A DNA stretch of 64,000 nt from IMG/VR virus record IMGVR_UViG_3300009509_000010, positions 1 to 64,000 of that record; one strand, written 5' to 3'. The notes below the pieces were generated by a model that was not told where the DNA came from, did not search any database, and saw only the letters and a program-made list of their open reading frames with translations. Below are positions 1-64,000 of the stretch, one piece after another; positions within the stretch are counted from its first letter, which is position 1; every line of letters starts with the position of its first letter. The stretch comes from a virus. The translations under genes were made by a program, and so were the position numbers.

Positions 1-192
1 GGTCGACCCACGTCGAGGCCAACCGTCGGAGGTCGACCCACGTCGAGGCCAACCGTCGGAGGTCGACCCACGTCGAGGCCAACCGTCGGAGGTCGACCCA
101 CGTCGAGGCCAACCGTCGGAGGTCGACCCACGTCGAGGCCAACCGTCGGAGGTCGGCCCACGTCGAGGCCAACCGTCGGAGGTCGACCCACG
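1..192. repeat. Tandem 30-bp direct repeats, six copies plus 12 bp
   Basis: Six consecutive 30-bp units begin at 1, 31, 61, 91, 121 and 151, followed by the first 12 bp of a seventh (181-192). Units are identical except for one A-to-G change at 156 in copy 6. Each starts with the palindrome GGTCGACC. There are no unique spacers, so this is not a CRISPR array. The unit is a multiple of three and has no stop in any + frame; in frame 1 it reads as a ten-residue repeat in which the copy 6 change is synonymous. The array touches the left edge, so its full length is unknown. It may be an iteron or partition-type protein-binding array, or a contig-end repeat. Confidence 0.9.
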
Positions 193-315
193 GAAGTTCA
201 GGGAGGTGCAAGGAGGTGCACCTTGTGGGATTGCAGGAACCCACGATCGTCAAACCGGGGTATCCAATGGATTGCAAAAAACGCAAAGCTGGGGTGTGCA
301 GTGGTTGCACTCGGC
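193..315. other. Short non-coding spacer
   Basis: This stretch lies between the tandem repeats and the end of the leftward gene. It holds two close copies of GGAGGTGCA near 200-220 and a short GTGCA/TGCAC inverted repeat near 296-310, neither convincing as a terminator. An open + strand frame continues from the repeats to 525, but it overlaps the better-supported leftward gene and lacks recognisable features. Confidence 0.4.
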
Positions 316-723
316 CTAGGCGGCGTGCACCTCTTGGAGGCCCACCGCCTCGACAAAAGCGGCCACGTTTTCGGTCATGGGCCGGGCGGTAACCCAAAGG
401 TTGCCCAATGTGTCAATCAAGGCTCGCAACGCGGCCGAGATATTCGGTTCACCCCTTGGAGCTCCCCAAGCCCACAAGGCCCTCGTTTTGGCCGAGCGGG
501 TATAGGGGCTAATCCGGACATATGAGGAGTATACCCTAACGCCGTTCCAGGTTTTTGGCCTGTTATCCCGGGCGGGTAACGGCCCTAGGTGTTTTGGGTC
601 ACCGGTACACTCGAGCAGCATGGCCAAGAGCAACTGGCAAGCGTCGTCAACGGAGCTCACCCCTTGGGCTCGGCCCCAATTAAGCAGCATTTGATGTTGA
701 GCGTCTGTTAATCTCACGACCAT
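316..723 (-). CDS. Putative ribbon-helix-helix-like DNA-binding protein
   Basis: This 135-residue protein is the only leftward gene supported in the window. Its first 40 residues (MVVRLTDAQ, then two predicted amphipathic helices ending LLLAMLLE) resemble a ribbon-helix-helix DNA-binding domain: a short strand with R4 followed by helices. The remainder is unassigned. An in-frame ATG exists at 780, but the ATG at 723 is preferred because the domain starts there and a promoter ends just before it. It is divergent from the replication operon and flanked by repeated operator-like sequences, so an autorepressor, replication control or partition role is plausible. This assignment is inference; no catalytic motif is present. 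Confidence 0.5.
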   Translation of the reverse strand: MVVRLTDAQHQMLLNWGRAQGVSSVDDACQLLLAMLLECTGDPKHLGPLPARDNRPKTWNGVRVYSSYVRISPYTRSAKTRALWAWGAPRGEPNISAALRALIDTLGNLWVTARPMTENVAAFVEAVGLQEVHAA

Positions 724-729
724 GGCGTG

Positions 730-759
730 GATATAGACAAGGTAAGGGGAAAAAGTCAA
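730..759 (-). promoter_or_regulatory. Sigma70-like promoter for the leftward gene
   Basis: On the minus strand TTGACT (759-754), an 18-nt spacer and TATATC (735-730) match a -35/-10 pair. Transcription would start about seven bases further on, at or next to the ATG at 723, giving a leaderless or nearly leaderless mRNA. No Shine-Dalgarno sequence precedes that ATG, which agrees with this reading. Confidence 0.5.
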
Positions 760-762
760 GCC

Positions 763-778
763 TGGCACACTGGCACAC
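763..778. repeat. Tandem TGGCACAC octamers, possible operator
   Basis: The octamer TGGCACAC occurs twice back to back (763-770, 771-778), directly upstream of the leftward -35 box. The same octamer recurs at 984-991 and inverted at 923-930. Four copies within about 230 bp of a divergent control region suggest a repeated protein-binding site. Confidence 0.5.
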
Positions 779-800
779 AACCTATACCTTTATGGTGACC

Positions 801-890
801 AACATATATGCAGTGGTTGCAACAACTCATGGAGCTTGCAACAACCTACAACAACCTACAACAGCTGATATCAACCTCTGCATATATGTT
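801..890. repeat. Inverted pair of 19-bp elements around a 10-bp tandem repeat
   Basis: AACATATATGCAGTGGTTG at 801-819 is repeated in inverted orientation at 872-890 with 18 of 19 bases identical. Each copy contains the palindrome CATATATG. Between them lie two exact copies of ACAACCTACA (841-850, 851-860). The segment is much more AT-rich than the surrounding phage genes. Paired operators or an origin-type unwinding region are the likeliest readings. An open frame across it (792-1010) looks non-protein-like. Confidence 0.6.
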
Positions 891-920
891 AAAATATATA
901 AGAGTAAGGAACTAAGAGCC

Positions 921-993
921 AGGTGTGCCACCTGTGACAATGAATCACACATAATACCACAAAAGCATAAGGTTGTCACGGGGTGGCACACCT
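921..993. repeat. Inverted repeat carrying the TGGCACAC motif
   Basis: AGGTGTGCCACC at 921-932 is perfectly inverted at 982-993. The match extends through TGTGACAA (933-940) against TTGTCAC (973-979) with one small indel, giving arms of about 20 bp separated by roughly 32 bp. It lies 90 bp before the primase-helicase start, so it could be an operator for the rightward operon or a hairpin in its leader RNA. Confidence 0.6.
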
Positions 994-1080
994 TTTTAGG
1001 CATCAACTAACGCTTCTTGCTCCTATGTCTGTGGTTGCGCTACAAATTGCATCGTCGCTCAATTTCTCGGGGGCGCGTGA

Positions 1081-3555
1081 GTGCAACGGAACGTTACGTT
1101 ATCCGTATGGTCTAGTCCTATGGCCACAAGGGGCAACCTCGTTTGTGCCCCGTGGTCGGATTGGGTCAATTTGTTGTCAAACCATGTGCGGCGTCGAGAC
1201 AAGATCGGGCCGGGGTACGCTTGCGGGGTGATCCCCGAGGGCAAGCCTAGGCGTCAAGAACACGTCGAGGCCGCCGATATGGTTTGCCTTGATATAGACA
1301 AGGGGACCGACGATCAGGTTTGCCAGATAATTCAAGCGTTTAGGCCCTACGATTTCGCCCTTTATACAACCTTTACGCATGCTTATTACAAATTAGGCAC
1401 CAAGGACACCCCGGCGGGGCCGGGGGATACCAGACAAAGCAAGCTGCGGGTCCTCCTCCCTTTTGCCAGGCGGGTGACCCCCGAGGAATACTCTCGGATC
1501 TGGCCCGTGGTGATGCGGCTGGCAAGGCACCCGATCGACGGGTGCATCCAAACCCTAAACCAAGTCTATTTCCTCCCCTCGGCCATGCCGGGGGCCCCGG
1601 TATTGGCCCAAGCCAACCAAACCGGCCGGTGGCTCGATCCCGACACCCTTTTGGAGCTCGCCGAGGCCCCCACCGAACCCACCGCCCCCACCGAACCCAC
1701 CGCCCCCTTGCCCTCCGAGGAGGTGCTCGATCAGGTGGACGCGATCGTGCGCAAGCTTGCAAAAATGCTGAGATCGCACCCTCTCAAGGCGGCGGCCAAC
1801 GCCTTGATCAACGGGCAATCCCTCGACTTTGGGGATGGCCGACATGACACGATCTTGCGGCTCACCGGGTGGCTTGCGTTCAAGACCGAGGCGGATCCCT
1901 TGGCCCCCGAGGTGGTCGAGGCTTTGTTTTCCAAATCGGTGGAAACCATGCGGCGGGAAAAGCCGGGCGACATGGCCGGGGTGACAACCGAGGCCGCGGT
2001 GAGGGCCTACGAGACCGCGATCACCAAGGCCGTCACCGCCAAACAAAAGGAGCGGGTCGAGGCCCAAGCAAAATACGCGGGCCCCCGGTCACCGGAATGG
2101 CCCCCCGAGGCGATCGAGCGGTGTGCGCAGCTTCAAGAGAGCACCCCCGACGAGCTCGCCTATATTATCCAGCGGGACCGATCCCACTACATTTTGCAGC
2201 CGTCCGGATACTTTTCGGGGCCGTTTACAAAAGAGGACGCGATCGTCGAGATCACCCAAGCCCTAGGCAAGTCGCCGATCAGCCTATACGAGACCAAGGG
2301 CGACGGGTTTAGACCTCGGAGCTTTTCCGAGATTGTCAGACACTACGGCGAGATCGCCCAAGAGGTGGTGGCCGACCTCGCAACGCAACGCAGCTTTTAC
2401 GATCGCCCTACCCGGACAATTCACGAGGCCGTTTGCCCTCTCAAGGCGAGGACCCCGGCCTATGATTCCAATATCGATCAATATATCCGCCTTTTTGCGG
2501 GGACCGAGGCCAACTATAACAAGCTCCTCGATTGGATGGCCTGCTGTCCCGACCTCACAAAAATGTTGTGCGCCCTAACAATCAAGTCGGACCCCGGGAC
2601 GGGCAAAACCTTGTTTGCCCAAGGGCTCGCCTCCTTGTGGTCCAAGGGCGGAGCCCCCGCAAGTCCCGAGGTGATCTTGGGCAACTTCAACGAGGACCTG
2701 ACACGTTGCCCCCTTGTTTTCGCCGATGAAAAATTGCCCAAGTCCTACCGGTGGGATTCGGTGACCGCAAAGCTACGGGCCGAGATCGCAAGCTTAGTCC
2801 GGACCCTCAACCGAAAGTATTACTCACCGGTAGGCCTACATGGATCCTTGCGCTTCATTCTCGCGACCAACAACCCGATGATCCTTGCCTCGAATATTTC
2901 GACCTCGGCCGATTTGCATGCGGTGGCGGTTCGGTTTCTCTATATCGAGCCCGATCCCGAGGCCGAAAAATACCTCCTCCGGTTTGACTTCGAGACAAAG
3001 GACCGCTGGCGAACCGACGGGATCGCAAGTCACGCGCTTTGGCTCCAACAAAACCGCGAGGTAGTGCCCACCGGGCGGTTTTGGGTTACGGGCGATATCG
3101 ACAAAATGCACCGCCTCTTGGTGACCTCGAGCGATTGGAACAGTTGGATCTGTGAGTGGGCGGTTAAAGGCCTGCTCGACGGGTACCGCAAGATCGAGCA
3201 AAACCAAGAAACGGTCGGCCGGGTGGTGGTGCAGGATGGCAAGCTCTACATAAACACCAACGCGATCACCGACGGGTGGCAACTTTACACCAACTATCCC
3301 CACGTGGCGCCCGACCCCCGGCGGATTGCCACCGCCCTACGGTCGATCGCGAGTGACCCCAAGCCGGTCCAAGTCCGGACCCATGGCACCCGGTATCGAT
3401 ATTTCGAAATTGACCTCGGGCACCTAATCGCGTGGGCCGACGAAAAAGGGATCAGCTCCGAGGCCGATATTCATTTAGCGATTGCCCGAGGCCCGGCGGA
3501 GCTCCCCAAGGTGATCGATTTCAACGCTAAGCTAAAAGGAAATGAATACCAATGA
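1081..3555 (+). CDS. Primase-helicase (AEP-like primase plus DUF5906-type helicase)
   Basis: This 824-residue protein should prime and unwind DNA at the phage fork. The N-terminal part has archaeo-eukaryotic primase-like motifs: LDID at 70-73 (metal-binding D71, D73), TTFTH ending at H100, then KLRVLLPF and NQVYFLPS. A Pro/Thr-rich linker (repeated APTEPT) follows near 200. The C-terminal part is a P-loop helicase: G506-T-G-K509-T510 as Walker A, FAD549E550 as Walker B, and ATNN as a sensor-like motif. The GTG start at 1081 follows a GGGGG stretch at a good distance; an ATG at 1120 is possible. Its stop overlaps the thyX start. A shortened copy of its helicase domain lies at 4160-4675. Confidence 0.85.
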   Translation: MQRNVTLSVWSSPMATRGNLVCAPWSDWVNLLSNHVRRRDKIGPGYACGVIPEGKPRRQEHVEAADMVCLDIDKGTDDQVCQIIQAFRPYDFALYTTFTHAYYKLGTKDTPAGPGDTRQSKLRVLLPFARRVTPEEYSRIWPVVMRLARHPIDGCIQTLNQVYFLPSAMPGAPVLAQANQTGRWLDPDTLLELAEAPTEPTAPTEPTAPLPSEEVLDQVDAIVRKLAKMLRSHPLKAAANALINGQSLDFGDGRHDTILRLTGWLAFKTEADPLAPEVVEALFSKSVETMRREKPGDMAGVTTEAAVRAYETAITKAVTAKQKERVEAQAKYAGPRSPEWPPEAIERCAQLQESTPDELAYIIQRDRSHYILQPSGYFSGPFTKEDAIVEITQALGKSPISLYETKGDGFRPRSFSEIVRHYGEIAQEVVADLATQRSFYDRPTRTIHEAVCPLKARTPAYDSNIDQYIRLFAGTEANYNKLLDWMACCPDLTKMLCALTIKSDPGTGKTLFAQGLASLWSKGGAPASPEVILGNFNEDLTRCPLVFADEKLPKSYRWDSVTAKLRAEIASLVRTLNRKYYSPVGLHGSLRFILATNNPMILASNISTSADLHAVAVRFLYIEPDPEAEKYLLRFDFETKDRWRTDGIASHALWLQQNREVVPTGRFWVTGDIDKMHRLLVTSSDWNSWICEWAVKGLLDGYRKIEQNQETVGRVVVQDGKLYINTNAITDGWQLYTNYPHVAPDPRRIATALRSIASDPKPVQVRTHGTRYRYFEIDLGHLIAWADEKGISSEADIHLAIARGPAELPKVIDFNAKLKGNEYQ

Positions 3556-4163
3556 TACTAGTTAGCCAATCGTATGAGATATTGACCCCGATCGACGGTG
3601 ACCGGATCCTAAAATCAATCGAGCGGGCCGGTCGGACGTGTTACAAGTCCGAGGACAAGATCACCGAACACTCGGCCAAAAAATTCGTCGCGATGATCTT
3701 GGCCCGTGGCCACGAGTCGGTGATTGAGCATGAATCGATCTCGGTAAAATTCACAACCGATCGCGGGGTGTCCCATGAGATCGTGCGCCACCGTCTCGCG
3801 TCATACTCCCAAGAGTCAACGCGCTATTGCCGATACGAGGGCGAGATCCAGGTTATTGGCCCCCCGGGGCTCAACGAGGAGACTCGCGAAGTATGGCTCC
3901 AGGCCATAGGCGTGGCCCAAGGAGCCTATCAACGACTTTTGGACTATGGCGTTACACCTGAGATCGCGCGGTCGGTTTTGCCGAATGCCCTCAAAACCGA
4001 GATTGTCATGACCGCAAACCTTCGGGAGTGGCGGCATTTTTTCAAGCTCCGAACCGCAAACGCCGCACACCCGCAAATGCGCCAGCTAACACGCCCCCTC
4101 CTCGCCGAGCTCCAAGAGAGAATACCGGTGATTTTTGATGGCGTGGGAGATATCGAGAAATGA
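3552..4163 (+). CDS. thyX: Flavin-dependent thymidylate synthase ThyX
   Basis: ThyX makes dTMP from dUMP using FAD, NADPH and methylenetetrahydrofolate. The 203-residue length is typical. The signature RHRxxSxxxxSxR is present as R79-H80-R81-L-A-S84-Y-S86-Q-E-S89-T-R91, followed by a conserved C-terminal region with EWRHFFKLR and HPQMR. It overlaps the primase-helicase stop by four bases (ATGA) and the next gene in the same way, so it belongs to the replication operon. Phages carry it to raise the dTMP pool, or to bypass a host ThyA. Confidence 0.97.
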   Translation: MILVSQSYEILTPIDGDRILKSIERAGRTCYKSEDKITEHSAKKFVAMILARGHESVIEHESISVKFTTDRGVSHEIVRHRLASYSQESTRYCRYEGEIQVIGPPGLNEETREVWLQAIGVAQGAYQRLLDYGVTPEIARSVLPNALKTEIVMTANLREWRHFFKLRTANAAHPQMRQLTRPLLAELQERIPVIFDGVGDIEK

Positions 4164-4675
4164 AGTCTATCCTACCCGTTTTCAACCGCAACATTGCCAC
4201 GTGGCTCCGCCTTTTGGCGGGGTCTGAGGCCTCGCGGGTCGAGCTGCTCGATTGGATGGCCACGGCCCCCGATTTATCCAAGCCCTTGCGGGCCCTCGTA
4301 TTCAACGGGCCGCCGGGGACGGGTAAAACGTTGTTTGCCCAAGGGATGGCCACCCTTTGGGGCCGGGGCGGGACCCCCGAGGACGCCGAGGGGGGCGAGC
4401 AGTGCCCTTTTCTATTCGTGGGCGAGAGCTTCACCCAAATCAAGGGGCTTGAAGCCAAGATCGGGGCCTTGGTGCAATCAAGGACGTGTCGCGTGGTGGT
4501 GGCCACTAACGCCGAGCTCGACCTCCTCAAAACCCGGTTTTTGGTCGTGACCCCCGATCCCAAAGCTGCCGATTTCCTCGGAGCTCAACCAATCGGGTCC
4601 TTGGATGATTGGCGGCGGTCCAAGATCGCGGCCCACGCCATGTACCTACACAAAAACCAAGGGGTGGAGCCGTGA
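4160..4675 (+). CDS. Shortened paralogue of the primase-helicase P-loop domain
   Basis: This 171-residue protein aligns colinearly with residues from about 480 onward of the primase-helicase: LLDWMA, then a Walker A PPGTGKTLFAQGM, a GRGGTPE segment, ATN, and a C-terminal stretch ending in AHAMYLHKNQGVEP that matches SHALWLQQNREVVP. The Walker B position reads FLFVGES instead of LVFADEK, so the metal-coordinating Asp is missing, and the core between Walker B and the sensor is shortened. It probably arose by duplication and shrinkage. It may bind ATP without hydrolysing it, for example as a loader or regulator. The start overlaps the thyX stop (ATGA). Confidence 0.8.
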   Translation: MKSILPVFNRNIATWLRLLAGSEASRVELLDWMATAPDLSKPLRALVFNGPPGTGKTLFAQGMATLWGRGGTPEDAEGGEQCPFLFVGESFTQIKGLEAKIGALVQSRTCRVVVATNAELDLLKTRFLVVTPDPKAADFLGAQPIGSLDDWRRSKIAAHAMYLHKNQGVEP

Positions 4676-4797
4676 TCGTGGTCTTTGCTTTTTGGGCCAC
4701 CACGATCGCGGCGGCGGCCCTTTCGATTGCCTACCCCATGGTGGGGGGTCTCGCGTTGACCGTGGTGGGCCTGATTTATCTTTGGTGTCGAGGGTGA
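4672..4797 (+). CDS. Small membrane protein, 41 residues
   Basis: A GTG start overlaps the previous stop (GTGA) and is preceded by a purine-rich GGGTGGAG. The product consists almost entirely of two hydrophobic segments (VIVVFAFWATTIAAAAL and GGLALTVVGLIYLWC) joined by a short turn, so it should be a two-pass inner-membrane peptide. Function is unknown. Its tight coupling to the operon supports it being real. Confidence 0.6.
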   Translation: MIVVFAFWATTIAAAALSIAYPMVGGLALTVVGLIYLWCRG

Positions 4798-4800
4798 GCC

Positions 4801-5016
4801 ATGACCGAGTTTTTCACCATATCCCGTGACCAAACCGACTACCCAAACCAATTTGTGGTGCGGCGTTACCCAAGCAAAAAAACCGTGGCGGTCTCGTTTA
4901 CGCTCGAGGGGGCCCGGGTGGCCCTCAAAAAACGAGCGCCTTTAGCGGCCCCCCTCACCGGCGGGGTGTTGCCAAACACCGATGGTTGTGAAGTTTGGAG
5001 GGTGGAAAGTGCCTAG
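4801..5016 (+). CDS. Small protein of the DYP-VRRY family (paralogue of 7020-7244)
   Basis: This 71-residue protein has the pattern FTISRDQTDYPNQFVVRRY near its start. The gene at 7020-7244 shows the same pattern as YTIYRNPRDYPGQYVARRW, so the two are paralogues within this operon. No catalytic motif is evident and the function is unknown. Its last bases form the first copy of the 19-bp repeat described at 5010-5092. Confidence 0.7.
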   Translation: MTEFFTISRDQTDYPNQFVVRRYPSKKTVAVSFTLEGARVALKKRAPLAAPLTGGVLPNTDGCEVWRVESA

Positions 5017-5092
5017 AAAACACGATCGATCCATAGCCAAGCCCGCCCCTACGGGGCGGGCGGGGGGATTGTATGCCTAGAAAACACGATCG
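5010..5092 (+). repeat. 19-bp direct repeat flanking a GC hairpin
   Basis: TGCCTAGAAAACACGATCG occurs at 5010-5028 and 5074-5092. The second copy is the start of the next gene. Between them is a 9-bp all-G/C stem with a 3-nt loop (5041-5049 paired with 5053-5061), followed by GGGGGG that doubles as the ribosome-binding site for the ATG at 5073. The first copy also carries a GTG (5009) that would encode the same MPRKHDR start and then stop at 5077-5079 after 23 codons. A local duplication or small insertion split the original gene start and placed a hairpin over its ribosome-binding site. Confidence 0.8.
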
Positions 5093-5552
5093 CTGCTCGG
5101 GCCATTGTTGCGAGCGGTTCACCTTGCCCCTATCCCCCGAGGAGCTCGCGGCCGGTTATCAGCGGTGGCTCGGGCGAGACAGCCAAGCCCTCACAATGAA
5201 CAAGGCTGAAATCGCGCCGCTTTATCAGGATATCTATTTGATTGCCCCCATGGTGGTCTACCTCGGGCACACCAACAAACACCCCCCAAAGGTCAACCCA
5301 ACCGACGCCGAGCTTTTGGGCAACCCCGAGGAGCAGGGCCATTATTACCGGTGCAAACACCTCGACCCCAAAACGCGGGATTGCACGATCTACGAGATCC
5401 GGCCCGCAATGTGTCGGGGTTACCCCTATAACAACGAGTGCAATTATGCGCGATGTACTTGGAAAAGCCGCAAGGCCAAAAAGCAGACCTCGGCCCAATT
5501 GCGCAAGCGCAAGCGGGCGTTGACGGCCGAGGTCGAGGAGCCGAGAAAATGA
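5073..5552 (+). CDS. YkgJ-like cysteine-cluster protein
   Basis: This 159-residue protein has the cysteine spacing of the YkgJ zinc- or iron-chelating family: RCSGHCC at 8-14, then YYRCKHLDPKTRDCTIYEIRPAMCRGYP in the C-terminal half, where the RP-C-R-YP pattern is typical. A Lys/Arg-rich tail follows. Biochemical function in the family is poorly known; metal binding is likely. The ATG follows a G-rich hairpin that may hide its ribosome-binding site. The next gene overlaps its stop (ATGA). Confidence 0.8.
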   Translation: MPRKHDRCSGHCCERFTLPLSPEELAAGYQRWLGRDSQALTMNKAEIAPLYQDIYLIAPMVVYLGHTNKHPPKVNPTDAELLGNPEEQGHYYRCKHLDPKTRDCTIYEIRPAMCRGYPYNNECNYARCTWKSRKAKKQTSAQLRKRKRALTAEVEEPRK

Positions 5553-5941
5553 GATCTGATAATAAAACTAGGTTTATGAGCCGGTGCGTTCACTACAAGG
5601 GCCCATGGGACGCCACCAATTGCGCCGCGGGGGTGGAGCGTGCCACCATGTTAGATACCTCCCGAATCCCACCGCGGCGGGTCTGTGATTCACCTGACAC
5701 CACGATTGCTTGTGACAAAAAACAACTCCCCACCGAGGACGATTGGCATGCCAAGCAAGAACGAGACCTCGCGGCCTTGGGTCGTATGGCGGCGATCCGG
5801 TTGGCGATATTTGCCACCGGTGAGACCCAAGGATCGCTAGATTGCCCCTGTTGCAACGGCCGGGTGGGTTTTTCGATTGCAGGCAACGGCCACGTGGCCG
5901 CGGCATGCTCAACCCCGGGGTGTGCAAAATGGATCGAGTAG
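5549..5941 (+). CDS. Cysteine-rich small protein with C-terminal zinc ribbon
   Basis: This 130-residue protein starts at an ATG overlapping the previous stop. It has scattered cysteines in the first half (CVHY, C22 region, CDS, ACDKK) and a C-terminal zinc ribbon: CPCC, GFSIAGNGHVAAAC and PGCAKW. The function is not recognised. Such ribbons often bind nucleic acid or mediate contacts. It is one of a run of small zinc-binding proteins in this operon. Confidence 0.7.
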   Translation: MRSDNKTRFMSRCVHYKGPWDATNCAAGVERATMLDTSRIPPRRVCDSPDTTIACDKKQLPTEDDWHAKQERDLAALGRMAAIRLAIFATGETQGSLDCPCCNGRVGFSIAGNGHVAAACSTPGCAKWIE

Positions 5942-6108
5942 AACCCAAGGGCCTAGTGGTCAACGAACGTTGCGACGTGTGCGGCGCGTTTGTGCCCGTG
6001 GTCCAAACCTATTTTTGCATTTGTGGGGTGGTAGTGTGTGGCGATTGTTGGAATCATGACGCCCACATGTGTGTTGATTGTGAATTTGAAAAGGATAAAC
6101 CAAAATGA
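5929..6108 (+). CDS. Very small multi-zinc protein (59 residues)
   Basis: Four cysteine pairs, CDVC, CIC, CGDC and CVDC, are packed into 40 residues with a histidine between the last two, a treble-clef or B-box-like arrangement able to bind two zinc ions. The ATG at 5929 has GGGGTG upstream and overlaps the end of the previous gene; an upstream ATG at 5905 is less likely. It overlaps the next start (ATGA). The role is unknown. Confidence 0.65.
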   Translation: MDRVEPKGLVVNERCDVCGAFVPVVQTYFCICGVVVCGDCWNHDAHMCVDCEFEKDKPK

Positions 6109-6440
6109 ATTGGCATGTGCATTGCAACCTTATAAGAATCTCGCGCCGCGGTTTTCCGCGGCGGGCAATCACGCAATGGCGCCCCAATGCCCCCGAGGCG
6201 GAGCTCCTCGAAAAAATGCCGGTGATTTTTTCCCGGTGTCCCAACTGTGGGGAGGCCCCGTTTGTGCCCTATGTGCGGGGTAAAGTGCAACGCTTGGTTT
6301 GGCCCAACTTCCTATCGTGGTTTTGGGACACCTTGCGGGGCCGGCGGTGGCCTAATTGTGCTTTGATCTGTCGATCGTGTTCCCACCTCGTGGCGTGGGA
6401 GCGGGTCGCAAACGATATCGAGGTGGCAACCAATGACTGA
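6105..6440 (+). CDS. Zinc-ribbon small protein
   Basis: This 111-residue protein has CPNC near residue 45 and CRSC near residue 90, a classical two-pair zinc ribbon, with a Trp-rich segment between (WPNFLSWFWD). The start overlaps the previous stop (ATGA). A perfect 8-bp hairpin with a TTTT loop (6144-6163) lies early in the coding region; an internal ATG at 6216 just before the ribbon is a possible second start. Function unknown. Confidence 0.65.
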   Translation: MNWHVHCNLIRISRRGFPRRAITQWRPNAPEAELLEKMPVIFSRCPNCGEAPFVPYVRGKVQRLVWPNFLSWFWDTLRGRRWPNCALICRSCSHLVAWERVANDIEVATND

Positions 6441-6744
6441 GACTCGAGACCTAAACGAGCAGCTTGACCATCTTCGCAAGGTACACTCGGCCATGGCGCG
6501 AAACGCCACCGCCGAGACCATGATCGGGGTCAGTTGGATCCTAATCGATTACATGCTTTGGACGATAGACCATAGGCAAGCGCCGGTGGACCCATACAGA
6601 CCAAAAACAAAACCCTTTGAGCGAGGACAGCTTTACTCGGTGATCAGTCAATCGGGTAGCGGGTCGGCTGTGGACTTGTTGGGGGATGTTTTACGAGACC
6701 TTGACCAAGCCGAGGCCAAGATCCGGGAGGTGGGCCTTGACTAA
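6433..6744 (+). CDS. Small helical protein, paralogue of the next gene
   Basis: This 103-residue, mostly helical protein begins MTETRDLNEQLDHLRK and ends with LLGDVLRDLDQAEAKI. The next gene ends its core with LFGDIVDDLDQAE, with a YEPKT/YRPKT motif in the middle of both, so they are tandem duplicates. No family is recognised. It overlaps both neighbours by a few bases. Confidence 0.65.
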   Translation: MTETRDLNEQLDHLRKVHSAMARNATAETMIGVSWILIDYMLWTIDHRQAPVDPYRPKTKPFERGQLYSVISQSGSGSAVDLLGDVLRDLDQAEAKIREVGLD

Positions 6745-7054
6745 CCAAAATGACCTCGAAAAAGAGATCGAATATCTGCGGGCGTGGTGCAAGGTAAACG
6801 CCCACGATCAAGTTATTCGGACCTCGATCAACCGGCCGGTGGTTGAGGTTCTCTTGGGGGCCTTAAACGCTGAGCCCTACGAGCCAAAGACCACACCGGC
6901 CCAACGGGCCGAGGTGTTGCGGGAAATGGGCCGCCATGTTCAAGGATACGTTTTGAAGTTGTTCGGCGATATCGTTGACGATCTCGATCAAGCTGAAAGG
7001 TGCTTACAAGGTAGACCAAATGAATGCTTACACGATATACCGAAACCCACGTGA
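6737..7054 (+). CDS. Small helical protein, paralogue of the previous gene
   Basis: Translation probably starts at the TTG at 6737, overlapping the previous stop and preceded by GGGAGGTGGG. The 105-residue product aligns with the previous gene along its length (NDLEKEIEYLRAW, YEPKTT, LFGDIVDDLDQAE). The last ten or so residues overlap the next gene in another frame. The function is unknown; tandem duplication is the clearest signal. Confidence 0.6.
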   Translation: MTNQNDLEKEIEYLRAWCKVNAHDQVIRTSINRPVVEVLLGALNAEPYEPKTTPAQRAEVLREMGRHVQGYVLKLFGDIVDDLDQAERCLQGRPNECLHDIPKPT

Positions 7055-7244
7055 CTACCCGGGCCAATACGTGGCCCGCCGGTGGGTGGTTTACGAAGAC
7101 CGGATCGAGCCCGATCATGAACCGCTCGAGGTTTCGCCAGAGCTCTACGTCGTGCGGCAAGCGATCTTTGCGGTGACTCCTGACGTTATTTGTTTACGGC
7201 GAAGCCCGAACGACGATCCCGCGGTGTATGAAACATGGATATAG
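7020..7244 (+). CDS. Small protein of the DYP-VRRY family (paralogue of 4801-5016)
   Basis: This 74-residue protein starts at ATG 7020 with AAGGT upstream. Its N-terminus YTIYRNPRDYPGQYVARRW matches the small protein at 4801-5016, and the C-terminal half (LRRSPNDDPAVYETW) corresponds loosely to the end of that protein. It overlaps the preceding gene by 35 bases. Function unknown. Confidence 0.65.
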   Translation: MNAYTIYRNPRDYPGQYVARRWVVYEDRIEPDHEPLEVSPELYVVRQAIFAVTPDVICLRRSPNDDPAVYETWI

Positions 7245-7516
7245 ACGATCAACAATTCATCGTGATCCCACAACCGACCCTCGAATGGTTGGCCGGTTGT
7301 GAGCTGATCGAGCGGTACGCCAAGGCGTCTGTAGCTATGGCGGCGGTGTCCTCGTATCGAGATCTTTGGTTCAACCGGCGGCGGTTCGAGATTGATTTGG
7401 CCGACGAATTGGTGATCCGCGATCAACTCGGTTGGTGTTGGTATGCGGTGATAGACCTAGTCCTAAAAGACCTCCGAGCTCAGTTGATTGAAGCTATGAG
7501 GAAAAGCAATGGATGA
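7235..7516 (+). CDS. Hypothetical protein, 93 residues
   Basis: The ATG overlaps the end of the preceding gene. The protein begins with an acidic MDIDDQQF, has a helical centre with several Trp and Tyr residues, and ends KDLRAQLIEAMRKSNG. No motif or family is recognised. Overlap with both neighbours shows that it belongs to the same transcription unit. Confidence 0.55.
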   Translation: MDIDDQQFIVIPQPTLEWLAGCELIERYAKASVAMAAVSSYRDLWFNRRRFEIDLADELVIRDQLGWCWYAVIDLVLKDLRAQLIEAMRKSNG

Positions 7517-7763
7517 TACTTATTACAACCAAAACAGTCTAAGGCTTGCGAGGTGCCCGGGGCCTCACCAATTCAAACTCAATTGCCCCTATACCGACCG
7601 TTGCGAGGTTTGTGGTGGGGTGGTGTTGCGCCCTTGGGTCGAGGCCTACAATCAAGGGCTCGAGCATGGCCGAACCGCTCCTCAACATTGCCCCGGATGT
7701 GAGGCCGAGAATACTCTCGAACCAAACGGGAGCGGCGGCGTGCGGTGCGTCGCTTGCGATTGA
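7509..7763 (+). CDS. Double zinc-ribbon small protein (paralogue of 7776-8036)
   Basis: This 84-residue protein contains CPGPH, CEVC, then a helical GLEHGRTAPQH, and a second ribbon CPGC/CVAC. The next gene has the same layout: HTF, CTKC, GFEDGLANLGH, CPSC/CPYC. The shared G-x-E-x-G-x-x-x-x-x-H helix between two ribbons marks the pair as duplicates. Probably metal-binding; role unknown. Confidence 0.65.
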   Translation: MDDTYYNQNSLRLARCPGPHQFKLNCPYTDRCEVCGGVVLRPWVEAYNQGLEHGRTAPQHCPGCEAENTLEPNGSGGVRCVACD

Positions 7764-7775
7764 AAGGGTTAATCC

Positions 7776-8036
7776 GTGTCACCTCGAGACCAACGCAGTC
7801 AAGGCAACGCCGAGCGGCTCGACAGCTGCAACCGGCCCCACACATTTAGGGCCAACGTAGCCAACCTCTATCGGTGGTATTGCACTAAGTGCAAAGGGGA
7901 GGTCTCGGAGGGCGAGGCGATATGGTACACCTTGGGCTTTGAGGACGGGTTGGCCAACCTTGGCCATTGCCCGAGCTGCAAACGGCAGATCCCGATCAAC
8001 GGGATTTGCCCCTATTGCGGCGGGGATGTCGGGTGA
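7776..8036 (+). CDS. Double zinc-ribbon small protein (paralogue of 7509-7763)
   Basis: A GTG start with AAAGGG upstream gives an 86-residue protein with CTKC, a helix GFEDGLANLGH, and CPSC/CPYC at the end. It is a tandem paralogue of the preceding gene. The stop overlaps the next ATG (TGATG), so translation is coupled. Function unknown. Confidence 0.65.
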   Translation: MSPRDQRSQGNAERLDSCNRPHTFRANVANLYRWYCTKCKGEVSEGEAIWYTLGFEDGLANLGHCPSCKRQIPINGICPYCGGDVG

Positions 8037-8272
8037 TGGTTTTGCAATATCAGCACCCAAAAATCACGTCAAACTGGTTATATATAGCGTATATGGTGAT
8101 TATTGCGGCCGCGGTATTGGTTTTAATTTTTGGAGTGTACCGAAACAACTACACCGATCGGTTTACCCAAGGGTGTCTCGAGTGGTGCCAGTCCCATGGC
8201 GCCTACGATACACCCGAACAATATCTCGATTGTGCGTGGCGTTGCGAACAGGCGGTGGAGCGTAACCGGTGA
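8036..8272 (+). CDS. Single-pass membrane protein with cysteine pairs
   Basis: This 78-residue protein has one strong membrane segment at about residues 14-34 (WLYIAYMVIIAAAVLVLIFG), followed by a soluble tail with C-L-E-W-C and C-A-W-R-C pairs suited to two disulfides. With few positive charges before the helix and a Cys-rich tail, an N-in, periplasm-facing tail is plausible. It could act at the host envelope; this is inference. The ATG overlaps the previous stop. Confidence 0.6.
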   Translation: MVLQYQHPKITSNWLYIAYMVIIAAAVLVLIFGVYRNNYTDRFTQGCLEWCQSHGAYDTPEQYLDCAWRCEQAVERNR

Positions 8273-8296
8273 TTGAAACCATAAAGGATATGATTG

Positions 8297-8533
8297 ATGC
8301 GCCCTAAATCCAATTCAAGGCCACGGGCCGAGCGCAAGGTTCACCTACACCACAACGGCGGGGCGGCGTGTGGGGCGGTGTCAACCGCCAAGACCTGGCC
8401 CCACACGGTGGGCCGAGTAGTATGGCCCTCGGTGGTAACTGATTTCAAGTGCCGGGCCTGCGAAAGGATCTTTTCTCGGGATAACTTGGGGAGAATTCAA
8501 GCCGATGATAGACGGGAGCAAGCCCAGGCCTAG
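8297..8533 (+). CDS. Small basic protein with one CxxC pair
   Basis: This 78-residue, Arg- and Lys-rich protein starts at ATG 8297 (AAAGGA seven bases upstream); a TTG directly before it is the alternative. It carries HHNGGAACG and CRACERIFSRDN, together a possible zinc site. It ends the run of small genes; about 40 bases of spacer follow before the nuclease gene. Confidence 0.5.
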   Translation: MRPKSNSRPRAERKVHLHHNGGAACGAVSTAKTWPHTVGRVVWPSVVTDFKCRACERIFSRDNLGRIQADDRREQAQA

Positions 8534-8575
8534 TTATCCGCCAAACCACAACTATCCACAACGACCGGGGACAAT

Positions 8576-10297
8576 ATGACCGTTTGGATCTCACCGACTC
8601 AGATCGCCACCTTCAAAGGGTGCCATCGAAAATGGGCCTATCGATACATTGACGGGATCAAGCCGCCACCAAAGCCCACCCAAGAATTTGGGATCGAGGG
8701 CCACAAGCGCAACGAGCTATATTTACGCAAGGGCCAACACGTCGGTGATGACGATGTGGGCAAGGTGTGCCAACAGGGGATCAAGCCCGGATATATGCCC
8801 ACCCCGGCCCCCGATCTCTTGATCGAGTCAAAGTTGACGATCCCGATCCTTGGTGGGGCGGCCACCATGATTGGATACATTGATTGCATTTTGCCCCCTC
8901 GCCAGGCCGGGTCCACCGTGACCGTACCGGTGGCCCATGATTGGAAGTTTACGAAAGATCTTCGGTGGGCCATGACCCCAGCGGAGCTCGCCGAGGATAG
9001 CCAAGCGGCGGTGTATACCCGTTGGCTACAGCTAAAATACAAGGTCCAGAAGGTGGTGGCGCGGTGGGTGTACTTTTGCGGGCGCATCAACGCCAAATCC
9101 GAGGACGGCCGACCTCGGACCCCGAGGGGGGTCAAAAAGAGCGAGTTGACTTTTACCGCGGCCGAGATCGAAGCCAATTGGCAACGCGAGATCGAGGTGG
9201 CCAAGCAAATCGTCGAGACCAAGGCCAAGTTTGCCAAGGCGGCCGACGTGCCCCCGAATGAGACGCATTGCGACGCATACGGGGGGTGTGATTATCGCGA
9301 AATGTGCCCCATTGGTGACGGGTTTGGCCTCGGGGCCATGCTCGAGCAATGGGATCGCACCCACAACGGAAATTGGAACAAGGAGCAAGACAAGATGTCA
9401 GCCGATGACGTTATGGCCGTTTTGAAGGCCCACAAAGCCAACATGTTGGCCCATGCCAAGGCCCCACCGGCGGAGGAAAAAGAACCGCGCCAAAAAGTTA
9501 CCGAAACGACCCCCCCGCCGGTGGAGCCCCAACAGGATAGCACACCCGCGGCCGGGATCGAGCTTGTGGCCAAACTCCAAGCGCAATCCGGACAAGCCGA
9601 GCTCCCCGCCGAGCCCCCACCCACTGCTGAGGAGCCCGACCTCCTGTCAAAGCTCCAAGCTCAGACCGGGGCCACCGGGGTCAACCCACCCGAGGCCCAA
9701 GCGGCCGAGCCCAAGGTGGTGGTTGCCAAAACGGAGCCCCCACCGGTGGAGCCGTTGACCAATGGAGCGGCGGCCGATGGCCTCGCGACACACACCAAGG
9801 CCGAGCCGGCGGCCGAAACACCCCCCTTTGTGGCGGAGTGGGGCGAGGATATCCCGGCGGAGGTGGGCAAGGTGGTTGAGACCGTGCCAGATAAGCCCCT
9901 CGAAACGGTCAAGCCCACCAAGGGCAAGCCCAAAACCTCCAAGGTCAACACCTCCAAGGCGACCAAGGCGCCGTTTGTGCTCTGTATCGACGCGATACCG
10001 GCAAAGCTCCACAACGGGACCTTGGGCGAGGTGGTGCACCTATCTGAGTTTTTGGAGCCCTACACCACGGCAATCCAAAAAGGCCACCGTTGCGAGGAAC
10101 ACCCGCAAGGGGTGGATCATTGGGCCTTGATTGAATTCAACAATGGGCCCGGGATCCTTGCTCACCATGTGGCAACGCAGCTCGACAAAAAGGGGTTTTC
10201 GGGTGTGCTCGTTGTAGACGGTGACACCCCCGAGGCTCGGGCTGTCAAGGAGGTGTTGATCCGGCGGGCCGACGTCGTTTTTAGGGGGGTCAGATGA
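8576..10297 (+). CDS. Cas4/RecB-like PD-(D/E)XK nuclease with long C-terminal extension
   Basis: Residues 1-245 match the PD-(D/E)XK exonuclease fold with an iron-sulfur cluster: SPTQIATFKGCHRKW (C16), E84, GYID103, HD122WK124 and the QxxxY motif Q143AAVY147, then C232, C238 and C244. It should resect or process DNA ends in recombination-dependent replication. About 170 Pro/Ala/Glu-rich residues follow, containing a repeated short motif (AKLQAQSG, SKLQAQTG). The last 110 residues form a separate alpha/beta-looking domain of unknown role. The ATG follows a 40-base spacer holding a DnaA-box-like CTATCCACA. The stop overlaps the next start (ATGA). Confidence 0.85.
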   Translation: MTVWISPTQIATFKGCHRKWAYRYIDGIKPPPKPTQEFGIEGHKRNELYLRKGQHVGDDDVGKVCQQGIKPGYMPTPAPDLLIESKLTIPILGGAATMIGYIDCILPPRQAGSTVTVPVAHDWKFTKDLRWAMTPAELAEDSQAAVYTRWLQLKYKVQKVVARWVYFCGRINAKSEDGRPRTPRGVKKSELTFTAAEIEANWQREIEVAKQIVETKAKFAKAADVPPNETHCDAYGGCDYREMCPIGDGFGLGAMLEQWDRTHNGNWNKEQDKMSADDVMAVLKAHKANMLAHAKAPPAEEKEPRQKVTETTPPPVEPQQDSTPAAGIELVAKLQAQSGQAELPAEPPPTAEEPDLLSKLQAQTGATGVNPPEAQAAEPKVVVAKTEPPPVEPLTNGAAADGLATHTKAEPAAETPPFVAEWGEDIPAEVGKVVETVPDKPLETVKPTKGKPKTSKVNTSKATKAPFVLCIDAIPAKLHNGTLGEVVHLSEFLEPYTTAIQKGHRCEEHPQGVDHWALIEFNNGPGILAHHVATQLDKKGFSGVLVVDGDTPEARAVKEVLIRRADVVFRGVR

Positions 10298-10635
10298 GCA
10301 ACCTAGTCCAAGTCTATAACCTAGCAAGGGAAGCGGTTCGGGAACTCGCGAATATTGCAAGGGCGATCGATAATGTCGCAATCTGCCTTCGAGAAAGCCC
10401 TCGAGATCATGGGCTACAAGCCCGAGGATGTGACACCACAATCGACCTTGGGCCGACTGTTGAGGGAAACGGGGCCACAGAAAACGCGAGAGTTTCGGAG
10501 GATCCACAACCTACCGCGGCGGACGTGGGAAAACGATCCGGATCTTCCGGAGCTAACGCGGCTCCTGACCCAGTTTTTACGGACCCCCGCGGGATCCATG
10601 TCCCTATGGCCAATTCAAGCGGCCGGTTTGCGTGA
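10294..10635 (+). CDS. Doubtful overlapping small protein
   Basis: An ATG overlaps the nuclease stop (ATGA) and opens a 113-codon frame. The first 35 residues look like a plausible helix pair (LVQVYNLAREAVRELANIARAI), but the rest overlaps the SF2 helicase gene by more than 260 bases and reads as a shadow. It may be a real coupling cistron or a decayed gene whose end was overrun by the helicase start. Confidence 0.25.
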   Translation: MSNLVQVYNLAREAVRELANIARAIDNVAICLRESPRDHGLQARGCDTTIDLGPTVEGNGATENARVSEDPQPTAADVGKRSGSSGANAAPDPVFTDPRGIHVPMANSSGRFA

Positions 10636-12100
10636 GATTCACGACGTGGGGGGCCTGTTCGGGCCCATGGCGGTATCGGCTGGCAAAACGCTGATCACGC
10701 TATTGGCCCCGGTGGTGCTCGGGGCCGAGCGGCCCCTCCTCGTGGTGCCCGCAGCTTTGCGGGAACAAACCAAACGGTTTGTGATCCCGCAAATGGCCAA
10801 CCATTGGCGGTTGCACCCCCACCTAAAAATTGTGGGGTATACCGAGTTGAGCTTGGCCAAAAACGCCGAGTTTCTTATAAAATACCGGCCGGATCTCATT
10901 ATCGCCGATGAATGCCACCGCCTCAAAAATACCCAAGCCGGGCGCACAAAACGCCTCGTTCGCTTTATGCGAGAGCACCCCGAAACCAAATTTGTAGGAC
11001 TATCGGGGACGGTGACCAACCGATCGATCAGGGACTACGCCCACATTTTGCGGTGGTGCCTTGGGGAGGGGACCCCGTTGCCCGACTCGTGGCAGGAGCT
11101 GAGCCAATGGGCCGACGCCCTAGACGAGGTCGACCCAAAAGAGGAGCCGGGGCCACCGGGTGCGCTCCAAGCTTGGGCCATCAATGGCAACGTTCGCAAG
11201 GGGTACCGCAACCGCCTAACCGAAACCCGTGGGGTGATCGCCACCGGGGAGGGTGAACTCGGGGTGAGCCTGCAAATTATATCAAGGAGGCCACCGGTTC
11301 CTGGCCACGTGGCCAAGCTGATCCAAACCATGGTCAACAAGTGGGTGACCCCATACGGTGAGGAGATCACCGAGGCGGTGGACTTGTGGCGCCACGTTCG
11401 CGAGCTTGCGTGTGGGTTCTATTACCGATGGGAGCCACCCCCGCCGGCGGAGTGGCTCGCGGCTCGCAAGGCTTGGAAAACTTACGTTCGTTACACTCTG
11501 CTACATAACCGCAGAAACCTAGACACCGAGCTACAGGTTTGGAACGAAGCCGCCCGAGCGGTAAAGCCACCACCGGAGTGGCGCGACTGGGTTGCGGTCA
11601 AAGATATTTACGAGATCAACACGGTGGCCGAGTGGGTGGACTTTTATGCCTTGGAGGACGCCACCAAGTGGCTCGAACAAGATCGCGGGATCGTTTGGAC
11701 CGAACATAACGCCTTTGGGGTGGAGCTCGCCAAGTTTTCGGGATTCTCCTACTTTGGGGCCGGCCCCAAGGCTAACGTCGGGATTCTCGAGCACAAGGGG
11801 CCTTGCATTGCCAGTATCCGGGCGCATTGCGAGGGCAAAAACTTGCAACACAACCACCACCGCAATCTAATCGTGACGCCACCGAGCTCTGGAAAAACAT
11901 GGGAACAGCTCCTCGGGCGAACCCACCGCCATGGCCAAAAAGCCGAGGAGGTGGTGGCCGAGGTCTATACTCAGGTGGCCGAGCTCGTGGCCAGTTTTCG
12001 CCAAGCTGTGAGGGACGCCCACTATCTCGAGGACACCCTCGGAAGCAGGCAAAAGCTGCTATATGCGGACATCAATTTCGACTTTTCGGGGGCCACATGA
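10373..12100 (+). CDS. SF2 (SNF2/DEAD-like) DNA helicase
   Basis: This 575-residue protein has ordered superfamily 2 motifs: Walker A as MAVSAGKTLITLL, motif II IADECHRLKN (DECH box), motif III GLSGTVTN, and motif VI QLLGRTHRHGQ near the C-terminus. The arginine-finger motif with RxHRxGQ is typical of SNF2-related translocases. It should remodel DNA or protein-DNA complexes during replication or recombination. ATG 10373 is chosen because AAGGG lies eight bases upstream; a TTG at 10355 is possible. The following gene overlaps its stop (ATGA). Confidence 0.9.
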   Translation: MSQSAFEKALEIMGYKPEDVTPQSTLGRLLRETGPQKTREFRRIHNLPRRTWENDPDLPELTRLLTQFLRTPAGSMSLWPIQAAGLREIHDVGGLFGPMAVSAGKTLITLLAPVVLGAERPLLVVPAALREQTKRFVIPQMANHWRLHPHLKIVGYTELSLAKNAEFLIKYRPDLIIADECHRLKNTQAGRTKRLVRFMREHPETKFVGLSGTVTNRSIRDYAHILRWCLGEGTPLPDSWQELSQWADALDEVDPKEEPGPPGALQAWAINGNVRKGYRNRLTETRGVIATGEGELGVSLQIISRRPPVPGHVAKLIQTMVNKWVTPYGEEITEAVDLWRHVRELACGFYYRWEPPPPAEWLAARKAWKTYVRYTLLHNRRNLDTELQVWNEAARAVKPPPEWRDWVAVKDIYEINTVAEWVDFYALEDATKWLEQDRGIVWTEHNAFGVELAKFSGFSYFGAGPKANVGILEHKGPCIASIRAHCEGKNLQHNHHRNLIVTPPSSGKTWEQLLGRTHRHGQKAEEVVAEVYTQVAELVASFRQAVRDAHYLEDTLGSRQKLLYADINFDFSGAT

Positions 12101-12369
12101 CAAGTTTTGACAACCGGTGCATTGACTGCGATAAACCGATTAGGGATTCGTTTGATCGGTGTTACGACTGCGATCAAGCGTATCGCGGTGAGGAACTGAA
12201 GCTCGAAGGCAAGCTATCGACTGAGACCGCCAAGGGGTATGGCGCCAAACTCAGGGGATACGGCGAGGAGATCGTTTGGTTTCCCAAGAGTTTGGTTGTG
12301 TTTCACGACGGGGCGTTTTGGGTCCCGCGGTGGTTGGCCCTCGAAAAAGACCTATTACCGGATGGGTAG
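12097..12369 (+). CDS. Small zinc-ribbon protein
   Basis: This 90-residue protein begins with a compact CIDC and CYDC pair within the first 26 residues, suited to one zinc ion, followed by a mixed region with a Trp-rich end (FWVPRWLALEKD). It starts on the helicase stop. It may accompany the replication proteins; function unknown. About 50 bases with three TAACGGG/CAACGGG repeats separate it from the next gene. Confidence 0.6.
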   Translation: MTSFDNRCIDCDKPIRDSFDRCYDCDQAYRGEELKLEGKLSTETAKGYGAKLRGYGEEIVWFPKSLVVFHDGAFWVPRWLALEKDLLPDG

Positions 12370-12418
12370 CTGGTAACGGGTGACAGGTAACGGGAAACGT
12401 GCAACGGGAGCCTAAACC

Positions 12419-12901
12419 ATGTCCGATTTTGATGGGATTGAAAAAGCCCAAGTATTTAAGTCTTCTAACTATATTCTACCGGGGACTTATCCGATCTTGT
12501 TTATCAACAGTCTGAAAAAGATCCGGTCCCAAAAGAATGGCAACAAGCTATTTATCGCCGAGCTTGACATTATCGAGTCAAAGGTGGACGGGAGGCCACC
12601 TGGAACCGATATGTCTGCTATCTTCAACCTGACCAAACACGGCGAAACGGCTCTCGGGAACGTCAAGGCCCTCCTTGCGGCGGCGATTGATGTGCCCGAG
12701 GACAAGATTGATGCCAAAACCGCGGATCTCGCGGTTAGCTCTGAAAACCCGTTTCACGGACGGCTGATCCGGTGTGAGGCGGTAGACATTACGACGCGGG
12801 ACGGCGAACCGTTCACCAAGCCCAATTTTTCACCCCTACCGGCGGAGCTCCAAGCTCAAGCAGCCGAGCTCCACGAAAAGGCCGGTTTCGCACCGTTTTA
12901 G
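12419..12901 (+). CDS. Putative single-stranded DNA-binding protein (DUF669-like)
   Basis: This 160-residue protein has an OB-fold-like opening (GTYPILFINSLKKIRSQKNGNKLFIAELDII) with alternating strands and basic loops, and an acidic to hydrophobic C-terminus ending GFAPF, as often seen in phage SSB-type proteins. Its position between helicase and polymerase supports an SSB role. The assignment rests on pattern and context only. Confidence 0.5.
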   Translation: MSDFDGIEKAQVFKSSNYILPGTYPILFINSLKKIRSQKNGNKLFIAELDIIESKVDGRPPGTDMSAIFNLTKHGETALGNVKALLAAAIDVPEDKIDAKTADLAVSSENPFHGRLIRCEAVDITTRDGEPFTKPNFSPLPAELQAQAAELHEKAGFAPF

Positions 12902-12910
12902 GTTCTTACG

Positions 12911-14803
12911 GTGGTGGTGATTGCCTTTGACCTCGAAACCGACCGGTTTCGACCGGGGCTAATGGCGCCCCCTCCGGTGTGTTTGTCTCACGCCCACGGC
13001 GAGGCCTCGGGCCTCAAAGTGGGCGGTGAGATCACAACCTACGCCGCATCAATTTTCGAGCACGCCCTCGAGGGCCACGCGTGTGTTGTGGGCCATAACG
13101 TGTCCTACGATATGGCGGTTTTGCTTGCCCACTGTCCTGAGCTCGCCGATTTCATTTGGGAGCTTTACGCAACGGGCCGAGTTCGGTGCACCATGGTGAG
13201 GGAAAAGCTGCTCGATATTGCCGAGGGGACACACGGGGGCGAGTGGGACGCAACGGGCGAGAAAAAGATCAAGAAAAACTATGATCTAGCAAGTATTGTC
13301 CTCAGGAAATGGCACGAAAAACGGGACAAAACAACTTGGCGGACCGGTTACGGCGAGCTTGCCCACGTGCCCGTCGAGCAGTGGCCGGCGGGGGCTGTGG
13401 AGTATGCGATCACCGACGCCACCGACGCCCTCAGGCTGTACAACGAACAAGAGGCCCGAGCGCACAAAATGCGTTACGGGTTACCGGATCAAGGCTCGCA
13501 AACTCGAGCGGATTTTGGTTTACGTTTGATGTCGGTGTGGGGGATCCGGACCGATGGTCATAGCGTTGATAAACTCAAGGAGGCCACCGATAGACGTTTC
13601 GAGGAGCTCAAATTTGACCTACAAGCGGTGGGCCTAGTCCGAACCAAACAGACACCCAAGGGCAAGGAGTCAAAAAACCAGGCCAAGATCCGGGATTTGG
13701 TCGAGCGGTCCTATTCGGGGCCGAGTATCCCTCGAACTGATAAAGGCTCGGTCAAAACGGATGCAGACACCTTGGAGCTTTGTGACGATCCTTTGGCCGC
13801 GGTTTTGCTCGAATATGTGAGCCTTGAAAAAAGCGCCGGGACGTTTATCAACAAGCTGCTCGAAGGGGTCGATGTGCCGATCCACCCCTCATTTAACGTG
13901 TTGGTGAATTCGGGCCGCACAAGTTGTTATAACCCAAACTTGCAACAACAACCGCGGGTGCCCGGGGTGAGGGAGTGTTTTAGGCCTCGAGACGGGTGGG
14001 TTTATATTGCGTGCGACTATGACAGCCAAGAGCTGAGGACGTGGGCCCAAGTGTGTCTCGACCTCACCGGGTCGAGCACCCTTGCCGAAAAATACCAGGC
14101 GGATCCCGATTTTGATCCACACCTCGATTTTGCTGCGGGACTTTTAGGCCTCGACTATTCCGAGGCCCAACGGCGGAAAAAGCAAGGTGACCCAAAAGTT
14201 AAAGAGTATAGGCAACAAGCTAAGCCTGCGAATTTTGGGTTTCCTGTTGGGATGTCGGCCAAAACGTTTCTGACCTATGCCCGGGGCTATGGGTTGATTA
14301 TCGACGAGGACCGGGCCAACAAGTTGCGCCAAAGGTGGTATAAACAATGGCCCGAGTCACAAGATTATTTCAAATTGATCAATCAACAAGTGGGCCAAGC
14401 CGGTGTGGGCGATATCGTCCAACTACGATCGGGCCGCAAGCGGGGCTTGTGCCGCTACACGGTGGCCGCTAACAGCTATTTTCAAGGCCTTGCGGCTGAC
14501 GCCAGCAAGCTGGCCCTATGGCACGTTTCGAGGGCCTGTTATCAAGACCGAAAGTCACCGTTGTTTGGGTGTCGGCCGGTGATTTTTTTGCACGACGAGA
14601 TCATAATGGAATCCCCCGAGGCCTACGCCCACCTAGCGGCCCCCGAGCTCGAGCGGGTTATGGTCGAGGCAATGGCGCAATTCACGCCTAACGTGCCATG
14701 CCGCGCCACCGCGGCATTGATGCGACGGTGGGCCAAAGGGGCCGAGCCCGTCTATATCAACGGTCGGTTGGTGCCCTACGAGGACGTGAGGGGTGCGGCA
14801 TGA
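12911..14803 (+). CDS. polA: Family A DNA polymerase with 3'-5' exonuclease
   Basis: This 630-residue replicative polymerase lacks a 5'-3' exonuclease. Proofreading motifs: D7-L-E9 (Exo I), N63xxxD67 (Exo II), Y165xxxD169 (Exo III). Polymerase motifs: motif A D369-Y-D-S-Q-E374-L-R376, motif B R434xxxK438xxxF442-G-F-P-V446-G447, motif C H561-D562-E563. The O-helix tyrosine of Escherichia coli Pol I (Y766) is V446 here, and motif A has DYDSQELR instead of DYSQIELR, as in other phage branches. The first of three consecutive GTG codons is taken as the start. The resolvase gene overlaps the end (ATGA). Confidence 0.96.
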   Translation: MVVIAFDLETDRFRPGLMAPPPVCLSHAHGEASGLKVGGEITTYAASIFEHALEGHACVVGHNVSYDMAVLLAHCPELADFIWELYATGRVRCTMVREKLLDIAEGTHGGEWDATGEKKIKKNYDLASIVLRKWHEKRDKTTWRTGYGELAHVPVEQWPAGAVEYAITDATDALRLYNEQEARAHKMRYGLPDQGSQTRADFGLRLMSVWGIRTDGHSVDKLKEATDRRFEELKFDLQAVGLVRTKQTPKGKESKNQAKIRDLVERSYSGPSIPRTDKGSVKTDADTLELCDDPLAAVLLEYVSLEKSAGTFINKLLEGVDVPIHPSFNVLVNSGRTSCYNPNLQQQPRVPGVRECFRPRDGWVYIACDYDSQELRTWAQVCLDLTGSSTLAEKYQADPDFDPHLDFAAGLLGLDYSEAQRRKKQGDPKVKEYRQQAKPANFGFPVGMSAKTFLTYARGYGLIIDEDRANKLRQRWYKQWPESQDYFKLINQQVGQAGVGDIVQLRSGRKRGLCRYTVAANSYFQGLAADASKLALWHVSRACYQDRKSPLFGCRPVIFLHDEIIMESPEAYAHLAAPELERVMVEAMAQFTPNVPCRATAALMRRWAKGAEPVYINGRLVPYEDVRGAA

Positions 14804-15234
14804 TCGTTGCCATTGACCCCGGAAAGCATGCGAGCGGGTGGGCGGTGTTTATTGAGGGCAAGCTAATCTCGTGTGGTTTCACGAACGATTGGCGCCAAGT
14901 GTGGTGTAGCTATATGCGGTGCCCACCGTTGAAATTAGCCATTGTTGAGGCCCCTCGAGTTTATGACCGGCGGCGGTGGAAAGGCGACCCCAACGACTTG
15001 ATCGATATTTCGATCGCGGGTGGGATTTTGGGCGGGGCGTTGCGGCCAGAGGCAATCAAGGTGATCCGGCCCCAAGATTGGAAAGGGCAAACGCCCAAGC
15101 GGGTGCAAGCGGATCGGACCTTGGCCAAGCTCACCGAGGCGGAGCTCGAGCAGGTCAAGGGGACCACCACGGCGAGCAAAATGCACAATGTGATTGACGC
15201 GGTTGGGATCGGTTTGTGGGAGCTCAAAAGATGA
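14800..15234 (+). CDS. RuvC-like Holliday junction resolvase
   Basis: This 144-residue protein has the RNase H-like resolvase pattern: D6-P-G in the first strand (VAIDPGKHASGWAVF), E50 in AIVEAP, and a C-terminal helix with H129 and D133 (MHNVIDAVGIG). These acidic residues would bind metal for cutting branched DNA, which phages need before packaging. It overlaps the polymerase stop and the next start. Confidence 0.85.
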   Translation: MIVAIDPGKHASGWAVFIEGKLISCGFTNDWRQVWCSYMRCPPLKLAIVEAPRVYDRRRWKGDPNDLIDISIAGGILGGALRPEAIKVIRPQDWKGQTPKRVQADRTLAKLTEAELEQVKGTTTASKMHNVIDAVGIGLWELKR

Positions 15235-15521
15235 CGCTAAAGGCTGAGTTTGACCAAGAATCTTACGAGGACATGTTGGCCACGTTGCAAGTCACCCAAA
15301 TGTCAGTCAAGGACTTGGCCGAGCGTTACGAGGTGACCGAGCGCACCATTTACCGATGGCTCACCTACGCAAAAAAAGACGGTTGGGACATTATCAAACG
15401 AGGAACGAACCCGACCTTTTACCAAGTGGCGGTGCCAAATGTCGAATCTCACGATAGCAGAGCAGGCGGAGGTGATCCAAGCGGCTGGCCCTCAGACACG
15501 GGACGCCCAAGCGAGCCTTGA
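15231..15521 (+). CDS. Small helix-turn-helix protein
   Basis: This 96-residue protein contains a clear helix-turn-helix at about residues 24-46 (VKDLAERYEVTERTIYRWL), followed by KKDGWDIIKRG. The last 27 residues overlap the next gene in another frame and may be unimportant. It could be a regulator of late genes or a small DNA-binding partner of replication; the sequence does not decide which. The ATG overlaps the resolvase end. Confidence 0.7.
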   Translation: MTLKAEFDQESYEDMLATLQVTQMSVKDLAERYEVTERTIYRWLTYAKKDGWDIIKRGTNPTFYQVAVPNVESHDSRAGGGDPSGWPSDTGRPSEP

Positions 15522-16062
15522 TTTTATCCGCGACTACAAGATCCAAACCGGGTCCGACTTTGTTGGGGCGGTTCGGATGGTGGCCGAGATAAAAGGCAAG
15601 TGGTCGGAAGTGGACGCAAAACGCAAACAATACACCTCAAAACTCGCCGAGCTCGTGGATCAATTCAACGGTGAGTTTAAACCGGGTCTCGAGGCGCTCA
15701 AGGAGGCCGAAAAAACGCTCAAGGACAAGCTCGGTGGTTTTGCCAAGGACCAAGCCGATCGGCGAGCTGCGACGCTTCGAAAAGCCTCCGCCGCGGCCGA
15801 GGCTGGAAACATTGCCGCGGCCGACGCATTGATCGCCGAGGCCGAAACTTGTGAGGTTCCCGAGGTCAAGGGATGCTCGATCCGTGAGGTGTGGACGGGC
15901 GAGGTCGAGGACCCCGAGGCGATACCTCGTGAGTTTTTGATCCCGGACGAAAAACAACTCAAGGCAATCACCAAGGCGAAAAAATGCGATCCAAAAATTC
16001 CCGGGTGGCGGGCCTACCCCGAACCGTCGGTGACGATCACGGTTTCCAGGGTGCAAAGGTGA
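15439..16062 (+). CDS. Coiled-coil phage protein with PREFL-type C-terminus
   Basis: Residues 40-125 form a long, charged, Ala-rich coiled coil. The C-terminal 70 residues (WTGEVEDPEAIPREFLIPDEKQLKAI, PGWRAY) carry a short conserved module common in phage early proteins of unknown biochemical role. Located after recombination genes, it may be a nuclease modulator or recombination accessory factor. It starts inside the previous gene. Confidence 0.6.
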   Translation: MSNLTIAEQAEVIQAAGPQTRDAQASLDFIRDYKIQTGSDFVGAVRMVAEIKGKWSEVDAKRKQYTSKLAELVDQFNGEFKPGLEALKEAEKTLKDKLGGFAKDQADRRAATLRKASAAAEAGNIAAADALIAEAETCEVPEVKGCSIREVWTGEVEDPEAIPREFLIPDEKQLKAITKAKKCDPKIPGWRAYPEPSVTITVSRVQR

Positions 16063-16064
16063 CC

Positions 16065-16256
16065 ATGGTGGACTTGTCAGATTTTGAGTTATCGAACCAA
16101 GACGCCCAACGGGCATTGGCCTCCTTGCAATCGAGTGGTCATAACGTGAGCTGCTCTTGTGGCCTTTGTCGAGCGGCTAGGCGTTTGATTGCGGCCTATC
16201 ATCGATTGGCCAACCAAGAGGCCGCCGAAAAGGCAAAGGGAAATGGCCGAGGATAA
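16065..16256 (+). CDS. Small CSCGLC protein
   Basis: This 63-residue helical protein has a central CSCGLC motif and an Ala-rich amphipathic C-terminus. AAAGGTG precedes the ATG at 16065. It overlaps the next gene by 14 bases. No function is recognised. Confidence 0.5.
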   Translation: MVDLSDFELSNQDAQRALASLQSSGHNVSCSCGLCRAARRLIAAYHRLANQEAAEKAKGNGRG

Positions 16257-16989
16257 CAAGCTAAGCCGTAGGCAACAACTCGAGAAGTATATCGAGGGAC
16301 TCCAACAAGGTCGAGCGGCCTCGGAGCTTCAAGCCGAGCTCGGGTTGACTACGGCGGCGTTCAATCAACTCAAGGAGGCCGCTCTTGGGACTGAGATTGA
16401 TCGGCTCAAAAGTAACACCACCGAGCAGACCTATATTGAATATTGTTTGGCTCAACAAGGTTGCATCCGAGACCTAAACGATCTTCTCGACCAATACCGC
16501 GAAGCCAAAAACGCATCGGCGATCGTGGGCGCCGTCAAGGCGCGGTCCGACATTATCGACAAAATGATCAAGCTCGGCCAAGATTTTGGCATTATCGAGC
16601 GCAAACCTCAGGAAAACCGGATCATTGCTGGCGTGGTGGTGACGCAACTAAGCAACGAGGAATTGCGGGCGGCGATCACCGACCAAATCTCGAGCCTCAA
16701 CAACTTGGTGACTGAATACGGGGACAAAAAGATCCAGGATATGAACCCGGGCGAGCTCTACCGCGAGATCGATAGGTCAAACGTGATCGAGGCGAAGCTC
16801 GAGCCGACAAAGTCCGAACCCGAACCGCTCCAAGAGGTCGAAAGTGGCCGTCAACCGGCGGAGCCACCGGCCCCTCACCGGGCGTTACCACCACCACCGA
16901 GGCAACGAGACCAAACGGATAAAACCAACAGATCAAAGGCTAACAAGGTGCACAAAGGCCGCCGAGTTGTGAAGCCCCCAGGGCGGTGA
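16243..16989 (+). CDS. Putative terminase small subunit
   Basis: This 248-residue protein starts with a helix-turn-helix-like region (LEKYIEGLQQGRAASELQAELGLTTAAFNQL), followed by a helical oligomerisation-like part and a low-complexity, Pro/Lys/Arg-rich tail. It lies three small genes upstream of the large terminase. DNA-binding domain, helical core and position fit TerS, which recognises phage DNA for packaging, but no family signature is certain. Confidence 0.55.
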   Translation: MAEDNKLSRRQQLEKYIEGLQQGRAASELQAELGLTTAAFNQLKEAALGTEIDRLKSNTTEQTYIEYCLAQQGCIRDLNDLLDQYREAKNASAIVGAVKARSDIIDKMIKLGQDFGIIERKPQENRIIAGVVVTQLSNEELRAAITDQISSLNNLVTEYGDKKIQDMNPGELYREIDRSNVIEAKLEPTKSEPEPLQEVESGRQPAEPPAPHRALPPPPRQRDQTDKTNRSKANKVHKGRRVVKPPGR

Positions 16990-16995
16990 TATTTC

Positions 16996-17079
16996 ATGAT
17001 CAAACCGGCCCCCAGCGTTTGCAGGTCCACCGGTCGAGCCGGATCAGTGACTGTCAAGGGGCCTATCACCGAGGAGTGA
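16996..17079 (+). CDS. Possible 27-residue ORF
   Basis: A 28-codon frame fills the gap between the TerS candidate and the next gene and ends five bases before that gene's ATG. Its translation (MIKPAPSV...ITEE) has no recognised feature and its ribosome-binding site is weak, so it may only be leader sequence. Confidence 0.2.
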   Translation: MIKPAPSVCRSTGRAGSVTVKGPITEE

Positions 17080-17083
17080 GATC

Positions 17084-17383
17084 ATGGCAAGTAGTAACTC
17101 GCGAATTATGAGAGGTAGCGTCGTTGGGACGGGTGCTGATCTCGACGTTAAAACCGTAGGTTTTCGGCCCAAGTCGGTCAAAGTAGTAAACAAGGCAAGT
17201 GCCGACGAGGGTTATTGGCATGAACACATGGCCGACGATTCGGCTTTGAAGCGCCTTGCAGCCGGGACCGGTTCGATCATTACGACCAACGGAATCACGC
17301 CGTTGGCCGCCGGTTTCCGTCTTGGAGCCGATACCGATCTCAATGTGGCCGGTGAGGTGGTCCTTTGGGAAGCCGCCGATTGA
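17084..17383 (+). CDS. Small probable virion protein
   Basis: This 99-residue, beta-rich protein has many Gly and Thr turns (GSIITTNGITPLAAGFRLGAD), resembling small head-decoration or adaptor proteins. It lies between TerS and TerL beside another protein of the same style. A hairpin lies directly after it. No family is recognised. Confidence 0.5.
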   Translation: MASSNSRIMRGSVVGTGADLDVKTVGFRPKSVKVVNKASADEGYWHEHMADDSALKRLAAGTGSIITTNGITPLAAGFRLGADTDLNVAGEVVLWEAAD

Positions 17384-17398
17384 TTGATCCGTGAACTC

Positions 17399-17425
17399 GA
17401 CCGGGTGGGCGACCCCCACCCGGTC
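17399..17425 (+). terminator. Intergenic 11-bp GC hairpin
   Basis: GACCGGGTGGG (17399-17409) pairs perfectly with 17415-17425 across a 5-nt loop. No T tract follows, so it is not a standard intrinsic terminator. It may weaken transcription, protect an mRNA 3' end or mark a processing site between two small structural genes. Confidence 0.45.
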
Positions 17426-17437
17426 ACGAGGTAAAGC

Positions 17438-17812
17438 ATGGCCAACGAAACTCAAGGGGCCCCGTATGCTGCCCCCAAGTATTCCCGTCACCGAACCGCG
17501 GTGACCGCGGCCGACGCCGCCATAATGACCGATCGAAAGGTCGGTTGTAACTGCGAGGGTTACACCCACGCCCATATCCAGGTGATCCCAACTGGCGGAG
17601 CGAATCCGACGGTTGAGGTTTTGTGGTGGAGCGAGGCGGCGAGCAAATTTGTGGAGGACCACGTTTTGATTTCCAAGGCGGGCAAGGGTGCAAACGTCCC
17701 GTTTGAATTCACGGTTGATTGTAGGGGCCGGATCATGTTTGTCCGATTCGACCTATTAACGGCCGGGACTTGCGAGGTTATGGTTTCAGGATTCCACACA
17801 AGTCAACTCTAG
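17438..17812 (+). CDS. Small beta-rich probable virion protein
   Basis: This 124-residue protein consists of predicted strands (HIQVIPTGGANPTVEVLWWS, RIMFVRFDLLTAGTCEVMVSGF), a beta-sandwich pattern seen in phage decoration proteins. It sits immediately before the large terminase. Function not recognised. Confidence 0.5.
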   Translation: MANETQGAPYAAPKYSRHRTAVTAADAAIMTDRKVGCNCEGYTHAHIQVIPTGGANPTVEVLWWSEAASKFVEDHVLISKAGKGANVPFEFTVDCRGRIMFVRFDLLTAGTCEVMVSGFHTSQL

Positions 17813-17813
17813 T

Positions 17814-19280
17814 ATGGGCGAGCCGATCCCATTGTTACCTACCGGTGACAAGCTGGCCACGGCGGGCCGGGATGCATTGATCGACTATTTCGATCATTGC
17901 AAATCAATGGCCAACGAGTGGATTTATCGCCAGGTGGTGGAAAACCAACGCGTTGATATTTTGGCCGCGATCCTTGGTTATTCTGTTCAACCGTTTCACC
18001 TGGCCCTAATGAAGTTTCAGATCGAGCACCCGGACAATTTGCAGCTTTGTTTTCGAGGTGCGGGCAAAACCACCACGTGTACCGTGACCCGGGCGATCTT
18101 TATGATGATCCGAAACCGGGACATCAGGATTTTGATCGCGAGCAAAACCAAGGGCAACGCCGAGGCTTTTTTGAAGGAGATCAAGGGCCACCTCGAGGAA
18201 AATTCTCGGTTGATCGAGATCTTCGGGGCCTTTTACGATCCCAACTTGGTGGGTAAGTGGGACAATACCGAGATCGAGATCCTTGGCCGCAAACGCAAAT
18301 CAAAAGAGAGCACGATCACGGTGGTTGGTGTTTCGGGCGCGGTCGTTTCAAAGCACTATGATGCGATCTTGGCCGACGATTTGGTGGATGAGGAAAACGC
18401 CCGAACCAAGTATATGCGGGACCGGACAAAGCAATGGTATTACCAGACCCTTTACCCTACGCTCGAGCCACCCGAGCTGGGCCACCTACACCGGGGCGAG
18501 TTTCACCGACTTGGAACACGATACCATTTTGACGATTTATGGGGCCACCTATTGGCCAACGAACTCAAGGACGATCACCAAATCATCCCAGCGCTCGACG
18601 AAAAAGAGCGCTCGCCTTGGCCTGAAAAGTACCGTCCCGATTGGTTCAAAAAGAAACGCGAGATATCAGGGACGATTATTTTCAACGCACAATACCAGTG
18701 TGACACCGAGGCGATGAAAGGGGCGATCTTTCAATATGATGATTGCCAGCTCGTTGACGCCGATAACGTGCCTTTGAATCTCAAAAAGTTTATGGGGGTG
18801 GACCTCGCGATCACGGAATCGGAGCAAAACGACTTGTTTGTGATCGTGGTGGGTGGGTTTGATTCGGTCGAAAATTGTTACGTGTTAGACTATTTCCAAG
18901 GTCACCTTCGTTTTGCGGCTCAGACATTGGCGATCAAACGGTACTACAAAAAACATGATCCGATCCGAGCGGCGATTGAGACGAATAGTTACCAGGCGGC
19001 CCAATATCAACACCTGAAAGACGAAGATCAAAGCTTGCGTTTGATGCCTTGCCATACCGAAAAAGACAAAATTTCACGAGCTTGGAAATTGTCGTCGAGG
19101 TTCGAACGTAAGCAAATGTTTTTCGTCAAGGGTGGCAATATGCATCATTTGATCGAGGCGTTGGTTTTGTTTCCAAGCCACCGCTACAAAGATCCGTTTG
19201 ACGGGCTCGACCTCATGATCCGGGCGAGCAAGTTACGACGTCGCCGCAAACGGCGGGGTCGAGAGCCGGGGTTGATGTAA
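17814..19280 (+). CDS. terL: Terminase large subunit
   Basis: The packaging motor. The 488-residue protein has Walker A RGAGK85T86, Walker B AILAD188D189 followed by acidic DEEN, and an RNase H-like nuclease domain with D330 (GVDLAIT), E389 (AIETNS) and D463/D466 (PFDGLD). It couples ATP hydrolysis to DNA translocation through the portal and cuts the concatemer. It ends on the first base of the portal gene's ATG (TAATG). The Arg/Lys-rich C-terminus may contact the portal. Confidence 0.95.
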   Translation: MGEPIPLLPTGDKLATAGRDALIDYFDHCKSMANEWIYRQVVENQRVDILAAILGYSVQPFHLALMKFQIEHPDNLQLCFRGAGKTTTCTVTRAIFMMIRNRDIRILIASKTKGNAEAFLKEIKGHLEENSRLIEIFGAFYDPNLVGKWDNTEIEILGRKRKSKESTITVVGVSGAVVSKHYDAILADDLVDEENARTKYMRDRTKQWYYQTLYPTLEPPELGHLHRGEFHRLGTRYHFDDLWGHLLANELKDDHQIIPALDEKERSPWPEKYRPDWFKKKREISGTIIFNAQYQCDTEAMKGAIFQYDDCQLVDADNVPLNLKKFMGVDLAITESEQNDLFVIVVGGFDSVENCYVLDYFQGHLRFAAQTLAIKRYYKKHDPIRAAIETNSYQAAQYQHLKDEDQSLRLMPCHTEKDKISRAWKLSSRFERKQMFFVKGGNMHHLIEALVLFPSHRYKDPFDGLDLMIRASKLRRRRKRRGREPGLM

Positions 19281-21031
19281 TGTCCGACGCACAAAACCAA
19301 ACGAGCAACAAAGCCAACAAACGGGCTTTGAAGGCCACCATTATCGGCGTGCAAAAACAAGCGAAAACCTCGGTGGAGCCGGGACAGTCCAAGGCCCTCG
19401 CCGAGGACCCGTTCGAGGCGTTGACCTCCGAGGGGCGGCTGATCGAGCCCCCGTTCGATATGCTCACCTTGGCCATGTTGCCCGAACATTCGAGCGAGCT
19501 CGGCCAGTGTATTGAAGCAATGGAGGTGAATATCGAGGGGTTTGGTTATCGGTTTGTGCCCCGGATCCGCTCCGATGTCGATATGGCCGACGTAAACCCC
19601 GATTTGATCGAGGCAATGCGCCGGGAACGGATCGATTTGGTCAACTTTTTTCAATACGTTTCGGGTCGAAACAGTTGGACCGAAACAAGGCGGCGGTTGC
19701 GGCGAGACCTCGAAACGACGGGAAACGGTTATCTCGAAGTGGTTCGCAATGCAGCTGGTAAAATCCAAAGCCTAAATCACTTGCCATCCTATCAAATGCG
19801 GCTTGGTGGCCTCGACCAGGAGCCCATAAAGGTGTCATTGCCGATCCACGAGCTCCAAGGGGATGGCTCGGTGCGGATCGTTCGGGTGCCCTCGTGGGAG
19901 CGGTTTCGACGATACGCCCAAAGCAGGTCGTTGATCCTTCGCCATGCCACACATGTGGGCAAGTATGCGATCCGGTGGTTCAAAGATTTTGGTGACCCCC
20001 GTGTTTATGATTACGAGACGGGCGAGGAGGTTAGGGGCGAGGAGATCGCCAAACTCCCACCGGAGCGGCGGGCCAACGAGCTGATCCACTGTAAGCTTTA
20101 CAGCTCGAGGAGTCCCTATGGTTTACCCCGAACGATTGGCAACCTACTTTCGATCTTTGGAGCTCGAGCGGCTGAGGAGATTAACTATAATACATTTAAA
20201 TGCAATAATATCCCCAACATGTTGCTTTTGGTGTCAAACGGGCAGCTTACCGAGGGGTCGATCGAGCGAATTGAGGACTTTGTTGAATCCCAAATCCAAG
20301 GCTCAGACAACTACAGCAAATTTCTATTGATTGAGGCCGAGGCTCTTGGCGAGGAGGGCGAGGATACCGGACACGTCAAGATCGCGATCGAAAAGCTGAT
20401 CGACAGTCAACACAAGGACGCCTTGTTCCAAAATTACTCGGGCAACGCCGATGATCGGATCCGGCGGGCGTTTAGGTTGCCACCGATTCACGTGGGCAAG
20501 GCGGACGAATACACCCGAGCCACCGCCGAGACCTCGCGAAGGTTGGCCGACGAGCAAATTTTTGCACCCGAGCGGGATGCCCATGACGATGTGATCAACC
20601 GGTTGGTGTTTCCCGACATGGGGGTGATTTACCACAAGTATAGGTCAAACACTCCAAACACCACCGACAACGCCGAGCTTGTGAAGATCCTTGCGGGTGC
20701 CGAAAAAACCGGCGGAATGACGCCGAGAATTGCCCGGATTATGCTCGAGGACATTTTGGGTCAGGATTTGCCCGGTTTCCCAAAGGAGTTTGTGGACAAA
20801 GCCGATATGCCATTTTCGCTTTTGATGGCCGAGGCGGTCAAAAACAAGGCCGACCCCACCGAGCCGGGCCAACAGGTGACGGCGATCAAGGCCCTCGACC
20901 TAATCGAAAAACTCACCGGCGGCGAGCTTGCCGAGGCCGAGGAGGCCGAGCTTGCAAAAACCGCGGTGGCGATCAATCGACATTTTGAAAAGCGGTGGCG
21001 AGCTGAGGTCAAAACGCAGCTTGCGGGATAA
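19280..21031 (+). CDS. Portal protein (PBSX/SPP1-like)
   Basis: This 583-residue protein forms the dodecameric DNA channel at a capsid vertex. The segment ELGQCIEAMEVNIEGFGYRF is characteristic of PBSX-family portals, as is LIHCKLYSSRSPYGLPRTIG. The long N-terminal tail is polar. The ATG overlaps the terL stop and the stop overlaps the next ATG, giving the standard terL-portal-MuF order. Confidence 0.9.
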   Translation: MSDAQNQTSNKANKRALKATIIGVQKQAKTSVEPGQSKALAEDPFEALTSEGRLIEPPFDMLTLAMLPEHSSELGQCIEAMEVNIEGFGYRFVPRIRSDVDMADVNPDLIEAMRRERIDLVNFFQYVSGRNSWTETRRRLRRDLETTGNGYLEVVRNAAGKIQSLNHLPSYQMRLGGLDQEPIKVSLPIHELQGDGSVRIVRVPSWERFRRYAQSRSLILRHATHVGKYAIRWFKDFGDPRVYDYETGEEVRGEEIAKLPPERRANELIHCKLYSSRSPYGLPRTIGNLLSIFGARAAEEINYNTFKCNNIPNMLLLVSNGQLTEGSIERIEDFVESQIQGSDNYSKFLLIEAEALGEEGEDTGHVKIAIEKLIDSQHKDALFQNYSGNADDRIRRAFRLPPIHVGKADEYTRATAETSRRLADEQIFAPERDAHDDVINRLVFPDMGVIYHKYRSNTPNTTDNAELVKILAGAEKTGGMTPRIARIMLEDILGQDLPGFPKEFVDKADMPFSLLMAEAVKNKADPTEPGQQVTAIKALDLIEKLTGGELAEAEEAELAKTAVAINRHFEKRWRAEVKTQLAG

Positions 21032-22050
21032 TGCCAGTTGGAAACCTGTTCGATCAGGTCCGGGCCACCGACGAAACCGTGGCCAAGGCCCTCGGGATCT
21101 CCGAGGTGGCCCAGATTGCTCGAACAGAAACCAGGCTGAGGGAATACCTACTAGCCGAATGGAATAGCCGAGCTCGTGAGGCCGTAACCCAGGCGGCGGC
21201 GGGTGCTCGAGGAGGCGCAATCCCAAGCAAGATTTATCGGGAAGTGTCTGGAATTTTAAAGCCGTGGGGACCCGAGGTTGCCCCAAGGGTCGGGCGAGAG
21301 CTCGGAAAAATTTACCGGTTGGCCAAGGTGGCCGGATGGCGCAAGGCCACCGGGCAAACCAAGGCCCCATTGACGTATGACACACCCAATTTTGAACAAA
21401 TGGCCAAGGCCGCACCTCGTGATGGTTTCGCGGTTTTGCCCACGTTTGACAAGCTCGACACCGACACAATTGACGCCCTAGCCAATCAACAAGTTTTTTG
21501 GCTCGCGGCCCACTACGAGGAAAACGTGGGCGCAATGATCGCCTCGACTGTCTCGGAGGTGATGGCCCAAGAGGGGAGAAACCGTCAAGTTGCGGCGGCG
21601 GTTTTGCGGGAACGGCTAGCCGAAACCCTTGGGCAAGTGGTGACCCCGGCCGGGTGGCATGGGTCAACGCGGCAATATATGGAAGGGGTGGCCGCTAATG
21701 CTGCCACCGTTGGGCGTGCCTATGGCCAAGTGGCCGCGTTCAACGAGGCCGAGGTTATTCGCTACGAGATCGTCAACCCAACCGACGAGCGAACATGCCC
21801 GGTTTGTTCGCACATGGATGGCAAGGTATTTTCGACCGAGCATGCAAACCGCCAAGTGGCGGCCGAGCTCGAGGCCGAAAACCGGGAAGATATAAAGTCA
21901 ATTCATCCGTGGTATACCTACGCTAAGCTAACCGATATCAGCCCCAAGGCGGGTAACGTGAGCCCCCAAGACTCCGCCGCGCTAGCCAAGGCCGGTTACC
22001 CGTTGCCACCGTTCCATTTTCGGTGCCGTTGCGCGATCGATGTGAGTTAG
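21031..22050 (+). CDS. MuF/SPP1 gp7-like head morphogenesis protein
   Basis: This 339-residue minor head protein has the family signature at its C-terminus: PTDERTCPVCSHMDGKVF, then PPFHFRCRCAID, a metal-binding Cys/His region. It is normally incorporated with the portal and may be ejected with DNA. There is no toxin-like extension after the MuF domain. It overlaps the portal stop. Confidence 0.85.
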   Translation: MPVGNLFDQVRATDETVAKALGISEVAQIARTETRLREYLLAEWNSRAREAVTQAAAGARGGAIPSKIYREVSGILKPWGPEVAPRVGRELGKIYRLAKVAGWRKATGQTKAPLTYDTPNFEQMAKAAPRDGFAVLPTFDKLDTDTIDALANQQVFWLAAHYEENVGAMIASTVSEVMAQEGRNRQVAAAVLRERLAETLGQVVTPAGWHGSTRQYMEGVAANAATVGRAYGQVAAFNEAEVIRYEIVNPTDERTCPVCSHMDGKVFSTEHANRQVAAELEAENREDIKSIHPWYTYAKLTDISPKAGNVSPQDSAALAKAGYPLPPFHFRCRCAIDVS

Positions 22051-22059
22051 GAGGCCACC

Positions 22060-24648
22060 ATGCAAACCTCGATTACCTCGACTCGAAGGCGAGCCCGCCG
22101 GGCCCGCGTTGCCAAAACCATAACTACCGACGCGGTCGCCACAAGCGGCAAACTTGACGCCGCGAGTTTGCCCGGTGGTAGCGGGATCACCGAGTTGTTT
22201 GGTCTAGCCGTGACCAAAACCGCAGCGGACAAAATTTTTGCAGGTAAGGTCAAGGCGATTGCTAAAACCACCGATCACAATTTTGCAGGCCAGTTAGTGT
22301 TGATGTTGGTCAAAGGGCAAGCGGTGGGCGAGGTGGAGTTTGGCGAGCGGCTCGACTCCAAAACGTGGGCCGTTAAAACCACCAAGATTTTTGACCGGCC
22401 CAAGGCCACCAACGTGCCCGAGGCCGCCGAGGGTGTGGTGGGCGGGGTGCGGGTGCTCGAACGCCGCAAGGCGACATCAATTGATGAGCCGGTAACAAAA
22501 CAACGGGCTAGGGCCTACAACCCGAGCCGCGTGGTTGACCGGGTCCTTTTGTCTGACGTGCGAACCCTTGCCCAATGGGGCGAGGAGGTGGCGTTGAAAA
22601 AGGCCCTCGCCGAGGTAAAGCGCCGTGGTTTGGAGGTCGAGCGGCCCGATAAACTCGAGCTTGCCCCGGACAGTGAGATCGAAACCTTCGCCACCGTCGA
22701 GCTCGTGGCAGCTCACCAAGCGATCCATGTCAACAAGGGGTGGAGCTCCGAGGATATGGTGGGGACGCATGCCCGTATCGTGGCGGAGCTCGCCGATCGA
22801 GGCGTGCCACACCCCGAACCACCGCCGGGGTTGGATGCTCAATCGGTTGTTTTCGAGCCGGCCCGAGTGGCGGTTCTAAAATCAGCGGCCGAGGAGGCCC
22901 TTGGGGAGATCGTGGCAGCGGTCGAGCGATACCCCGTGTTGGTCCACAAGCGGGTCGAGGGGCGGCCGGTTACGGTCAGCAAAGCCAAGGATCAGGTCAA
23001 GGTGGTGGCCGAGGACGGGGCCGATTTAACCGCCGAGGTTCCCGCGGTCGTTGAAACGATCCGAGCTCTCAAATCCGAGGCGGTGGAGCTCGAGGGGGTT
23101 CTCGAGCCATGGCATGGGGGCGAGGTTTTCCAGGTTCAAGATCTCAGCTATGACGGCCGAGACCTCCGGGATTGGCCCGTTAGCAAGCGGCTCGAGCGGC
23201 TCGCCGAGCTTGGGATCCCGCAAGCTACAAGCGCAATTCCGAGCTTGACGGCCCCCGTCAACGAGTTACCCCCGTTGGAGGCGACCACCGCCGAAACGCT
23301 CGAGCGGGCGATCCGTGTGGTCAAACGGTTGCCCGGTAGTGTTGGGGCCGTGGTCAAGCCCGCCGAGTCGGTGGACCCGGGCGAATGGTTGGAGCTCGAG
23401 GCCGAGCCCGTAACCAAGCTCGAATCAAAAGGCCCTCAAAAATTTGTATTGTGGGCAAATCAACTTTTGGTGGGCGACCGAGCGGGAAAATTGGCCGAGC
23501 GGTGGATCTTGGATTCCACCGACGTCGAGACCACCGAGCAAATCGCCAAACGGGCGGCCCCCGTTCCCAAGGATGCTTTGTCCGCCGGTGTCGGTGGGGT
23601 GACTGATCACGGTGAGGTCGAAACGGGGGCGGTCAAACCGTGGTTGCGGGAATATTTTTTGCGAGGCCAAACAACGGGCAACCGGTTGTTGATCCGCAAG
23701 CTTACGTTTGGTGAGCTGCAAAAGGCCCAACATTCATACACCCAATGTATGGCATGCAAGGCGGCCCCCGAAATTGATGTTTTGTGGGCCGACGGGCGTG
23801 GGCGGGCGTGGTTTTGTAAGGGTTGTTATCCAAAGTGGCTCCACAAAGGGGGCGGCTCCAAAGACCTCGAGGTAATCGGTACCAAAGCGATTATCGGCGG
23901 TCGAGCCCCAGCGAAGTATTCGGACCGTCATAATCGGGTGACAACTACCAAGGCCGCCGAGCCACACCCTCTCGGTGGTTGGCTTGTGGTGCGGGCAAAA
24001 GACCCGACGCCTTCGGTCCTTACCGGTGAGGCCGTAACCAAACGGTGGATCCCGCCGCTTGGTGTGTCAGCTTTGCCCGAGGTGGTGGCCGAGCAGGTGC
24101 CTACCGAGCTCGCCTATTGGCGGGCCCAGACATTGGCTGAGGCTCGAGAGCTCCGAGATCAGCTTGTGTCAAAGATCGACACAAAGGAGATCGAGCTCGA
24201 TTTGACCACAGTTTACACTGCCAAACCATCAAATCCGATCACCGAGGTGTCAACCAATGACACCGAGGGGACGGCGGATCTCTTTGTTCCTATTGCCAAA
24301 ATTGACACCGACCGGCAAATTGTGACAGGGATTGTATTAGAGCCGGGCGAGGTTGATGCTCAAAACGACACCGTTAGCGATGAAGTTATCGAGCGGGCCT
24401 CGATCAATTTTCTTTCCCGGTATAATTCCGAAACCCAGCTAGGTTTGATGCACAAGGCCTTTGGAGACATAGGCCTGCAACTTGCCGCTAGTTGGGTAGC
24501 ACTGACAAATCAAACGCTTGGCAAAAAGAAAGTTAAGCGGGGCTCGTGGCTGATGTCAATGAAGGTTATCGATTCGAAACTTTGGGAACGCGTCAAAAAG
24601 GGCGAGTTTACCGGATTTTCGATCGGTGGCGTGGCCAAGGTGCGTTAA
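22060..24648 (+). CDS. XkdF-like prohead protease with degenerate DNA-ligase-like domain
   Basis: This 862-residue protein follows MuF, where the prohead protease is expected. Residues about 745-862 match the XkdF-type serine protease (FVPIAKIDTDRQIVTGIVLEPGEVDAQ... with H798 and S811 as likely catalytic residues). Residues about 290-450 follow the motif order of an ATP-dependent ligase adenylation domain: RVEGR at 298-302 (motif I, usually KxDGxR), LEG at 344-346 with E349 (III), FQVQDLSYDGRDL at 357-369 (IIIa), VGAVVK433 (IV), WLELE at 443-447 (V, usually WxKxK). Key Lys and Asp residues are changed. An ASCH-like start and a zinc ribbon (C563, C566, C586, C589) flank it. The family parallel is by eye. 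Confidence 0.75.
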   Translation: MQTSITSTRRRARRARVAKTITTDAVATSGKLDAASLPGGSGITELFGLAVTKTAADKIFAGKVKAIAKTTDHNFAGQLVLMLVKGQAVGEVEFGERLDSKTWAVKTTKIFDRPKATNVPEAAEGVVGGVRVLERRKATSIDEPVTKQRARAYNPSRVVDRVLLSDVRTLAQWGEEVALKKALAEVKRRGLEVERPDKLELAPDSEIETFATVELVAAHQAIHVNKGWSSEDMVGTHARIVAELADRGVPHPEPPPGLDAQSVVFEPARVAVLKSAAEEALGEIVAAVERYPVLVHKRVEGRPVTVSKAKDQVKVVAEDGADLTAEVPAVVETIRALKSEAVELEGVLEPWHGGEVFQVQDLSYDGRDLRDWPVSKRLERLAELGIPQATSAIPSLTAPVNELPPLEATTAETLERAIRVVKRLPGSVGAVVKPAESVDPGEWLELEAEPVTKLESKGPQKFVLWANQLLVGDRAGKLAERWILDSTDVETTEQIAKRAAPVPKDALSAGVGGVTDHGEVETGAVKPWLREYFLRGQTTGNRLLIRKLTFGELQKAQHSYTQCMACKAAPEIDVLWADGRGRAWFCKGCYPKWLHKGGGSKDLEVIGTKAIIGGRAPAKYSDRHNRVTTTKAAEPHPLGGWLVVRAKDPTPSVLTGEAVTKRWIPPLGVSALPEVVAEQVPTELAYWRAQTLAEARELRDQLVSKIDTKEIELDLTTVYTAKPSNPITEVSTNDTEGTADLFVPIAKIDTDRQIVTGIVLEPGEVDAQNDTVSDEVIERASINFLSRYNSETQLGLMHKAFGDIGLQLAASWVALTNQTLGKKKVKRGSWLMSMKVIDSKLWERVKKGEFTGFSIGGVAKVR

Positions 24649-25502
24649 TGGCGACAAAAGATCAACTCGCAAAGGCTCGGGAACTCTTGGATCTAGACGT
24701 CCGGGAGGTCTCGTTGGTTGACCGGCCCGCAAACTTGCGGCCGTTTTTGATTGTGAAACGTCAAACCGAGGACCACCTCGGTGAGTTTGAGATCGAGCCC
24801 TCGGTTGTCGAGTGGCTGGAAAAAGTGGCGGTGTCCCCTGGGGCCCCCACCGAGTCAATTCGGGCCTTGACGGCCGTTTTAGCAGGAGGTGAACCCGTGG
24901 ACCCCAAACAAGAGACCAAAGATCAGGCTGAGGACCAAGCCGTGGATCAGAATGCCACCGCGGCCGAACCCACCGCCGAACCCGTAACGAAAACCGAGCC
25001 GGCGGCCGAACCCGAGACCGTAACCGAGGCCGAGCCGGCGGCCGAACCCGTGGCCAAGAATGAGCCTATGGCGGAGCCAGATCCGGACGATCAACCCATG
25101 GTGGTGATCAAGCGGGATGGTTCGATCCATGTGTCCGGACAACAGGTTCAAAAAGCCAAGACCTTTGGCAAGGCGAAAACCGCCACCTTGCAAAACGCGG
25201 TTAGTGCGTTGGCCAAGTTGCTTGGTGACGTATCCGAGGACGCACTAAAGGCGGCCATGTTGCCCTATTCGGATCCAACGAAAAAAGTGGACACCACCAA
25301 GGCCGTGGATCCGGAACAGACAAACACCGCGGATCCGATTGAGTTGATCACCAAGGCGGTGGCCTCGGCCCTCGAGCCAATCACCAAGCGGCTCGACGAG
25401 ATCGAGAAAACTCGCAATCCGTCTCAGTCCGTCGAGGGTGACGGCGGGACCGAAAGCCGACAAACCAAGGTCAACAAATCAATTTGGGCCGGGGTGCTCT
25501 AG
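24648..25502 (+). CDS. Putative scaffold protein
   Basis: This 284-residue acidic protein lies directly between protease and capsid, where scaffolds are found. It starts with EVSLVDRPANLRPFLIVKR, a motif usual next to XkdF-type proteases, then has a Glu/Pro/Ala-rich repeat region (TEPAAEPE-type) and a helical C-terminus ending SIWAGVL. The ATG overlaps the protease stop (TAATG). Low complexity and position suggest a scaffold cleaved during maturation. Confidence 0.7.
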   Translation: MATKDQLAKARELLDLDVREVSLVDRPANLRPFLIVKRQTEDHLGEFEIEPSVVEWLEKVAVSPGAPTESIRALTAVLAGGEPVDPKQETKDQAEDQAVDQNATAAEPTAEPVTKTEPAAEPETVTEAEPAAEPVAKNEPMAEPDPDDQPMVVIKRDGSIHVSGQQVQKAKTFGKAKTATLQNAVSALAKLLGDVSEDALKAAMLPYSDPTKKVDTTKAVDPEQTNTADPIELITKAVASALEPITKRLDEIEKTRNPSQSVEGDGGTESRQTKVNKSIWAGVL

Positions 25503-25545
25503 CCGTTTTGGCAAGGCCGACCGAAACCTTTGAGGAGGAAAGATT

Positions 25546-26745
25546 ATGTCAGGTATCCCAAACGAAGAGCTGATCGCCAAAGCGGTAATCACAACCGACG
25601 CGTTGGCCGCAAATGGCAAACTCAATGATAAGCAGTCCGACATGTTCATCGATTACGTGATCGACGAGTCGGTTTTGAAAAACAACGCCAGGGTGGTCAA
25701 GTTTCGCAACGAAAACTTGAACATTGACAAGATCGGCGTAGGTGGCCGGGTGGCCTACCCCAAAGCTGAGGCCGCGGATCCGGGCCACCGCCGAGGCGTG
25801 TCAACGAGTCAAATTCAGTTGACACCACGAGAAATCATCGTCCCGTTCGAGATCGGTGACCTGTTCAAGGAGGTATCCCTTGAGGCACCCGAGCGAATCG
25901 AGGACCACATTATCAAAATGATGGCCGCGCAACTGGCCAACGATATGGAAGAGCTCTATATCCTTGGCGATACGGTGGGGCCAGCGATCCTTGAGTCGGA
26001 ATATCACGACAACGGAAGCTCGACCCAATACGTCAAGGACAGCTATTTGGCCTTGGCCGACGGGTGGAGCCGGTTGGCCGACGGGGCCAATGTGGTGGAC
26101 GCGCAAGGAGCCAACATTGGGCTGAGCATTTTCGGCCAAATGTTGCGAGCCATGCCCACCAAATTCCGACGCAACAAGCGGGCCCTCCGGTGGTTCCTGA
26201 GTCCCGACCTTTGGCAGCTCTACAGTGAAAAACTGAGCACCCGCGCCACCGCGCTCGGTGACTCCGCCGCGGGCGGGGGCGATCATGGCCCCTATGGTGT
26301 CAGTGCGGTTGAGGTGCCTTTGTGGCCGTTGCAACCCAAGGTGGTGCAACATGTGCAATTGAACGGGACCACCGCGGTCGCGTTGCGGTTTGGGCCGATC
26401 TCTAGCGTGGTCGTTTCAACCGAGACGCTTGGAGCGACACCCGAGACCCCGTTCGTTGAAACGACCGATTATGTTCTCGACACAACGGCGGGCACGATTG
26501 CCAGAACCGGTGGTGGGTCGATCGGTGATGGTGATACGGTCAAAGTGACCTATGATGCCAATCCGCAAGTTTTGCTAACCCATATGAACAATTTCATCGT
26601 GGGTATCGGTCGGGATATCAAGATCGAAAAAGACCGCAATATTTACAAGGGCGTGAACGAATACGCGATCCACGCCCGCGTTGCGGTTCAATTCGAGGAA
26701 CTGACGGCGATCGTCAAAGCCAAAAACATCGGAACAGGCGTATAA
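25546..26745 (+). CDS. Major capsid protein (HK97 fold)
   Basis: This 399-residue protein has a strong ribosome-binding site (GAGGAGGAAAG) fitting high expression. The N-terminal arm and E-loop-like region (RVVKFRNENLNIDKIGVGGRVAY) and spine helix (IEDHIIKMMAAQLANDMEELYILGD) are typical of HK97-fold capsids. Residues about 285-345 (SSVVVSTETLG...TVKVTYD) look like an inserted small beta domain that may decorate the capsid surface. It follows the protease and scaffold genes in the usual order. Confidence 0.85.
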   Translation: MSGIPNEELIAKAVITTDALAANGKLNDKQSDMFIDYVIDESVLKNNARVVKFRNENLNIDKIGVGGRVAYPKAEAADPGHRRGVSTSQIQLTPREIIVPFEIGDLFKEVSLEAPERIEDHIIKMMAAQLANDMEELYILGDTVGPAILESEYHDNGSSTQYVKDSYLALADGWSRLADGANVVDAQGANIGLSIFGQMLRAMPTKFRRNKRALRWFLSPDLWQLYSEKLSTRATALGDSAAGGGDHGPYGVSAVEVPLWPLQPKVVQHVQLNGTTAVALRFGPISSVVVSTETLGATPETPFVETTDYVLDTTAGTIARTGGGSIGDGDTVKVTYDANPQVLLTHMNNFIVGIGRDIKIEKDRNIYKGVNEYAIHARVAVQFEELTAIVKAKNIGTGV

Positions 26746-26798
26746 ACGGCGGCGAATCGCGGCGGTTTTAGTCATTGCCATTGATTGGAGGTCTCAAG

Positions 26799-27140
26799 GT
26801 GGCACGGGTTAAAGTTCAATTGCGCAACGCATCAAGTTACACCAGCATTTTTGCCAAGGACCGACCTTGGCGGCGTAACGAGGTGCGGTTTTACACCGAT
26901 CCAGCTCGGATCGCGTATTACAAACAACAAGGTGAGTTTGTTTGTACCGACGTGGGTGGCGAGGCCGCGCCGGGTGGTCAACCGGTGGCAGAGGAGCCAT
27001 ATCGGCACACCTACGCCAGCCTAAACCGGTTGACCAAGCCAGAGCTCGTTACCTATGCATCTATGACGCATGGTATCGAGCTTGACGATGAAGCCCGAAA
27101 AGATGACTTGATCACCGCAATTCTCGAGGCCCAAGGTTAG
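26799..27140 (+). CDS. Small head protein with HeH/SAP-like C-terminus
   Basis: Translation most likely starts at GTG 26799, seven bases after GGAGGT, giving 113 residues. The N-terminal half is basic and beta-rich. The C-terminal 40 residues (LTKPELVTYASMTHGIELDDEARKDDLITAILEAQG) form a helix-extension-helix or SAP-like domain found in phage head and connector proteins. Possibly an adaptor or accessory capsid component. Confidence 0.6.
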   Translation: MARVKVQLRNASSYTSIFAKDRPWRRNEVRFYTDPARIAYYKQQGEFVCTDVGGEAAPGGQPVAEEPYRHTYASLNRLTKPELVTYASMTHGIELDDEARKDDLITAILEAQG

Positions 27141-27150
27141 GAGGTAGGTC

Positions 27151-27510
27151 ATGCCATTGGTGTCAATCCCTGTTGGGATAGCGCCTTGCCAGATCGACGA
27201 TTTCCCGGCGGAGATCGGGGACGGCGAGGACAAGCGGCCGTTTGAACGCTCTTGCAAGGGGGCCTTGTTTTTGCGGCCCGCGTCAACCAAGGTGCTCTCA
27301 AACGACGAGCTCGAATTTCTGCGATCCGCAAAGCAATACCGCAAGCTAGGGGCTCGGCTCTTGGTGGTTCGGGTTGACGTTGTGCCCGATACGACCAAAC
27401 GGCCCACCGGTATGCGGAAAAAAATGGAGAAGGCAACGCCCCCAACGGCGGCGGTAGTAGCTCCGCCGGTGGCGTCAGATCCGGACGATTACACGGTGGA
27501 TCACGGTTAA
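27151..27510 (+). CDS. Hypothetical head-module protein
   Basis: This 119-residue protein has a mixed N-terminal region (LVSIPVGIAPCQIDDFPAEIG) and a low-complexity Pro/Ala tail. GGAGG precedes the ATG. No family is recognised; position suggests a minor virion or connector role. Confidence 0.5.
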   Translation: MPLVSIPVGIAPCQIDDFPAEIGDGEDKRPFERSCKGALFLRPASTKVLSNDELEFLRSAKQYRKLGARLLVVRVDVVPDTTKRPTGMRKKMEKATPPTAAVVAPPVASDPDDYTVDHG

Positions 27511-27569
27511 ACCAAGCCTATCACCGTTTTTCGTGCACCCCGTTTGGCCCCAGGTCCAAGGGATTGCCC

Positions 27570-27941
27570 GTGCTCGAGATCCATACACGTGACGGACGAA
27601 CCGAAAAAATAGACCTCGCGGATCGAGCCCAAGCCGCTGCTATTACAAGACGCTTTGCCGATCCAAGGTATCAAGCAACTATCACAGGTTTGACGATAAC
27701 CCATTTGGGGGTGCGCTATTCGATGCCCCGTCCTACGGGTTTCGAGCCGGTGGCCTACATGGCCGAGGAGGTGGAGCCAGACCCAAGCCGCAAACTTAAA
27801 GGAGGCCGGCGGGTCGTTTGTCATGCTGGGGAGGTGCGTGCTATCGCAATGATCCACGAGGCCCAACGGGCAGTGCGGATCACTTTGATGCGGTTTGGCA
27901 AGCAGCGTTTTGCCCCCGGTTATGACCCGTTAAGGCAGTGA
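27570..27941 (+). CDS. Hypothetical protein in the head module
   Basis: The start is placed at GTG 27570 with AAGGGA upstream; a TTG two codons earlier is possible. The 123-residue protein begins with strands (LEIHTRDGRTEKIDL) and has a basic middle. No family is recognised. Confidence 0.5.
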   Translation: MLEIHTRDGRTEKIDLADRAQAAAITRRFADPRYQATITGLTITHLGVRYSMPRPTGFEPVAYMAEEVEPDPSRKLKGGRRVVCHAGEVRAIAMIHEAQRAVRITLMRFGKQRFAPGYDPLRQ

Positions 27942-27954
27942 GTAGAGGGGGCCA

Positions 27955-28566
27955 ATGGGAACGTCTCTACAACGTCTAGATCAGATTCACAATCCGGACG
28001 TTTACGACGATACTTTACCGAGTCCAACGATAGAGGCCTCGGAAACCGCGGCGGTTACGCTTGCGGATCATAGTAACGCGCTAATCTCCCAGCTCAAAAG
28101 GATATTGCGGGGCGACGAGCCGGGAAACTGGTTTGACGACCCAACCGAGATCGGTCCGGATTTCACCGACGCGTCGTTGGTGGCTTTGGCGGCTCGAGCT
28201 CGATCAACTTTTTTGGGGGTTTGCCCGTCAACGCTCGTGGTGAGTGATTGGGTCTATATCAGCGGCCCAAGTGTAGGTGGAAATTATCAGGTCGATAAGG
28301 TGGACATAGCAAACTTTGACAAGCTACCGGCGGTCGGTGTGATTATCGAGAAACCGACCACCACAACTTGCACAGTCCAATGGCGTGGCGAGGTAACGGG
28401 GCTTGGGTCCTTGGTGCCTCGGCGGGTCTATTTTTTGCAGGATACGGCCAAAATTGGCTTGGCGGTGCCCGCCGAGTCGGGCCAATACGTGCAACGGATC
28501 GGGATGGCTTTAAGCTCCGAGGTGTTGCTCGTGTCAATTAACTCGCATCTAATCAAACGAGCCTAA
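27955..28566 (+). CDS. Probable structural protein
   Basis: This 203-residue protein has a helical N-terminal third (ETAAVTLADHSNALISQLKRIL) and a beta-rich C-terminal part (VSDWVYISGPSVGGNYQVDKVD, RRVYFLQDTAKIGLAVP) resembling small beta-barrel domains of phage fibres or decorations. It begins a block of virion surface-type genes. No named family is recognised. Confidence 0.5.
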   Translation: MGTSLQRLDQIHNPDVYDDTLPSPTIEASETAAVTLADHSNALISQLKRILRGDEPGNWFDDPTEIGPDFTDASLVALAARARSTFLGVCPSTLVVSDWVYISGPSVGGNYQVDKVDIANFDKLPAVGVIIEKPTTTTCTVQWRGEVTGLGSLVPRRVYFLQDTAKIGLAVPAESGQYVQRIGMALSSEVLLVSINSHLIKRA

Positions 28567-28578
28567 AGGGATCAGAAA

Positions 28579-28998
28579 ATGACATCTTGGAACGACGAAA
28601 CCGACTTTGAAAACGAAACCGCGAGTGCCGAGGAAACCAACCAAAAAACCGACGAGATCACCACCTCGGTTGAAAAAACCACGGATCCGTTGAACGCGGT
28701 TCAAAAATTGGACCCATTCGAGCTCGAGAGGTTTTGCCGATTGGAGGCCGAGATCAAACTTTGTAACCAAGGAATGCGAATTGTTGATTTGGAATTATTA
28801 GAAATAAAACGAGCTTTGCAAAACAAGTCAAACGAGGCCAGTCAACGACGCCGATACCTAGAAATGGAGCTAAAGGGCAAGTGGAAATTGCAATATGATG
28901 ATCTACTGATGACCATCGCCGCGAAGTACGGCATTTCTGACCCTGCCCACATGTTGATCGATATCGACGTGGGCACAATCCGGGATGCCAGCGTTTAA
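28579..28998 (+). CDS. Coiled-coil structural protein
   Basis: This 139-residue protein has an acidic, Glu/Thr/Asn-rich N-terminus and a strong coiled coil (RLEAEIKLCNQGMRIVDLELLEIKRAL and onward). Codon use is more AT-rich than its neighbours. It could be a trimeric stalk or chaperone for the following fibre-like protein. Confidence 0.5.
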   Translation: MTSWNDETDFENETASAEETNQKTDEITTSVEKTTDPLNAVQKLDPFELERFCRLEAEIKLCNQGMRIVDLELLEIKRALQNKSNEASQRRRYLEMELKGKWKLQYDDLLMTIAAKYGISDPAHMLIDIDVGTIRDASV

Positions 28999-29020
28999 GG
29001 TTGGCCCCAAGGAGTAGATC

Positions 29021-30808
29021 ATGGCTGAGCGCAAACCTTTGTTTATGCAAACCTCCGGTTTTAGCGAGGAAATGGCCACCTCCGACAGTATGCAGCTCGG
29101 GGGCCTCACAATGGGCGGTGCCATCGCAATGGGTGGCAATCAACTGTCAAACCTCGGTGCGGCCGATGCATCGGGCGAGGCGTTGGTTTACGGTCAGTCT
29201 AGCGCAAACCTTGCTGATTTGACGCTTGCGAGTAACGGCGATTTGAATCTTTCGGGTGGGGGCGAGGTGTTGGGTTTGCCCAACACCCCAAGCGGCGCCA
29301 CCGCCGCAACGTCAAAGGCTTATGTTGATGGCCTTGTTTCTGGAATCGGTTGGAAAGAATCTGTTGTTACTATGGCCCTAAAGGGCAATGACACAGTTGC
29401 TAATATAAACGGGCTAAGCCCAGCCGCTGGGGATGCCTATGTTGTAACTGATTCTGGCACATTGACCGCGGGGTCACTCGCGGTTGTGGCCGGTGACATG
29501 GCGGAATATAACGGTACGGCATGGGTCAAAATCGTTTCGGCCAGTGGTGGGTTCGTGCCCGCCGGGACCCGGGCGGTTTTGGCTGAGGGGACGATACAGA
29601 GTCCCTACACCGACGCAACCGACAACGACAAAATTGTGGAGTTTTCGGGGTCGAGCAACACGGGAACGGATACCGGGGATACTGTCAACAAAGCTTCGGT
29701 TTTGGTACAAGACGACGCCCACGTGGGTTATTGGGATAACTTGGCGTTTGTTTATGAGGGGACCGTCCCAAGCGGCACGTGGATCCAGTTTACGGGCGCC
29801 GGGGCGATCAATGCCGGTGACGGATTGGTGTATAGCGGAAATACACTTAACGTAAACCCGGGCGACGGTATCGAAATTTTGGCAGACCGTGTTGCGGTAG
29901 ACATAGCGGCGGCCGGGTCCGGAACCGGTGGTTTGCAGCTCACCGGAACCACGCCCACCAAGGAGCTCGAGGTCAAAGCGGGTGACGGTATTCTGCTCGA
30001 CGCAAATGGCGTTGGTGTCGACATTGCAGACACCACCCCCGGTTTACAGCTCACCGGGTCGAGTCCAAACAAGGAACTCGCGGTCCTCGCAAACACGGCG
30101 GCTGGTCTTACGGTTTCCGCTTCCGGTGTCGAGGCAAAACTCGCCACTGCGGGCGTTGGAACCGGCGGTCTCGAGTTTGACGGTTCGGGTGATTTCCAGG
30201 TCAAGGTTAACGGTAGCCAAGGCGTGATATTAACGGCCACCGGTTTGGCGATCGAGATCGACGATACGCCAGACACCCTTGACGTTGACGCCGATGGCCT
30301 AAAGGTTGTTGGTTTACCGTCGCTTTTCAAGGTCAACGACGTTGCCGTGGGTGCGACTGTAACGGCCGCAAACCTTGACACCCTCACCGACGGGTCAAAC
30401 GCCGATGCGCTCCACCTTCATACGGCGGCGGCGGCCACCGAGGCCCCCAAGGTCGAAAACAGTTTGACCACCGCCACCGACACAACGGCGAACGCTGATC
30501 CTGTGTATATCAATGGGTCGGCCACCGTAGGAAAAGCTTTGGCGAACGATGACGCCAAATCAAAAGTGATTGGTGTTATCCGAACGGGCGGCGGAGCGGC
30601 CCCCGCTTCGGTGGAGGTTGTTTCCTTGGGGATCTGTGCGGGCGTTTTGTCTGGCGCAACCCCAGGGGCCGCCTATTACTTGCAAGCTGCGGGCGGTATC
30701 GGGACAGCTCTACCGGGTGCGGGCAATCGCGTGATCCAAGTTGGTTGGGCTTACACCGCAACCGATCTTTGGATTGAGCTCAAGGACTACGGCAAAAAGG
30801 CCGCATAA
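29021..30808 (+). CDS. Fibre-like virion protein with repeated beta modules
   Basis: This 595-residue protein begins with the layout of collar and tail fibre N-termini (LGGLTMGGAIAMGGNQLSNLG, AATSKAYVDGLVSG) and continues with repeated units of about 30 residues (GTGGLQLTGTTPTKELEVKAGDGI, TTPGLQLTGSSPNKELAVLAN, GTGGLEFDGSGDFQVKV), typical of trimeric beta fibres. The C-terminal 150 residues, after HLHTAAAATEAPKVE, form a distinct domain. Since it lies in the head module, it may be a head fibre rather than a tail fibre. Confidence 0.65.
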   Translation: MAERKPLFMQTSGFSEEMATSDSMQLGGLTMGGAIAMGGNQLSNLGAADASGEALVYGQSSANLADLTLASNGDLNLSGGGEVLGLPNTPSGATAATSKAYVDGLVSGIGWKESVVTMALKGNDTVANINGLSPAAGDAYVVTDSGTLTAGSLAVVAGDMAEYNGTAWVKIVSASGGFVPAGTRAVLAEGTIQSPYTDATDNDKIVEFSGSSNTGTDTGDTVNKASVLVQDDAHVGYWDNLAFVYEGTVPSGTWIQFTGAGAINAGDGLVYSGNTLNVNPGDGIEILADRVAVDIAAAGSGTGGLQLTGTTPTKELEVKAGDGILLDANGVGVDIADTTPGLQLTGSSPNKELAVLANTAAGLTVSASGVEAKLATAGVGTGGLEFDGSGDFQVKVNGSQGVILTATGLAIEIDDTPDTLDVDADGLKVVGLPSLFKVNDVAVGATVTAANLDTLTDGSNADALHLHTAAAATEAPKVENSLTTATDTTANADPVYINGSATVGKALANDDAKSKVIGVIRTGGGAAPASVEVVSLGICAGVLSGATPGAAYYLQAAGGIGTALPGAGNRVIQVGWAYTATDLWIELKDYGKKAA

Positions 30809-30836
30809 AGCGGTTTGAGCCTCTTGGGGTGATACT

Positions 30837-31424
30837 GTGGATCGGGTCCAGGTTATCAAGCAAGAATCCGCCGCCCTAGGTGGTGACGGGGCCGACGAGA
30901 GGCCTTGGCCGGAACCCATAGCACCCCAAGAGGACGCGCCCGAGGTTGCTGGCGTCTATTTCCAAGACGTCAGCAACCGAGACGAAACCACCCTAATCAG
31001 CCGCAACGGGGATGATATGACGTTTAAAGACGTCAACAACCCCACCCCAAAAACTTTGACTGAAGTGATCGCTGGTAGCGGTGCTTTAACGGAAAGTGCC
31101 CACCGTACCTTGCGCCAGCTTATTCATTTCATTGACTCGGGCCCGGCGGAGGGTTTTGCGAGCGGGGCCTACAAAGAAACGTTACCAGCGGCCGATCCGT
31201 TTCCAACAACCGTTACGTGGTGGGAGAGCTCCGGCAAAACCAAGCGAATAGTCGAAAAAACAATCACCCGCAGCGGCGGCGGAGCAACGGCGGTTACACC
31301 GACCCCGGTGGTTTGGGATATTTACGACACCGACGGAACCACCAAACTTGCCACCGTGAGCGACGCAATCACTTACAGCGGCGTTTTTGAGACGTCGAGG
31401 ACTCGAACCATCACAATCTATTAG
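30837..31424 (+). CDS. Virion structural protein
   Basis: This 195-residue protein begins with VIKQESAALGGDGADERPWP and a GVYFQDVSNRDETTLISRNGDDMTFKD segment that recalls accessory virion proteins of several myoviruses. The C-terminal part is beta-rich. GTG start. Its role may be adaptor or head decoration; evidence is pattern and position. Confidence 0.5.
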   Translation: MDRVQVIKQESAALGGDGADERPWPEPIAPQEDAPEVAGVYFQDVSNRDETTLISRNGDDMTFKDVNNPTPKTLTEVIAGSGALTESAHRTLRQLIHFIDSGPAEGFASGAYKETLPAADPFPTTVTWWESSGKTKRIVEKTITRSGGGATAVTPTPVVWDIYDTDGTTKLATVSDAITYSGVFETSRTRTITIY

Positions 31425-31433
31425 GCCAAGCCA

Positions 31434-32603
31434 ATGAATGAATCCCCCGCGGTTGTGCTTTACGATCCAAGTGGTAACGCCATGGCGGTTCAAAATGGCG
31501 TTGCGATCCCAGCCAACACCAAAGGCCTATTGTTGCACGGGCGGGACGGCTCGGGTGATGCTCGAGCGGCTGAGGTTCTAGTTGACGGCTCGATCAACCG
31601 ATTGCGAACCGAGATCCCGCCAAACGTTGTTGATTCCACCAATAGCTCGACCTCGCAACTAGGGGCGAGCGGGTCGTTTGCCCCCGGGGCTGGTACCGAC
31701 GTTTCCGGTTATTCATCGGTAGCGGTAACGGTCCATTCCGACGTTGATAGCGCGGCCGATGGTATGCGGTTTGAATTTTCAATGGACAACACCAATTGGG
31801 ATGACGTTTATAAATTCAACCTAGATGCGTCGAGCTCGCAAACGCGGCGGTTTCAGTTTCCCGTGTGTGCTCAATACTTTCGGGTCAACTATATCAACGG
31901 GGCCAGCGCAACGAGTCAATTTCGGGTTCAGACCATACTACACAAGGAAAATATTCTCACATCGATCCATAGGGTCGACAGTGTAGTTAAAACAGATCGA
32001 TCAGCGCAAATCGTCAAAAGCGCGATCATCGCCCAACGGGAGGGGGCGGCGGTCCAAGACTTTTACCCGGTCCAAAGTGACGTATCGGGTAACCTCAAAG
32101 TGACCACAATCGGCTCAGACATCCCGTCAAACCCGGACGCATTCGTTTTAGTGTATTGCGAAAACGGGGGTAGCTCAAACATGTTAGTAAACGGTTCGGT
32201 TACGCCGGTAAACTTCGAAAAAGGCCCGACGGTTACAGATGAAATATGGTCGATTCGTGAGCTTTTGTTGACCTTTACGGCCGACGATTTTTCTTTTGAC
32301 GGCCTAAGTTTTGGGCCCAACCCTAAAATGACCAACGGATTTGCCATTAAGGTGGTAAAAAACTCAGTGACAACTGAGGTTTTTCGAGTCAAACAAAACG
32401 AGGACTTTTTGAGGGTGCCGGGTCGGACCCCCTTGGTCAACAACACGGGCCCAAAAGATGTGTTAGGGGCCGCACTCTCGTTTCAGGGGTTGGTTCTAAA
32501 TCAAGCCGATGGTGACAAGGTACAAGTTACCGTCAACGATGACCTAACCTCGGTCAAGCTTAAATATCTGACCGCCACCCTATTTGCGGTCAAGGTGGTG
32601 TAA
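31434..32603 (+). CDS. Beta-rich virion protein
   Basis: This 389-residue protein has no recognised catalytic motif. Residues about 75-165 form a beta-sandwich-like section (SSVAVTVHSDVDSAADGMRF, RRFQFPVCAQYFRVNYING), and the C-terminal half is a second beta domain. Placed among fibre-like genes, it probably decorates the virion surface. Confidence 0.5.
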   Translation: MNESPAVVLYDPSGNAMAVQNGVAIPANTKGLLLHGRDGSGDARAAEVLVDGSINRLRTEIPPNVVDSTNSSTSQLGASGSFAPGAGTDVSGYSSVAVTVHSDVDSAADGMRFEFSMDNTNWDDVYKFNLDASSSQTRRFQFPVCAQYFRVNYINGASATSQFRVQTILHKENILTSIHRVDSVVKTDRSAQIVKSAIIAQREGAAVQDFYPVQSDVSGNLKVTTIGSDIPSNPDAFVLVYCENGGSSNMLVNGSVTPVNFEKGPTVTDEIWSIRELLLTFTADDFSFDGLSFGPNPKMTNGFAIKVVKNSVTTEVFRVKQNEDFLRVPGRTPLVNNTGPKDVLGAALSFQGLVLNQADGDKVQVTVNDDLTSVKLKYLTATLFAVKVV

Positions 32604-32606
32604 CCC

Positions 32607-33593
32607 ATGGGATACAAAACGACAGAGGACGGAACCCGGATCGTTGCCAGTCCCGAGTGGGTGTTTGGGCAATTGGCCCTTTCAAGAATCGACGACGGGA
32701 CGGTTGCAATCAATCGGGACGGCTCACCGAGCACGCCCACGATCCTTTGGAACGGCACGGGCGGCGGTGATACCGGTGGGGATTGGACTCGATTGGGCGT
32801 GGGGTCTGAGTCAACGGCGGCGGCGTATTCGGGGACCAACGGGCTCAACACCACGATCACGAGCCAAGACGATGAATCGATCTTTGACAATGGGTCAATG
32901 GTCGACATTGCAGGAACCTACACCCTGTTACAGTTTTGGATCCGGGCGAAAAAATTCCCCACCGGTTCTGAGCCCTTGGTTTTTTGGCGCAACTCCTCTG
33001 ATGTTCAGGTGGGTTTGCAGCTTAAATTGACCAACTACGTTCAAGAGTTTGAAGACGATTGGCAAAGGATGGCCATCCCGATCAGTGATTTTGGGTTGGG
33101 GGCAAACGCTCAAAAACTTGTGTTCAAGTATACCGAAACCGCGGGCCAGCGGTATTTTATTGATGATATTGAGCTGTACTCGGCGGGTGGTCCTTACATT
33201 TTCCAGGCCAAAGCACCGGCCGGGGCGGTGTACCACCTCAAAGACGTGATCTTGACCTTCGCCGAGGAAAACGGGACTTGGAGCTCCTCGGGATTTTCGT
33301 CTATCAGCGGGGGCCTAAACCGTGGTTTGCTGATGCGTCAACGGGTGTTGAGCACGGGCGAGATCTCTTGGCAAATCAACCTAAAAACCAACTTGGTCAT
33401 GTTTGGACGATTGAACGTGATCAATGATGTGTCCTACACCGATTCTCATCAGTTTACCTTGGCCATTGAGCCAAGCCCAGCGGTGATTAACGTGACCGAT
33501 GACCAAGTGGTGGAGGCTGTTTTGCGGGACGATTTAACCGCTATAAACGCGATGCGTTCCTATATCCGTTTTGGTCGGGAGGTTGCGGCGTGA
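32607..33593 (+). CDS. Virion protein with carbohydrate-binding-like beta-sandwich
   Basis: This 328-residue protein has a first half that reads like a jelly-roll carbohydrate-binding module (LLQFWIRAKKFPTGSEPLVF, WQRMAIPISDFGLG, RYFIDDIELYSAGG). The C-terminal half resembles the end of the previous gene (HLKDVILTFAEENGTW versus IRELLLTFTADDF; VVEAVLRDDLTAI versus VQVTVNDDLTSV), so the two genes share a domain, probably by duplication. Possible host-surface binding. Confidence 0.55.
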   Translation: MGYKTTEDGTRIVASPEWVFGQLALSRIDDGTVAINRDGSPSTPTILWNGTGGGDTGGDWTRLGVGSESTAAAYSGTNGLNTTITSQDDESIFDNGSMVDIAGTYTLLQFWIRAKKFPTGSEPLVFWRNSSDVQVGLQLKLTNYVQEFEDDWQRMAIPISDFGLGANAQKLVFKYTETAGQRYFIDDIELYSAGGPYIFQAKAPAGAVYHLKDVILTFAEENGTWSSSGFSSISGGLNRGLLMRQRVLSTGEISWQINLKTNLVMFGRLNVINDVSYTDSHQFTLAIEPSPAVINVTDDQVVEAVLRDDLTAINAMRSYIRFGREVAA

Positions 33594-34330
33594 CGATTGA
33601 CCTAAACAAGGTGCCACGAAACTCGGACAACAAGCCGTTTATGGTTCCCGTGATTCACCACGATCACGATAAATTCATACATGCGGGAAGCTCCGACGAT
33701 ATCGCCAATGGGGTGCGGTGGGATGGTGACCTATTCGAGCTAATCCGCACCGATTCGGGTGACACGGTTGGGACGTTTCAGTTTTTGGAGTGGGTCCGAA
33801 TCGCGGGCGCACACGTGACTTGCACCGGTAACGCGGTTGGTGACCATGTGCATGGCAAGGTTTATGCGCCCTCGAGTGCATCGGCGGCGAGCTCCAACCC
33901 CGGGGCGGGTGCTTATGACAAGTACAACCTTGGGACGGGTATGAATATGTTCATACCTAACGCCACGCAAACGGGTGATTGGGATCTTGACCTTTCGAGC
34001 AGGCTAAACGCCAATTGCAATATCACCAAGGTTTGCCCGGTGACCGCAGAGGACGGGGCGGGGTTTTTTGACTATGACTCGGACACCGGAAACGTGACCC
34101 TAAACGCGTCGCAAACCGGTGGATACAACCTTTTTGATTTCGATGTGCCTCTGCTTCGAATTATCCCAAAGGCCCCCCTACCGTTTTCGGGGTGGTGGAA
34201 TTTGGCCCCTGCAAACGTGCGGCCCATGTTGCTTTTGCCCCATTGGAAACTCGAGGTGACTTTATCGCGAGCTACGAGCGGTACCGTTTCAGTCAATTGG
34301 ATCTTGATCGTTGAGAGGGCCGAGACGTGA
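33590..34330 (+). CDS. Virion surface-type protein
   Basis: This 246-residue protein starts inside the previous stop and ends overlapping the lipase gene. It contains a His-rich start (PVIHHDHDKFIHAGSSDD) and beta-rich sequence with many Gly, Asn and Asp residues. No family is recognised. Translational coupling to the patatin-like gene suggests co-production. Confidence 0.45.
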   Translation: MTIDLNKVPRNSDNKPFMVPVIHHDHDKFIHAGSSDDIANGVRWDGDLFELIRTDSGDTVGTFQFLEWVRIAGAHVTCTGNAVGDHVHGKVYAPSSASAASSNPGAGAYDKYNLGTGMNMFIPNATQTGDWDLDLSSRLNANCNITKVCPVTAEDGAGFFDYDSDTGNVTLNASQTGGYNLFDFDVPLLRIIPKAPLPFSGWWNLAPANVRPMLLLPHWKLEVTLSRATSGTVSVNWILIVERAET

Positions 34331-35190
34331 CAACCGAAAAAACAGCTCTGGTCCTCTCAGGGGGTTCGCGGTTCGGGGCGTGGCAAGTTGGGGTTGCGAA
34401 GCGCCTTTACGAAAAAGGCCTCAAACCCAAGGTGTTTTGTGGGGTGTCCGTTGGTGGTCTCAATGGGGCCCACCTTGCGCAATATGATAGCTCGGTATCA
34501 GGATTGCAGGCGGTTGATGATCTTGTTGACCGGTGGGTGAGCCTTAACACTCGGGACGTTTGGCGTCACCGTTTACCCTTTGGCCTGTTATCGGCCTTGT
34601 GGAAAAAAAGCCCCTATGATTCGAGGCCGTTGGGCCGGTTGATTCGACAATGGTTTGATCCGTTTCGGGTCCGGGCGGCCGAAAACGAGCTTTTCATCGG
34701 CACGGTGTCGTTGCGGTCCGGGCGTTACCATGTTTTTGATCTCGATCATTCTGACCTCCACGCGGTCCTCGAAGCCAGCGCAGCCAACGCCATGTTTGAA
34801 CCGGTGGAGCTCGCGAGCGGCCTTTATGCCGATGGTGGTTTGGTTTGTGCCACACCCCTACGAGCTGCGTTCAATGCGGGCGCAACTCGGATCTTTGTGG
34901 TGTTGACCGAGGCAAATCAAATGCAACAAGCCGATCAGCTCGAGACCTTTTTTGACATTGGGCCGCGACATTTGGCTATTCTATCCCGTAGTGTTTTCGA
35001 ACTCGATCTCGGGTGGGCGCTCGCCGAAAACCGGTTGGCCGAGCGGGGGGACGGTGACAAACGCCACGTTGAGATCAAGGTGATTCGACCTTCGGATCCG
35101 TTAGTCGGTGACCATTTAGATTTTGATCCTGTCAGGTCAAAGGAGCTGATCGGGTGTGGTTACGAGGACGCCAAAAGGGTGGTGGTGTAG
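34327..35190 (+). CDS. Patatin-like phospholipase
   Basis: This 287-residue protein has all the patatin landmarks: the oxyanion motif G12-G13-S-R-F-G17, the nucleophile elbow G39-V-S41-V-G43, and the catalytic Asp in D169-G-G. The Ser-Asp dyad should cleave acyl esters of phospholipids. Length is typical and both active-site residues are present. No signal peptide is seen. It sits between virion surface genes and a four-helix membrane protein, overlapping the former by four bases. It may attack host membranes in entry or lysis, or modify lipids during infection. Confidence 0.9.
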   Translation: MTTEKTALVLSGGSRFGAWQVGVAKRLYEKGLKPKVFCGVSVGGLNGAHLAQYDSSVSGLQAVDDLVDRWVSLNTRDVWRHRLPFGLLSALWKKSPYDSRPLGRLIRQWFDPFRVRAAENELFIGTVSLRSGRYHVFDLDHSDLHAVLEASAANAMFEPVELASGLYADGGLVCATPLRAAFNAGATRIFVVLTEANQMQQADQLETFFDIGPRHLAILSRSVFELDLGWALAENRLAERGDGDKRHVEIKVIRPSDPLVGDHLDFDPVRSKELIGCGYEDAKRVVV

Positions 35191-35194
35191 CTTT

Positions 35195-35551
35195 ATGGTC
35201 GATTGGGTGATCGGTGTGGTGCTCGTGGTTATTGGATTGGCCGATTGGTTTTTTGCGACCTCTCGCATACCACCCACCGCTCGACGTGTGCAGTCTTATA
35301 GCTGGCGGTTGTCGGCCATGCCGTTCGTGTTGGGGGTTACTATAGGCCGGGCTTTTGCTCCACCGTTTGGGCCATCCGAAAACCAGCTCCTTTGGGTCGT
35401 TGGTGCGTTTGTAGGGTTAGGGGTGATGGTGATGGCTTTGCATTGGGTTTTGGTGCGGTTCGCTGACGTGCCCAATTGGTTTAGCTTAATTTACGTGCCT
35501 TGTGGGGTGTTGCCCGGAATGTTGCTTTGGCCGGTTGCGGTGGGGGTGTGA
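35195..35551 (+). CDS. Four-helix membrane protein, possible holin
   Basis: This 118-residue protein has four hydrophobic segments (VIGVVLVVIGLADWFF; LSAMPFVLGVTIG; LLWVVGAFVGLGVMVMALHWVLV; YVPCGVLPGMLLWPVAVGV). ATG 35195 is chosen as it follows the lipase stop directly. It might be a holin or an inner-membrane partner for the lipase; no holin family signature is seen, so this is inference from size, helices and position. Confidence 0.6.
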   Translation: MVDWVIGVVLVVIGLADWFFATSRIPPTARRVQSYSWRLSAMPFVLGVTIGRAFAPPFGPSENQLLWVVGAFVGLGVMVMALHWVLVRFADVPNWFSLIYVPCGVLPGMLLWPVAVGV

Positions 35552-35552
35552 G

Positions 35553-35867
35553 GTGGCCGAGGTTCGCGAATCGACGATCCGAGCTCTGGCGGGTACCACC
35601 GACGGGCTCAACAAGGTGTTTACCACCCCCACCGAGTTTCAAGCCGGGTCCTTTCGATTGGTTTTGAATGGCCAGCTATACGAGCCGGCGGATCCGATTT
35701 TTGGGTGGACCGAAACTGGTACAAACCAAGTAGTGTTGACCACCGCCCCCCGGGCGGGTGACGTTTTGCAGGCGTTTTACCGCGATTATTTGGGGATTGA
35801 GGTAAGCGGGACGGGTGATGTTATCGTGGGATCGCCATTTTTCCCGGGCGAGATCCCGGGGCCGTAG
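35553..35867 (+). CDS. Small beta-rich structural protein
   Basis: From GTG 35553 the 104-residue product reads IRALAGTTDGLNKVFTTPTEF..FRLVLNGQLYEP..QVVLTTAPRAGDVLQAFYRDYL, a compact beta-sandwich module common in phage fibre and connector proteins. The Gly/Pro-rich tail (PFFPGEIPGP) may be a linker or attachment peptide. Confidence 0.55.
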   Translation: MAEVRESTIRALAGTTDGLNKVFTTPTEFQAGSFRLVLNGQLYEPADPIFGWTETGTNQVVLTTAPRAGDVLQAFYRDYLGIEVSGTGDVIVGSPFFPGEIPGP

Positions 35868-35875
35868 GAGCCGAA

Positions 35876-36589
35876 ATGCAAGATCTGGAAATTGTCGAGG
35901 TAGTTAAAGCCGTTTGGACCGCCGCTTTTATTAACGATTTGCCTGATAAGGCCTTTGCGGTGGTGTTACCCGGTGGAAAAAAAGATGATCAGGGTAAAAC
36001 GGTGCCTCGGTCGTTGCGAATGCTCCCCCACCACGGGCCAAGCGTAAAGACTCCCGTAGAAAACACCTCAGTGGACTTGCCACACCTTCGCAACGGTTTG
36101 GCCCGTGTGAGCCAAGCTAACATGCCCGAGGACGCCAAACGCCGAGCTCTGGCACACCTTGAGGCCCACGCAAAGGAGCTTTTGACTACAAAAAAACCAG
36201 CAAAAAAAGACGTTCAAAAGGTGCGGATCCAAGTAGAAAAAACCGCGTTGCCCCTCGGTCCAAATCAAGCTTTGCGGGATTTTGCTGCGGAGTTGCGAGA
36301 GGCGGTCGAAGCGCACCTTGAAAGTGCAATCAAAATCAAGTTTGGGTCAACCGACACCAAAAGCGCATCATTTTATCCACATGATATTTTTGGGGATCAC
36401 ATGATCGCCGAGGTCAACCAATGGCAGAAAGGCAAAGGGTCCACCGAAACCTATTGGCTTGTGCCATACGCTCGAGGCGTGGGTGGGTTCGTGTTTGGCC
36501 CACCGGTCGAGGTTGAAAAGCAGATCCAATGGGTCCCAAAAATGCCGATTGAAAAGCGGGCCGGCGGATTATGGTCCAACGTGCTTTGA
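35876..36589 (+). CDS. Head-module protein with LPHHG-type domain
   Basis: The N-terminal 110 residues (AFAVVLPGGKKDDQGKTVPRSLRMLPHHG, VDLPHLRNGLARV, ALAHLEAHAKEL) form a small conserved domain otherwise found attached to or near phage prohead proteases. The C-terminal half is unassigned. It is 237 residues long. A role in head maturation or as a protease partner is plausible but unproven. Confidence 0.55.
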   Translation: MQDLEIVEVVKAVWTAAFINDLPDKAFAVVLPGGKKDDQGKTVPRSLRMLPHHGPSVKTPVENTSVDLPHLRNGLARVSQANMPEDAKRRALAHLEAHAKELLTTKKPAKKDVQKVRIQVEKTALPLGPNQALRDFAAELREAVEAHLESAIKIKFGSTDTKSASFYPHDIFGDHMIAEVNQWQKGKGSTETYWLVPYARGVGGFVFGPPVEVEKQIQWVPKMPIEKRAGGLWSNVL

Positions 36590-36602
36590 GTAGGGGGCGG
36601 CT

Positions 36603-37709
36603 ATGCCATCGATTGCCAGGGGACAGGAAAACACCACCGATCGGATCAATTGGTTTATCACGGTTAATGGTGCGTTGACTGACGTTTACGAGATCGGGTT
36701 TCGGATCCTTGATATCACAGGGGGCTTGCCAGGCACCCAAATTTTCCCCTTGGCCGGTTGGGAGGACGTGACCGCGGCTCCTGGCAATTTCAACGTGGGG
36801 TCTTATTACGCCTACGATAACACGGCGGGCAACGGGTGGACGCCAGAGCTCACAACGAACCTAGGCGATCACCGAATCGAATGGCGTTGGAAAACGTTTG
36901 CCAGCTCGGCCTATCAATTGGGGGCCGAGGACTTCATTGTGTTGACGGAATCGGCCGGGAGCTCGACCGATACCTACATTTCAGTACAAGACATTCGAGA
37001 CTTAGGGATCACGGCGGGGATGGCCGATGATACTGAGGTCCTAAACATGATCGCGGTGTGGCAAGAATTTTTGGATCGAGCATGCCGTCAATGGTTCAAC
37101 CCTCGAGCGTTAACACTCCGATTTGATGGGACCGATTCTGATACCCTTCATTTTGGCGTGCCAATTATTTCGATCGATTATATTCGTCTCAACAACGACG
37201 ATAACAACTTGAATGCAAACTATTACAAAGTGTACAGCGGGCGCACATACCCTGATGATCGGCGCAATCCGCGGATCAAGTTGGTTCGGTCCGATGATTT
37301 TCGAGACATATACACCGCGCCTTTGTCGTGGGGTGATCTCAGGTTTCGCAAGGGTAGGCAAAACCAGATGGTCAAGGGGACGTTTGGTTTTGTCGAGGAG
37401 GATGGCACCACGCCCAAATTGATCCAACGGGCCTTGTCAAAGCTTGTAGTTGAAAAGCTGCAAAACCCGATCTTTCATGATTATTCAAGCGGGCCAGCTC
37501 CGGTCCCGACCCCACCGCCGATTGTAGGGCCATTGACCTCGGAAAAAACCGACGATCACGAGCGCAAATTTGGTCAAAGCGGCGGGTCGGTGGCACCCCG
37601 GCGGGCGGGGCTTGCGGGGATCACGGATGACCAAGAGGTCCTCGGAATCATCAAGCTTTACCGAGCCCCCATTGGTTTGGCAACGCCAGCGCATTGGAGC
37701 TATAAATAA
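36603..37709 (+). CDS. Head-tail connector (adaptor) protein
   Basis: This 368-residue protein has an N-terminal beta domain and a central helical region (SVQDIRDLGITAGMADDTEVLNMIAVWQEFLDRACRQWF) that matches the helical core of gp6/gp15-type adaptors that bind beneath the portal. A Pro-rich linker precedes the C-terminus. It ends directly before the next ATG. Confidence 0.6.
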   Translation: MPSIARGQENTTDRINWFITVNGALTDVYEIGFRILDITGGLPGTQIFPLAGWEDVTAAPGNFNVGSYYAYDNTAGNGWTPELTTNLGDHRIEWRWKTFASSAYQLGAEDFIVLTESAGSSTDTYISVQDIRDLGITAGMADDTEVLNMIAVWQEFLDRACRQWFNPRALTLRFDGTDSDTLHFGVPIISIDYIRLNNDDNNLNANYYKVYSGRTYPDDRRNPRIKLVRSDDFRDIYTAPLSWGDLRFRKGRQNQMVKGTFGFVEEDGTTPKLIQRALSKLVVEKLQNPIFHDYSSGPAPVPTPPPIVGPLTSEKTDDHERKFGQSGGSVAPRRAGLAGITDDQEVLGIIKLYRAPIGLATPAHWSYK

Positions 37710-38111
37710 ATGCCGATTCCCAACTTGATCCATCCTGTCCCGATCACGGTTGAAAAGATCAGCCGCTCCACCACGTATTACGACGAGGACGCCCGGGAGC
37801 CTATCCAATTCGCCGATCGTCCGGAGTCGGTGACCATTGATGGTCAAGTTAAGTGGTTCGACGAAAACGAGCTCGCCGCAACCAAAAGTGGTCCGGCCGA
37901 GGGGTCAACGGGGTATGTGCTATTTCGCCAGGTAGACTTAACGGCCAAAGGGTTAGAGCTCGAGCAAAACGACCGGTTTACAAAAATAGGCCTACGTACC
38001 ACCGACGTTTACATCAAAGCTTTGCGGCCGGTTGGCCATTATCCCGACATTGGGGGGCATACCATGATCAAGGCCTATTTCACGGATAGGCAACCGTCGA
38101 GGGTGGGGTAA
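37710..38111 (+). CDS. Head-tail joining (stopper-like) protein
   Basis: This 133-residue, beta-barrel-like protein (ESVTIDGQVKW, GYVLFRQVDLTAKGLELEQNDRFTKIG) has size and position typical of gp16-type stoppers that close the connector. It starts immediately after the adaptor stop. Confidence 0.55.
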   Translation: MPIPNLIHPVPITVEKISRSTTYYDEDAREPIQFADRPESVTIDGQVKWFDENELAATKSGPAEGSTGYVLFRQVDLTAKGLELEQNDRFTKIGLRTTDVYIKALRPVGHYPDIGGHTMIKAYFTDRQPSRVG

Positions 38112-38122
38112 CGCCGCGGCGG

Positions 38123-38764
38123 TTGATATCGTTCAAGGTTGATTCCGGGTGGGGTCGGTTCAAACGTGCGATCGACCCAACCGGTTTTTCGAGAGCTTCC
38201 AGAGCTGAGATCCGCAAGGCCACCCGAAAAAATGGGTTGATGGCCGTGAAACGGATCCGGGGTTTAATCAAAGGCGGTCAAGGGGGGTTTGAGGCCAACG
38301 CCGAGTTGACAAAGGAGATCAAGGAGGCCTCGGTCCCCTTGGTCGGGGGCAAGGTTGCAACCGGTGGAATCAACGTGTTTCAGGCAATTTCAAGCACAAT
38401 GCTCGACGATTATTCGGTTTTCGCGGGTGTCAAGTTTGTTTCCGAGGCCTACGATATCGCCGAAACGATACACGGTGGGGCCGTGATCCCGGTCACCGAG
38501 AAAATGAGGACCATGTTTAGGGTCCTTTGGTGGGCCTCCGAGGGAAGTATTGACCCCGCAGATCTCACCGGGCGGGCGGCGGAGTTGTGGCGTTTGAAGC
38601 CGGGTGGGTGGTACCCTCTCGAGGACTCCACCAAAGCAATCGTGATCCCGCCGCGTCCGTTTATCGAGCGGGCGTTTGCGGATCCAGAGCTCCGACGTGA
38701 GGCCCGACGAAATTGGGAACTCGCGGTTTCCGCAGCGTTGCGGGTAATGGCTAGGGGGCGTTAA
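38123..38764 (+). CDS. Virion morphogenesis / tail completion protein
   Basis: This 213-residue protein has a basic helical N-terminus (RASRAEIRKATRKNGLMAVKRIRGLI) and the IPPRPFIERAF motif near the C-terminus, characteristic of Mu gpG/HK97 gp10-like proteins that complete the tail or neck. The start is a TTG codon. Confidence 0.6.
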   Translation: MISFKVDSGWGRFKRAIDPTGFSRASRAEIRKATRKNGLMAVKRIRGLIKGGQGGFEANAELTKEIKEASVPLVGGKVATGGINVFQAISSTMLDDYSVFAGVKFVSEAYDIAETIHGGAVIPVTEKMRTMFRVLWWASEGSIDPADLTGRAAELWRLKPGGWYPLEDSTKAIVIPPRPFIERAFADPELRREARRNWELAVSAALRVMARGR

Positions 38765-38766
38765 CC

Positions 38767-40026
38767 ATGGCAAGGCGTATCAAGCGGCTAGTAAAACGAT
38801 TTAAGTTTGAGGAAGACAACCGAGCCCGAATCGAGCTCGTTTCGAACGTGCGACTCGACCCATTGGCCAACCGTCTCAAATTGTCGGAACCCTATCAAAG
38901 CTCTGGTGTGGCGAAAACTTGGGTTACCAACCCGAGCTCGGTCAAGCAATGGTTGGGCTTTGAGGTTGTGATCCACCACGCAATGACCGGCGGGGCCGCG
39001 GCGGGGGTGCCCGTCATGACGCCGATCACGGGTGCGGGTTACCGCCTCACCGACGGGACCGACGAATTTTGGCACAATGGGGCGGCGTGGGAGGTCAACA
39101 CCACCGATTGGAATACCGAGGAACAAGTTGCGGCGAATATTTCAAGTTTCCCGGTGACCCCGCAAAAATTGGGGGTGGTGATACAGCTCACAACTACCGA
39201 TTTGGGCTATACCCCGGAGGTCGAGGAGATCCGGGTCCTTTGGGCCTCCGATGTCGAGTTTTACGAGGACCTGGTTTACCGTTCTTTAGTCCGGGCCTTG
39301 CGGGAAAACATCCGACCGATCACCGACTACTTGATAAAACCCGGGACGGCCACCGCCACGATTGACCTCGACCAATTTCCTCTCAAAACGCCCTACAACG
39401 TGGTGGGAGTGGATTCGGTTTATGATCGAACCGATGATCCCGACCGGTTGGTTGACCTGTTGCAATCGTACAACACTGGGACCAAGTTGATCACGTTGAA
39501 CGCTACACTTCCAACCGACCACGTGGCAACGCTCCGATTGATTTACGAGCCCGAGGTTTCAGTGACCACAAGCCAAGATTTTTACGAGGTGGCTAAGGTT
39601 CCCGCGTTGGTGCTCGACGATATCGATTTTGTGGACGCCGCGCCACTTGCGGCAAACGATTGGGTGACAAACAAGGGCGACGGATCAGCGGTCAAGGTGT
39701 TTGCCCCTATCCAAGGGGACCTTGAGGTATCCCTATTGGCTTACACCGACAAAGGGGTGGACCAGCAAAGGCTCAAGGAAGCGATCCACCGGTATTTTGA
39801 AAACAACCCGACGTTGCGCAGCACGGGACTTGACGAGCAATTTAGCTTGTGGCTAATTGATGAGTACGACATGCGGAACGTTCCGAGTCCGGCCGACATA
39901 CACACCGGCCGGGTGAGGTTTCGGATCCGTGACGTCGTTGTCTACGCTAGAGATTCCGTCGACAGTTTTGGAGTGCAGCGGTTCAACCTGACCGGGACCG
40001 AGGACTACACCCTCGCGGGTGAGTAA
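38767..40026 (+). CDS. Neck or tail-terminator region structural protein
   Basis: This 419-residue protein lies just upstream of the sheath gene. It has a basic N-terminus, a beta-rich centre and a C-terminal alpha/beta part (GDLEVSLLAYTDKGVDQQRLKEAIHRYF) of a kind seen in tail-terminator proteins. No family is certain; position suggests it caps the tail or joins it to the neck. Confidence 0.5.
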   Translation: MARRIKRLVKRFKFEEDNRARIELVSNVRLDPLANRLKLSEPYQSSGVAKTWVTNPSSVKQWLGFEVVIHHAMTGGAAAGVPVMTPITGAGYRLTDGTDEFWHNGAAWEVNTTDWNTEEQVAANISSFPVTPQKLGVVIQLTTTDLGYTPEVEEIRVLWASDVEFYEDLVYRSLVRALRENIRPITDYLIKPGTATATIDLDQFPLKTPYNVVGVDSVYDRTDDPDRLVDLLQSYNTGTKLITLNATLPTDHVATLRLIYEPEVSVTTSQDFYEVAKVPALVLDDIDFVDAAPLAANDWVTNKGDGSAVKVFAPIQGDLEVSLLAYTDKGVDQQRLKEAIHRYFENNPTLRSTGLDEQFSLWLIDEYDMRNVPSPADIHTGRVRFRIRDVVVYARDSVDSFGVQRFNLTGTEDYTLAGE

Positions 40027-40041
40027 CACGAGGAGATCGAC

Positions 40042-42330
40042 ATGGCCGTTAAGCGTTTTGGACCAACCCGCGGTGCGGGCGTTGTGGTTATCGAAAAAGA
40101 GGGCGAAAAAACGATCGAAGCCGGGGCCCTCGGGATGGTGGCTTATGCCGGTGTGCTCGAAAAAGGCACCCCGGGTGAGCTGATCCAAACCTTTTCCAAA
40201 ACCGAGTTTTTGAAAAAGTGCGGCGGGCGGCTAAGCGATTGGATGACCCCCGACGCGGTGATCGACTTTTTCGACAACGCCGCTGGGGCGGGGGCGGTGC
40301 ACCTTGTTCGGGTAACCGATGGCAACGAACTCCAGGCCGAGGCTACTTTATACGCTCGGTATGAATCCCTTTTGACCCCAATGGGGACAATCAAAGCCAA
40401 AAACGGCGGCCGGTGGGGCGGCAAAAAGCTCTATTACACCGGGGACGTCGCGATCGCGGACGATATCGAAAATATTACACTCGACACCGGTGTTTCAACG
40501 TTTACGACGGATCAATGGGCCGGCGGTTACCTCGAGCTCGAAGACGTGCCAAACGTCCAATTCCCTATCGTCGGAAACGATAACACCGGGGTGATAACGT
40601 TGGCCTCGGATCAAACGATGAAAGACCAATACGACGCCCTCAGTGGCAGCTCGTTGCGGTATTATTTGGTTCTCGAAAACGATGGCAAGGAGGTCACCTA
40701 CAAAATCGGTGATGGTGAGGACGACCCCACGGGCGAGTTTTCCCTCGAAGTTTTCGTTGACGGGTTGACCGTAAAAAAGTGGGCAAACCTCAACACAAAT
40801 CCGACCTCGGGCAAGTATTGGGTCGACGTGATCAACGAGGATACGGGCAACGACGAGGTCGAGGTCGAGGACCTTTGGACGGGTGCTCACACCGCCGCGG
40901 TACGTCCCGCCAATCACTACGGGGTGATCGACACTGGATTGACCGATACGGTTTTGACGGCGGTGATCCATGACTTTCGGGTGACGCTGAGCCCAACCGG
41001 GGCGGATCCAACGTTTGCGCTCGGGACCACCACCGACGAAATGGAGCCGCAAAAAATTACGTTGACCATGACGGGTGCGGCGGCGTTTGACGCGGTGTCT
41101 GACAAGTTTGGGGCCCTTGGGTCTGGGGCGACTGACGCCCTATTTACTCCGAACAACAAATGGACGCCGCCTTTTACGGTGACCGAGGGTGGCACAGCAT
41201 TGGCGGCGGCCGATGTCATGGTGATCAACTACAAGCCGTTTCAACCTGACGCGTTGATCGGCGGGCTGGTATACCCGGACAAAGACAACGCCAAGAACGT
41301 CAATTATCGGATTGTTGACAACGATCACAAAACGATCACGGCGTCCGATGGTTCCGATATGCTCACCGACGGGGCCGACGGGGACACGTTTATGGTTTCG
41401 GCTCCAATGCCGTTGGCCGGTGGCCGAGACGGTAACGCCGATTTGATTGATGCTGATTACACGCAACAGGCGTATGACGTTGACGCAAGCCCGTTCAATC
41501 AACTTTTCGGCAAAAATTACGGCTTGATCAAAATGGCAACGCCAGGGATCACGTCAACGGCCGTTCAAAAAGCGGGCGTTGCCTACGCCGCGGCTCGAAA
41601 CTACCAATACCGCTACGAGATCCCGTCAAACTACACCACCGAGGTTTCGGCGATCGACTATATCAACGACACAATCGGGCGGTCCGATTATTCGGTGGGT
41701 GCGTTTCCGAGCTACGGTTACGAGTCCGATCCAAACTCGACCGAAAACAAACTCATGTTGGTGACCATGACCGGGGCGATCCATGGCCGTGAAGCAAGGA
41801 TCGCGGTGGATTATGACGGTTACCACAAGGCCGCGGCCGGAGTAGACGCGAAGCTGCCACAAATTCTCAAAATCACCACGGGCGAAAAGGCTTTGAATGA
41901 GGAGATCCTAAACCCGGCCGGATTGCAGGTGATCAAAAAGGTCAAGGGCAACTTTGTGATCTGGGGCGATCGTACCCTCTACACGGATCCGACGTGGAAG
42001 TGGAAGCACCAACGTGAGTTGATGTCGTACTATGAAAACGTTCTCAGGGAATCGTTTGATTGGATTATATTTATGATCAACGATCCGATCACAGAAAACC
42101 TGGCCAAGGTAGCGTTGCGGTCGTTTTTCCAACCGGAATACGCAAAGCGGGCGTTGCGAGGACCGACCTTTGAGGACGCTTGCGTGATCAAAATCGATGG
42201 GGAGAATAACACCAACGCCACCCGGGCGGCTGGGGATATGTTCGCCGATTTGACTTTGCGCTTGGCCGACACGGTGGAGCGTTTCATCTTGCGAATGGGC
42301 AAGGCCGGTATTTTTGACGGTGCGGCCTAG
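40042..42330 (+). CDS. Contractile tail sheath protein
   Basis: This 762-residue protein has the sheath family pattern: an N-terminal TRGAGVVVIEKEGEKTIEAG, then GTPGELIQTFSKTEFLKKCGGRL, and a conserved C-terminal domain (ITTGEKALNEEILNPAGLQVIKK, TDPTWKWKHQRELMSYYENVLRESFDWIIFMIND, FFQPEYAKRALRG). It is longer than many sheaths because of a beta-rich insertion in the middle, probably exposed on the outside. The sheath contracts to drive the tube into the host envelope and defines this phage as a myovirus. Confidence 0.92.
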   Translation: MAVKRFGPTRGAGVVVIEKEGEKTIEAGALGMVAYAGVLEKGTPGELIQTFSKTEFLKKCGGRLSDWMTPDAVIDFFDNAAGAGAVHLVRVTDGNELQAEATLYARYESLLTPMGTIKAKNGGRWGGKKLYYTGDVAIADDIENITLDTGVSTFTTDQWAGGYLELEDVPNVQFPIVGNDNTGVITLASDQTMKDQYDALSGSSLRYYLVLENDGKEVTYKIGDGEDDPTGEFSLEVFVDGLTVKKWANLNTNPTSGKYWVDVINEDTGNDEVEVEDLWTGAHTAAVRPANHYGVIDTGLTDTVLTAVIHDFRVTLSPTGADPTFALGTTTDEMEPQKITLTMTGAAAFDAVSDKFGALGSGATDALFTPNNKWTPPFTVTEGGTALAAADVMVINYKPFQPDALIGGLVYPDKDNAKNVNYRIVDNDHKTITASDGSDMLTDGADGDTFMVSAPMPLAGGRDGNADLIDADYTQQAYDVDASPFNQLFGKNYGLIKMATPGITSTAVQKAGVAYAAARNYQYRYEIPSNYTTEVSAIDYINDTIGRSDYSVGAFPSYGYESDPNSTENKLMLVTMTGAIHGREARIAVDYDGYHKAAAGVDAKLPQILKITTGEKALNEEILNPAGLQVIKKVKGNFVIWGDRTLYTDPTWKWKHQRELMSYYENVLRESFDWIIFMINDPITENLAKVALRSFFQPEYAKRALRGPTFEDACVIKIDGENNTNATRAAGDMFADLTLRLADTVERFILRMGKAGIFDGAA

Positions 42331-42372
42331 TGCCGGTGGTTTTGCGTAACCTGACAACTCGAGGAGTTTGAC

Positions 42373-42594
42373 ATGTCGGTAACACTCAAAAAATTGATTG
42401 GTGAGGCCGGGGCCGGGATCGACGATAGTATGGGTTTCCACAACTTATACGACGTTTTGAAGGCCCTAGTGCAAACCCAAAACGACCTCGTAACGCAGTT
42501 CAACCAATTGCGTATTGATTATAACGCGGAAACGGCGGCGGATCATACTGACACCACCGCAACCGCGGTTACGGCCGGGGTAACAGTGGAGTAA
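42373..42594 (+). CDS. Small protein between sheath and tube
   Basis: This 73-residue protein has a helical centre (FHNLYDVLKALVQTQNDLVTQFNQLR) and a Thr/Ala-rich tail. Small genes are often found between sheath and tube genes. Function unknown. Confidence 0.5.
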   Translation: MSVTLKKLIGEAGAGIDDSMGFHNLYDVLKALVQTQNDLVTQFNQLRIDYNAETAADHTDTTATAVTAGVTVE

Positions 42595-42642
42595 ATCGGG
42601 CCAAGGCCCTAGATAAGGGAACCTTTCCGAGGAGGCGAAAGT

Positions 42643-43086
42643 ATGAAAGGCGCAATTCAACCGGGACACGTTGGCCAAAACCGATACCTTTTGCAGGTCG
42701 TAGGGGGACCGGATCCATTGACGTTTACCGAGGTCTCTGGCCTCGAGTCTGAAACCACGGTGGTGGAGCTCCCAGATCGGACCCAAGCCAGTGGCGGCGA
42801 AGAAATGGTAGGCGAGATCACGGCAATGCACCCGTTGCACCACAAAACCGAGCGAGCCTATCTCGAGGCGTGGCTCGTGGCGGGCCGTGACCCAGTGCAA
42901 CCGGGGTACAAGCGGGCGGCCACCATGACGTGGATCAATATTCACGGCGAGGTGGCCGGGGTGTGGGATATTCGCGGCATTTTTTGCAGCAAGCGCACCC
43001 TTCCCGACGCCGAAATGGGCAACGATGGCGAAATGGCTCAAATCGAGTGGACGTTCAAACACGATAGTTGCGTTCCGATTCCGTAG
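42643..43086 (+). CDS. Tail tube protein (T4 gp19-like)
   Basis: This 147-residue protein matches the contractile tail tube family: RYLLQVVGGPDPLTFTEVSGLESE near the start, PLHHKTERAYLEAWLVAG in the middle and MAQIEWTFKHDSCVPIP at the end. A strong ribosome-binding site (CGAGGAGGCGAAAG) suits a highly expressed protein; its leader resembles that of the capsid gene. Confidence 0.9.
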   Translation: MKGAIQPGHVGQNRYLLQVVGGPDPLTFTEVSGLESETTVVELPDRTQASGGEEMVGEITAMHPLHHKTERAYLEAWLVAGRDPVQPGYKRAATMTWINIHGEVAGVWDIRGIFCSKRTLPDAEMGNDGEMAQIEWTFKHDSCVPIP

Positions 43087-43116
43087 CGAACAAAACCCAG
43101 CGGGTGGGCATCACAA

Positions 43117-43128
43117 GGCCGATCGGCC
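43117..43128. repeat. 12-bp perfect palindrome upstream of chaperone gene
   Basis: GGCCGATCGGCC lies between the tube gene and the chaperone gene, ahead of the GGAGGTG ribosome-binding site. It may be a small hairpin that lowers chaperone translation relative to tube, or a chance palindrome in GC-rich sequence. Confidence 0.35.
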
Positions 43129-43143
43129 GATTGGAGGTGACCC

Positions 43144-43953
43144 GTGCCAACGACTAAAATCGAGCTCAAAGAACTAGGGCCAAAACTGCCCCTAGGTATT
43201 CCTGGCCCAGATGGCCAACTCCAACGTGATATCGTGTGCAAGCCGTGGCGCGGTTTGGAGGAGCGGGCGGTCGGTCAATTGCGTGGTGAAGCCCGCGAGG
43301 ATGGCAACTTCACAACGAGGCTTTTGGCCTACATGTATGACCGCATGGGCCACCACGATTTCACACAAATGAGCATGCCCGAAAAAGAGGTGGTGATCTC
43401 CCAAATGTTTTTTGGGGATGCGCTTTACGCTTATTTTTGGCTCCGCACCCAATGCGTTGGTTACGACCTCAACATGGACGTGACTTGTCCACATTGTTCG
43501 TTTGAATATAAATACAAAGCTGACCTCGAAACGTTGGAGGTCCGATCGGCGGAGGACCTCGAGGCTGTGGTTTGGCAATACGACCTCAAACACCCGTTTG
43601 AAATACGGGGCAAAACGGCCGAGTCTTTCGAGATATCACCAAGCCGTTGGTCAACAATTCACCGAGCCACAAAACAGGCGATCGACACTGGCATTGTAAA
43701 CCCTAACGCGACCAAAATGGATGTTATGCGATCGTGTGTGACCGGTGTGGTTGGTGTCGGTCCGTTGGTTTTGACCGAAATGGAACTCGACTATATGACC
43801 AAGATCGATATTGAAACCCTATCATCTAGGATCGACGAGCTCGAGATCGGTCCGAATATGTTGGTGCACCAAAAATGCACAAGGTGCCGGCGGGGGTTCA
43901 AGGTTTCGCTAGACTGGGATTATTCAAGTTTTTTCGAAGTTTCTTCCCGGTAG
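43144..43953 (+). CDS. Tail assembly chaperone, zero-frame product
   Basis: This 269-residue protein stands between tube and tape measure, where lambda G-type chaperones are found. It contains a zinc-binding pair CPHC (near 119) and CTRC (near 247). It starts at GTG 43144 with GGAGGTGA upstream. The gene ends in TAG at 43951, sixteen bases after a slippery heptamer T TTT TTC, so a share of ribosomes should shift to the -1 frame. The zinc pattern recalls T4-type gp26 baseplate proteins; both readings put it in tail assembly. Confidence 0.7.
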   Translation: MPTTKIELKELGPKLPLGIPGPDGQLQRDIVCKPWRGLEERAVGQLRGEAREDGNFTTRLLAYMYDRMGHHDFTQMSMPEKEVVISQMFFGDALYAYFWLRTQCVGYDLNMDVTCPHCSFEYKYKADLETLEVRSAEDLEAVVWQYDLKHPFEIRGKTAESFEISPSRWSTIHRATKQAIDTGIVNPNATKMDVMRSCVTGVVGVGPLVLTEMELDYMTKIDIETLSSRIDELEIGPNMLVHQKCTRCRRGFKVSLDWDYSSFFEVSSR

Positions 43954-44132
43954 CCAAACCAAAGGAGTTTCTCGAGGAGGTGTTTGCGCTAACCTACTGC
44001 ATACCGGGGATCACATGGGGGGCTTGTCTCGACATGACGCGGGCCGAGCGGGGTATTTTGTTGGAACGGCTGGTCGAGCAGAAACGACGCGAGGCCGACA
44101 GCATAAAGCGGGCCTCGGGAGGTAAACGGTAG
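43144..44132 (+). CDS. Tail assembly chaperone, -1 frameshift fusion
   Basis: Slippage at 43929-43935 would join the zero-frame protein to a -1 frame extension of 65 codons, reading FFRSFFPVAKPKEFLEEVFALTYC and ending LVEQKRREADSIKRASGGKR just inside the tape-measure start. The fusion parallels lambda G/GT: the extension would recruit tail proteins to the tape measure. The extension's only ATG (43875) has no ribosome-binding site, and the frame is compressed against both neighbours, which supports expression by frameshift rather than as a separate gene. Confidence 0.75.
43929..43935 (+). other. -1 ribosomal frameshift site T TTT TTC
   Basis: In the zero frame the codons are AGT TTT TTC, so the heptamer T TTT TTC fits X XXY YYZ exactly. 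After slippage both tRNAs still pair with TTT. The zero-frame stop follows at 43951-43953. No obvious strong downstream pseudoknot was seen, as is common for tail chaperone sites. Confidence 0.75.
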
Positions 44133-47100
44133 TGGCGTTTGAGCGTATCGGCCTTGGTGGGATCCTTCGGTTTGATGACAAACAGGCCTTGGCTGGTATG
44201 CAGCGGGCCACGGCCGGTTTTGCCAAGCTTCAGTCTGGCGTGGGCAAGCTCGGGGCCGGTTTTTCGATGATCGGGGATAGCATGCGTAACGCTGGGCTTG
44301 CCATGCTGCCGATCACGGCGGGGCTCGGTTTTGGTGCCAAAAAGGCGGCCGACTTTGAAAAGCAAATGTCAGCCGTTGGAGCGATCACTCGCAGCTCGGC
44401 CGACGAGCTCGCGGCCCTTTCGAATGAAGCAAAACGCCAAGGTGTGGTTTCAGTTTTTTCGGCCCAACAATCGGCGGAGGCAATGGAATTTATGGGCCGA
44501 GCCGGGTTCAACACCAAGGAGATCATTGATGGCCTTGGCGGTGTCATGGCCGCGGCGGCGGCCGATGGGATCTCTTTGGCCACGTCGAGCGATATTGTTG
44601 CCCGGGTGGTCAAAGGGATGGGCCTCGAAGTCAAGGAGGCCTCTCATGTGGCCGACGTGTTGGCTTTGACCAGCGCCAAAACCAACACCAATATTACGGC
44701 GCTCGGTGAGGCGTTTACTTACGGGGCACCACAAGCCAAAGCCCTTGGCATATCACTCGAGGAAACCACCGCGGCATTTGGTTTGATGGCCGACGCCGGT
44801 TTGAGGGGTTCACTTGGTGGCACAAGCTTTATGAATATGCTTGTGAAGCTTAGCAAGCCGAGCACCAAGGCCACCGCAATGATCAACAACATGGGAATTA
44901 AACTAGAGGACGCCCATGGACGGTTGAAACCACTTCCCGAGATAATCGGGATGTTTAAAAAGGAGCTCGATAAGGTCCAAAGCACTACCAAAAAAGCGGC
45001 TATGATGGCCGAGATTTTCGGCTTGCGTGGTGCTAAAGCCTATTCGGCCCTTTCGCTTGCGGGCCGCGAGAAAATGGCACAGCTCACCGAGGACTTGGAG
45101 GCCTCGAGCTTTGGTTTGGGTGCGGCTCAGGAAATGGCCAACCAACGGCTAGATAACTTCCTTGGGGCGTTGACTTTGTTTGGGAGCTCGTTGGAGGCCG
45201 TGGCAATCGAATTTTTTGGCCCGTTTTTGAACGTGTTCAAAGAAACTACCCAAGACATGACCGCGGCCCTAAACTCCGTCCTGTTTGCGGTCCAAGGCCT
45301 AAAGCAAATCCGGGAGCAGGCGGCCCTTTCGGCGGTCAAGGCAGCCAAGCGGGAATCCACCGCAATCGTTGAGCAACAAAAAGTCCTTGCGGGTCTACAG
45401 CGGCGGGAACAGGCCACCGCCAAAGCTGGGATTGCGGCGATACAAACGCGGATCATTGGCGAGGAAAAGTTGACCCGTGAGCAACAACGAGCTCGGTCCC
45501 GTAGCTTTGCCGAATTCGTCAAAGGCAACTTGGCCCGTGAAAAGTTGACCAAAGCCCAGCGCAAATCGGAATTGAAGGCAATTGACGCGTTTATCCAAGC
45601 AAACGAGCAGGGCAACTTGACGGCGGCCCAACGGGTCCAGATGGAAAAACGTTACCTGCAAACGCTGGTCACGCTTGGAGCTAAGGGCAAAAAACTTGGG
45701 CAAGCCGAGGCGGCCCGCCGAGCTGCAAACCTGGAAAACTTGATCAACCAACGCGCCGAGGCGGCCAAATTTGAGGCCGCGGCCGAGGCCGTGATTGTTC
45801 GCCAGGAAAAATTGACCGAGATCGAGGAAAAGCATGGGCGCACAGCTCGGTTAATCGCCGAGGGTGTGCTCGAGGCGATCGACCAAATCAAGTCCGGATT
45901 TCAAACCGCGGTCCAAATGGTTCGGGATTTTGGAACCCGTTTCGGCGAGGCCGTCGGTAGTGACCGAATGAAGGAGTTTGCCCGAATCGCAACGATTGGC
46001 GTTGTGGTAGCGGGAGCTCTGGCCCCAGTGTTTTTGGGATTGAGCGCAATCGGGTTTGTGATCAAGTCCGTTTTTCTACCTCAGATCATGGGGGTCTATA
46101 AGATCTTGGCGGCGTTCAAGCCGGTTGTTTCGGGGCTGCTCGGGGTTGTTCGGGGTTTGATGGCCGCCGCGTTTTGGCCTTTGGCCGTGGCGATTGGAGT
46201 TGTGGGCGGTGCGTTTTTGCTTCTGAGAAAACAGGGCGAAAGTGTATCGGACACGTTTTGGCGGTTAGTGGGCGTGGTCGAGGACTTCATTGACCCGTTT
46301 ATTTCGTGGCGCCGAGAGGGCGAAACAACCTTTGAAGCAATCAAACGGGGTATTTTGGAGCTTCCCAAGGCCTTGATGTTTTGGCGCCAAGAGGGCGAAA
46401 CCACTTTTGGAGCCATTGGCCGCGGCGTGCAATCCGTGATCGATACACTGATTTTTTGGCGACAGGAGGGCGAGAGCACCCTTGACGCTTTGAGCCGAGG
46501 CCTTTGGGGTGTGGTTGACACTCTGATTTTTTGGCGCCAAGAGGGCGAGAGCACGATCGGAGCCTTGACGCGTGGTTTTGGTTTGCTGGTTGAGGGTGCC
46601 AGGCAACTTTGGGCCGGTGGTATCAAACCGTTCTTGATCGACGCGTGGGCCGGTGTGGTGTCGGTGGTCCAAACGGTGGGCAACGTTCTTATGGGGGTTT
46701 GGGATCAAGTTCAAATTGCTTGGTCTGAGTTTGGGGTGACCGAAAAGATCAAAGCCAATTTCATGTTGTTGGTAGACATTGCCAAAACCGTGGCCAACGC
46801 GGTTGGAGGTGTGGTCACTACAGTTTTGGAAACTGTCAAAACCGTGGTGTGGCCGTTCGTTTCTGGGTTCGTTTCTGGGTTCGTTTCGGCGTTATCCCCA
46901 ATAGTAACAACTTGGTTTTCGATTTGGGATTCGGTCGTGCAAGTTTTTGCGGCGGTGTGGGGGACAATCAAAAGCATTTTGCAGGTTTTTTCTGACACTT
47001 GGACCGAGCTCGTTGACCTGTTTATTGACGATTCGGATCGGAGCTCCACCAAATGGTCCGAGCTTGGTCAAACGATTGGACAGGTGGCGGCGTGGCTTGT

Positions 47101-48139
47101 GGACACGTTTGGCGGGTTGTTGAATACCGTGGTGGGTGTGGTCAAAGAGGTGTTGATCGGGGTGACCGTTTTGATTCGGGGTTTGGTTGGCTTGTTTGGT
47201 TTCTTTGCCAAAGTGGCCGGGCCGACGTTGTTGTTGCCATTCAAGGCCCTTTGGGACGGTGCCAAAGGGGTCGCAAGCGGGATTGTTGACCTATTCAAAG
47301 GCGATTTTTCGCAAGGCATTAAAAAGATCTTCGTGGCGTTGGTTGACGTGATCTTGCTTCCGTTCCGAATGATAATGAAAGCGATCGTTCAGTTGACCAA
47401 GGCCGCGCCGGGGCTGATGTCAAAATTCGTTTCACCAGAAACGGCGGCCAAGCTCGATCGGTTTGCCAAATTTGGGTTTGCAGGCCCACCGAAAAAGACG
47501 AAGCAAACAGTGGATACGGTGGTACAAGGGGCCGAGGACGCTTCGAAGGTTATCAGTCTGGAGGACGAACGGCGGCGGCGAGATCGGGATAAAGACGTTG
47601 CGAAAACTTTGGCCATGCCAGAGCTCAAAATCCCTGGAATGCCGGCGGTGCCCAAGCCCGAGGGGCGAGTTATCAAAATGCCGGGTGTGACTGTGGCACC
47701 ACAACAACCGGTTGAGGCGGTCGAAAAGACCAACCGTGAGCAACAGATTTTTAAAATGTTGAACAGAGCCGGTGTTATTAGCTCAAGGCAAACCGCTTCG
47801 CGGGTATCCGATCTGCTTTCTGAAACCAACAAGGAATTGACCAAGGAAAATGTTTTAGCGGCTAGAAAAGCCCTAGACACGGTGGCCGAGCGACGCCGCA
47901 AGGAGGCCAAGGATCGAGAAAAGGCGGCTGAAAAAGAGCTCCAAGCAAACGTCAAGGTCGAGGATAAACGCAAGCTCGATATCACCAACAAAATGTGCGT
48001 TGACGGCGAGGCGGCGAGCGTTGCCACCGCGAGGCACAAGCGAAACGTTTTCGAGCGCAACGGGGCGACCCACGAGCCATACCTGCAAAAAATGTCAACC
48101 GAGACCGGTGTTAGGATGGCGGGTAACTCGAGGAGCTGA
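44132..48139 (+). CDS. Tail tape measure protein
   Basis: This 1,335-residue protein sets tail length. The N-terminal 350 residues match the PhageMin-Tail type (FEKQMSAVGAITRSSADELAAL, VFSAQQSAEAMEFMGRAGF, ALGEAFTYGAPQAKALGISLEETTAAFGLMADAG). Coiled-coil sequence follows to about 600, then hydrophobic segments near 625-720 and a set of 25-residue repeats at about 698-825. The C-terminus is charged. GTG start overlapping the chaperone extension stop. If mostly helical, at about 0.15 nm per residue the protein corresponds to a tail of roughly 200 nm. Confidence 0.93.
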   Translation: MAFERIGLGGILRFDDKQALAGMQRATAGFAKLQSGVGKLGAGFSMIGDSMRNAGLAMLPITAGLGFGAKKAADFEKQMSAVGAITRSSADELAALSNEAKRQGVVSVFSAQQSAEAMEFMGRAGFNTKEIIDGLGGVMAAAAADGISLATSSDIVARVVKGMGLEVKEASHVADVLALTSAKTNTNITALGEAFTYGAPQAKALGISLEETTAAFGLMADAGLRGSLGGTSFMNMLVKLSKPSTKATAMINNMGIKLEDAHGRLKPLPEIIGMFKKELDKVQSTTKKAAMMAEIFGLRGAKAYSALSLAGREKMAQLTEDLEASSFGLGAAQEMANQRLDNFLGALTLFGSSLEAVAIEFFGPFLNVFKETTQDMTAALNSVLFAVQGLKQIREQAALSAVKAAKRESTAIVEQQKVLAGLQRREQATAKAGIAAIQTRIIGEEKLTREQQRARSRSFAEFVKGNLAREKLTKAQRKSELKAIDAFIQANEQGNLTAAQRVQMEKRYLQTLVTLGAKGKKLGQAEAARRAANLENLINQRAEAAKFEAAAEAVIVRQEKLTEIEEKHGRTARLIAEGVLEAIDQIKSGFQTAVQMVRDFGTRFGEAVGSDRMKEFARIATIGVVVAGALAPVFLGLSAIGFVIKSVFLPQIMGVYKILAAFKPVVSGLLGVVRGLMAAAFWPLAVAIGVVGGAFLLLRKQGESVSDTFWRLVGVVEDFIDPFISWRREGETTFEAIKRGILELPKALMFWRQEGETTFGAIGRGVQSVIDTLIFWRQEGESTLDALSRGLWGVVDTLIFWRQEGESTIGALTRGFGLLVEGARQLWAGGIKPFLIDAWAGVVSVVQTVGNVLMGVWDQVQIAWSEFGVTEKIKANFMLLVDIAKTVANAVGGVVTTVLETVKTVVWPFVSGFVSGFVSALSPIVTTWFSIWDSVVQVFAAVWGTIKSILQVFSDTWTELVDLFIDDSDRSSTKWSELGQTIGQVAAWLVDTFGGLLNTVVGVVKEVLIGVTVLIRGLVGLFGFFAKVAGPTLLLPFKALWDGAKGVASGIVDLFKGDFSQGIKKIFVALVDVILLPFRMIMKAIVQLTKAAPGLMSKFVSPETAAKLDRFAKFGFAGPPKKTKQTVDTVVQGAEDASKVISLEDERRRRDRDKDVAKTLAMPELKIPGMPAVPKPEGRVIKMPGVTVAPQQPVEAVEKTNREQQIFKMLNRAGVISSRQTASRVSDLLSETNKELTKENVLAARKALDTVAERRRKEAKDREKAAEKELQANVKVEDKRKLDITNKMCVDGEAASVATARHKRNVFERNGATHEPYLQKMSTETGVRMAGNSRS
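46223..46606 (+). repeat. 75-bp (25-residue) repeats inside the tape measure gene
   Basis: Units starting at 46307, 46382, 46457 and 46532 are exactly 75 bp apart and begin WRREGETT, WRQEGETT, WRQEGEST and WRQEGEST. A more divergent unit (LRKQGESV) starts at 46223, 84 bp before. Each encodes a predicted amphipathic helix. Confidence 0.9.
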
Positions 48140-48141
48140 CC

Positions 48142-48918
48142 ATGGGTTTTTTCAAACCATCGATCTACGATTACCTACGCGTTTGGAACCTAATCAATTA
48201 CGACACCAACGAGACGATCACCGGTCAATTTCACGCTGAGGAGCTGACCCAAAACGTTGGCTCGGCCTACTCGGAAAAATTCGCGCTAAACCGCGAACAC
48301 CCGGTTGTACAATTTTTGCATGGTGAGGTTGAAACGGTTTCGTTTCGGGGGCGGTTTCACGCAACCACTTTCGTCGAGGACGTGGTCGAGATACTTGAAA
48401 AGCTCAAATCGTGGGCCCGCCGGGATGACACCTTGGAGCGGCCCCCGGTTCTAGGTTTTTGGGCGGGGGATAGCCTATCGGCCTATTTGGTTGAGTGCAC
48501 CATGGGCCTTTCGAATATTGCCTATGATCGGCCGACGTTCCAAGGTGGTTTGCGTCACGTGACGTTTACCGTTGGCCTGCGTGAATATAAAAGTTTCCGG
48601 ATCGACGAAACCGCGATTGGAAACACTCGATACCACCGAGCTCGCGAGTTTGACTATTACGAGAGTTTGGCTCGCCTCGAATACGGTGATCCGATGGTGG
48701 GGGACGTGATCCGCAAGCTCCACCCCACCAAGCCAAATATCCAGGTGGGGGACGTGATCGAGCTTCCCACCGCTAGCAAGTTGCGCAAAACCAAAACCGA
48801 ACCGACCTCGATCCCGTTTGAAACGGGGTTTGGTCGAAAAGACACCCCACAACGGGCCTTGCGTTTGCACATGTTTGAGCAACGCAACCGGACCAAGGTG
48901 TCCTTTGTGGTAAAGTGA
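48142..48918 (+). CDS. Contractile-system tube-initiator protein with LysM-like end
   Basis: This 258-residue protein fits the CIS tube/T4 gp53-like family: ITGQFHAEELTQNVGSAYSEKFALNREHPVVQFLHGEVETVSF, followed by RPPVLGFWAG. Residues 180-215 (YGDPMVGDVIRKLHPTKPNIQVGDVIELP) are LysM-like. The LysM part may anchor the tube base in the baseplate or bind peptidoglycan. The stop overlaps the next ATG. Confidence 0.75.
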   Translation: MGFFKPSIYDYLRVWNLINYDTNETITGQFHAEELTQNVGSAYSEKFALNREHPVVQFLHGEVETVSFRGRFHATTFVEDVVEILEKLKSWARRDDTLERPPVLGFWAGDSLSAYLVECTMGLSNIAYDRPTFQGGLRHVTFTVGLREYKSFRIDETAIGNTRYHRAREFDYYESLARLEYGDPMVGDVIRKLHPTKPNIQVGDVIELPTASKLRKTKTEPTSIPFETGFGRKDTPQRALRLHMFEQRNRTKVSFVVK

Positions 48919-50057
48919 TGGCCTACGAGGACCTTGCACCGCGTTACGTGGTCGAGATTGGAGGTACCGAGCTATCGGATACCATCCAACCGTTTATCTC
49001 GCGGGTTGAGTACGATTCGGCTGACGGTATGGCCGACATGGCCCAAGTGGTCATAAACAACCCTAATTATAAGCTCCAAGATCTCAAGGTTTGGCAACCG
49101 GGCAACGAAATGAGCATTTGGTTTGGGTACGGTGCCCAATTGACCCACGTGGGGCGGGTGATTTTGCGCCGCACGCGGTGGAATTTCCCCGAAAGTGACA
49201 TGCCATCGATCACGATCAGCGGGTACACATACGACGCCAAAATGATGGATACCGAGCCCGAAAAAGCCAAGGATCGACGATTTAAGGACATGCGCTTTTC
49301 CGACGTGGTGGAAGCCGTGGCGTCACGAGAGTATTACCGCAAGCTCAAGCTTGACATTGACACCACAGAAGACGAGCCAAAAAACCGCCACCAAAAGGCC
49401 GGGATCTCAGACTATCAGGTGATCAAGGGGGCGGCCAACTTGACGGGGTATTTCTTTTGGGTGGACGGGGACGAAAACGGGACTTGGACTTTGCATTTTA
49501 AAAAACCCGAGGCGGTCCTCGACGCGGTGGATCAACCTGATTTGACGTTTCGGCATAACAACGGGGATTTGACTAGCCTGTTTTCGTTCACTCCAGAGCT
49601 TCTGATCCAAGGGGCGAAAACCAAAATCAAGGTTCAATTCAAACACCCTAGAAGTGGCAAGGTAGTCACCCAAGAGGTCGAGGAGGATCTCGACAGTCCC
49701 GACGTCGAGGCCACCGACGATACGAGCGAGGTGGACAACGAACACAAGGCGGCAAATCAAATCAAAATATTTTTCGAGGATTTCAGCTTTACCACCGAAA
49801 CCAAAAAGCAATTCAAAACCGCTGCCGAGGCCAAGGCGTGGGCGGTGGCGTGGTTCAAGTCGCAACGTGAGGCGTTTATCACGGGAGAAGGGGTTACAAT
49901 CGGCCATGATCGGCTGATGTCGCGACAGATCCACACCCTCGAAGGGATTGGCAACATTTTATCGGGACGGTGGTATTTTTCACGTGTCAAACACCAACTT
50001 TCGGAGTCGGACGGGTACATGTGCACCTTTAATGCTCGGAAACAGGAGGCCGCCTAG
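48918..50057 (+). CDS. Baseplate hub protein (gp27/gpD-like)
   Basis: This 379-residue protein has the hub pattern: an N-terminal ISRVEYDSADGMADMAQVVINNP domain, WQPGNEMSIWFGYG, then SDYQVIKGAANLTGYFFWVD, and a C-terminal GNILSGRWYFSRVKHQL. The hub links the tube to the spike. ATG 48918 is chosen because it overlaps the previous stop; a GTG lies one codon earlier. Confidence 0.8.
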   Translation: MAYEDLAPRYVVEIGGTELSDTIQPFISRVEYDSADGMADMAQVVINNPNYKLQDLKVWQPGNEMSIWFGYGAQLTHVGRVILRRTRWNFPESDMPSITISGYTYDAKMMDTEPEKAKDRRFKDMRFSDVVEAVASREYYRKLKLDIDTTEDEPKNRHQKAGISDYQVIKGAANLTGYFFWVDGDENGTWTLHFKKPEAVLDAVDQPDLTFRHNNGDLTSLFSFTPELLIQGAKTKIKVQFKHPRSGKVVTQEVEEDLDSPDVEATDDTSEVDNEHKAANQIKIFFEDFSFTTETKKQFKTAAEAKAWAVAWFKSQREAFITGEGVTIGHDRLMSRQIHTLEGIGNILSGRWYFSRVKHQLSESDGYMCTFNARKQEAA

Positions 50058-51094
50058 TGCCAGTGCAAACCGAACGTTTCGAGGCGGTGGTAACGTCAAT
50101 CGAGGATGACGAAAACCGGGGCCGGATCGAGGTGGCATGCGTGGGCATTGGAGCGGATCCAACGACGCCGATCGCGGTGCTCGCCGAGCCGGCCCATGAT
50201 TGGGGGTGGTTCTATATCCCGGACGTGGGCGAGACGGTCGAGATCGAGGTGGTGGTTGCGTCGGATCGAGATCAGGTTTGGGGCGAGGCGGCCCTCGAGG
50301 AAATGCGGCCGGTGTGGCGGTCAAAGCGATATTTGACCGACGCCGAGCTCGAGGACGACGAGGACGGCTCGGTCCCGCGGCCGATCCATGACGATTTTTT
50401 GTCCACCAACTTCGGCAAGCGGCGGGGCTTTTGCACCCCTTGGGGTCATGTGCTTTTGTTTGATGACACCGAGGACGACGCTCGGATTTATATCACCCAC
50501 ATGGGCGAGCAGCTCGAGCCGGGAAAGGCACCCGAGCCCGAAAAATTCACCCGGGTGGAGCTCGAGCCCGATGGTAGTTTGAAGATCGGGTTTTTGAACA
50601 AACACCAGCTTCATTTGACCACCGAGAAAGGCAACCTGTTAATCGCGTTTGACGGCGAGCCCGGGAGCGAAAAGCACACCCTCGAGTTTGACGCCGAGAC
50701 CCCCAAGTTTGAGATCAGCATGGCCGAGGGCGACCACGTGTTAACCTTTGATGGCTCGGGGCCAACCCTCACCACGATCCACGGTGGTGGGGCCGGGATG
50801 AAAGTGGACCAAAAAGACGGTGATACGGTGACCACCCTCGGGGATGGGGCGGTTAGCGCCACGATCGCCGAGCACCTCGAGGCGTGGCTAAACGATACCT
50901 ACACCCCAGCGATCGCAGATATGCATGATCAGCATATGCACCCGGGTGGCCAATACATTGCGCCACTGATCCCATTGTCAACGGTCCCGATCATTCCCGG
51001 CGGCCCTCCTGGATTGGCACCTGTGGCCCCAGCAAATCTACCTGATTACGACACCAACATAACGAGCGCCAAGCTCGTTTTCCCGGATAATTGA
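50057..51094 (+). CDS. Baseplate central spike (gpV/gp5 OB-fold)
   Basis: This 345-residue protein starts with an OB-fold (EAVVTSIEDDENRGRIEVACVGI, WGWFYIPDVGETVEIEVVV) and continues with beta-helix-like repeats (LHLTTEKGNLLIAFDG, HTLEFDAETPKFEISM, HVLTFDGSGPTLTTIHGGG). The end is Pro/Gly-rich with DQHMHPGGQ. It should pierce the outer membrane or cell surface. No lysozyme domain is inserted. The GTG start overlaps the hub stop. Confidence 0.8.
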   Translation: MPVQTERFEAVVTSIEDDENRGRIEVACVGIGADPTTPIAVLAEPAHDWGWFYIPDVGETVEIEVVVASDRDQVWGEAALEEMRPVWRSKRYLTDAELEDDEDGSVPRPIHDDFLSTNFGKRRGFCTPWGHVLLFDDTEDDARIYITHMGEQLEPGKAPEPEKFTRVELEPDGSLKIGFLNKHQLHLTTEKGNLLIAFDGEPGSEKHTLEFDAETPKFEISMAEGDHVLTFDGSGPTLTTIHGGGAGMKVDQKDGDTVTTLGDGAVSATIAEHLEAWLNDTYTPAIADMHDQHMHPGGQYIAPLIPLSTVPIIPGGPPGLAPVAPANLPDYDTNITSAKLVFPDN

Positions 51095-51095
51095 C

Positions 51096-51419
51096 ATGGG
51101 TATTGACTACGAAAAAGCCCGCGAGCGTATTATTTCAGCGTTTTGCGAGGGATTGCTCGGTCAGTACGGATCATCAAGGGTGGAGGTCGAGGAGCGCGAA
51201 GTAGAGCAACCTGGTCCTGCTTATTGGGACAAGGACGAACGTTGGACCGATCCAAACGGCAAACCGAGGGTGGGTCGTTTCAAGCGCAAACCATCCAAAA
51301 TGGTTCGCCAAAAGGTCGAGATACAAAAGGGGATACCCGAGGGCCCGCTCCGTGAATACGCCGAGGGGATGGCCAAGGCGTTTTTGGAAGTGCTCCGGAT
51401 TGTCGAGGAGGGTGATTAG
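51096..51419 (+). CDS. Hypothetical baseplate-module protein
   Basis: This 107-residue, highly charged protein has a helical start (YEKARERIISAFCEGLLGQYG) and a helical end (REYAEGMAKAFLEVLRIVEEG). It lies between spike and wedge genes, so it may be a small baseplate component or chaperone. No family is recognised. Confidence 0.5.
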   Translation: MGIDYEKARERIISAFCEGLLGQYGSSRVEVEEREVEQPGPAYWDKDERWTDPNGKPRVGRFKRKPSKMVRQKVEIQKGIPEGPLREYAEGMAKAFLEVLRIVEEGD

Positions 51420-51809
51420 ATGCCAACGGGCCTACGCATGCCAGTGGGAGTTGACGCCGGTGGAGGTGCGGCCCTCAGCTCGGCCGACGAGCAAAACCAC
51501 AAGATTATAAAGATCGCACTTTCGGATTGCGAATCAGAAAACGCTTTCCAGGATATAGGCCTTGGCAATTGGATGATTTACGAGATCGATTCACCGGTGG
51601 TGCAAGCTCGAGCTCTCAACTTTATCAGGCGACTGTTTCGGCAGTTTCGCGCTGAACAGCGTTACAAACTGCTCGAGCGAACGATCGCGTTTTCCAAGAC
51701 CACCGAGGGCGAACTCGACCTCGAGTTTAAATACCTCGATATTGAAAGCGACCAAGAGGAAACCTTTAAAGCCAGCTTGACGGCGGGCGGATTTATCGGG
51801 GCGGGGTAA
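51420..51809 (+). CDS. Baseplate wedge protein (gp25/gpW-like)
   Basis: This 129-residue protein contains ENAFQDIGLGNWMIYEID, ARALNFIRRLFRQFRAEQRYKLLERTIAF and a C-terminal FKYLDIESDQEETF, in line with gp25/gpW wedge proteins that connect sheath to baseplate. Size and position directly before the J-like gene agree. Confidence 0.65.
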   Translation: MPTGLRMPVGVDAGGGAALSSADEQNHKIIKIALSDCESENAFQDIGLGNWMIYEIDSPVVQARALNFIRRLFRQFRAEQRYKLLERTIAFSKTTEGELDLEFKYLDIESDQEETFKASLTAGGFIGAG

Positions 51810-51813
51810 GACC

Positions 51814-53979
51814 ATGGCAACCGAGATCACGATCCCAGATTTCGACTTTTCAGGGTTCTATTACCCCGAGATCCTAGAGGCGTTGATCCAATACAAGCGC
51901 CAAAACGTGCCCGAGCTCACCGACGAGTCAGAGTTTGAGCCATTCATTCAGTTTTTGCGGGCGGTGGCGTGTGTGGGCCACCTCAACAACACTCTGCTCG
52001 ACCTTGTAGCCAACGAATCCACCTTACCTACTGCAAAGCTCGCCGAGACCGTGCGCAACATGTTGCGGTTGATTGACTACGAGCTGAGCCCAGCAACCCC
52101 GGCCCAAGTGGATCTCGTTTTTGAGCTCGCCAAGGTGTTTTTAGCGTCAACGCAGGTGATCCCGAACCGGGCCCAAGCGGCGACCAAAAAGGTCGGTGAT
52201 GATCCGGTGGTCTACTTCGAGGCCCTCACCGGTTTGGTGGTCGAGCGGACCGACCGATTTTCTTACGTGTACGGGGTTGAGGCGGGCGCGTTTACCGATC
52301 ACACCACCAAAGCCAATAGCGCCACAACTCCCGGGGACGATTGGACCCCTTGGGCAACCCCTGCGGTTGGGGACTTGATCTATCTCGGCCACAAACAAGC
52401 CATGTGGAACGAGATCTCGATCGGGCCTTTGACGGCATTGGCCAGCGGGATCACGGGCGTGTGGGAATACTACGATGGCGAATGGGCCAAATCTGTTCCT
52501 TCTCTTGTGCTCCTAGATGGTTCTGATCTTGTTTTCGATTTAACAGCCTATTTGGGGGCCCAAAACAGACAGGGGACCGAGATCCGGGTGGTACTCAATG
52601 AAACGGGCGCCTATGAAACCGTGATCTCGACTTGGAACGGCTCCGCCAATATCGCCACAACGGGCCTGCTCGGGCAATCAAGCCCTTCGACCGAGGCCAC
52701 CGACTACACGGTGGGATCGGATTGGGAGCCGTTACCCGATATCGACGATGCAACGACCAACCTTTCGGTGACCGACGAGGTGGTGGGCTTTACACTCCCG
52801 CAAAGTATCGATCACAACTGGATCGTGGGCGAGGTCAACAACGCTGAGGCCTATTGGATCCGATATCGGATCGTCGAGGTCTCGGTTGCGAGCGGGCCGA
52901 CGCTCCAACGGGTGAGGCTCGACACTGGCAAACAGTACGTCTATAGGCTGGCAACGCAGGGGCGGACCGTGGCCGACCGTCCGTTGGGCAGCTCGACAGG
53001 GCTAGCCAATCAAGAATTTGAATTGACCCGAGACTACTTTATCAATGAATCCGAATCGGTTTATGTCGACGGCGAGCTTTGGACCAGGGTTGACAATTTC
53101 TTGTCCTCGGGCCCAACCGAGCGTCACTATACGGTTGAGCTCGGAGCCAACGACAGGGCCACAATCAAGTTTGGGGATGGTGTGACGGGCAAGATCCCGG
53201 CCCTTGGGGTCAACAATATCGTGGTTGACCCGTATCGCTACAACGCCGAGGTTGATGGCAACGTAGGCGCCAATACCGTGACCATTGACAAAACGGGTTT
53301 GTCGTTTGTTTCCAAGCTTTGGAACCCTCGGGGGGCCGCCGGTTGGAAGGAGGCCGACGGGGCAAACGAAACCACCCTCGAGCGAGCCAAAATCGAGGGG
53401 CCCGCAAGCTTGCGCACCCGAGCGGTGGCGATTGGGCCTAATGACGTCGAGGCTTTGGCCGTGGGTTTCACCGACACCGCCGGGGCGAACCCGTTTTCCC
53501 GAGCTCGGGTTTTCGAGGAGGCCTTTGGGCCGAAAACGCTCGAGGTGACCGTTGTGGCGGCCGGTGGTGGTCAGGCGAGCGCTGACCAGTTAGAGGCTCT
53601 TGAGGTCTACTTTAACGGGGACCAATACGCTTACCCACCGATCGAAAAACACCTTGTGGCGAACCAAGAGGTGACCGCGGTTAATCACACCTCAAAGGTG
53701 ATCGATATCGTGGCCACGGTTTACGGTGACGTGACCGCCGAGGAGGTGACCAACGCCTTGGCCGCGGTGCTCCACCAAGAGGCTATCAAGGCCGACGGGG
53801 TGACCTACGAATGGGAATGGGGCGAGGACGTACCCCGCAACCGACTGATCCACGAAATTTTCGAAACGGATGAATCAATCACCAACGTCACGTTGACCAC
53901 ACCCGCGGCCGACGTTCCGTTGACGGCTAGGCAACTCCCTGTTTTGGGGACCGTGACCCTAACCATAATTGAGCCCTAG
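51814..53979 (+). CDS. Baseplate J-like wedge protein (gp6/gpJ)
   Basis: This 721-residue protein builds the wedge ring. An N-terminal helical region (EFEPFIQFLRAVACVGHLNNTLLDLVANESTLP, MLRLIDYELSPATPAQ) and a C-terminal J-like portion (RAVAIGPNDVEALAVGFTDTAG, RVFEEAFGPKTLEVTVVAAGGG, PPIEKHLVANQEVTAV, DGVTYEWEWGEDVPRNRLIHEIFE) match the family. Its longer middle is beta-rich. Confidence 0.85.
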   Translation: MATEITIPDFDFSGFYYPEILEALIQYKRQNVPELTDESEFEPFIQFLRAVACVGHLNNTLLDLVANESTLPTAKLAETVRNMLRLIDYELSPATPAQVDLVFELAKVFLASTQVIPNRAQAATKKVGDDPVVYFEALTGLVVERTDRFSYVYGVEAGAFTDHTTKANSATTPGDDWTPWATPAVGDLIYLGHKQAMWNEISIGPLTALASGITGVWEYYDGEWAKSVPSLVLLDGSDLVFDLTAYLGAQNRQGTEIRVVLNETGAYETVISTWNGSANIATTGLLGQSSPSTEATDYTVGSDWEPLPDIDDATTNLSVTDEVVGFTLPQSIDHNWIVGEVNNAEAYWIRYRIVEVSVASGPTLQRVRLDTGKQYVYRLATQGRTVADRPLGSSTGLANQEFELTRDYFINESESVYVDGELWTRVDNFLSSGPTERHYTVELGANDRATIKFGDGVTGKIPALGVNNIVVDPYRYNAEVDGNVGANTVTIDKTGLSFVSKLWNPRGAAGWKEADGANETTLERAKIEGPASLRTRAVAIGPNDVEALAVGFTDTAGANPFSRARVFEEAFGPKTLEVTVVAAGGGQASADQLEALEVYFNGDQYAYPPIEKHLVANQEVTAVNHTSKVIDIVATVYGDVTAEEVTNALAAVLHQEAIKADGVTYEWEWGEDVPRNRLIHEIFETDESITNVTLTTPAADVPLTARQLPVLGTVTLTIIEP

Positions 53980-53991
53980 GAGGCCGCCGAT

Positions 53992-54411
53992 ATGTCAAAA
54001 GGATTCACCAACACGATCAAGGAACAGTTTCTCGACAAAGCGTTGGGCAGTGCGGCCACAACCCCGCTCAATCAAGCGACGGTGTATCTTGGCCTATCCA
54101 CCACCGACCCAGGGGGCGACGGAACAGGATTTACCGAGCCGACCGGTGGGTCCTACGCTCGCCAAAGCTCGACCAACGACGTCACCAATTGGCCGGCGGC
54201 GAGCTCGGGCCAAAAAACCAACGGGGCCGTGATCTCATATCCGGCGGCCACCGCAGCTTGGGGGACGATCACCCACTGGGGGATTTTTTTGGCCAGCACG
54301 GGCGGAACGCCGGTGATTTGGGGCGAGCTCGACACCCCGCGGGCGGTGGCCAGCGGTGATCAATTCCAGCATGGGATCGGCAAGCTGATCGTGACTATGA
54401 CAAACCAGTGA
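53992..54411 (+). CDS. Small tail fibre-family protein
   Basis: This 139-residue protein follows a conserved phage tail fibre-type pattern: LDKALGSAATTPLNQATVYLGLSTTDPG, SYARQSS, then AWGTITHWGIFLASTGGTPVIWGELDTPRAVASGDQFQ. It probably forms a short fibre or fibre-attachment module at the baseplate. Confidence 0.75.
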   Translation: MSKGFTNTIKEQFLDKALGSAATTPLNQATVYLGLSTTDPGGDGTGFTEPTGGSYARQSSTNDVTNWPAASSGQKTNGAVISYPAATAAWGTITHWGIFLASTGGTPVIWGELDTPRAVASGDQFQHGIGKLIVTMTNQ

Positions 54412-54421
54412 GGAGCCCACC

Positions 54422-55462
54422 GTGGCGTTGATTGACCCCGTTTGCACCTGCGATCCCTTGGTGGGCGTGACCGCCGAGGCGGCCCTCGTGTTTGGCCCGA
54501 TTGGTACCACCGACCCCTTGGTGGACTCCGCCGGGTCGAAGGGGATGATCGCGTTTGACGCCGGTGGCGAGGCCGCGCCTTTGGTGGACGTTACCGGGCG
54601 GCTTGGCAGTCCACCACCCACGATCTCGGTTTCGGTGACGGGCGCCACAACATTGCGGGTCAATTTTTCGGAGCCAATGGACGATACCACCGAGCTCGAC
54701 GATCCCGCCTCCTACTCGGTGGCGGTACAAACCGAGGGGGCGGTGGGGGTGGCCGTGAGCTCGGTTACCCGCGAGGCGGTGACAAATCCGACCTACGTTG
54801 ATTTGGTGACCACCGAGCACACCGACGGAGCCGATTACGAGCTTTATGTGGCGGCGGCGGTTGTGGACCTCCAAGGGGACTATGTCGAGGACCCCGACGC
54901 CTACGTGGGCCAAGGGGTGCAACCCCAAATTGCCAGCGCGGTGGCGGTGACCGCTCGCAAGATCCGGGTGATTTTCGACGAGCCTATGGATCGAAACGAC
55001 GGCGAGCTTTTGAAGGTGGCAAATTATGCGATCACGCCACAATCCGCCGGGGCCATTGCGGTCAATATCAACTCGGTGTCCACCGTAGGGTCGACCCCTA
55101 GTTACGTCGAGGTTGAAACCACCGAGCACACCGAGGGGGCCTCCTATCAGGTTTCGGTGGTGACCTCGGGCGAGATCCGCGACGCCGCCTATAATTCGAT
55201 TGACCCCGCGGGGGCTTCGACAACCTACACGGGCGAGGGGGATGCGCCTACTTTGCTTCAAGTCAAACCCGTGAGCTCGACACGGGTTGATCTCGTGTTT
55301 TCCGAAACCATGCGGGACACTCCCGAGATCCGGGATCCGGCCCAATACGTTTGGGATAATGGGTTGACCACTTTGGCCGTGCTCGAGCTCGACGGGGACA
55401 CAGTCAAATTGGTTACCACCGAGCAAACCGAGGGGCTCTTGTACGCCCTAACGATCTCGTGA
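54422..55462 (+). CDS. Tail protein with three Ig-like (SbsA/SwmB-type) domains
   Basis: After a 65-residue N-terminus this 346-residue protein has three related Ig-like units, each with a V/L-x-V-x-FSE/FDEPM opening and a TTEHTEG-A-Y-type ending. Units one and two end with a linker strand (DLQGDYVEDPDAYVGQG; IRDAAYNSIDPAGASTTYTGEG). Unit three stops at LLYALTIS before that strand, which instead seems encoded at the start of the next gene (AITDLAGNSLAPG), in the same reading frame beyond one TGA. GTG start. Confidence 0.7.
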   Translation: MALIDPVCTCDPLVGVTAEAALVFGPIGTTDPLVDSAGSKGMIAFDAGGEAAPLVDVTGRLGSPPPTISVSVTGATTLRVNFSEPMDDTTELDDPASYSVAVQTEGAVGVAVSSVTREAVTNPTYVDLVTTEHTDGADYELYVAAAVVDLQGDYVEDPDAYVGQGVQPQIASAVAVTARKIRVIFDEPMDRNDGELLKVANYAITPQSAGAIAVNINSVSTVGSTPSYVEVETTEHTEGASYQVSVVTSGEIRDAAYNSIDPAGASTTYTGEGDAPTLLQVKPVSSTRVDLVFSETMRDTPEIRDPAQYVWDNGLTTLAVLELDGDTVKLVTTEQTEGLLYALTIS

Positions 55463-55471
55463 GGCGAAACC

Positions 55472-56722
55472 ATGGCGATCACCGATTTAGCGGGCAACAG
55501 TCTAGCGCCAGGCACCACCGGGCAAATGCTCGGATACACCGAGATCAACGCCGAGGAGATCCTGACACTTGACGCCTATCGATTCTTGATCAAACCGATT
55601 CGGGATCAAGACCTCCAACACGGTGATCTGTTCGTTCAACGGTTTTTCTCGGGGGTGCAATCGGTTTGGGAAACCATCCAAACCAAAATTTTCCAGGTCA
55701 AGGACCTGTGGTCAATAACCAAGATTCCCGACGCTTTTTTGGTCTACCTAAAATACATTGTTGGGTGGACTGATGATCCGTATCTGAAACGGATCACCGA
55801 CGCCTTGGACTCCGACACCTTGCGGCGGCTGATCGCAGCTTCAATCCCGTTTTGGAAGTTGCGCGGGCCCGAGGACACGATTGTTGACCTATTGCAGCTT
55901 GTGACCGGTCAAAGGGTGCGGATCTGGAATTGGTTTGATTTTCGTTGGGTGTCGGACGAAACCCAACTTGGTGAGGACCACCAAGGGCGAGACGCGTGGA
56001 TCATTGCGTTGCCCTCCGAGGGGGATGCCGAACAGTGGTTCAACGTGCGGATCGTTGATCCGGGCGACCTCGATCGCGAGCTCGTGATCAACCTGGTTAA
56101 ACTTTGTCGGCCCCTAGGTGAAAAGGTCGAGGTTTCCTATATCGGTTTTCTCGACCGCTTTTTGGTCGAAAATGATTGGAACCAATGGCGGCTCGAAACC
56201 GGGACCGCGATCACGGTGACCGGTGGGGCAATGCAGCTCGGGGATAGTAGTTTGGCCGAGCTCGCGTTGATAGATGGGACCACACCGGCGGCGTGGGCGA
56301 ATTATGTGGTGTACGCTCGGATCCGGGGTGGGGATGCCACAACGGCCGGGCGCGGGGTGGGTTTGGCGTTTTACGCTACCGACGCGAGCAACGCCTATCG
56401 AGCCTATTTCGACATTGCGGCGGCCACTTTGACGCTCGATAAACTCGTGGGCGGAGCTCCAACAACGATTGCGACCTACACGTTTGGGGCGATTTTGACC
56501 GTGAATCAGTGGTTCGGTTTGCGGATCCACGTTGAGGCCGAGAGCTCCACAAATCGCATCAAGGTGTACGTTGACGGTGAGGAACGGATCAACGTAACCG
56601 ACGCAGCCCACACCTCGGGGACGGTGGGCCTTTTTCATTTGGCAAACACAACGATCGAAGTCGACGAGGTGGAGGTTTTCGAGACACCCCTCGAGACCGA
56701 AACCGTTGATATCAACTCGTGA
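55472..56722 (+). CDS. Tail protein I-like with C-terminal LamG-type domain
   Basis: This 416-residue protein begins with an Ig-like terminal strand (AITDLAGNSLAPG) that fits the previous gene. Residues 35-215 match the P2 gpI-type baseplate protein that attaches fibres (DAFLVYLKYIVGWTDDPYLKRITDALDSDTLRRLIAASIPFWKLRGPEDTIVDLLQLVTG). Residues 215-410 form a concanavalin/LamG-like sandwich (VVYARIRGGD, GVGLAFYATDASNAYRAYFD, FGLRIHVEAESSTNRIKVYVDGEERI) that may bind sugars. GTGAGG gives a ribosome-binding site. Confidence 0.75.
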   Translation: MAITDLAGNSLAPGTTGQMLGYTEINAEEILTLDAYRFLIKPIRDQDLQHGDLFVQRFFSGVQSVWETIQTKIFQVKDLWSITKIPDAFLVYLKYIVGWTDDPYLKRITDALDSDTLRRLIAASIPFWKLRGPEDTIVDLLQLVTGQRVRIWNWFDFRWVSDETQLGEDHQGRDAWIIALPSEGDAEQWFNVRIVDPGDLDRELVINLVKLCRPLGEKVEVSYIGFLDRFLVENDWNQWRLETGTAITVTGGAMQLGDSSLAELALIDGTTPAAWANYVVYARIRGGDATTAGRGVGLAFYATDASNAYRAYFDIAAATLTLDKLVGGAPTTIATYTFGAILTVNQWFGLRIHVEAESSTNRIKVYVDGEERINVTDAAHTSGTVGLFHLANTTIEVDEVEVFETPLETETVDINS

Positions 56723-56730
56723 GGTGAGAC

Positions 56731-59700
56731 ATGGCAACCGGGACAACTTTTGCAGCGGTAACCGAAAAACGACTTTTTGGAACGGCCGACTTTCGGGATC
56801 GGTTGCTTGGGCACCTCCGCACGCTAGTCCAAGAGAGCTACGAGAAATCCTACCGGGGTGGGTGTGTTTACGACGCGGCCCTAAATTTGATTTCGGGCGG
56901 AAACGACAAAATAACGATCTCGGGCACTAGCCTTGCAACCGATGGCCAAGGCCACCTCCTCGACGTAGCGCCGAGCGGATTTGCAACAGGTTTGCAATTT
57001 CAAAACACCGCAGCGGTTGAATACGAGATCGGCCTACACTACGCCGAGGTTCCAAGCGGAATCCAAATCAACCCGAGGACGGGCCTACCTGAGTTTGTCG
57101 GGTGGGATGAAACGATCGGCGAAAGTGGCACCCCGGATCTGGTCACCGATAACGGAAACGGAACGATCACTTTTCGGGTTAACACAATCACCGAGTCGGG
57201 CGTTTCCAACGCTGGGCGCAAGGTGCGGGTTTACAAAAACATACCCGGTCCCAACGCCACCACCGAGGTGGTGGCGATTGAGGAGCTCACCGTAGCTTGG
57301 ACCGGGAGCAACAACGAGATCACCACCGCGGCGGTTTTCGGCCAAGAAACGGTTAGCACCACCGCGGCCGATTACACGGTGGTTTTGATGGGCGCAACCA
57401 TCAAACGCAATACCACGCTTTACGACGTTGACGGTTACGCGTTTCTAGGCAAGGTGACCGGTGGGGGGTCGGGAGCTCCGCCGAGCGGGTTTGATGTCAC
57501 CGACCAAGACGTGATCGACATGTCGTTGTCAGACATGGCCGACATTACGAGCCGCAACGCCACCACCGATCGGCTCAAAATCGACGTGAAAAGCTACACC
57601 GGGGACGTGGGTGATCCACAAATTCAGGTTCGGGACCCCAGTGGGACTCCGGTTTTTACCGTTGACGGTAACGGTAACGTGGTGATTGAGGGGACCACCA
57701 CACAACAAGATTTTGTCCAAGTAAACTCGAGCGAGACGATCACCGACAATTTGACCGCGGGCGACGATGGCGCCACCGACTCCCACAAAATCAAAGGCAC
57801 GTGGTGGCACACCAACAACGCCGAGACCGCGAATTATTTTCACATTGACGGGGCGACGGGCCACATTGGTTTAAACAAACCCGCAGATTCGGGCTTTTGG
57901 CTAGATGTCGCAAATTCGGCTCGGTTTCAAGGACTTGTGCAATTCGCAAGTGCGGTTCCAAATATCCAATTTTTGGAAACCGACGTTGCGATTGATGATG
58001 GTGGTTTGTGGCGTTTGATACTCACAAACGGCGACATATACTTCCAAATGAATACCGCCGCGGGGGGTGATTTTACCTCCGCAACAAGTTGGTTGCGCTT
58101 TAATCGCGCACTATCAACGATATACTCGTATTTCAATTTTTCCCCAATTTCGGACGATACAAGGGACATAGGTTCGGCCGGTTTGGAATGGAAAGATCTT
58201 TATATCGACGGGACAGCCTACGTTGACACGTTAAGCCTATCAACGGTGGCGGGCGAGGGCGTTGCAACAAGTATTATCCCAACGACCAACGGGACCCTTA
58301 ACCTTGGCAGTGTGGCCTATAGGTGGAATCAAATCATAACCGAGCAACTCGATAGTTACTTGGATACTGACACCGCCACCACACCGGCAATTTGGGCAAA
58401 GCATGATGCCACCTCGGTGACCAATACCCGGTTATCGTTGGCTAGATTACAAGCCGATACCGACGCAGCGGTGGCAAATGATTTTGGTGGAAGTGTGGAG
58501 CTCGACATCAAAGACACCACCGTTGCCAAAGTGCAGTGGTGGCGACGCGGGGCGGATGATCAGTGTGATCTTTACTTTTTCCTCCGGGATGCTGTTGACG
58601 CAAACACCGCCCAACTAAAACTCAAATACGACGGCGGGATGGATGCCCGCACGATTTTGCCGTTTGCGACCGATACCTACGATCTCGGCTCGCCGAGCTA
58701 CAGGTGGGCGAATATCTACACCGCAAACTTAAACGTCGGTGAGGATATCAACCCGGCGGCGGATCTTACCTATGACCTCGGGCAACCTTCGGTGCGTTGG
58801 CTCAATGTATACACCCAAAACGTGGCCGGCGGGCCAGGGACAGGGACTGATTTTGTCAATATCAGTGGCCCTGATTACGTCAATATAAACGGCCCATTGT
58901 ATCTTGGCGGTTTCGACTACGCCGAGCCCAGCGGGACCATGGCGGGAGGTGGACATACCTTTCTTGCGCAAGAAGCAACCGGGGCGTTGGTGCTTGCGAC
59001 CGAAAACGGTGATGGTCGAGTCAATTTGACTTGGAACGCCTATTTTGATGGCACGACGTGGCGCGGTTGGAAAGGCAGCGGCGAAGGCGCCACCCGTTTG
59101 CAAATCACAGAAAACGTGGGTCTTTTAGAATGGACTTGGTGGGTTGACGATTCGGTGTCCACCCCTGGCGAGATTGCAAATGTTAGGTCAATCGACCAAA
59201 AACGCTTTGTTATCGGGTCCGCCGGTGTTTGGGCTTATGACAAAGTGATCATTGAAAGCACAGAGCCTCGGAGTCATTATGTTGATTCTGACCTTGCCGT
59301 TGACGCCGGTGGCCTTTGGCGAATTCGGATCGTTGGCGGTGATTATTCGTTGGAGGAAAATACCGCGGCGGCTGGTAACTTCACTACGATATCGGGCTGG
59401 TTCCGGACTGACCGAGCAAACGCCGCTATTGAGTTTTATAAAAACGTTTGGCCGAGCGCCGATGATTCTTTCGACCTTGGGACCGCGGCCCAACAGTGGC
59501 GCCACCTTTACATTGACGGGACGGCCAATATTGACACCCTATCTTTAGACACCACCGACGGGCTCGGGGTGGCTTCGCACCTAAAACCAACTACCACCGC
59601 AACCTACGATTTGGGAGGAGCAAACCGGTATTGGCGTGATCTTTATCTATCGGGTGGTATTACGAGTCAGGGGATTTTATATCTCTTGTCAGATATTGCC

Positions 59701-62700
59701 CTAGAGGAAACCATCGTTATCCAAAATACCGGGGTATCTCAAGGAGGTTCATTCATCAAGTTTTGGTCCAACGAGGTTGACCTAAATAACGCAACTGACC
59801 CAGAAGACGTCCTCGGCGGATTGCGGTTCTATGGTGACGCTGGGGACGGCGTGAATAGTTACCTTGGCGCATCGATGAGAGCGGCCGCTAAAACCGGGTG
59901 GAATGTCAGCAATGCGGAATCAAAACTCGTTTGGGCGTTGGCCGGTTCTGGTGAAACAACCGCAACTGACCGTTTGGCGCTTAACTCGGTTCAGTTATAT
60001 CCAATTACGGACGATGCACTAAACCTCGGGTCAGCGACCAACGAGTGGGGCGACCTTCACATTGACGGAACGGCTTACATTGACACATTATCTTTGGACA
60101 CCACCGACGGGCTTGGGGTAGCAACGACAATTAAGCCAACGACCGACGGGTCATTCGACCTCGGGAGCTCAACACGGGAATGGCGCAACCTATACGTTGA
60201 CGGGATTGCGTATGTTGACGCTCTTGTTTTATCGTCGGCTGCGGCGGAAGGTGTGGCGAGTCACATTGTCCCAACGGCCGACGATTCTTACGATTTAGGT
60301 AGTTCATCGTACAAATGGCGATCCCTTTATCTCGACGGGACGGCCTACGTTGACACCCTAAGTCTATCCACAACGGCGGGCGAGGGTGTAGCTACTGATT
60401 TGATCCCTACATCAAACGGTGTGGCGGCCCTTGGGAGCAGCTCTTACCGGTGGTCAAATATTCATGCGATTGAGGGGACGTTTTACAGGTCAACCGATAC
60501 GCTCTCAACGGGCCTGTTGTCGGTAACCCATTATGTACCATCCGGCGGTGCATCCCGAGCTAAACTAGCCGAATTCGTGGCTACCGCGGGGGCCAGTAAT
60601 ATCAACGGTTTCGGTGGGTTTGTCTCGTTTTACAACGGGGCAAATGAGGTGGGGCGGATTGAGTGGTCTCGCAACGGAGCCAACGACCAAGCTGATATGG
60701 TTTGGCGGCTCAACTCGGTGGGCGACAACATGGTCAACCAACTGACGTTGCACTATAACAACGGGATCGAAACATACCACCATTACCCGTACGCCGCCGA
60801 TACCTGGGACCTTGGCACGACTGGTCAAGAATGGCGGGACGTTTACGCCATGCAGTTAAAATTGATTCAAATAAGCCCGAGAATTGAATGGCGGGACGAA
60901 AGCCTTGCAATTGACGCTGGCGGACTCTGGCGTAACATATTGGCGGGTGGTGTTTATCGTATTGAGGAAAATACCGCTGTGGCGGGTGATTTTTCAACTA
61001 ACAAGTATTGGTTTGTTATCAACAAAACAAACGCGTGGGTTGAGACAGGTGCTGATTTTATTCCGAGAGCCAACTCGGCTTACAATCTCGGAAACGCAAC
61101 GCATTGGTGGTTGGACGCCTACATTGACCGAAATTTGTATATTGATGACGGGGAATTTTATTTACAGCTCAATGGTGGTAACCCATACATCAATTTCGCA
61201 ACGACCGGTGGTGTGGACGCGTTTTGGTACAGCCGTGGAAATAATCGTTTTTATTGGCGTATCGCAGGGGATGACAGTATTTTTGCCCTTGACGCGACTA
61301 ACGCAAAATTCAAAGTTGATGTGGTGCCCAGTAGTCAACGCGGGGCCGACCTCGGCACCACTGGATCGAATTGGGATTGGACTTACACTCGAAACGTAAC
61401 GTCCGATGATTACTTGTTTTTGAGTAGTACAGATGATCACGTGTACCTAGTCAACTGGGAAGCGGTCCCGGTTGGGTCACTTGCCGGGAGCAATGTAACC
61501 ATGGTTACTGGCAACGGCAATTGGACAACCCAACTACAGGCCGGGGCGGGCCGGGTTAATTTGTCTTGGAATTCATACTACGATGGCACCACTTGGAGGT
61601 ATTGGGACGCGGGCGGGGACGGTGCAACGCGTATGAATATTTCAACAAGTGGCGCCACCACGTATTGGGAATGGTGGTTTAACGATACGGCGCCAGCGGC
61701 GGCCGGTGATACGCTCACTTGGATTTCCGGGGCATCTTTGCGTATAGACTCCGGTGGTATCACGACGAAAAACATTGAGGCCGTTGCAGGTAACACGTAC
61801 GACATAGGCGCATCAGGTGCGTATTTTGAAAACTTGTACGCAAATACCCACTACATTGACGCAACTTTTTTGGCGTTTATCAACGGCTCAACTCCGCGGT
61901 TAACCTGGGATTCAACCGATTGGATACAATACAATCGGACAGACAACAAATGGCAATTTGGCGTGGGGGATTCGACAAAATTTGAAATTGCGTCGAGTTA
62001 CATCAATGTAGGTTTTTCAAACACCACGCCACCGGCTTTATTTAATGTAGGATATTATGGTACACCGGGCACGACCGATTTGCGAGGAAGCCACATTCAT
62101 TCATATCTAAACTCGAACCTCAGTTCGGTGGCCGGTACCCGGAGGCGGTTGGTTTCGATAGGTGGCGCTGTATCAAACGAGGAATACCTGACCATATCGC
62201 AATACCGTGTGTCAACTGGGTCACAGTGGGATACGTCGGCAATTATTCTATCCCGCGAAGTTGACAACTCGGCGGACATCGGCGGGTATATTCAATTTGG
62301 GTCCGCGGATTTCGACGTCAAAGGGCATTGGCGCCCCTCTGCTGATTCGACCTATGAGCTAGGCGGATCAAATTATCGTTGGTCGACGATATATTCTGGA
62401 AATATCACCAGCCAACGAGACGCGACCGGGGCGGCGAACGCAGCAGCTTTTTTCACGCATAATGGTTTGACTACTGTTGATGTGGAATTGTTGATTGCGA
62501 GGTTTAACGCAGAAACCGACGGTACGCAGGCTGACGGGTTTGGTGGTTATGTCAGGTATGAATCAGAAGGTCTTTCAAAGGGTGAACTGAGGTGGGTCCG
62601 TGACGGTGGAAATAATCAATACGACTTTTATTGGCTTACCCACAACAATACGTCTTTAACTGAGCGGTTGCGATTTCATTGGGATGGCGCGATCAGTTTA

Positions 62701-63555
62701 CTTGCGGACGCTAATTTCAATTTTAAATTTTCGACCGACGATCCAACGATAACTTTCGATTCCGGTACCGACGAATTGAGATACGACCGATCCGCAAATA
62801 GTTGGTATTTCACGGTTGGAGGCTCCAACACGTTGATAGTGTCCGGGTCTGCTTTGACGACTCTTGGTCCTATTTATACCTCAGGCGCTGGTCATGATAT
62901 CGGCTCTAGTGGTCAATATTTTAGTACACTTTATGTTAATACCATAAATCTCGGGGCAGGCGATGATGGTAATGGGTTCCGAACACATTGCAAGCCTTAC
63001 TTGGACGAGCAGTTTGACCTCGGTAGCACGTTGTACCAATGGAGGAATCTCTACGTCAACCAAACTGCTTACATCGACGTTTTGAGCCTTTCGACGGTAG
63101 CTGGCCAAGGCGTCGATTCGTACCTAAACCCAACCAACACCTTGAAAGATCAAGGTAACTCGACCTATTTTTGGGATTATACTTATACCGATCGGCTATA
63201 CACCCGTGAGGGCAACAACTACACGTTCGATAATTATGACGACTTGGCGTTGATTGATGAATACAACCCGAGCGGCGTGGTGGTCGAGGTGGATAAAGCG
63301 GGCGAGGTCCGGATCCTACAAAGGGCCTCAAGGGGCACCTTACCTTGGCCCATGCTTGGACCTCGGGACCCCATGGCGCAATCGTGGTTTATCGATATCA
63401 ACGATTCGTTGTATTTTCTTTTGGGCGCAATCAAGCAGCTCCACAACAAACACAAGGCCGAGGTGGCCGAGCTCCGAGCCAAGATCGAGGACCTCGTAAG
63501 CCTAAAAAGCCGGGTCGAGTTACTTGCTCGCAAGATGGAGGCGTTGACAGCATGA
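56731..63555 (+). CDS. Giant repeat tail fibre protein
   Basis: This 2,274-residue protein is the probable receptor-binding fibre. After an N-terminal attachment part (about 1-280) comes a long repetitive shaft. The motif YDLGSSSYRWRNLYxDGTAYxDTL, in full or partial form, appears about 18 times, separated by beta domains with AxxDDGGLWR and AxAIDAGGLWR signatures. The end (FIDINDSLYFLLGAIKQLHNKHKAEVAEL and onward) is a helical coiled coil, like the end of trimeric fibres. The part from about 59,600 on is more AT-rich than the rest, consistent with exchange by recombination. Confidence 0.85.
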   Translation: MATGTTFAAVTEKRLFGTADFRDRLLGHLRTLVQESYEKSYRGGCVYDAALNLISGGNDKITISGTSLATDGQGHLLDVAPSGFATGLQFQNTAAVEYEIGLHYAEVPSGIQINPRTGLPEFVGWDETIGESGTPDLVTDNGNGTITFRVNTITESGVSNAGRKVRVYKNIPGPNATTEVVAIEELTVAWTGSNNEITTAAVFGQETVSTTAADYTVVLMGATIKRNTTLYDVDGYAFLGKVTGGGSGAPPSGFDVTDQDVIDMSLSDMADITSRNATTDRLKIDVKSYTGDVGDPQIQVRDPSGTPVFTVDGNGNVVIEGTTTQQDFVQVNSSETITDNLTAGDDGATDSHKIKGTWWHTNNAETANYFHIDGATGHIGLNKPADSGFWLDVANSARFQGLVQFASAVPNIQFLETDVAIDDGGLWRLILTNGDIYFQMNTAAGGDFTSATSWLRFNRALSTIYSYFNFSPISDDTRDIGSAGLEWKDLYIDGTAYVDTLSLSTVAGEGVATSIIPTTNGTLNLGSVAYRWNQIITEQLDSYLDTDTATTPAIWAKHDATSVTNTRLSLARLQADTDAAVANDFGGSVELDIKDTTVAKVQWWRRGADDQCDLYFFLRDAVDANTAQLKLKYDGGMDARTILPFATDTYDLGSPSYRWANIYTANLNVGEDINPAADLTYDLGQPSVRWLNVYTQNVAGGPGTGTDFVNISGPDYVNINGPLYLGGFDYAEPSGTMAGGGHTFLAQEATGALVLATENGDGRVNLTWNAYFDGTTWRGWKGSGEGATRLQITENVGLLEWTWWVDDSVSTPGEIANVRSIDQKRFVIGSAGVWAYDKVIIESTEPRSHYVDSDLAVDAGGLWRIRIVGGDYSLEENTAAAGNFTTISGWFRTDRANAAIEFYKNVWPSADDSFDLGTAAQQWRHLYIDGTANIDTLSLDTTDGLGVASHLKPTTTATYDLGGANRYWRDLYLSGGITSQGILYLLSDIALEETIVIQNTGVSQGGSFIKFWSNEVDLNNATDPEDVLGGLRFYGDAGDGVNSYLGASMRAAAKTGWNVSNAESKLVWALAGSGETTATDRLALNSVQLYPITDDALNLGSATNEWGDLHIDGTAYIDTLSLDTTDGLGVATTIKPTTDGSFDLGSSTREWRNLYVDGIAYVDALVLSSAAAEGVASHIVPTADDSYDLGSSSYKWRSLYLDGTAYVDTLSLSTTAGEGVATDLIPTSNGVAALGSSSYRWSNIHAIEGTFYRSTDTLSTGLLSVTHYVPSGGASRAKLAEFVATAGASNINGFGGFVSFYNGANEVGRIEWSRNGANDQADMVWRLNSVGDNMVNQLTLHYNNGIETYHHYPYAADTWDLGTTGQEWRDVYAMQLKLIQISPRIEWRDESLAIDAGGLWRNILAGGVYRIEENTAVAGDFSTNKYWFVINKTNAWVETGADFIPRANSAYNLGNATHWWLDAYIDRNLYIDDGEFYLQLNGGNPYINFATTGGVDAFWYSRGNNRFYWRIAGDDSIFALDATNAKFKVDVVPSSQRGADLGTTGSNWDWTYTRNVTSDDYLFLSSTDDHVYLVNWEAVPVGSLAGSNVTMVTGNGNWTTQLQAGAGRVNLSWNSYYDGTTWRYWDAGGDGATRMNISTSGATTYWEWWFNDTAPAAAGDTLTWISGASLRIDSGGITTKNIEAVAGNTYDIGASGAYFENLYANTHYIDATFLAFINGSTPRLTWDSTDWIQYNRTDNKWQFGVGDSTKFEIASSYINVGFSNTTPPALFNVGYYGTPGTTDLRGSHIHSYLNSNLSSVAGTRRRLVSIGGAVSNEEYLTISQYRVSTGSQWDTSAIILSREVDNSADIGGYIQFGSADFDVKGHWRPSADSTYELGGSNYRWSTIYSGNITSQRDATGAANAAAFFTHNGLTTVDVELLIARFNAETDGTQADGFGGYVRYESEGLSKGELRWVRDGGNNQYDFYWLTHNNTSLTERLRFHWDGAISLLADANFNFKFSTDDPTITFDSGTDELRYDRSANSWYFTVGGSNTLIVSGSALTTLGPIYTSGAGHDIGSSGQYFSTLYVNTINLGAGDDGNGFRTHCKPYLDEQFDLGSTLYQWRNLYVNQTAYIDVLSLSTVAGQGVDSYLNPTNTLKDQGNSTYFWDYTYTDRLYTREGNNYTFDNYDDLALIDEYNPSGVVVEVDKAGEVRILQRASRGTLPWPMLGPRDPMAQSWFIDINDSLYFLLGAIKQLHNKHKAEVAELRAKIEDLVSLKSRVELLARKMEALTA

Positions 63556-64000
63556 CAAAGCCAAAGGTTTTGATTTCAACGGCGTGGTGGCCCTCAAAAA
63601 CTCGGTGGTTTAGTCAATACTCGGCCGGGGTGACGGCCCAACTTGACCAGCCAGGATATGAGTCAGAGCTGTTTATTACCACGAGCTACGCTGGCCACAA
63701 GTTTGAATCGATTACGAGGTCAATGTTTCAAGCCCAGCAATGGGCCGATGCCCACGGATTCACCCATATTTTAAACGTCGAGGCCGACAAGGTGTTACCA
63801 CCGGGCACGTTGGATCGCCTATTATCCCACCAAAAATTGGTGGTTTACGCCGGGGATGCAATTGACGGCGGCGGGCAAGGCCTAACCAAGATCGGTGTGT
63901 ATCAAGGTGGTGGGGTCAAGGGGTGGGGGGTGGTGCTCGTTTCGGTCGAGATTTTGCGCCACGTTCCGTTTGACGTATACGCGGGGCAATGGCTTTGGCC
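63552..64000 (+). CDS. Probable glycosyltransferase (partial, runs off the window)
   Basis: An ATG overlaps the fibre stop (ATGA) and the frame stays open to the window end, giving 149 residues. It starts MTKPKVLISTAWWPSKTRW and contains WADAHGFTHILNVEADKVLPPGTLDRLL, a pattern similar to GT-A glycosyltransferases, with EAD in the place of the DxD metal motif. It might modify phage fibres, capsid or host surface sugars. The C-terminus is missing, so family cannot be fixed. Confidence 0.5.
   Translation, partial: MTKPKVLISTAWWPSKTRWFSQYSAGVTAQLDQPGYESELFITTSYAGHKFESITRSMFQAQQWADAHGFTHILNVEADKVLPPGTLDRLLSHQKLVVYAGDAIDGGGQGLTKIGVYQGGGVKGWGVVLVSVEILRHVPFDVYAGQWLW

Follow-up and report, generated by a model that had tools for sequence, protein, structure and literature searches.

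An XkdF-type prohead protease with a conserved, catalytically degenerate DNA ligase domain in a viral head operon

Polyvalent proteins are large multidomain proteins that phages with portal and terminase genes encode together with their head genes. The passages of Iyer et al. (2017, PMC5512222) that deal with their architecture list Pol-beta nucleotidyltransferases (NTases), 2H phosphoesterases and DNA methyltransferases among their domains; place an assemblin-like (assembly) peptidase, where one is present, at the C-terminus; argue that this peptidase processes the polyvalent protein during virion assembly; and record an inactive domain, PBECR in the MuF protein of Mu. Term searches of the same text returned no mention of XkdF or ASCH, a ligase passage on RNA ligases, and a single match for uracil, in a reference title; a term search of a phage ligase survey (PMC8455567) likewise returned no protease-fused ligase. 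The general concept, a phage protein of many domains that ends in an assembly protease, is thus already published. What appears to be new, as we found no XkdF-ligase or other protease-ligase fusion described in the literature searched, is the union of XkdF with a DNA ligase and a LigD-like phosphoesterase, and a pseudo-ligase derivative of it that is under selection.

The protein described here resembles several known systems in part. PBSX XkdF, PhiCh1 gpB and the Lactococcus ul36-type proteins share its C-terminal protease domain and its position among the head genes, whereas its ligase-bearing N-terminal region has no counterpart in known XkdF/Peptidase_S78_2 phage proteins among the matches listed; in these, known-phage records match the target at residues ~727-862 only (~135 residues). 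The archaeal and eukaryotic ATP-dependent DNA ligases (Thermococcus, Pyrococcus, LIG1) have the same NTase fold and motif order as the target, but the target lacks their nucleophilic Lys, OB domain and N-terminal DNA-binding domain, and is predicted to be catalytically incompetent. LigD, the bacterial NHEJ ligase, combines phosphoesterase and ligase modules, and relatives of the target pair the same two; in the relatives, however, the ligase precedes the phosphoesterase and both are joined to a capsid protease, and in the target both are degenerate. Protein AJP62006 of the archaeal virus ANMV-1 (KP703175, L014, 3200-5800), annotated merely as “ATP-dependent DNA ligase”, unites a Pol-beta-like NTase, a ligase with intact KxDG, a phosphoesterase-like domain and the WLxx...SALP module of Table 1 in one protein; it has no XkdF domain, and the annotated prohead protease of that virus is a separate gene. 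Compared with polyvalent proteins in general, the target retains the protease as its only recognizable enzyme, its ligase being dead.

The protease and its head operon

The window is the whole stretch of DNA analysed, 64,000 nucleotides, being positions 1 to 64,000 of IMG/VR record IMGVR_UViG_3300009509_000010 (78,781 bases). The ORF delimited in an earlier sequence-only reading proved correct in start (ATG at 22060), stop (24646-24648) and length (862 residues); its domains and neighbours are collected in Table 1. The order portal, MuF-like, protease, scaffold, major capsid surrounds both intact-ligase and dead-ligase versions of the protease and is common to most of the ligase-family loci compared. 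Capsid orthologues adjoining ligase-bearing proteases are 55-93% identical to that of the window, and in the closer ligase-bearing loci the portal is 55-60% and the capsid 62-72% identical; gene order and these identities together identify the target as an orthologue of the ligase-bearing proteases. Two orthologues (L002 and L003) share 70% identity and an unchanged architecture with it, and the reading frame is open in all three. The Phage_Mu_F match of the MuF-like protein has E 7e-6, slightly below the curated cut-off, and the start of the scaffold gene overlaps the protease stop as TAATG. In short, the target is a multidomain protein whose gene, like those of polyvalent proteins, belongs to the late head genes of a phage with terminase and portal. 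Genes elsewhere in the window code for a thymidylate synthase of the ThyX type (3552-4163) and for a family A DNA polymerase that includes an exonuclease (12911-14803); relatives sought in genome contigs for host assignment were not found.

Table 1. Features of the head operon and of the 862-residue protease (window coordinates)
Feature	Coordinates	Strand	Residues	Basis or remark
Terminase and portal genes	17814-21031			upstream of MuF-like gene
MuF-like head morphogenesis protein	21031..22050	+		Pfam Phage_Mu_F, PHROGs, synteny; directly upstream of protease
XkdF-type head maturation protease with long N-terminal multidomain region (P0001)	22060..24648	+	1-862	ORF, Pfam, orthologues
ASCH/PUA-like N-terminal module (tentative)	22180..22488	+	~41-143	aligns with N-terminal modules of L004/L005/L010
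Conserved helical box ELxxxHxxxH...HAxxVxELxxRGxxHPxPPxxLD	22699..22836	+	214-259	
Inactivated ATP-dependent DNA ligase NTase domain, without OB	22912..23424	+	285-455	homology, fold, dN/dS
R298 codon, place of motif I nucleophilic Lys (KxDG to RVEG)	22951..22953	+	298	alignment
Degenerate motif III, VELEGVLEPW for [F/L]DxEIExW, catalytic Glu to Val	23083..23112	+	342-351	alignment
Degenerate motifs IV (GSVGAVVK for GSEGxVxK) and V (EWLELE for W[VI]K[YF]HN)	23335..23406	+	426-433 and 442-449	alignment
LigD-phosphoesterase-like remnant	23425..23700	+	456-547	alignment with core-bearing relatives
Zinc ribbon CxxC...DVLWADGRGRAWFCxxC	23746..23826	+	563-589	conserved Cys in alignment
Conserved module WLxxRPxDxTPxVL...PPxGxSALP...QVP...YW	23974..24126	+	639-689	also in ANMV-1 AJP62006
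XkdF serine protease domain	24292..24639	+	745-860	Pfam PF14550 E 1.2e-25; invariant columns
Probable scaffold gene	24648..25502	+		junction sequence, synteny, phrog_3017 (C-terminal part)
Major capsid-type virion protein	25546..26745	+		phrog_1623 E 4e-68; synteny

The XkdF protease is confined to the C-terminal end, as first read from the sequence; the PF14550 match scores 90.4 bits against a curated cut-off of 24, and the gene lies between the portal/MuF and scaffold/major capsid genes. His798 and Ser854 are invariant in the alignment columns of this domain and are probably its catalytic residues.

Several further modules precede the protease. The helical box is also present in L004, L005, L008-L010, L029, L038, L050 and L098, and the WLxxRPxDxTP...SALP...YW module is common to the fused proteases. 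The zinc ribbon, proposed earlier, is real and conserved (C563-C566 and C586-C589; 85-89% identity in close relatives), and it is basic. The phosphoesterase remnant has lost the H...HxDxR core, which is kept in the aligned relatives and missing throughout the target clade; the GxxExGAxKPWxxEYFxRG...R end alone is kept. The ASCH-like N-terminus of the sequence-only reading fared less well: Pfam ASCH matches L004 only, at E 0.094, the target has no match, and a PDB profile search for ASCH gave nothing useful. An Arr-ms match at residues 142-200 (E 0.043) was set aside as accidental.

Descent of residues ~285-455 from a DNA ligase

Searched alone against Pfam, PHROGs and PDB sequences, the target gives no ligase match, and none to DNA_ligase_A_M above the cut-off; homology was therefore established through intermediate relatives. 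DNA_ligase_A_M is found in the same protein in L008-L010 and many others (E 4.5e-19 to 6.1e-23; best match in the wider family E 3.9e-28); PDB DNA ligases match the ligase of these relatives at E 6e-9; and the target region aligns over its full length with the L008 ligase at BLASTP E 2e-24 (30% identity across 176 residues). Profile-profile comparison (hhalign) of the target clade gives E 2.2e-24 with the intact relatives and E 5.8e-10 with the more distant ligases of other XkdF-family loci. An HMM built solely from intact relatives scores the target at 82.9 bits, whereas 2000 shuffled versions of the target reach 11.1 bits at most. A merely accidental likeness to ligase motifs, to which the absence of a direct match for the target would lend some colour, is refuted by the hhalign values, by the shuffle control and by a syntenic position identical to that of the intact ligases; we give it next to no probability.

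Structure prediction points the same way. An AlphaFold2 model of residues 259-462, built from an alignment of 19 sequences with intact ligases among them, has a pLDDT of 82. In Foldseek searches ATP-dependent DNA ligases come first (E 2.9e-10, TM 0.65) and make up the top PDB matches throughout, among the matches listed; DNA ligases likewise lead the matches in a viral structure library. The predicted fold may be partly imprinted by the intact ligases in the alignment, and the full-length AlphaFold model (pLDDT 59) was too uncertain for a domain reading. The sequence-only reading had seen here a pseudo-ligase descended from a ligase NTase domain, and had named a structure prediction, a profile comparison and a search for homologues with intact motif I as ways to examine it. 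The first two returned DNA ligases (the profile comparison by way of the relatives), and homologues with intact motif I were found in the same syntenic position; syntenic intact homologues, fold and profiles thus strongly support a common ancestry of residues ~285-455 with ATP-dependent DNA ligases and the NTase fold that goes with it.

Loss of catalytic residues and retention of the domain

Ligase motifs I (K297-R298-V-E-G-R-P303), III (342-351), IIIa (357-369), IV (426-433) and V (442-449) were located within residues 297-449 of the target, where they had first been noticed, and alignment with 34 Lys-bearing relatives confirms that R298 takes the place of the motif I Lys. Among the 38 non-redundant ligase domains collected, motif I carries Lys in 34 and Arg in four: those of the target, L002, L003 and L021. 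The Arg-bearing four have lost far more than the nucleophile: the Glu of motif III is Val in 4/4; the Glu of motif IV, present in all 33 intact domains covering the site, is Val, Ala or Arg; the aromatic residue of motif IIIa is Gln or Leu (Phe to Gln in the target clade); the Lys of motif V, present in 33/33 intact domains, is gone (Glu in the target); and the OB domain is absent from all four. In the target clade, where the motif IV Glu is Val or Ala, these substitutions include residues of the adenine pocket; in the target a stretch of ~22 residues between motifs III and IIIa and another between motifs IV and V are deleted. Several core positions are retained: the Gly of motif I, the Asp of IIIa and the Lys of IV.

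The sequence rules out that the target seals nicks in the known way, and it makes ATP binding by the domain very unlikely. The nucleotide-binding module that had been offered as one option is accordingly improbable, since essentially every adenylate-contact residue is substituted. Could the domain still be an enzyme with altered chemistry, for example a nucleotidyltransferase with another nucleophile? The retained fold and core positions are compatible with such an enzyme; with the Lys and Arg of motif I, the Glu of motifs III and IV, the Phe of IIIa and the Lys of V all substituted or lost, and no new conserved polar cluster identified, we regard it as very improbable.

Non-catalytic binding of DNA deserves more weight. 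Ligases clamp DNA between the OB domain and the NTase domain, and the target domain could be a pseudoenzyme that binds DNA ends or nicks while the genome is packaged or shortly after it is ejected, and that shields or tethers the breaks or recruits the host ligase. Descent from a nick-binding enzyme, the continued conservation of the domain and the basic zinc ribbon beside it speak for such a role; the OB half of the clamp, however, is missing, and the domain is acidic (net charge -10, pI 4.8), a composition that lends no help to the binding of DNA or RNA. On balance we consider this role unlikely, and the acidic character points mildly away from direct contact with DNA and towards protein binding or a structural role.

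The dead domain is nevertheless under purifying selection and is not decaying freely. Across the target, L002 and L003 its dN/dS is 0.18-0.21 at 76-84% identity, compared with 0.32-0.34 for the preceding linker, 0.25-0.33 for the phosphoesterase remnant and 0.07-0.10 for XkdF, all of these being imprecise Nei-Gojobori values from three genomes with dS near 1. That the domain is a functionless relic on its way out has some appeal, as the losses look stepwise (L021, with RHDG in motif I, keeps its phosphoesterase-like core intact, whereas the target clade has lost both) and the ligase is wholly absent from L004-L006; yet the frame is open in all three genomes and the domain is better conserved than the linker and phosphoesterase remnant that flank it, and we consider decay improbable. 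Of the earlier interpretation, then, the ligase-derived pseudo-ligase stands, nucleotide binding is unlikely, and a relic in the sense of decay is contradicted by the dN/dS values.

L021 looks like an intermediate state. The tree of the core leans to two Lys-to-Arg events (AU p 0.050) and the ligase tree is undecided (p 0.36); as both are unrooted, the case for a loss of catalysis, and not a gain, is made from the ligase motifs. In the 78.8 kb record no further ligase, ATP- or NAD-dependent, was found; the record is possibly incomplete, so that a separate gene may lie elsewhere. PF01068 was not found in the records of L003, L004 and L021, and it matches once each in those of L008, L010, L029 and L038, inside the protease ORF.

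A proposed cargo module of the prohead, and the wider family

We think it probable that the target is a polyvalent-type protease whose ligase became a conserved non-catalytic module, likely with a structural or cargo role in the prohead. From the homology, the syntenic intact relatives, the lost catalytic residues and the purifying selection, we infer an ancestor in which an active ATP-dependent DNA ligase and, after it, an end-healing domain similar to the LigD phosphoesterase would have stood ahead of the protease. In the target lineage the ligase would then have shed its nucleophile, other catalytic residues and the OB domain, and the phosphoesterase its core motif, while purifying selection would have retained the NTase fold as a non-catalytic module.

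Prohead proteases work inside the prohead. The protein would join the prohead interior through its protease and scaffold partners, and the protease would release or trim the N-terminal region during maturation; such entry and removal are plausible in view of the work of XkdF proteases. There the pseudo-ligase would not seal nicks but act as cargo or as a structural element, which perhaps holds on to DNA ends or a partner protein. The logic of C-terminal assembly peptidases, as set out in passages of PMC5512222, suggests that the XkdF-ligase family carries its N-terminal region as cargo, which would be incorporated into the prohead, released by cleavage and perhaps ejected with the DNA. For the intact relatives this would mean a kit for repair and modification, and for the target a folded, conserved, non-catalytic module.

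In the wider family XkdF is fused in 31/40 distinct ligase-bearing ORFs, and proteases of the family carry further domains: D12 adenine methyltransferase, C5 cytosine methyltransferase, uracil-DNA glycosylase, 2H phosphoesterase and inorganic pyrophosphatase, besides Pol-beta-like NTase and ASCH-like modules read from the sequence. By sequence, several enzyme domains share one polypeptide in the relatives, whereas in the target the protease alone is recognizably intact. In the relatives, the domain after the ligase is similar to the LigD phosphoesterase: Pfam LigD_N matches it in L006 at E 3e-4, which falls short of the curated cut-off, and a LigD phosphoesterase is its sole PDB profile match, at E 0.67.

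More tentatively, it is possible that uncultivated tailed viruses of a broad group have a kit of this sort (ligase, LigD-like phosphoesterase, Pol-beta NTase, uracil-DNA glycosylase and DNA methyltransferases) built into the N-terminal part of the prohead protease, so that maturation would both load and free enzymes that travel with the genome, and that in the branch of the target the ligase became a pseudoenzyme, with a non-catalytic role in the particle that is both new and conserved. Capsid maturation and DNA repair would thereby be linked in one polypeptide, and for the intact relatives the prediction is that their virions contain a ligase released by the maturation protease. The target is a natural loss-of-function counterpart to these relatives, its ligase domain being selected after catalysis was lost, and the contrast between them can separate the structural from the enzymatic role of cargo domains.

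Inteins commonly sit at active sites. In one XkdF-ligase fusion (L043:3170-8398) a LAGLIDADG intein at residues ~392-746 lies within ligase motif I (VQKKYDG|C...|SNHQAH), which may be taken as indirect support for a functional ligase there. Hint/intein-like matches in the MuF-position gene of L008 (1415-4150) and a LAGLIDADG domain in the portal gene of L005 (1129-4035) indicate that inteins recur in the head module.

Other combinations were seen in passing. In L079, L091 and L092 a head protease, a DNA ligase (motif I KxNG) and a uracil-DNA glycosylase are fused, which places two base-excision repair steps within one virion-assembly protein. L048:3536-7399 joins the XkdF protease to an inorganic pyrophosphatase domain and a D12 methyltransferase, and the MuF-like protein of L004 (1968-3962) has a weak PI3/PI4-kinase-like match (E 7e-6, slightly below the curated cut-off).
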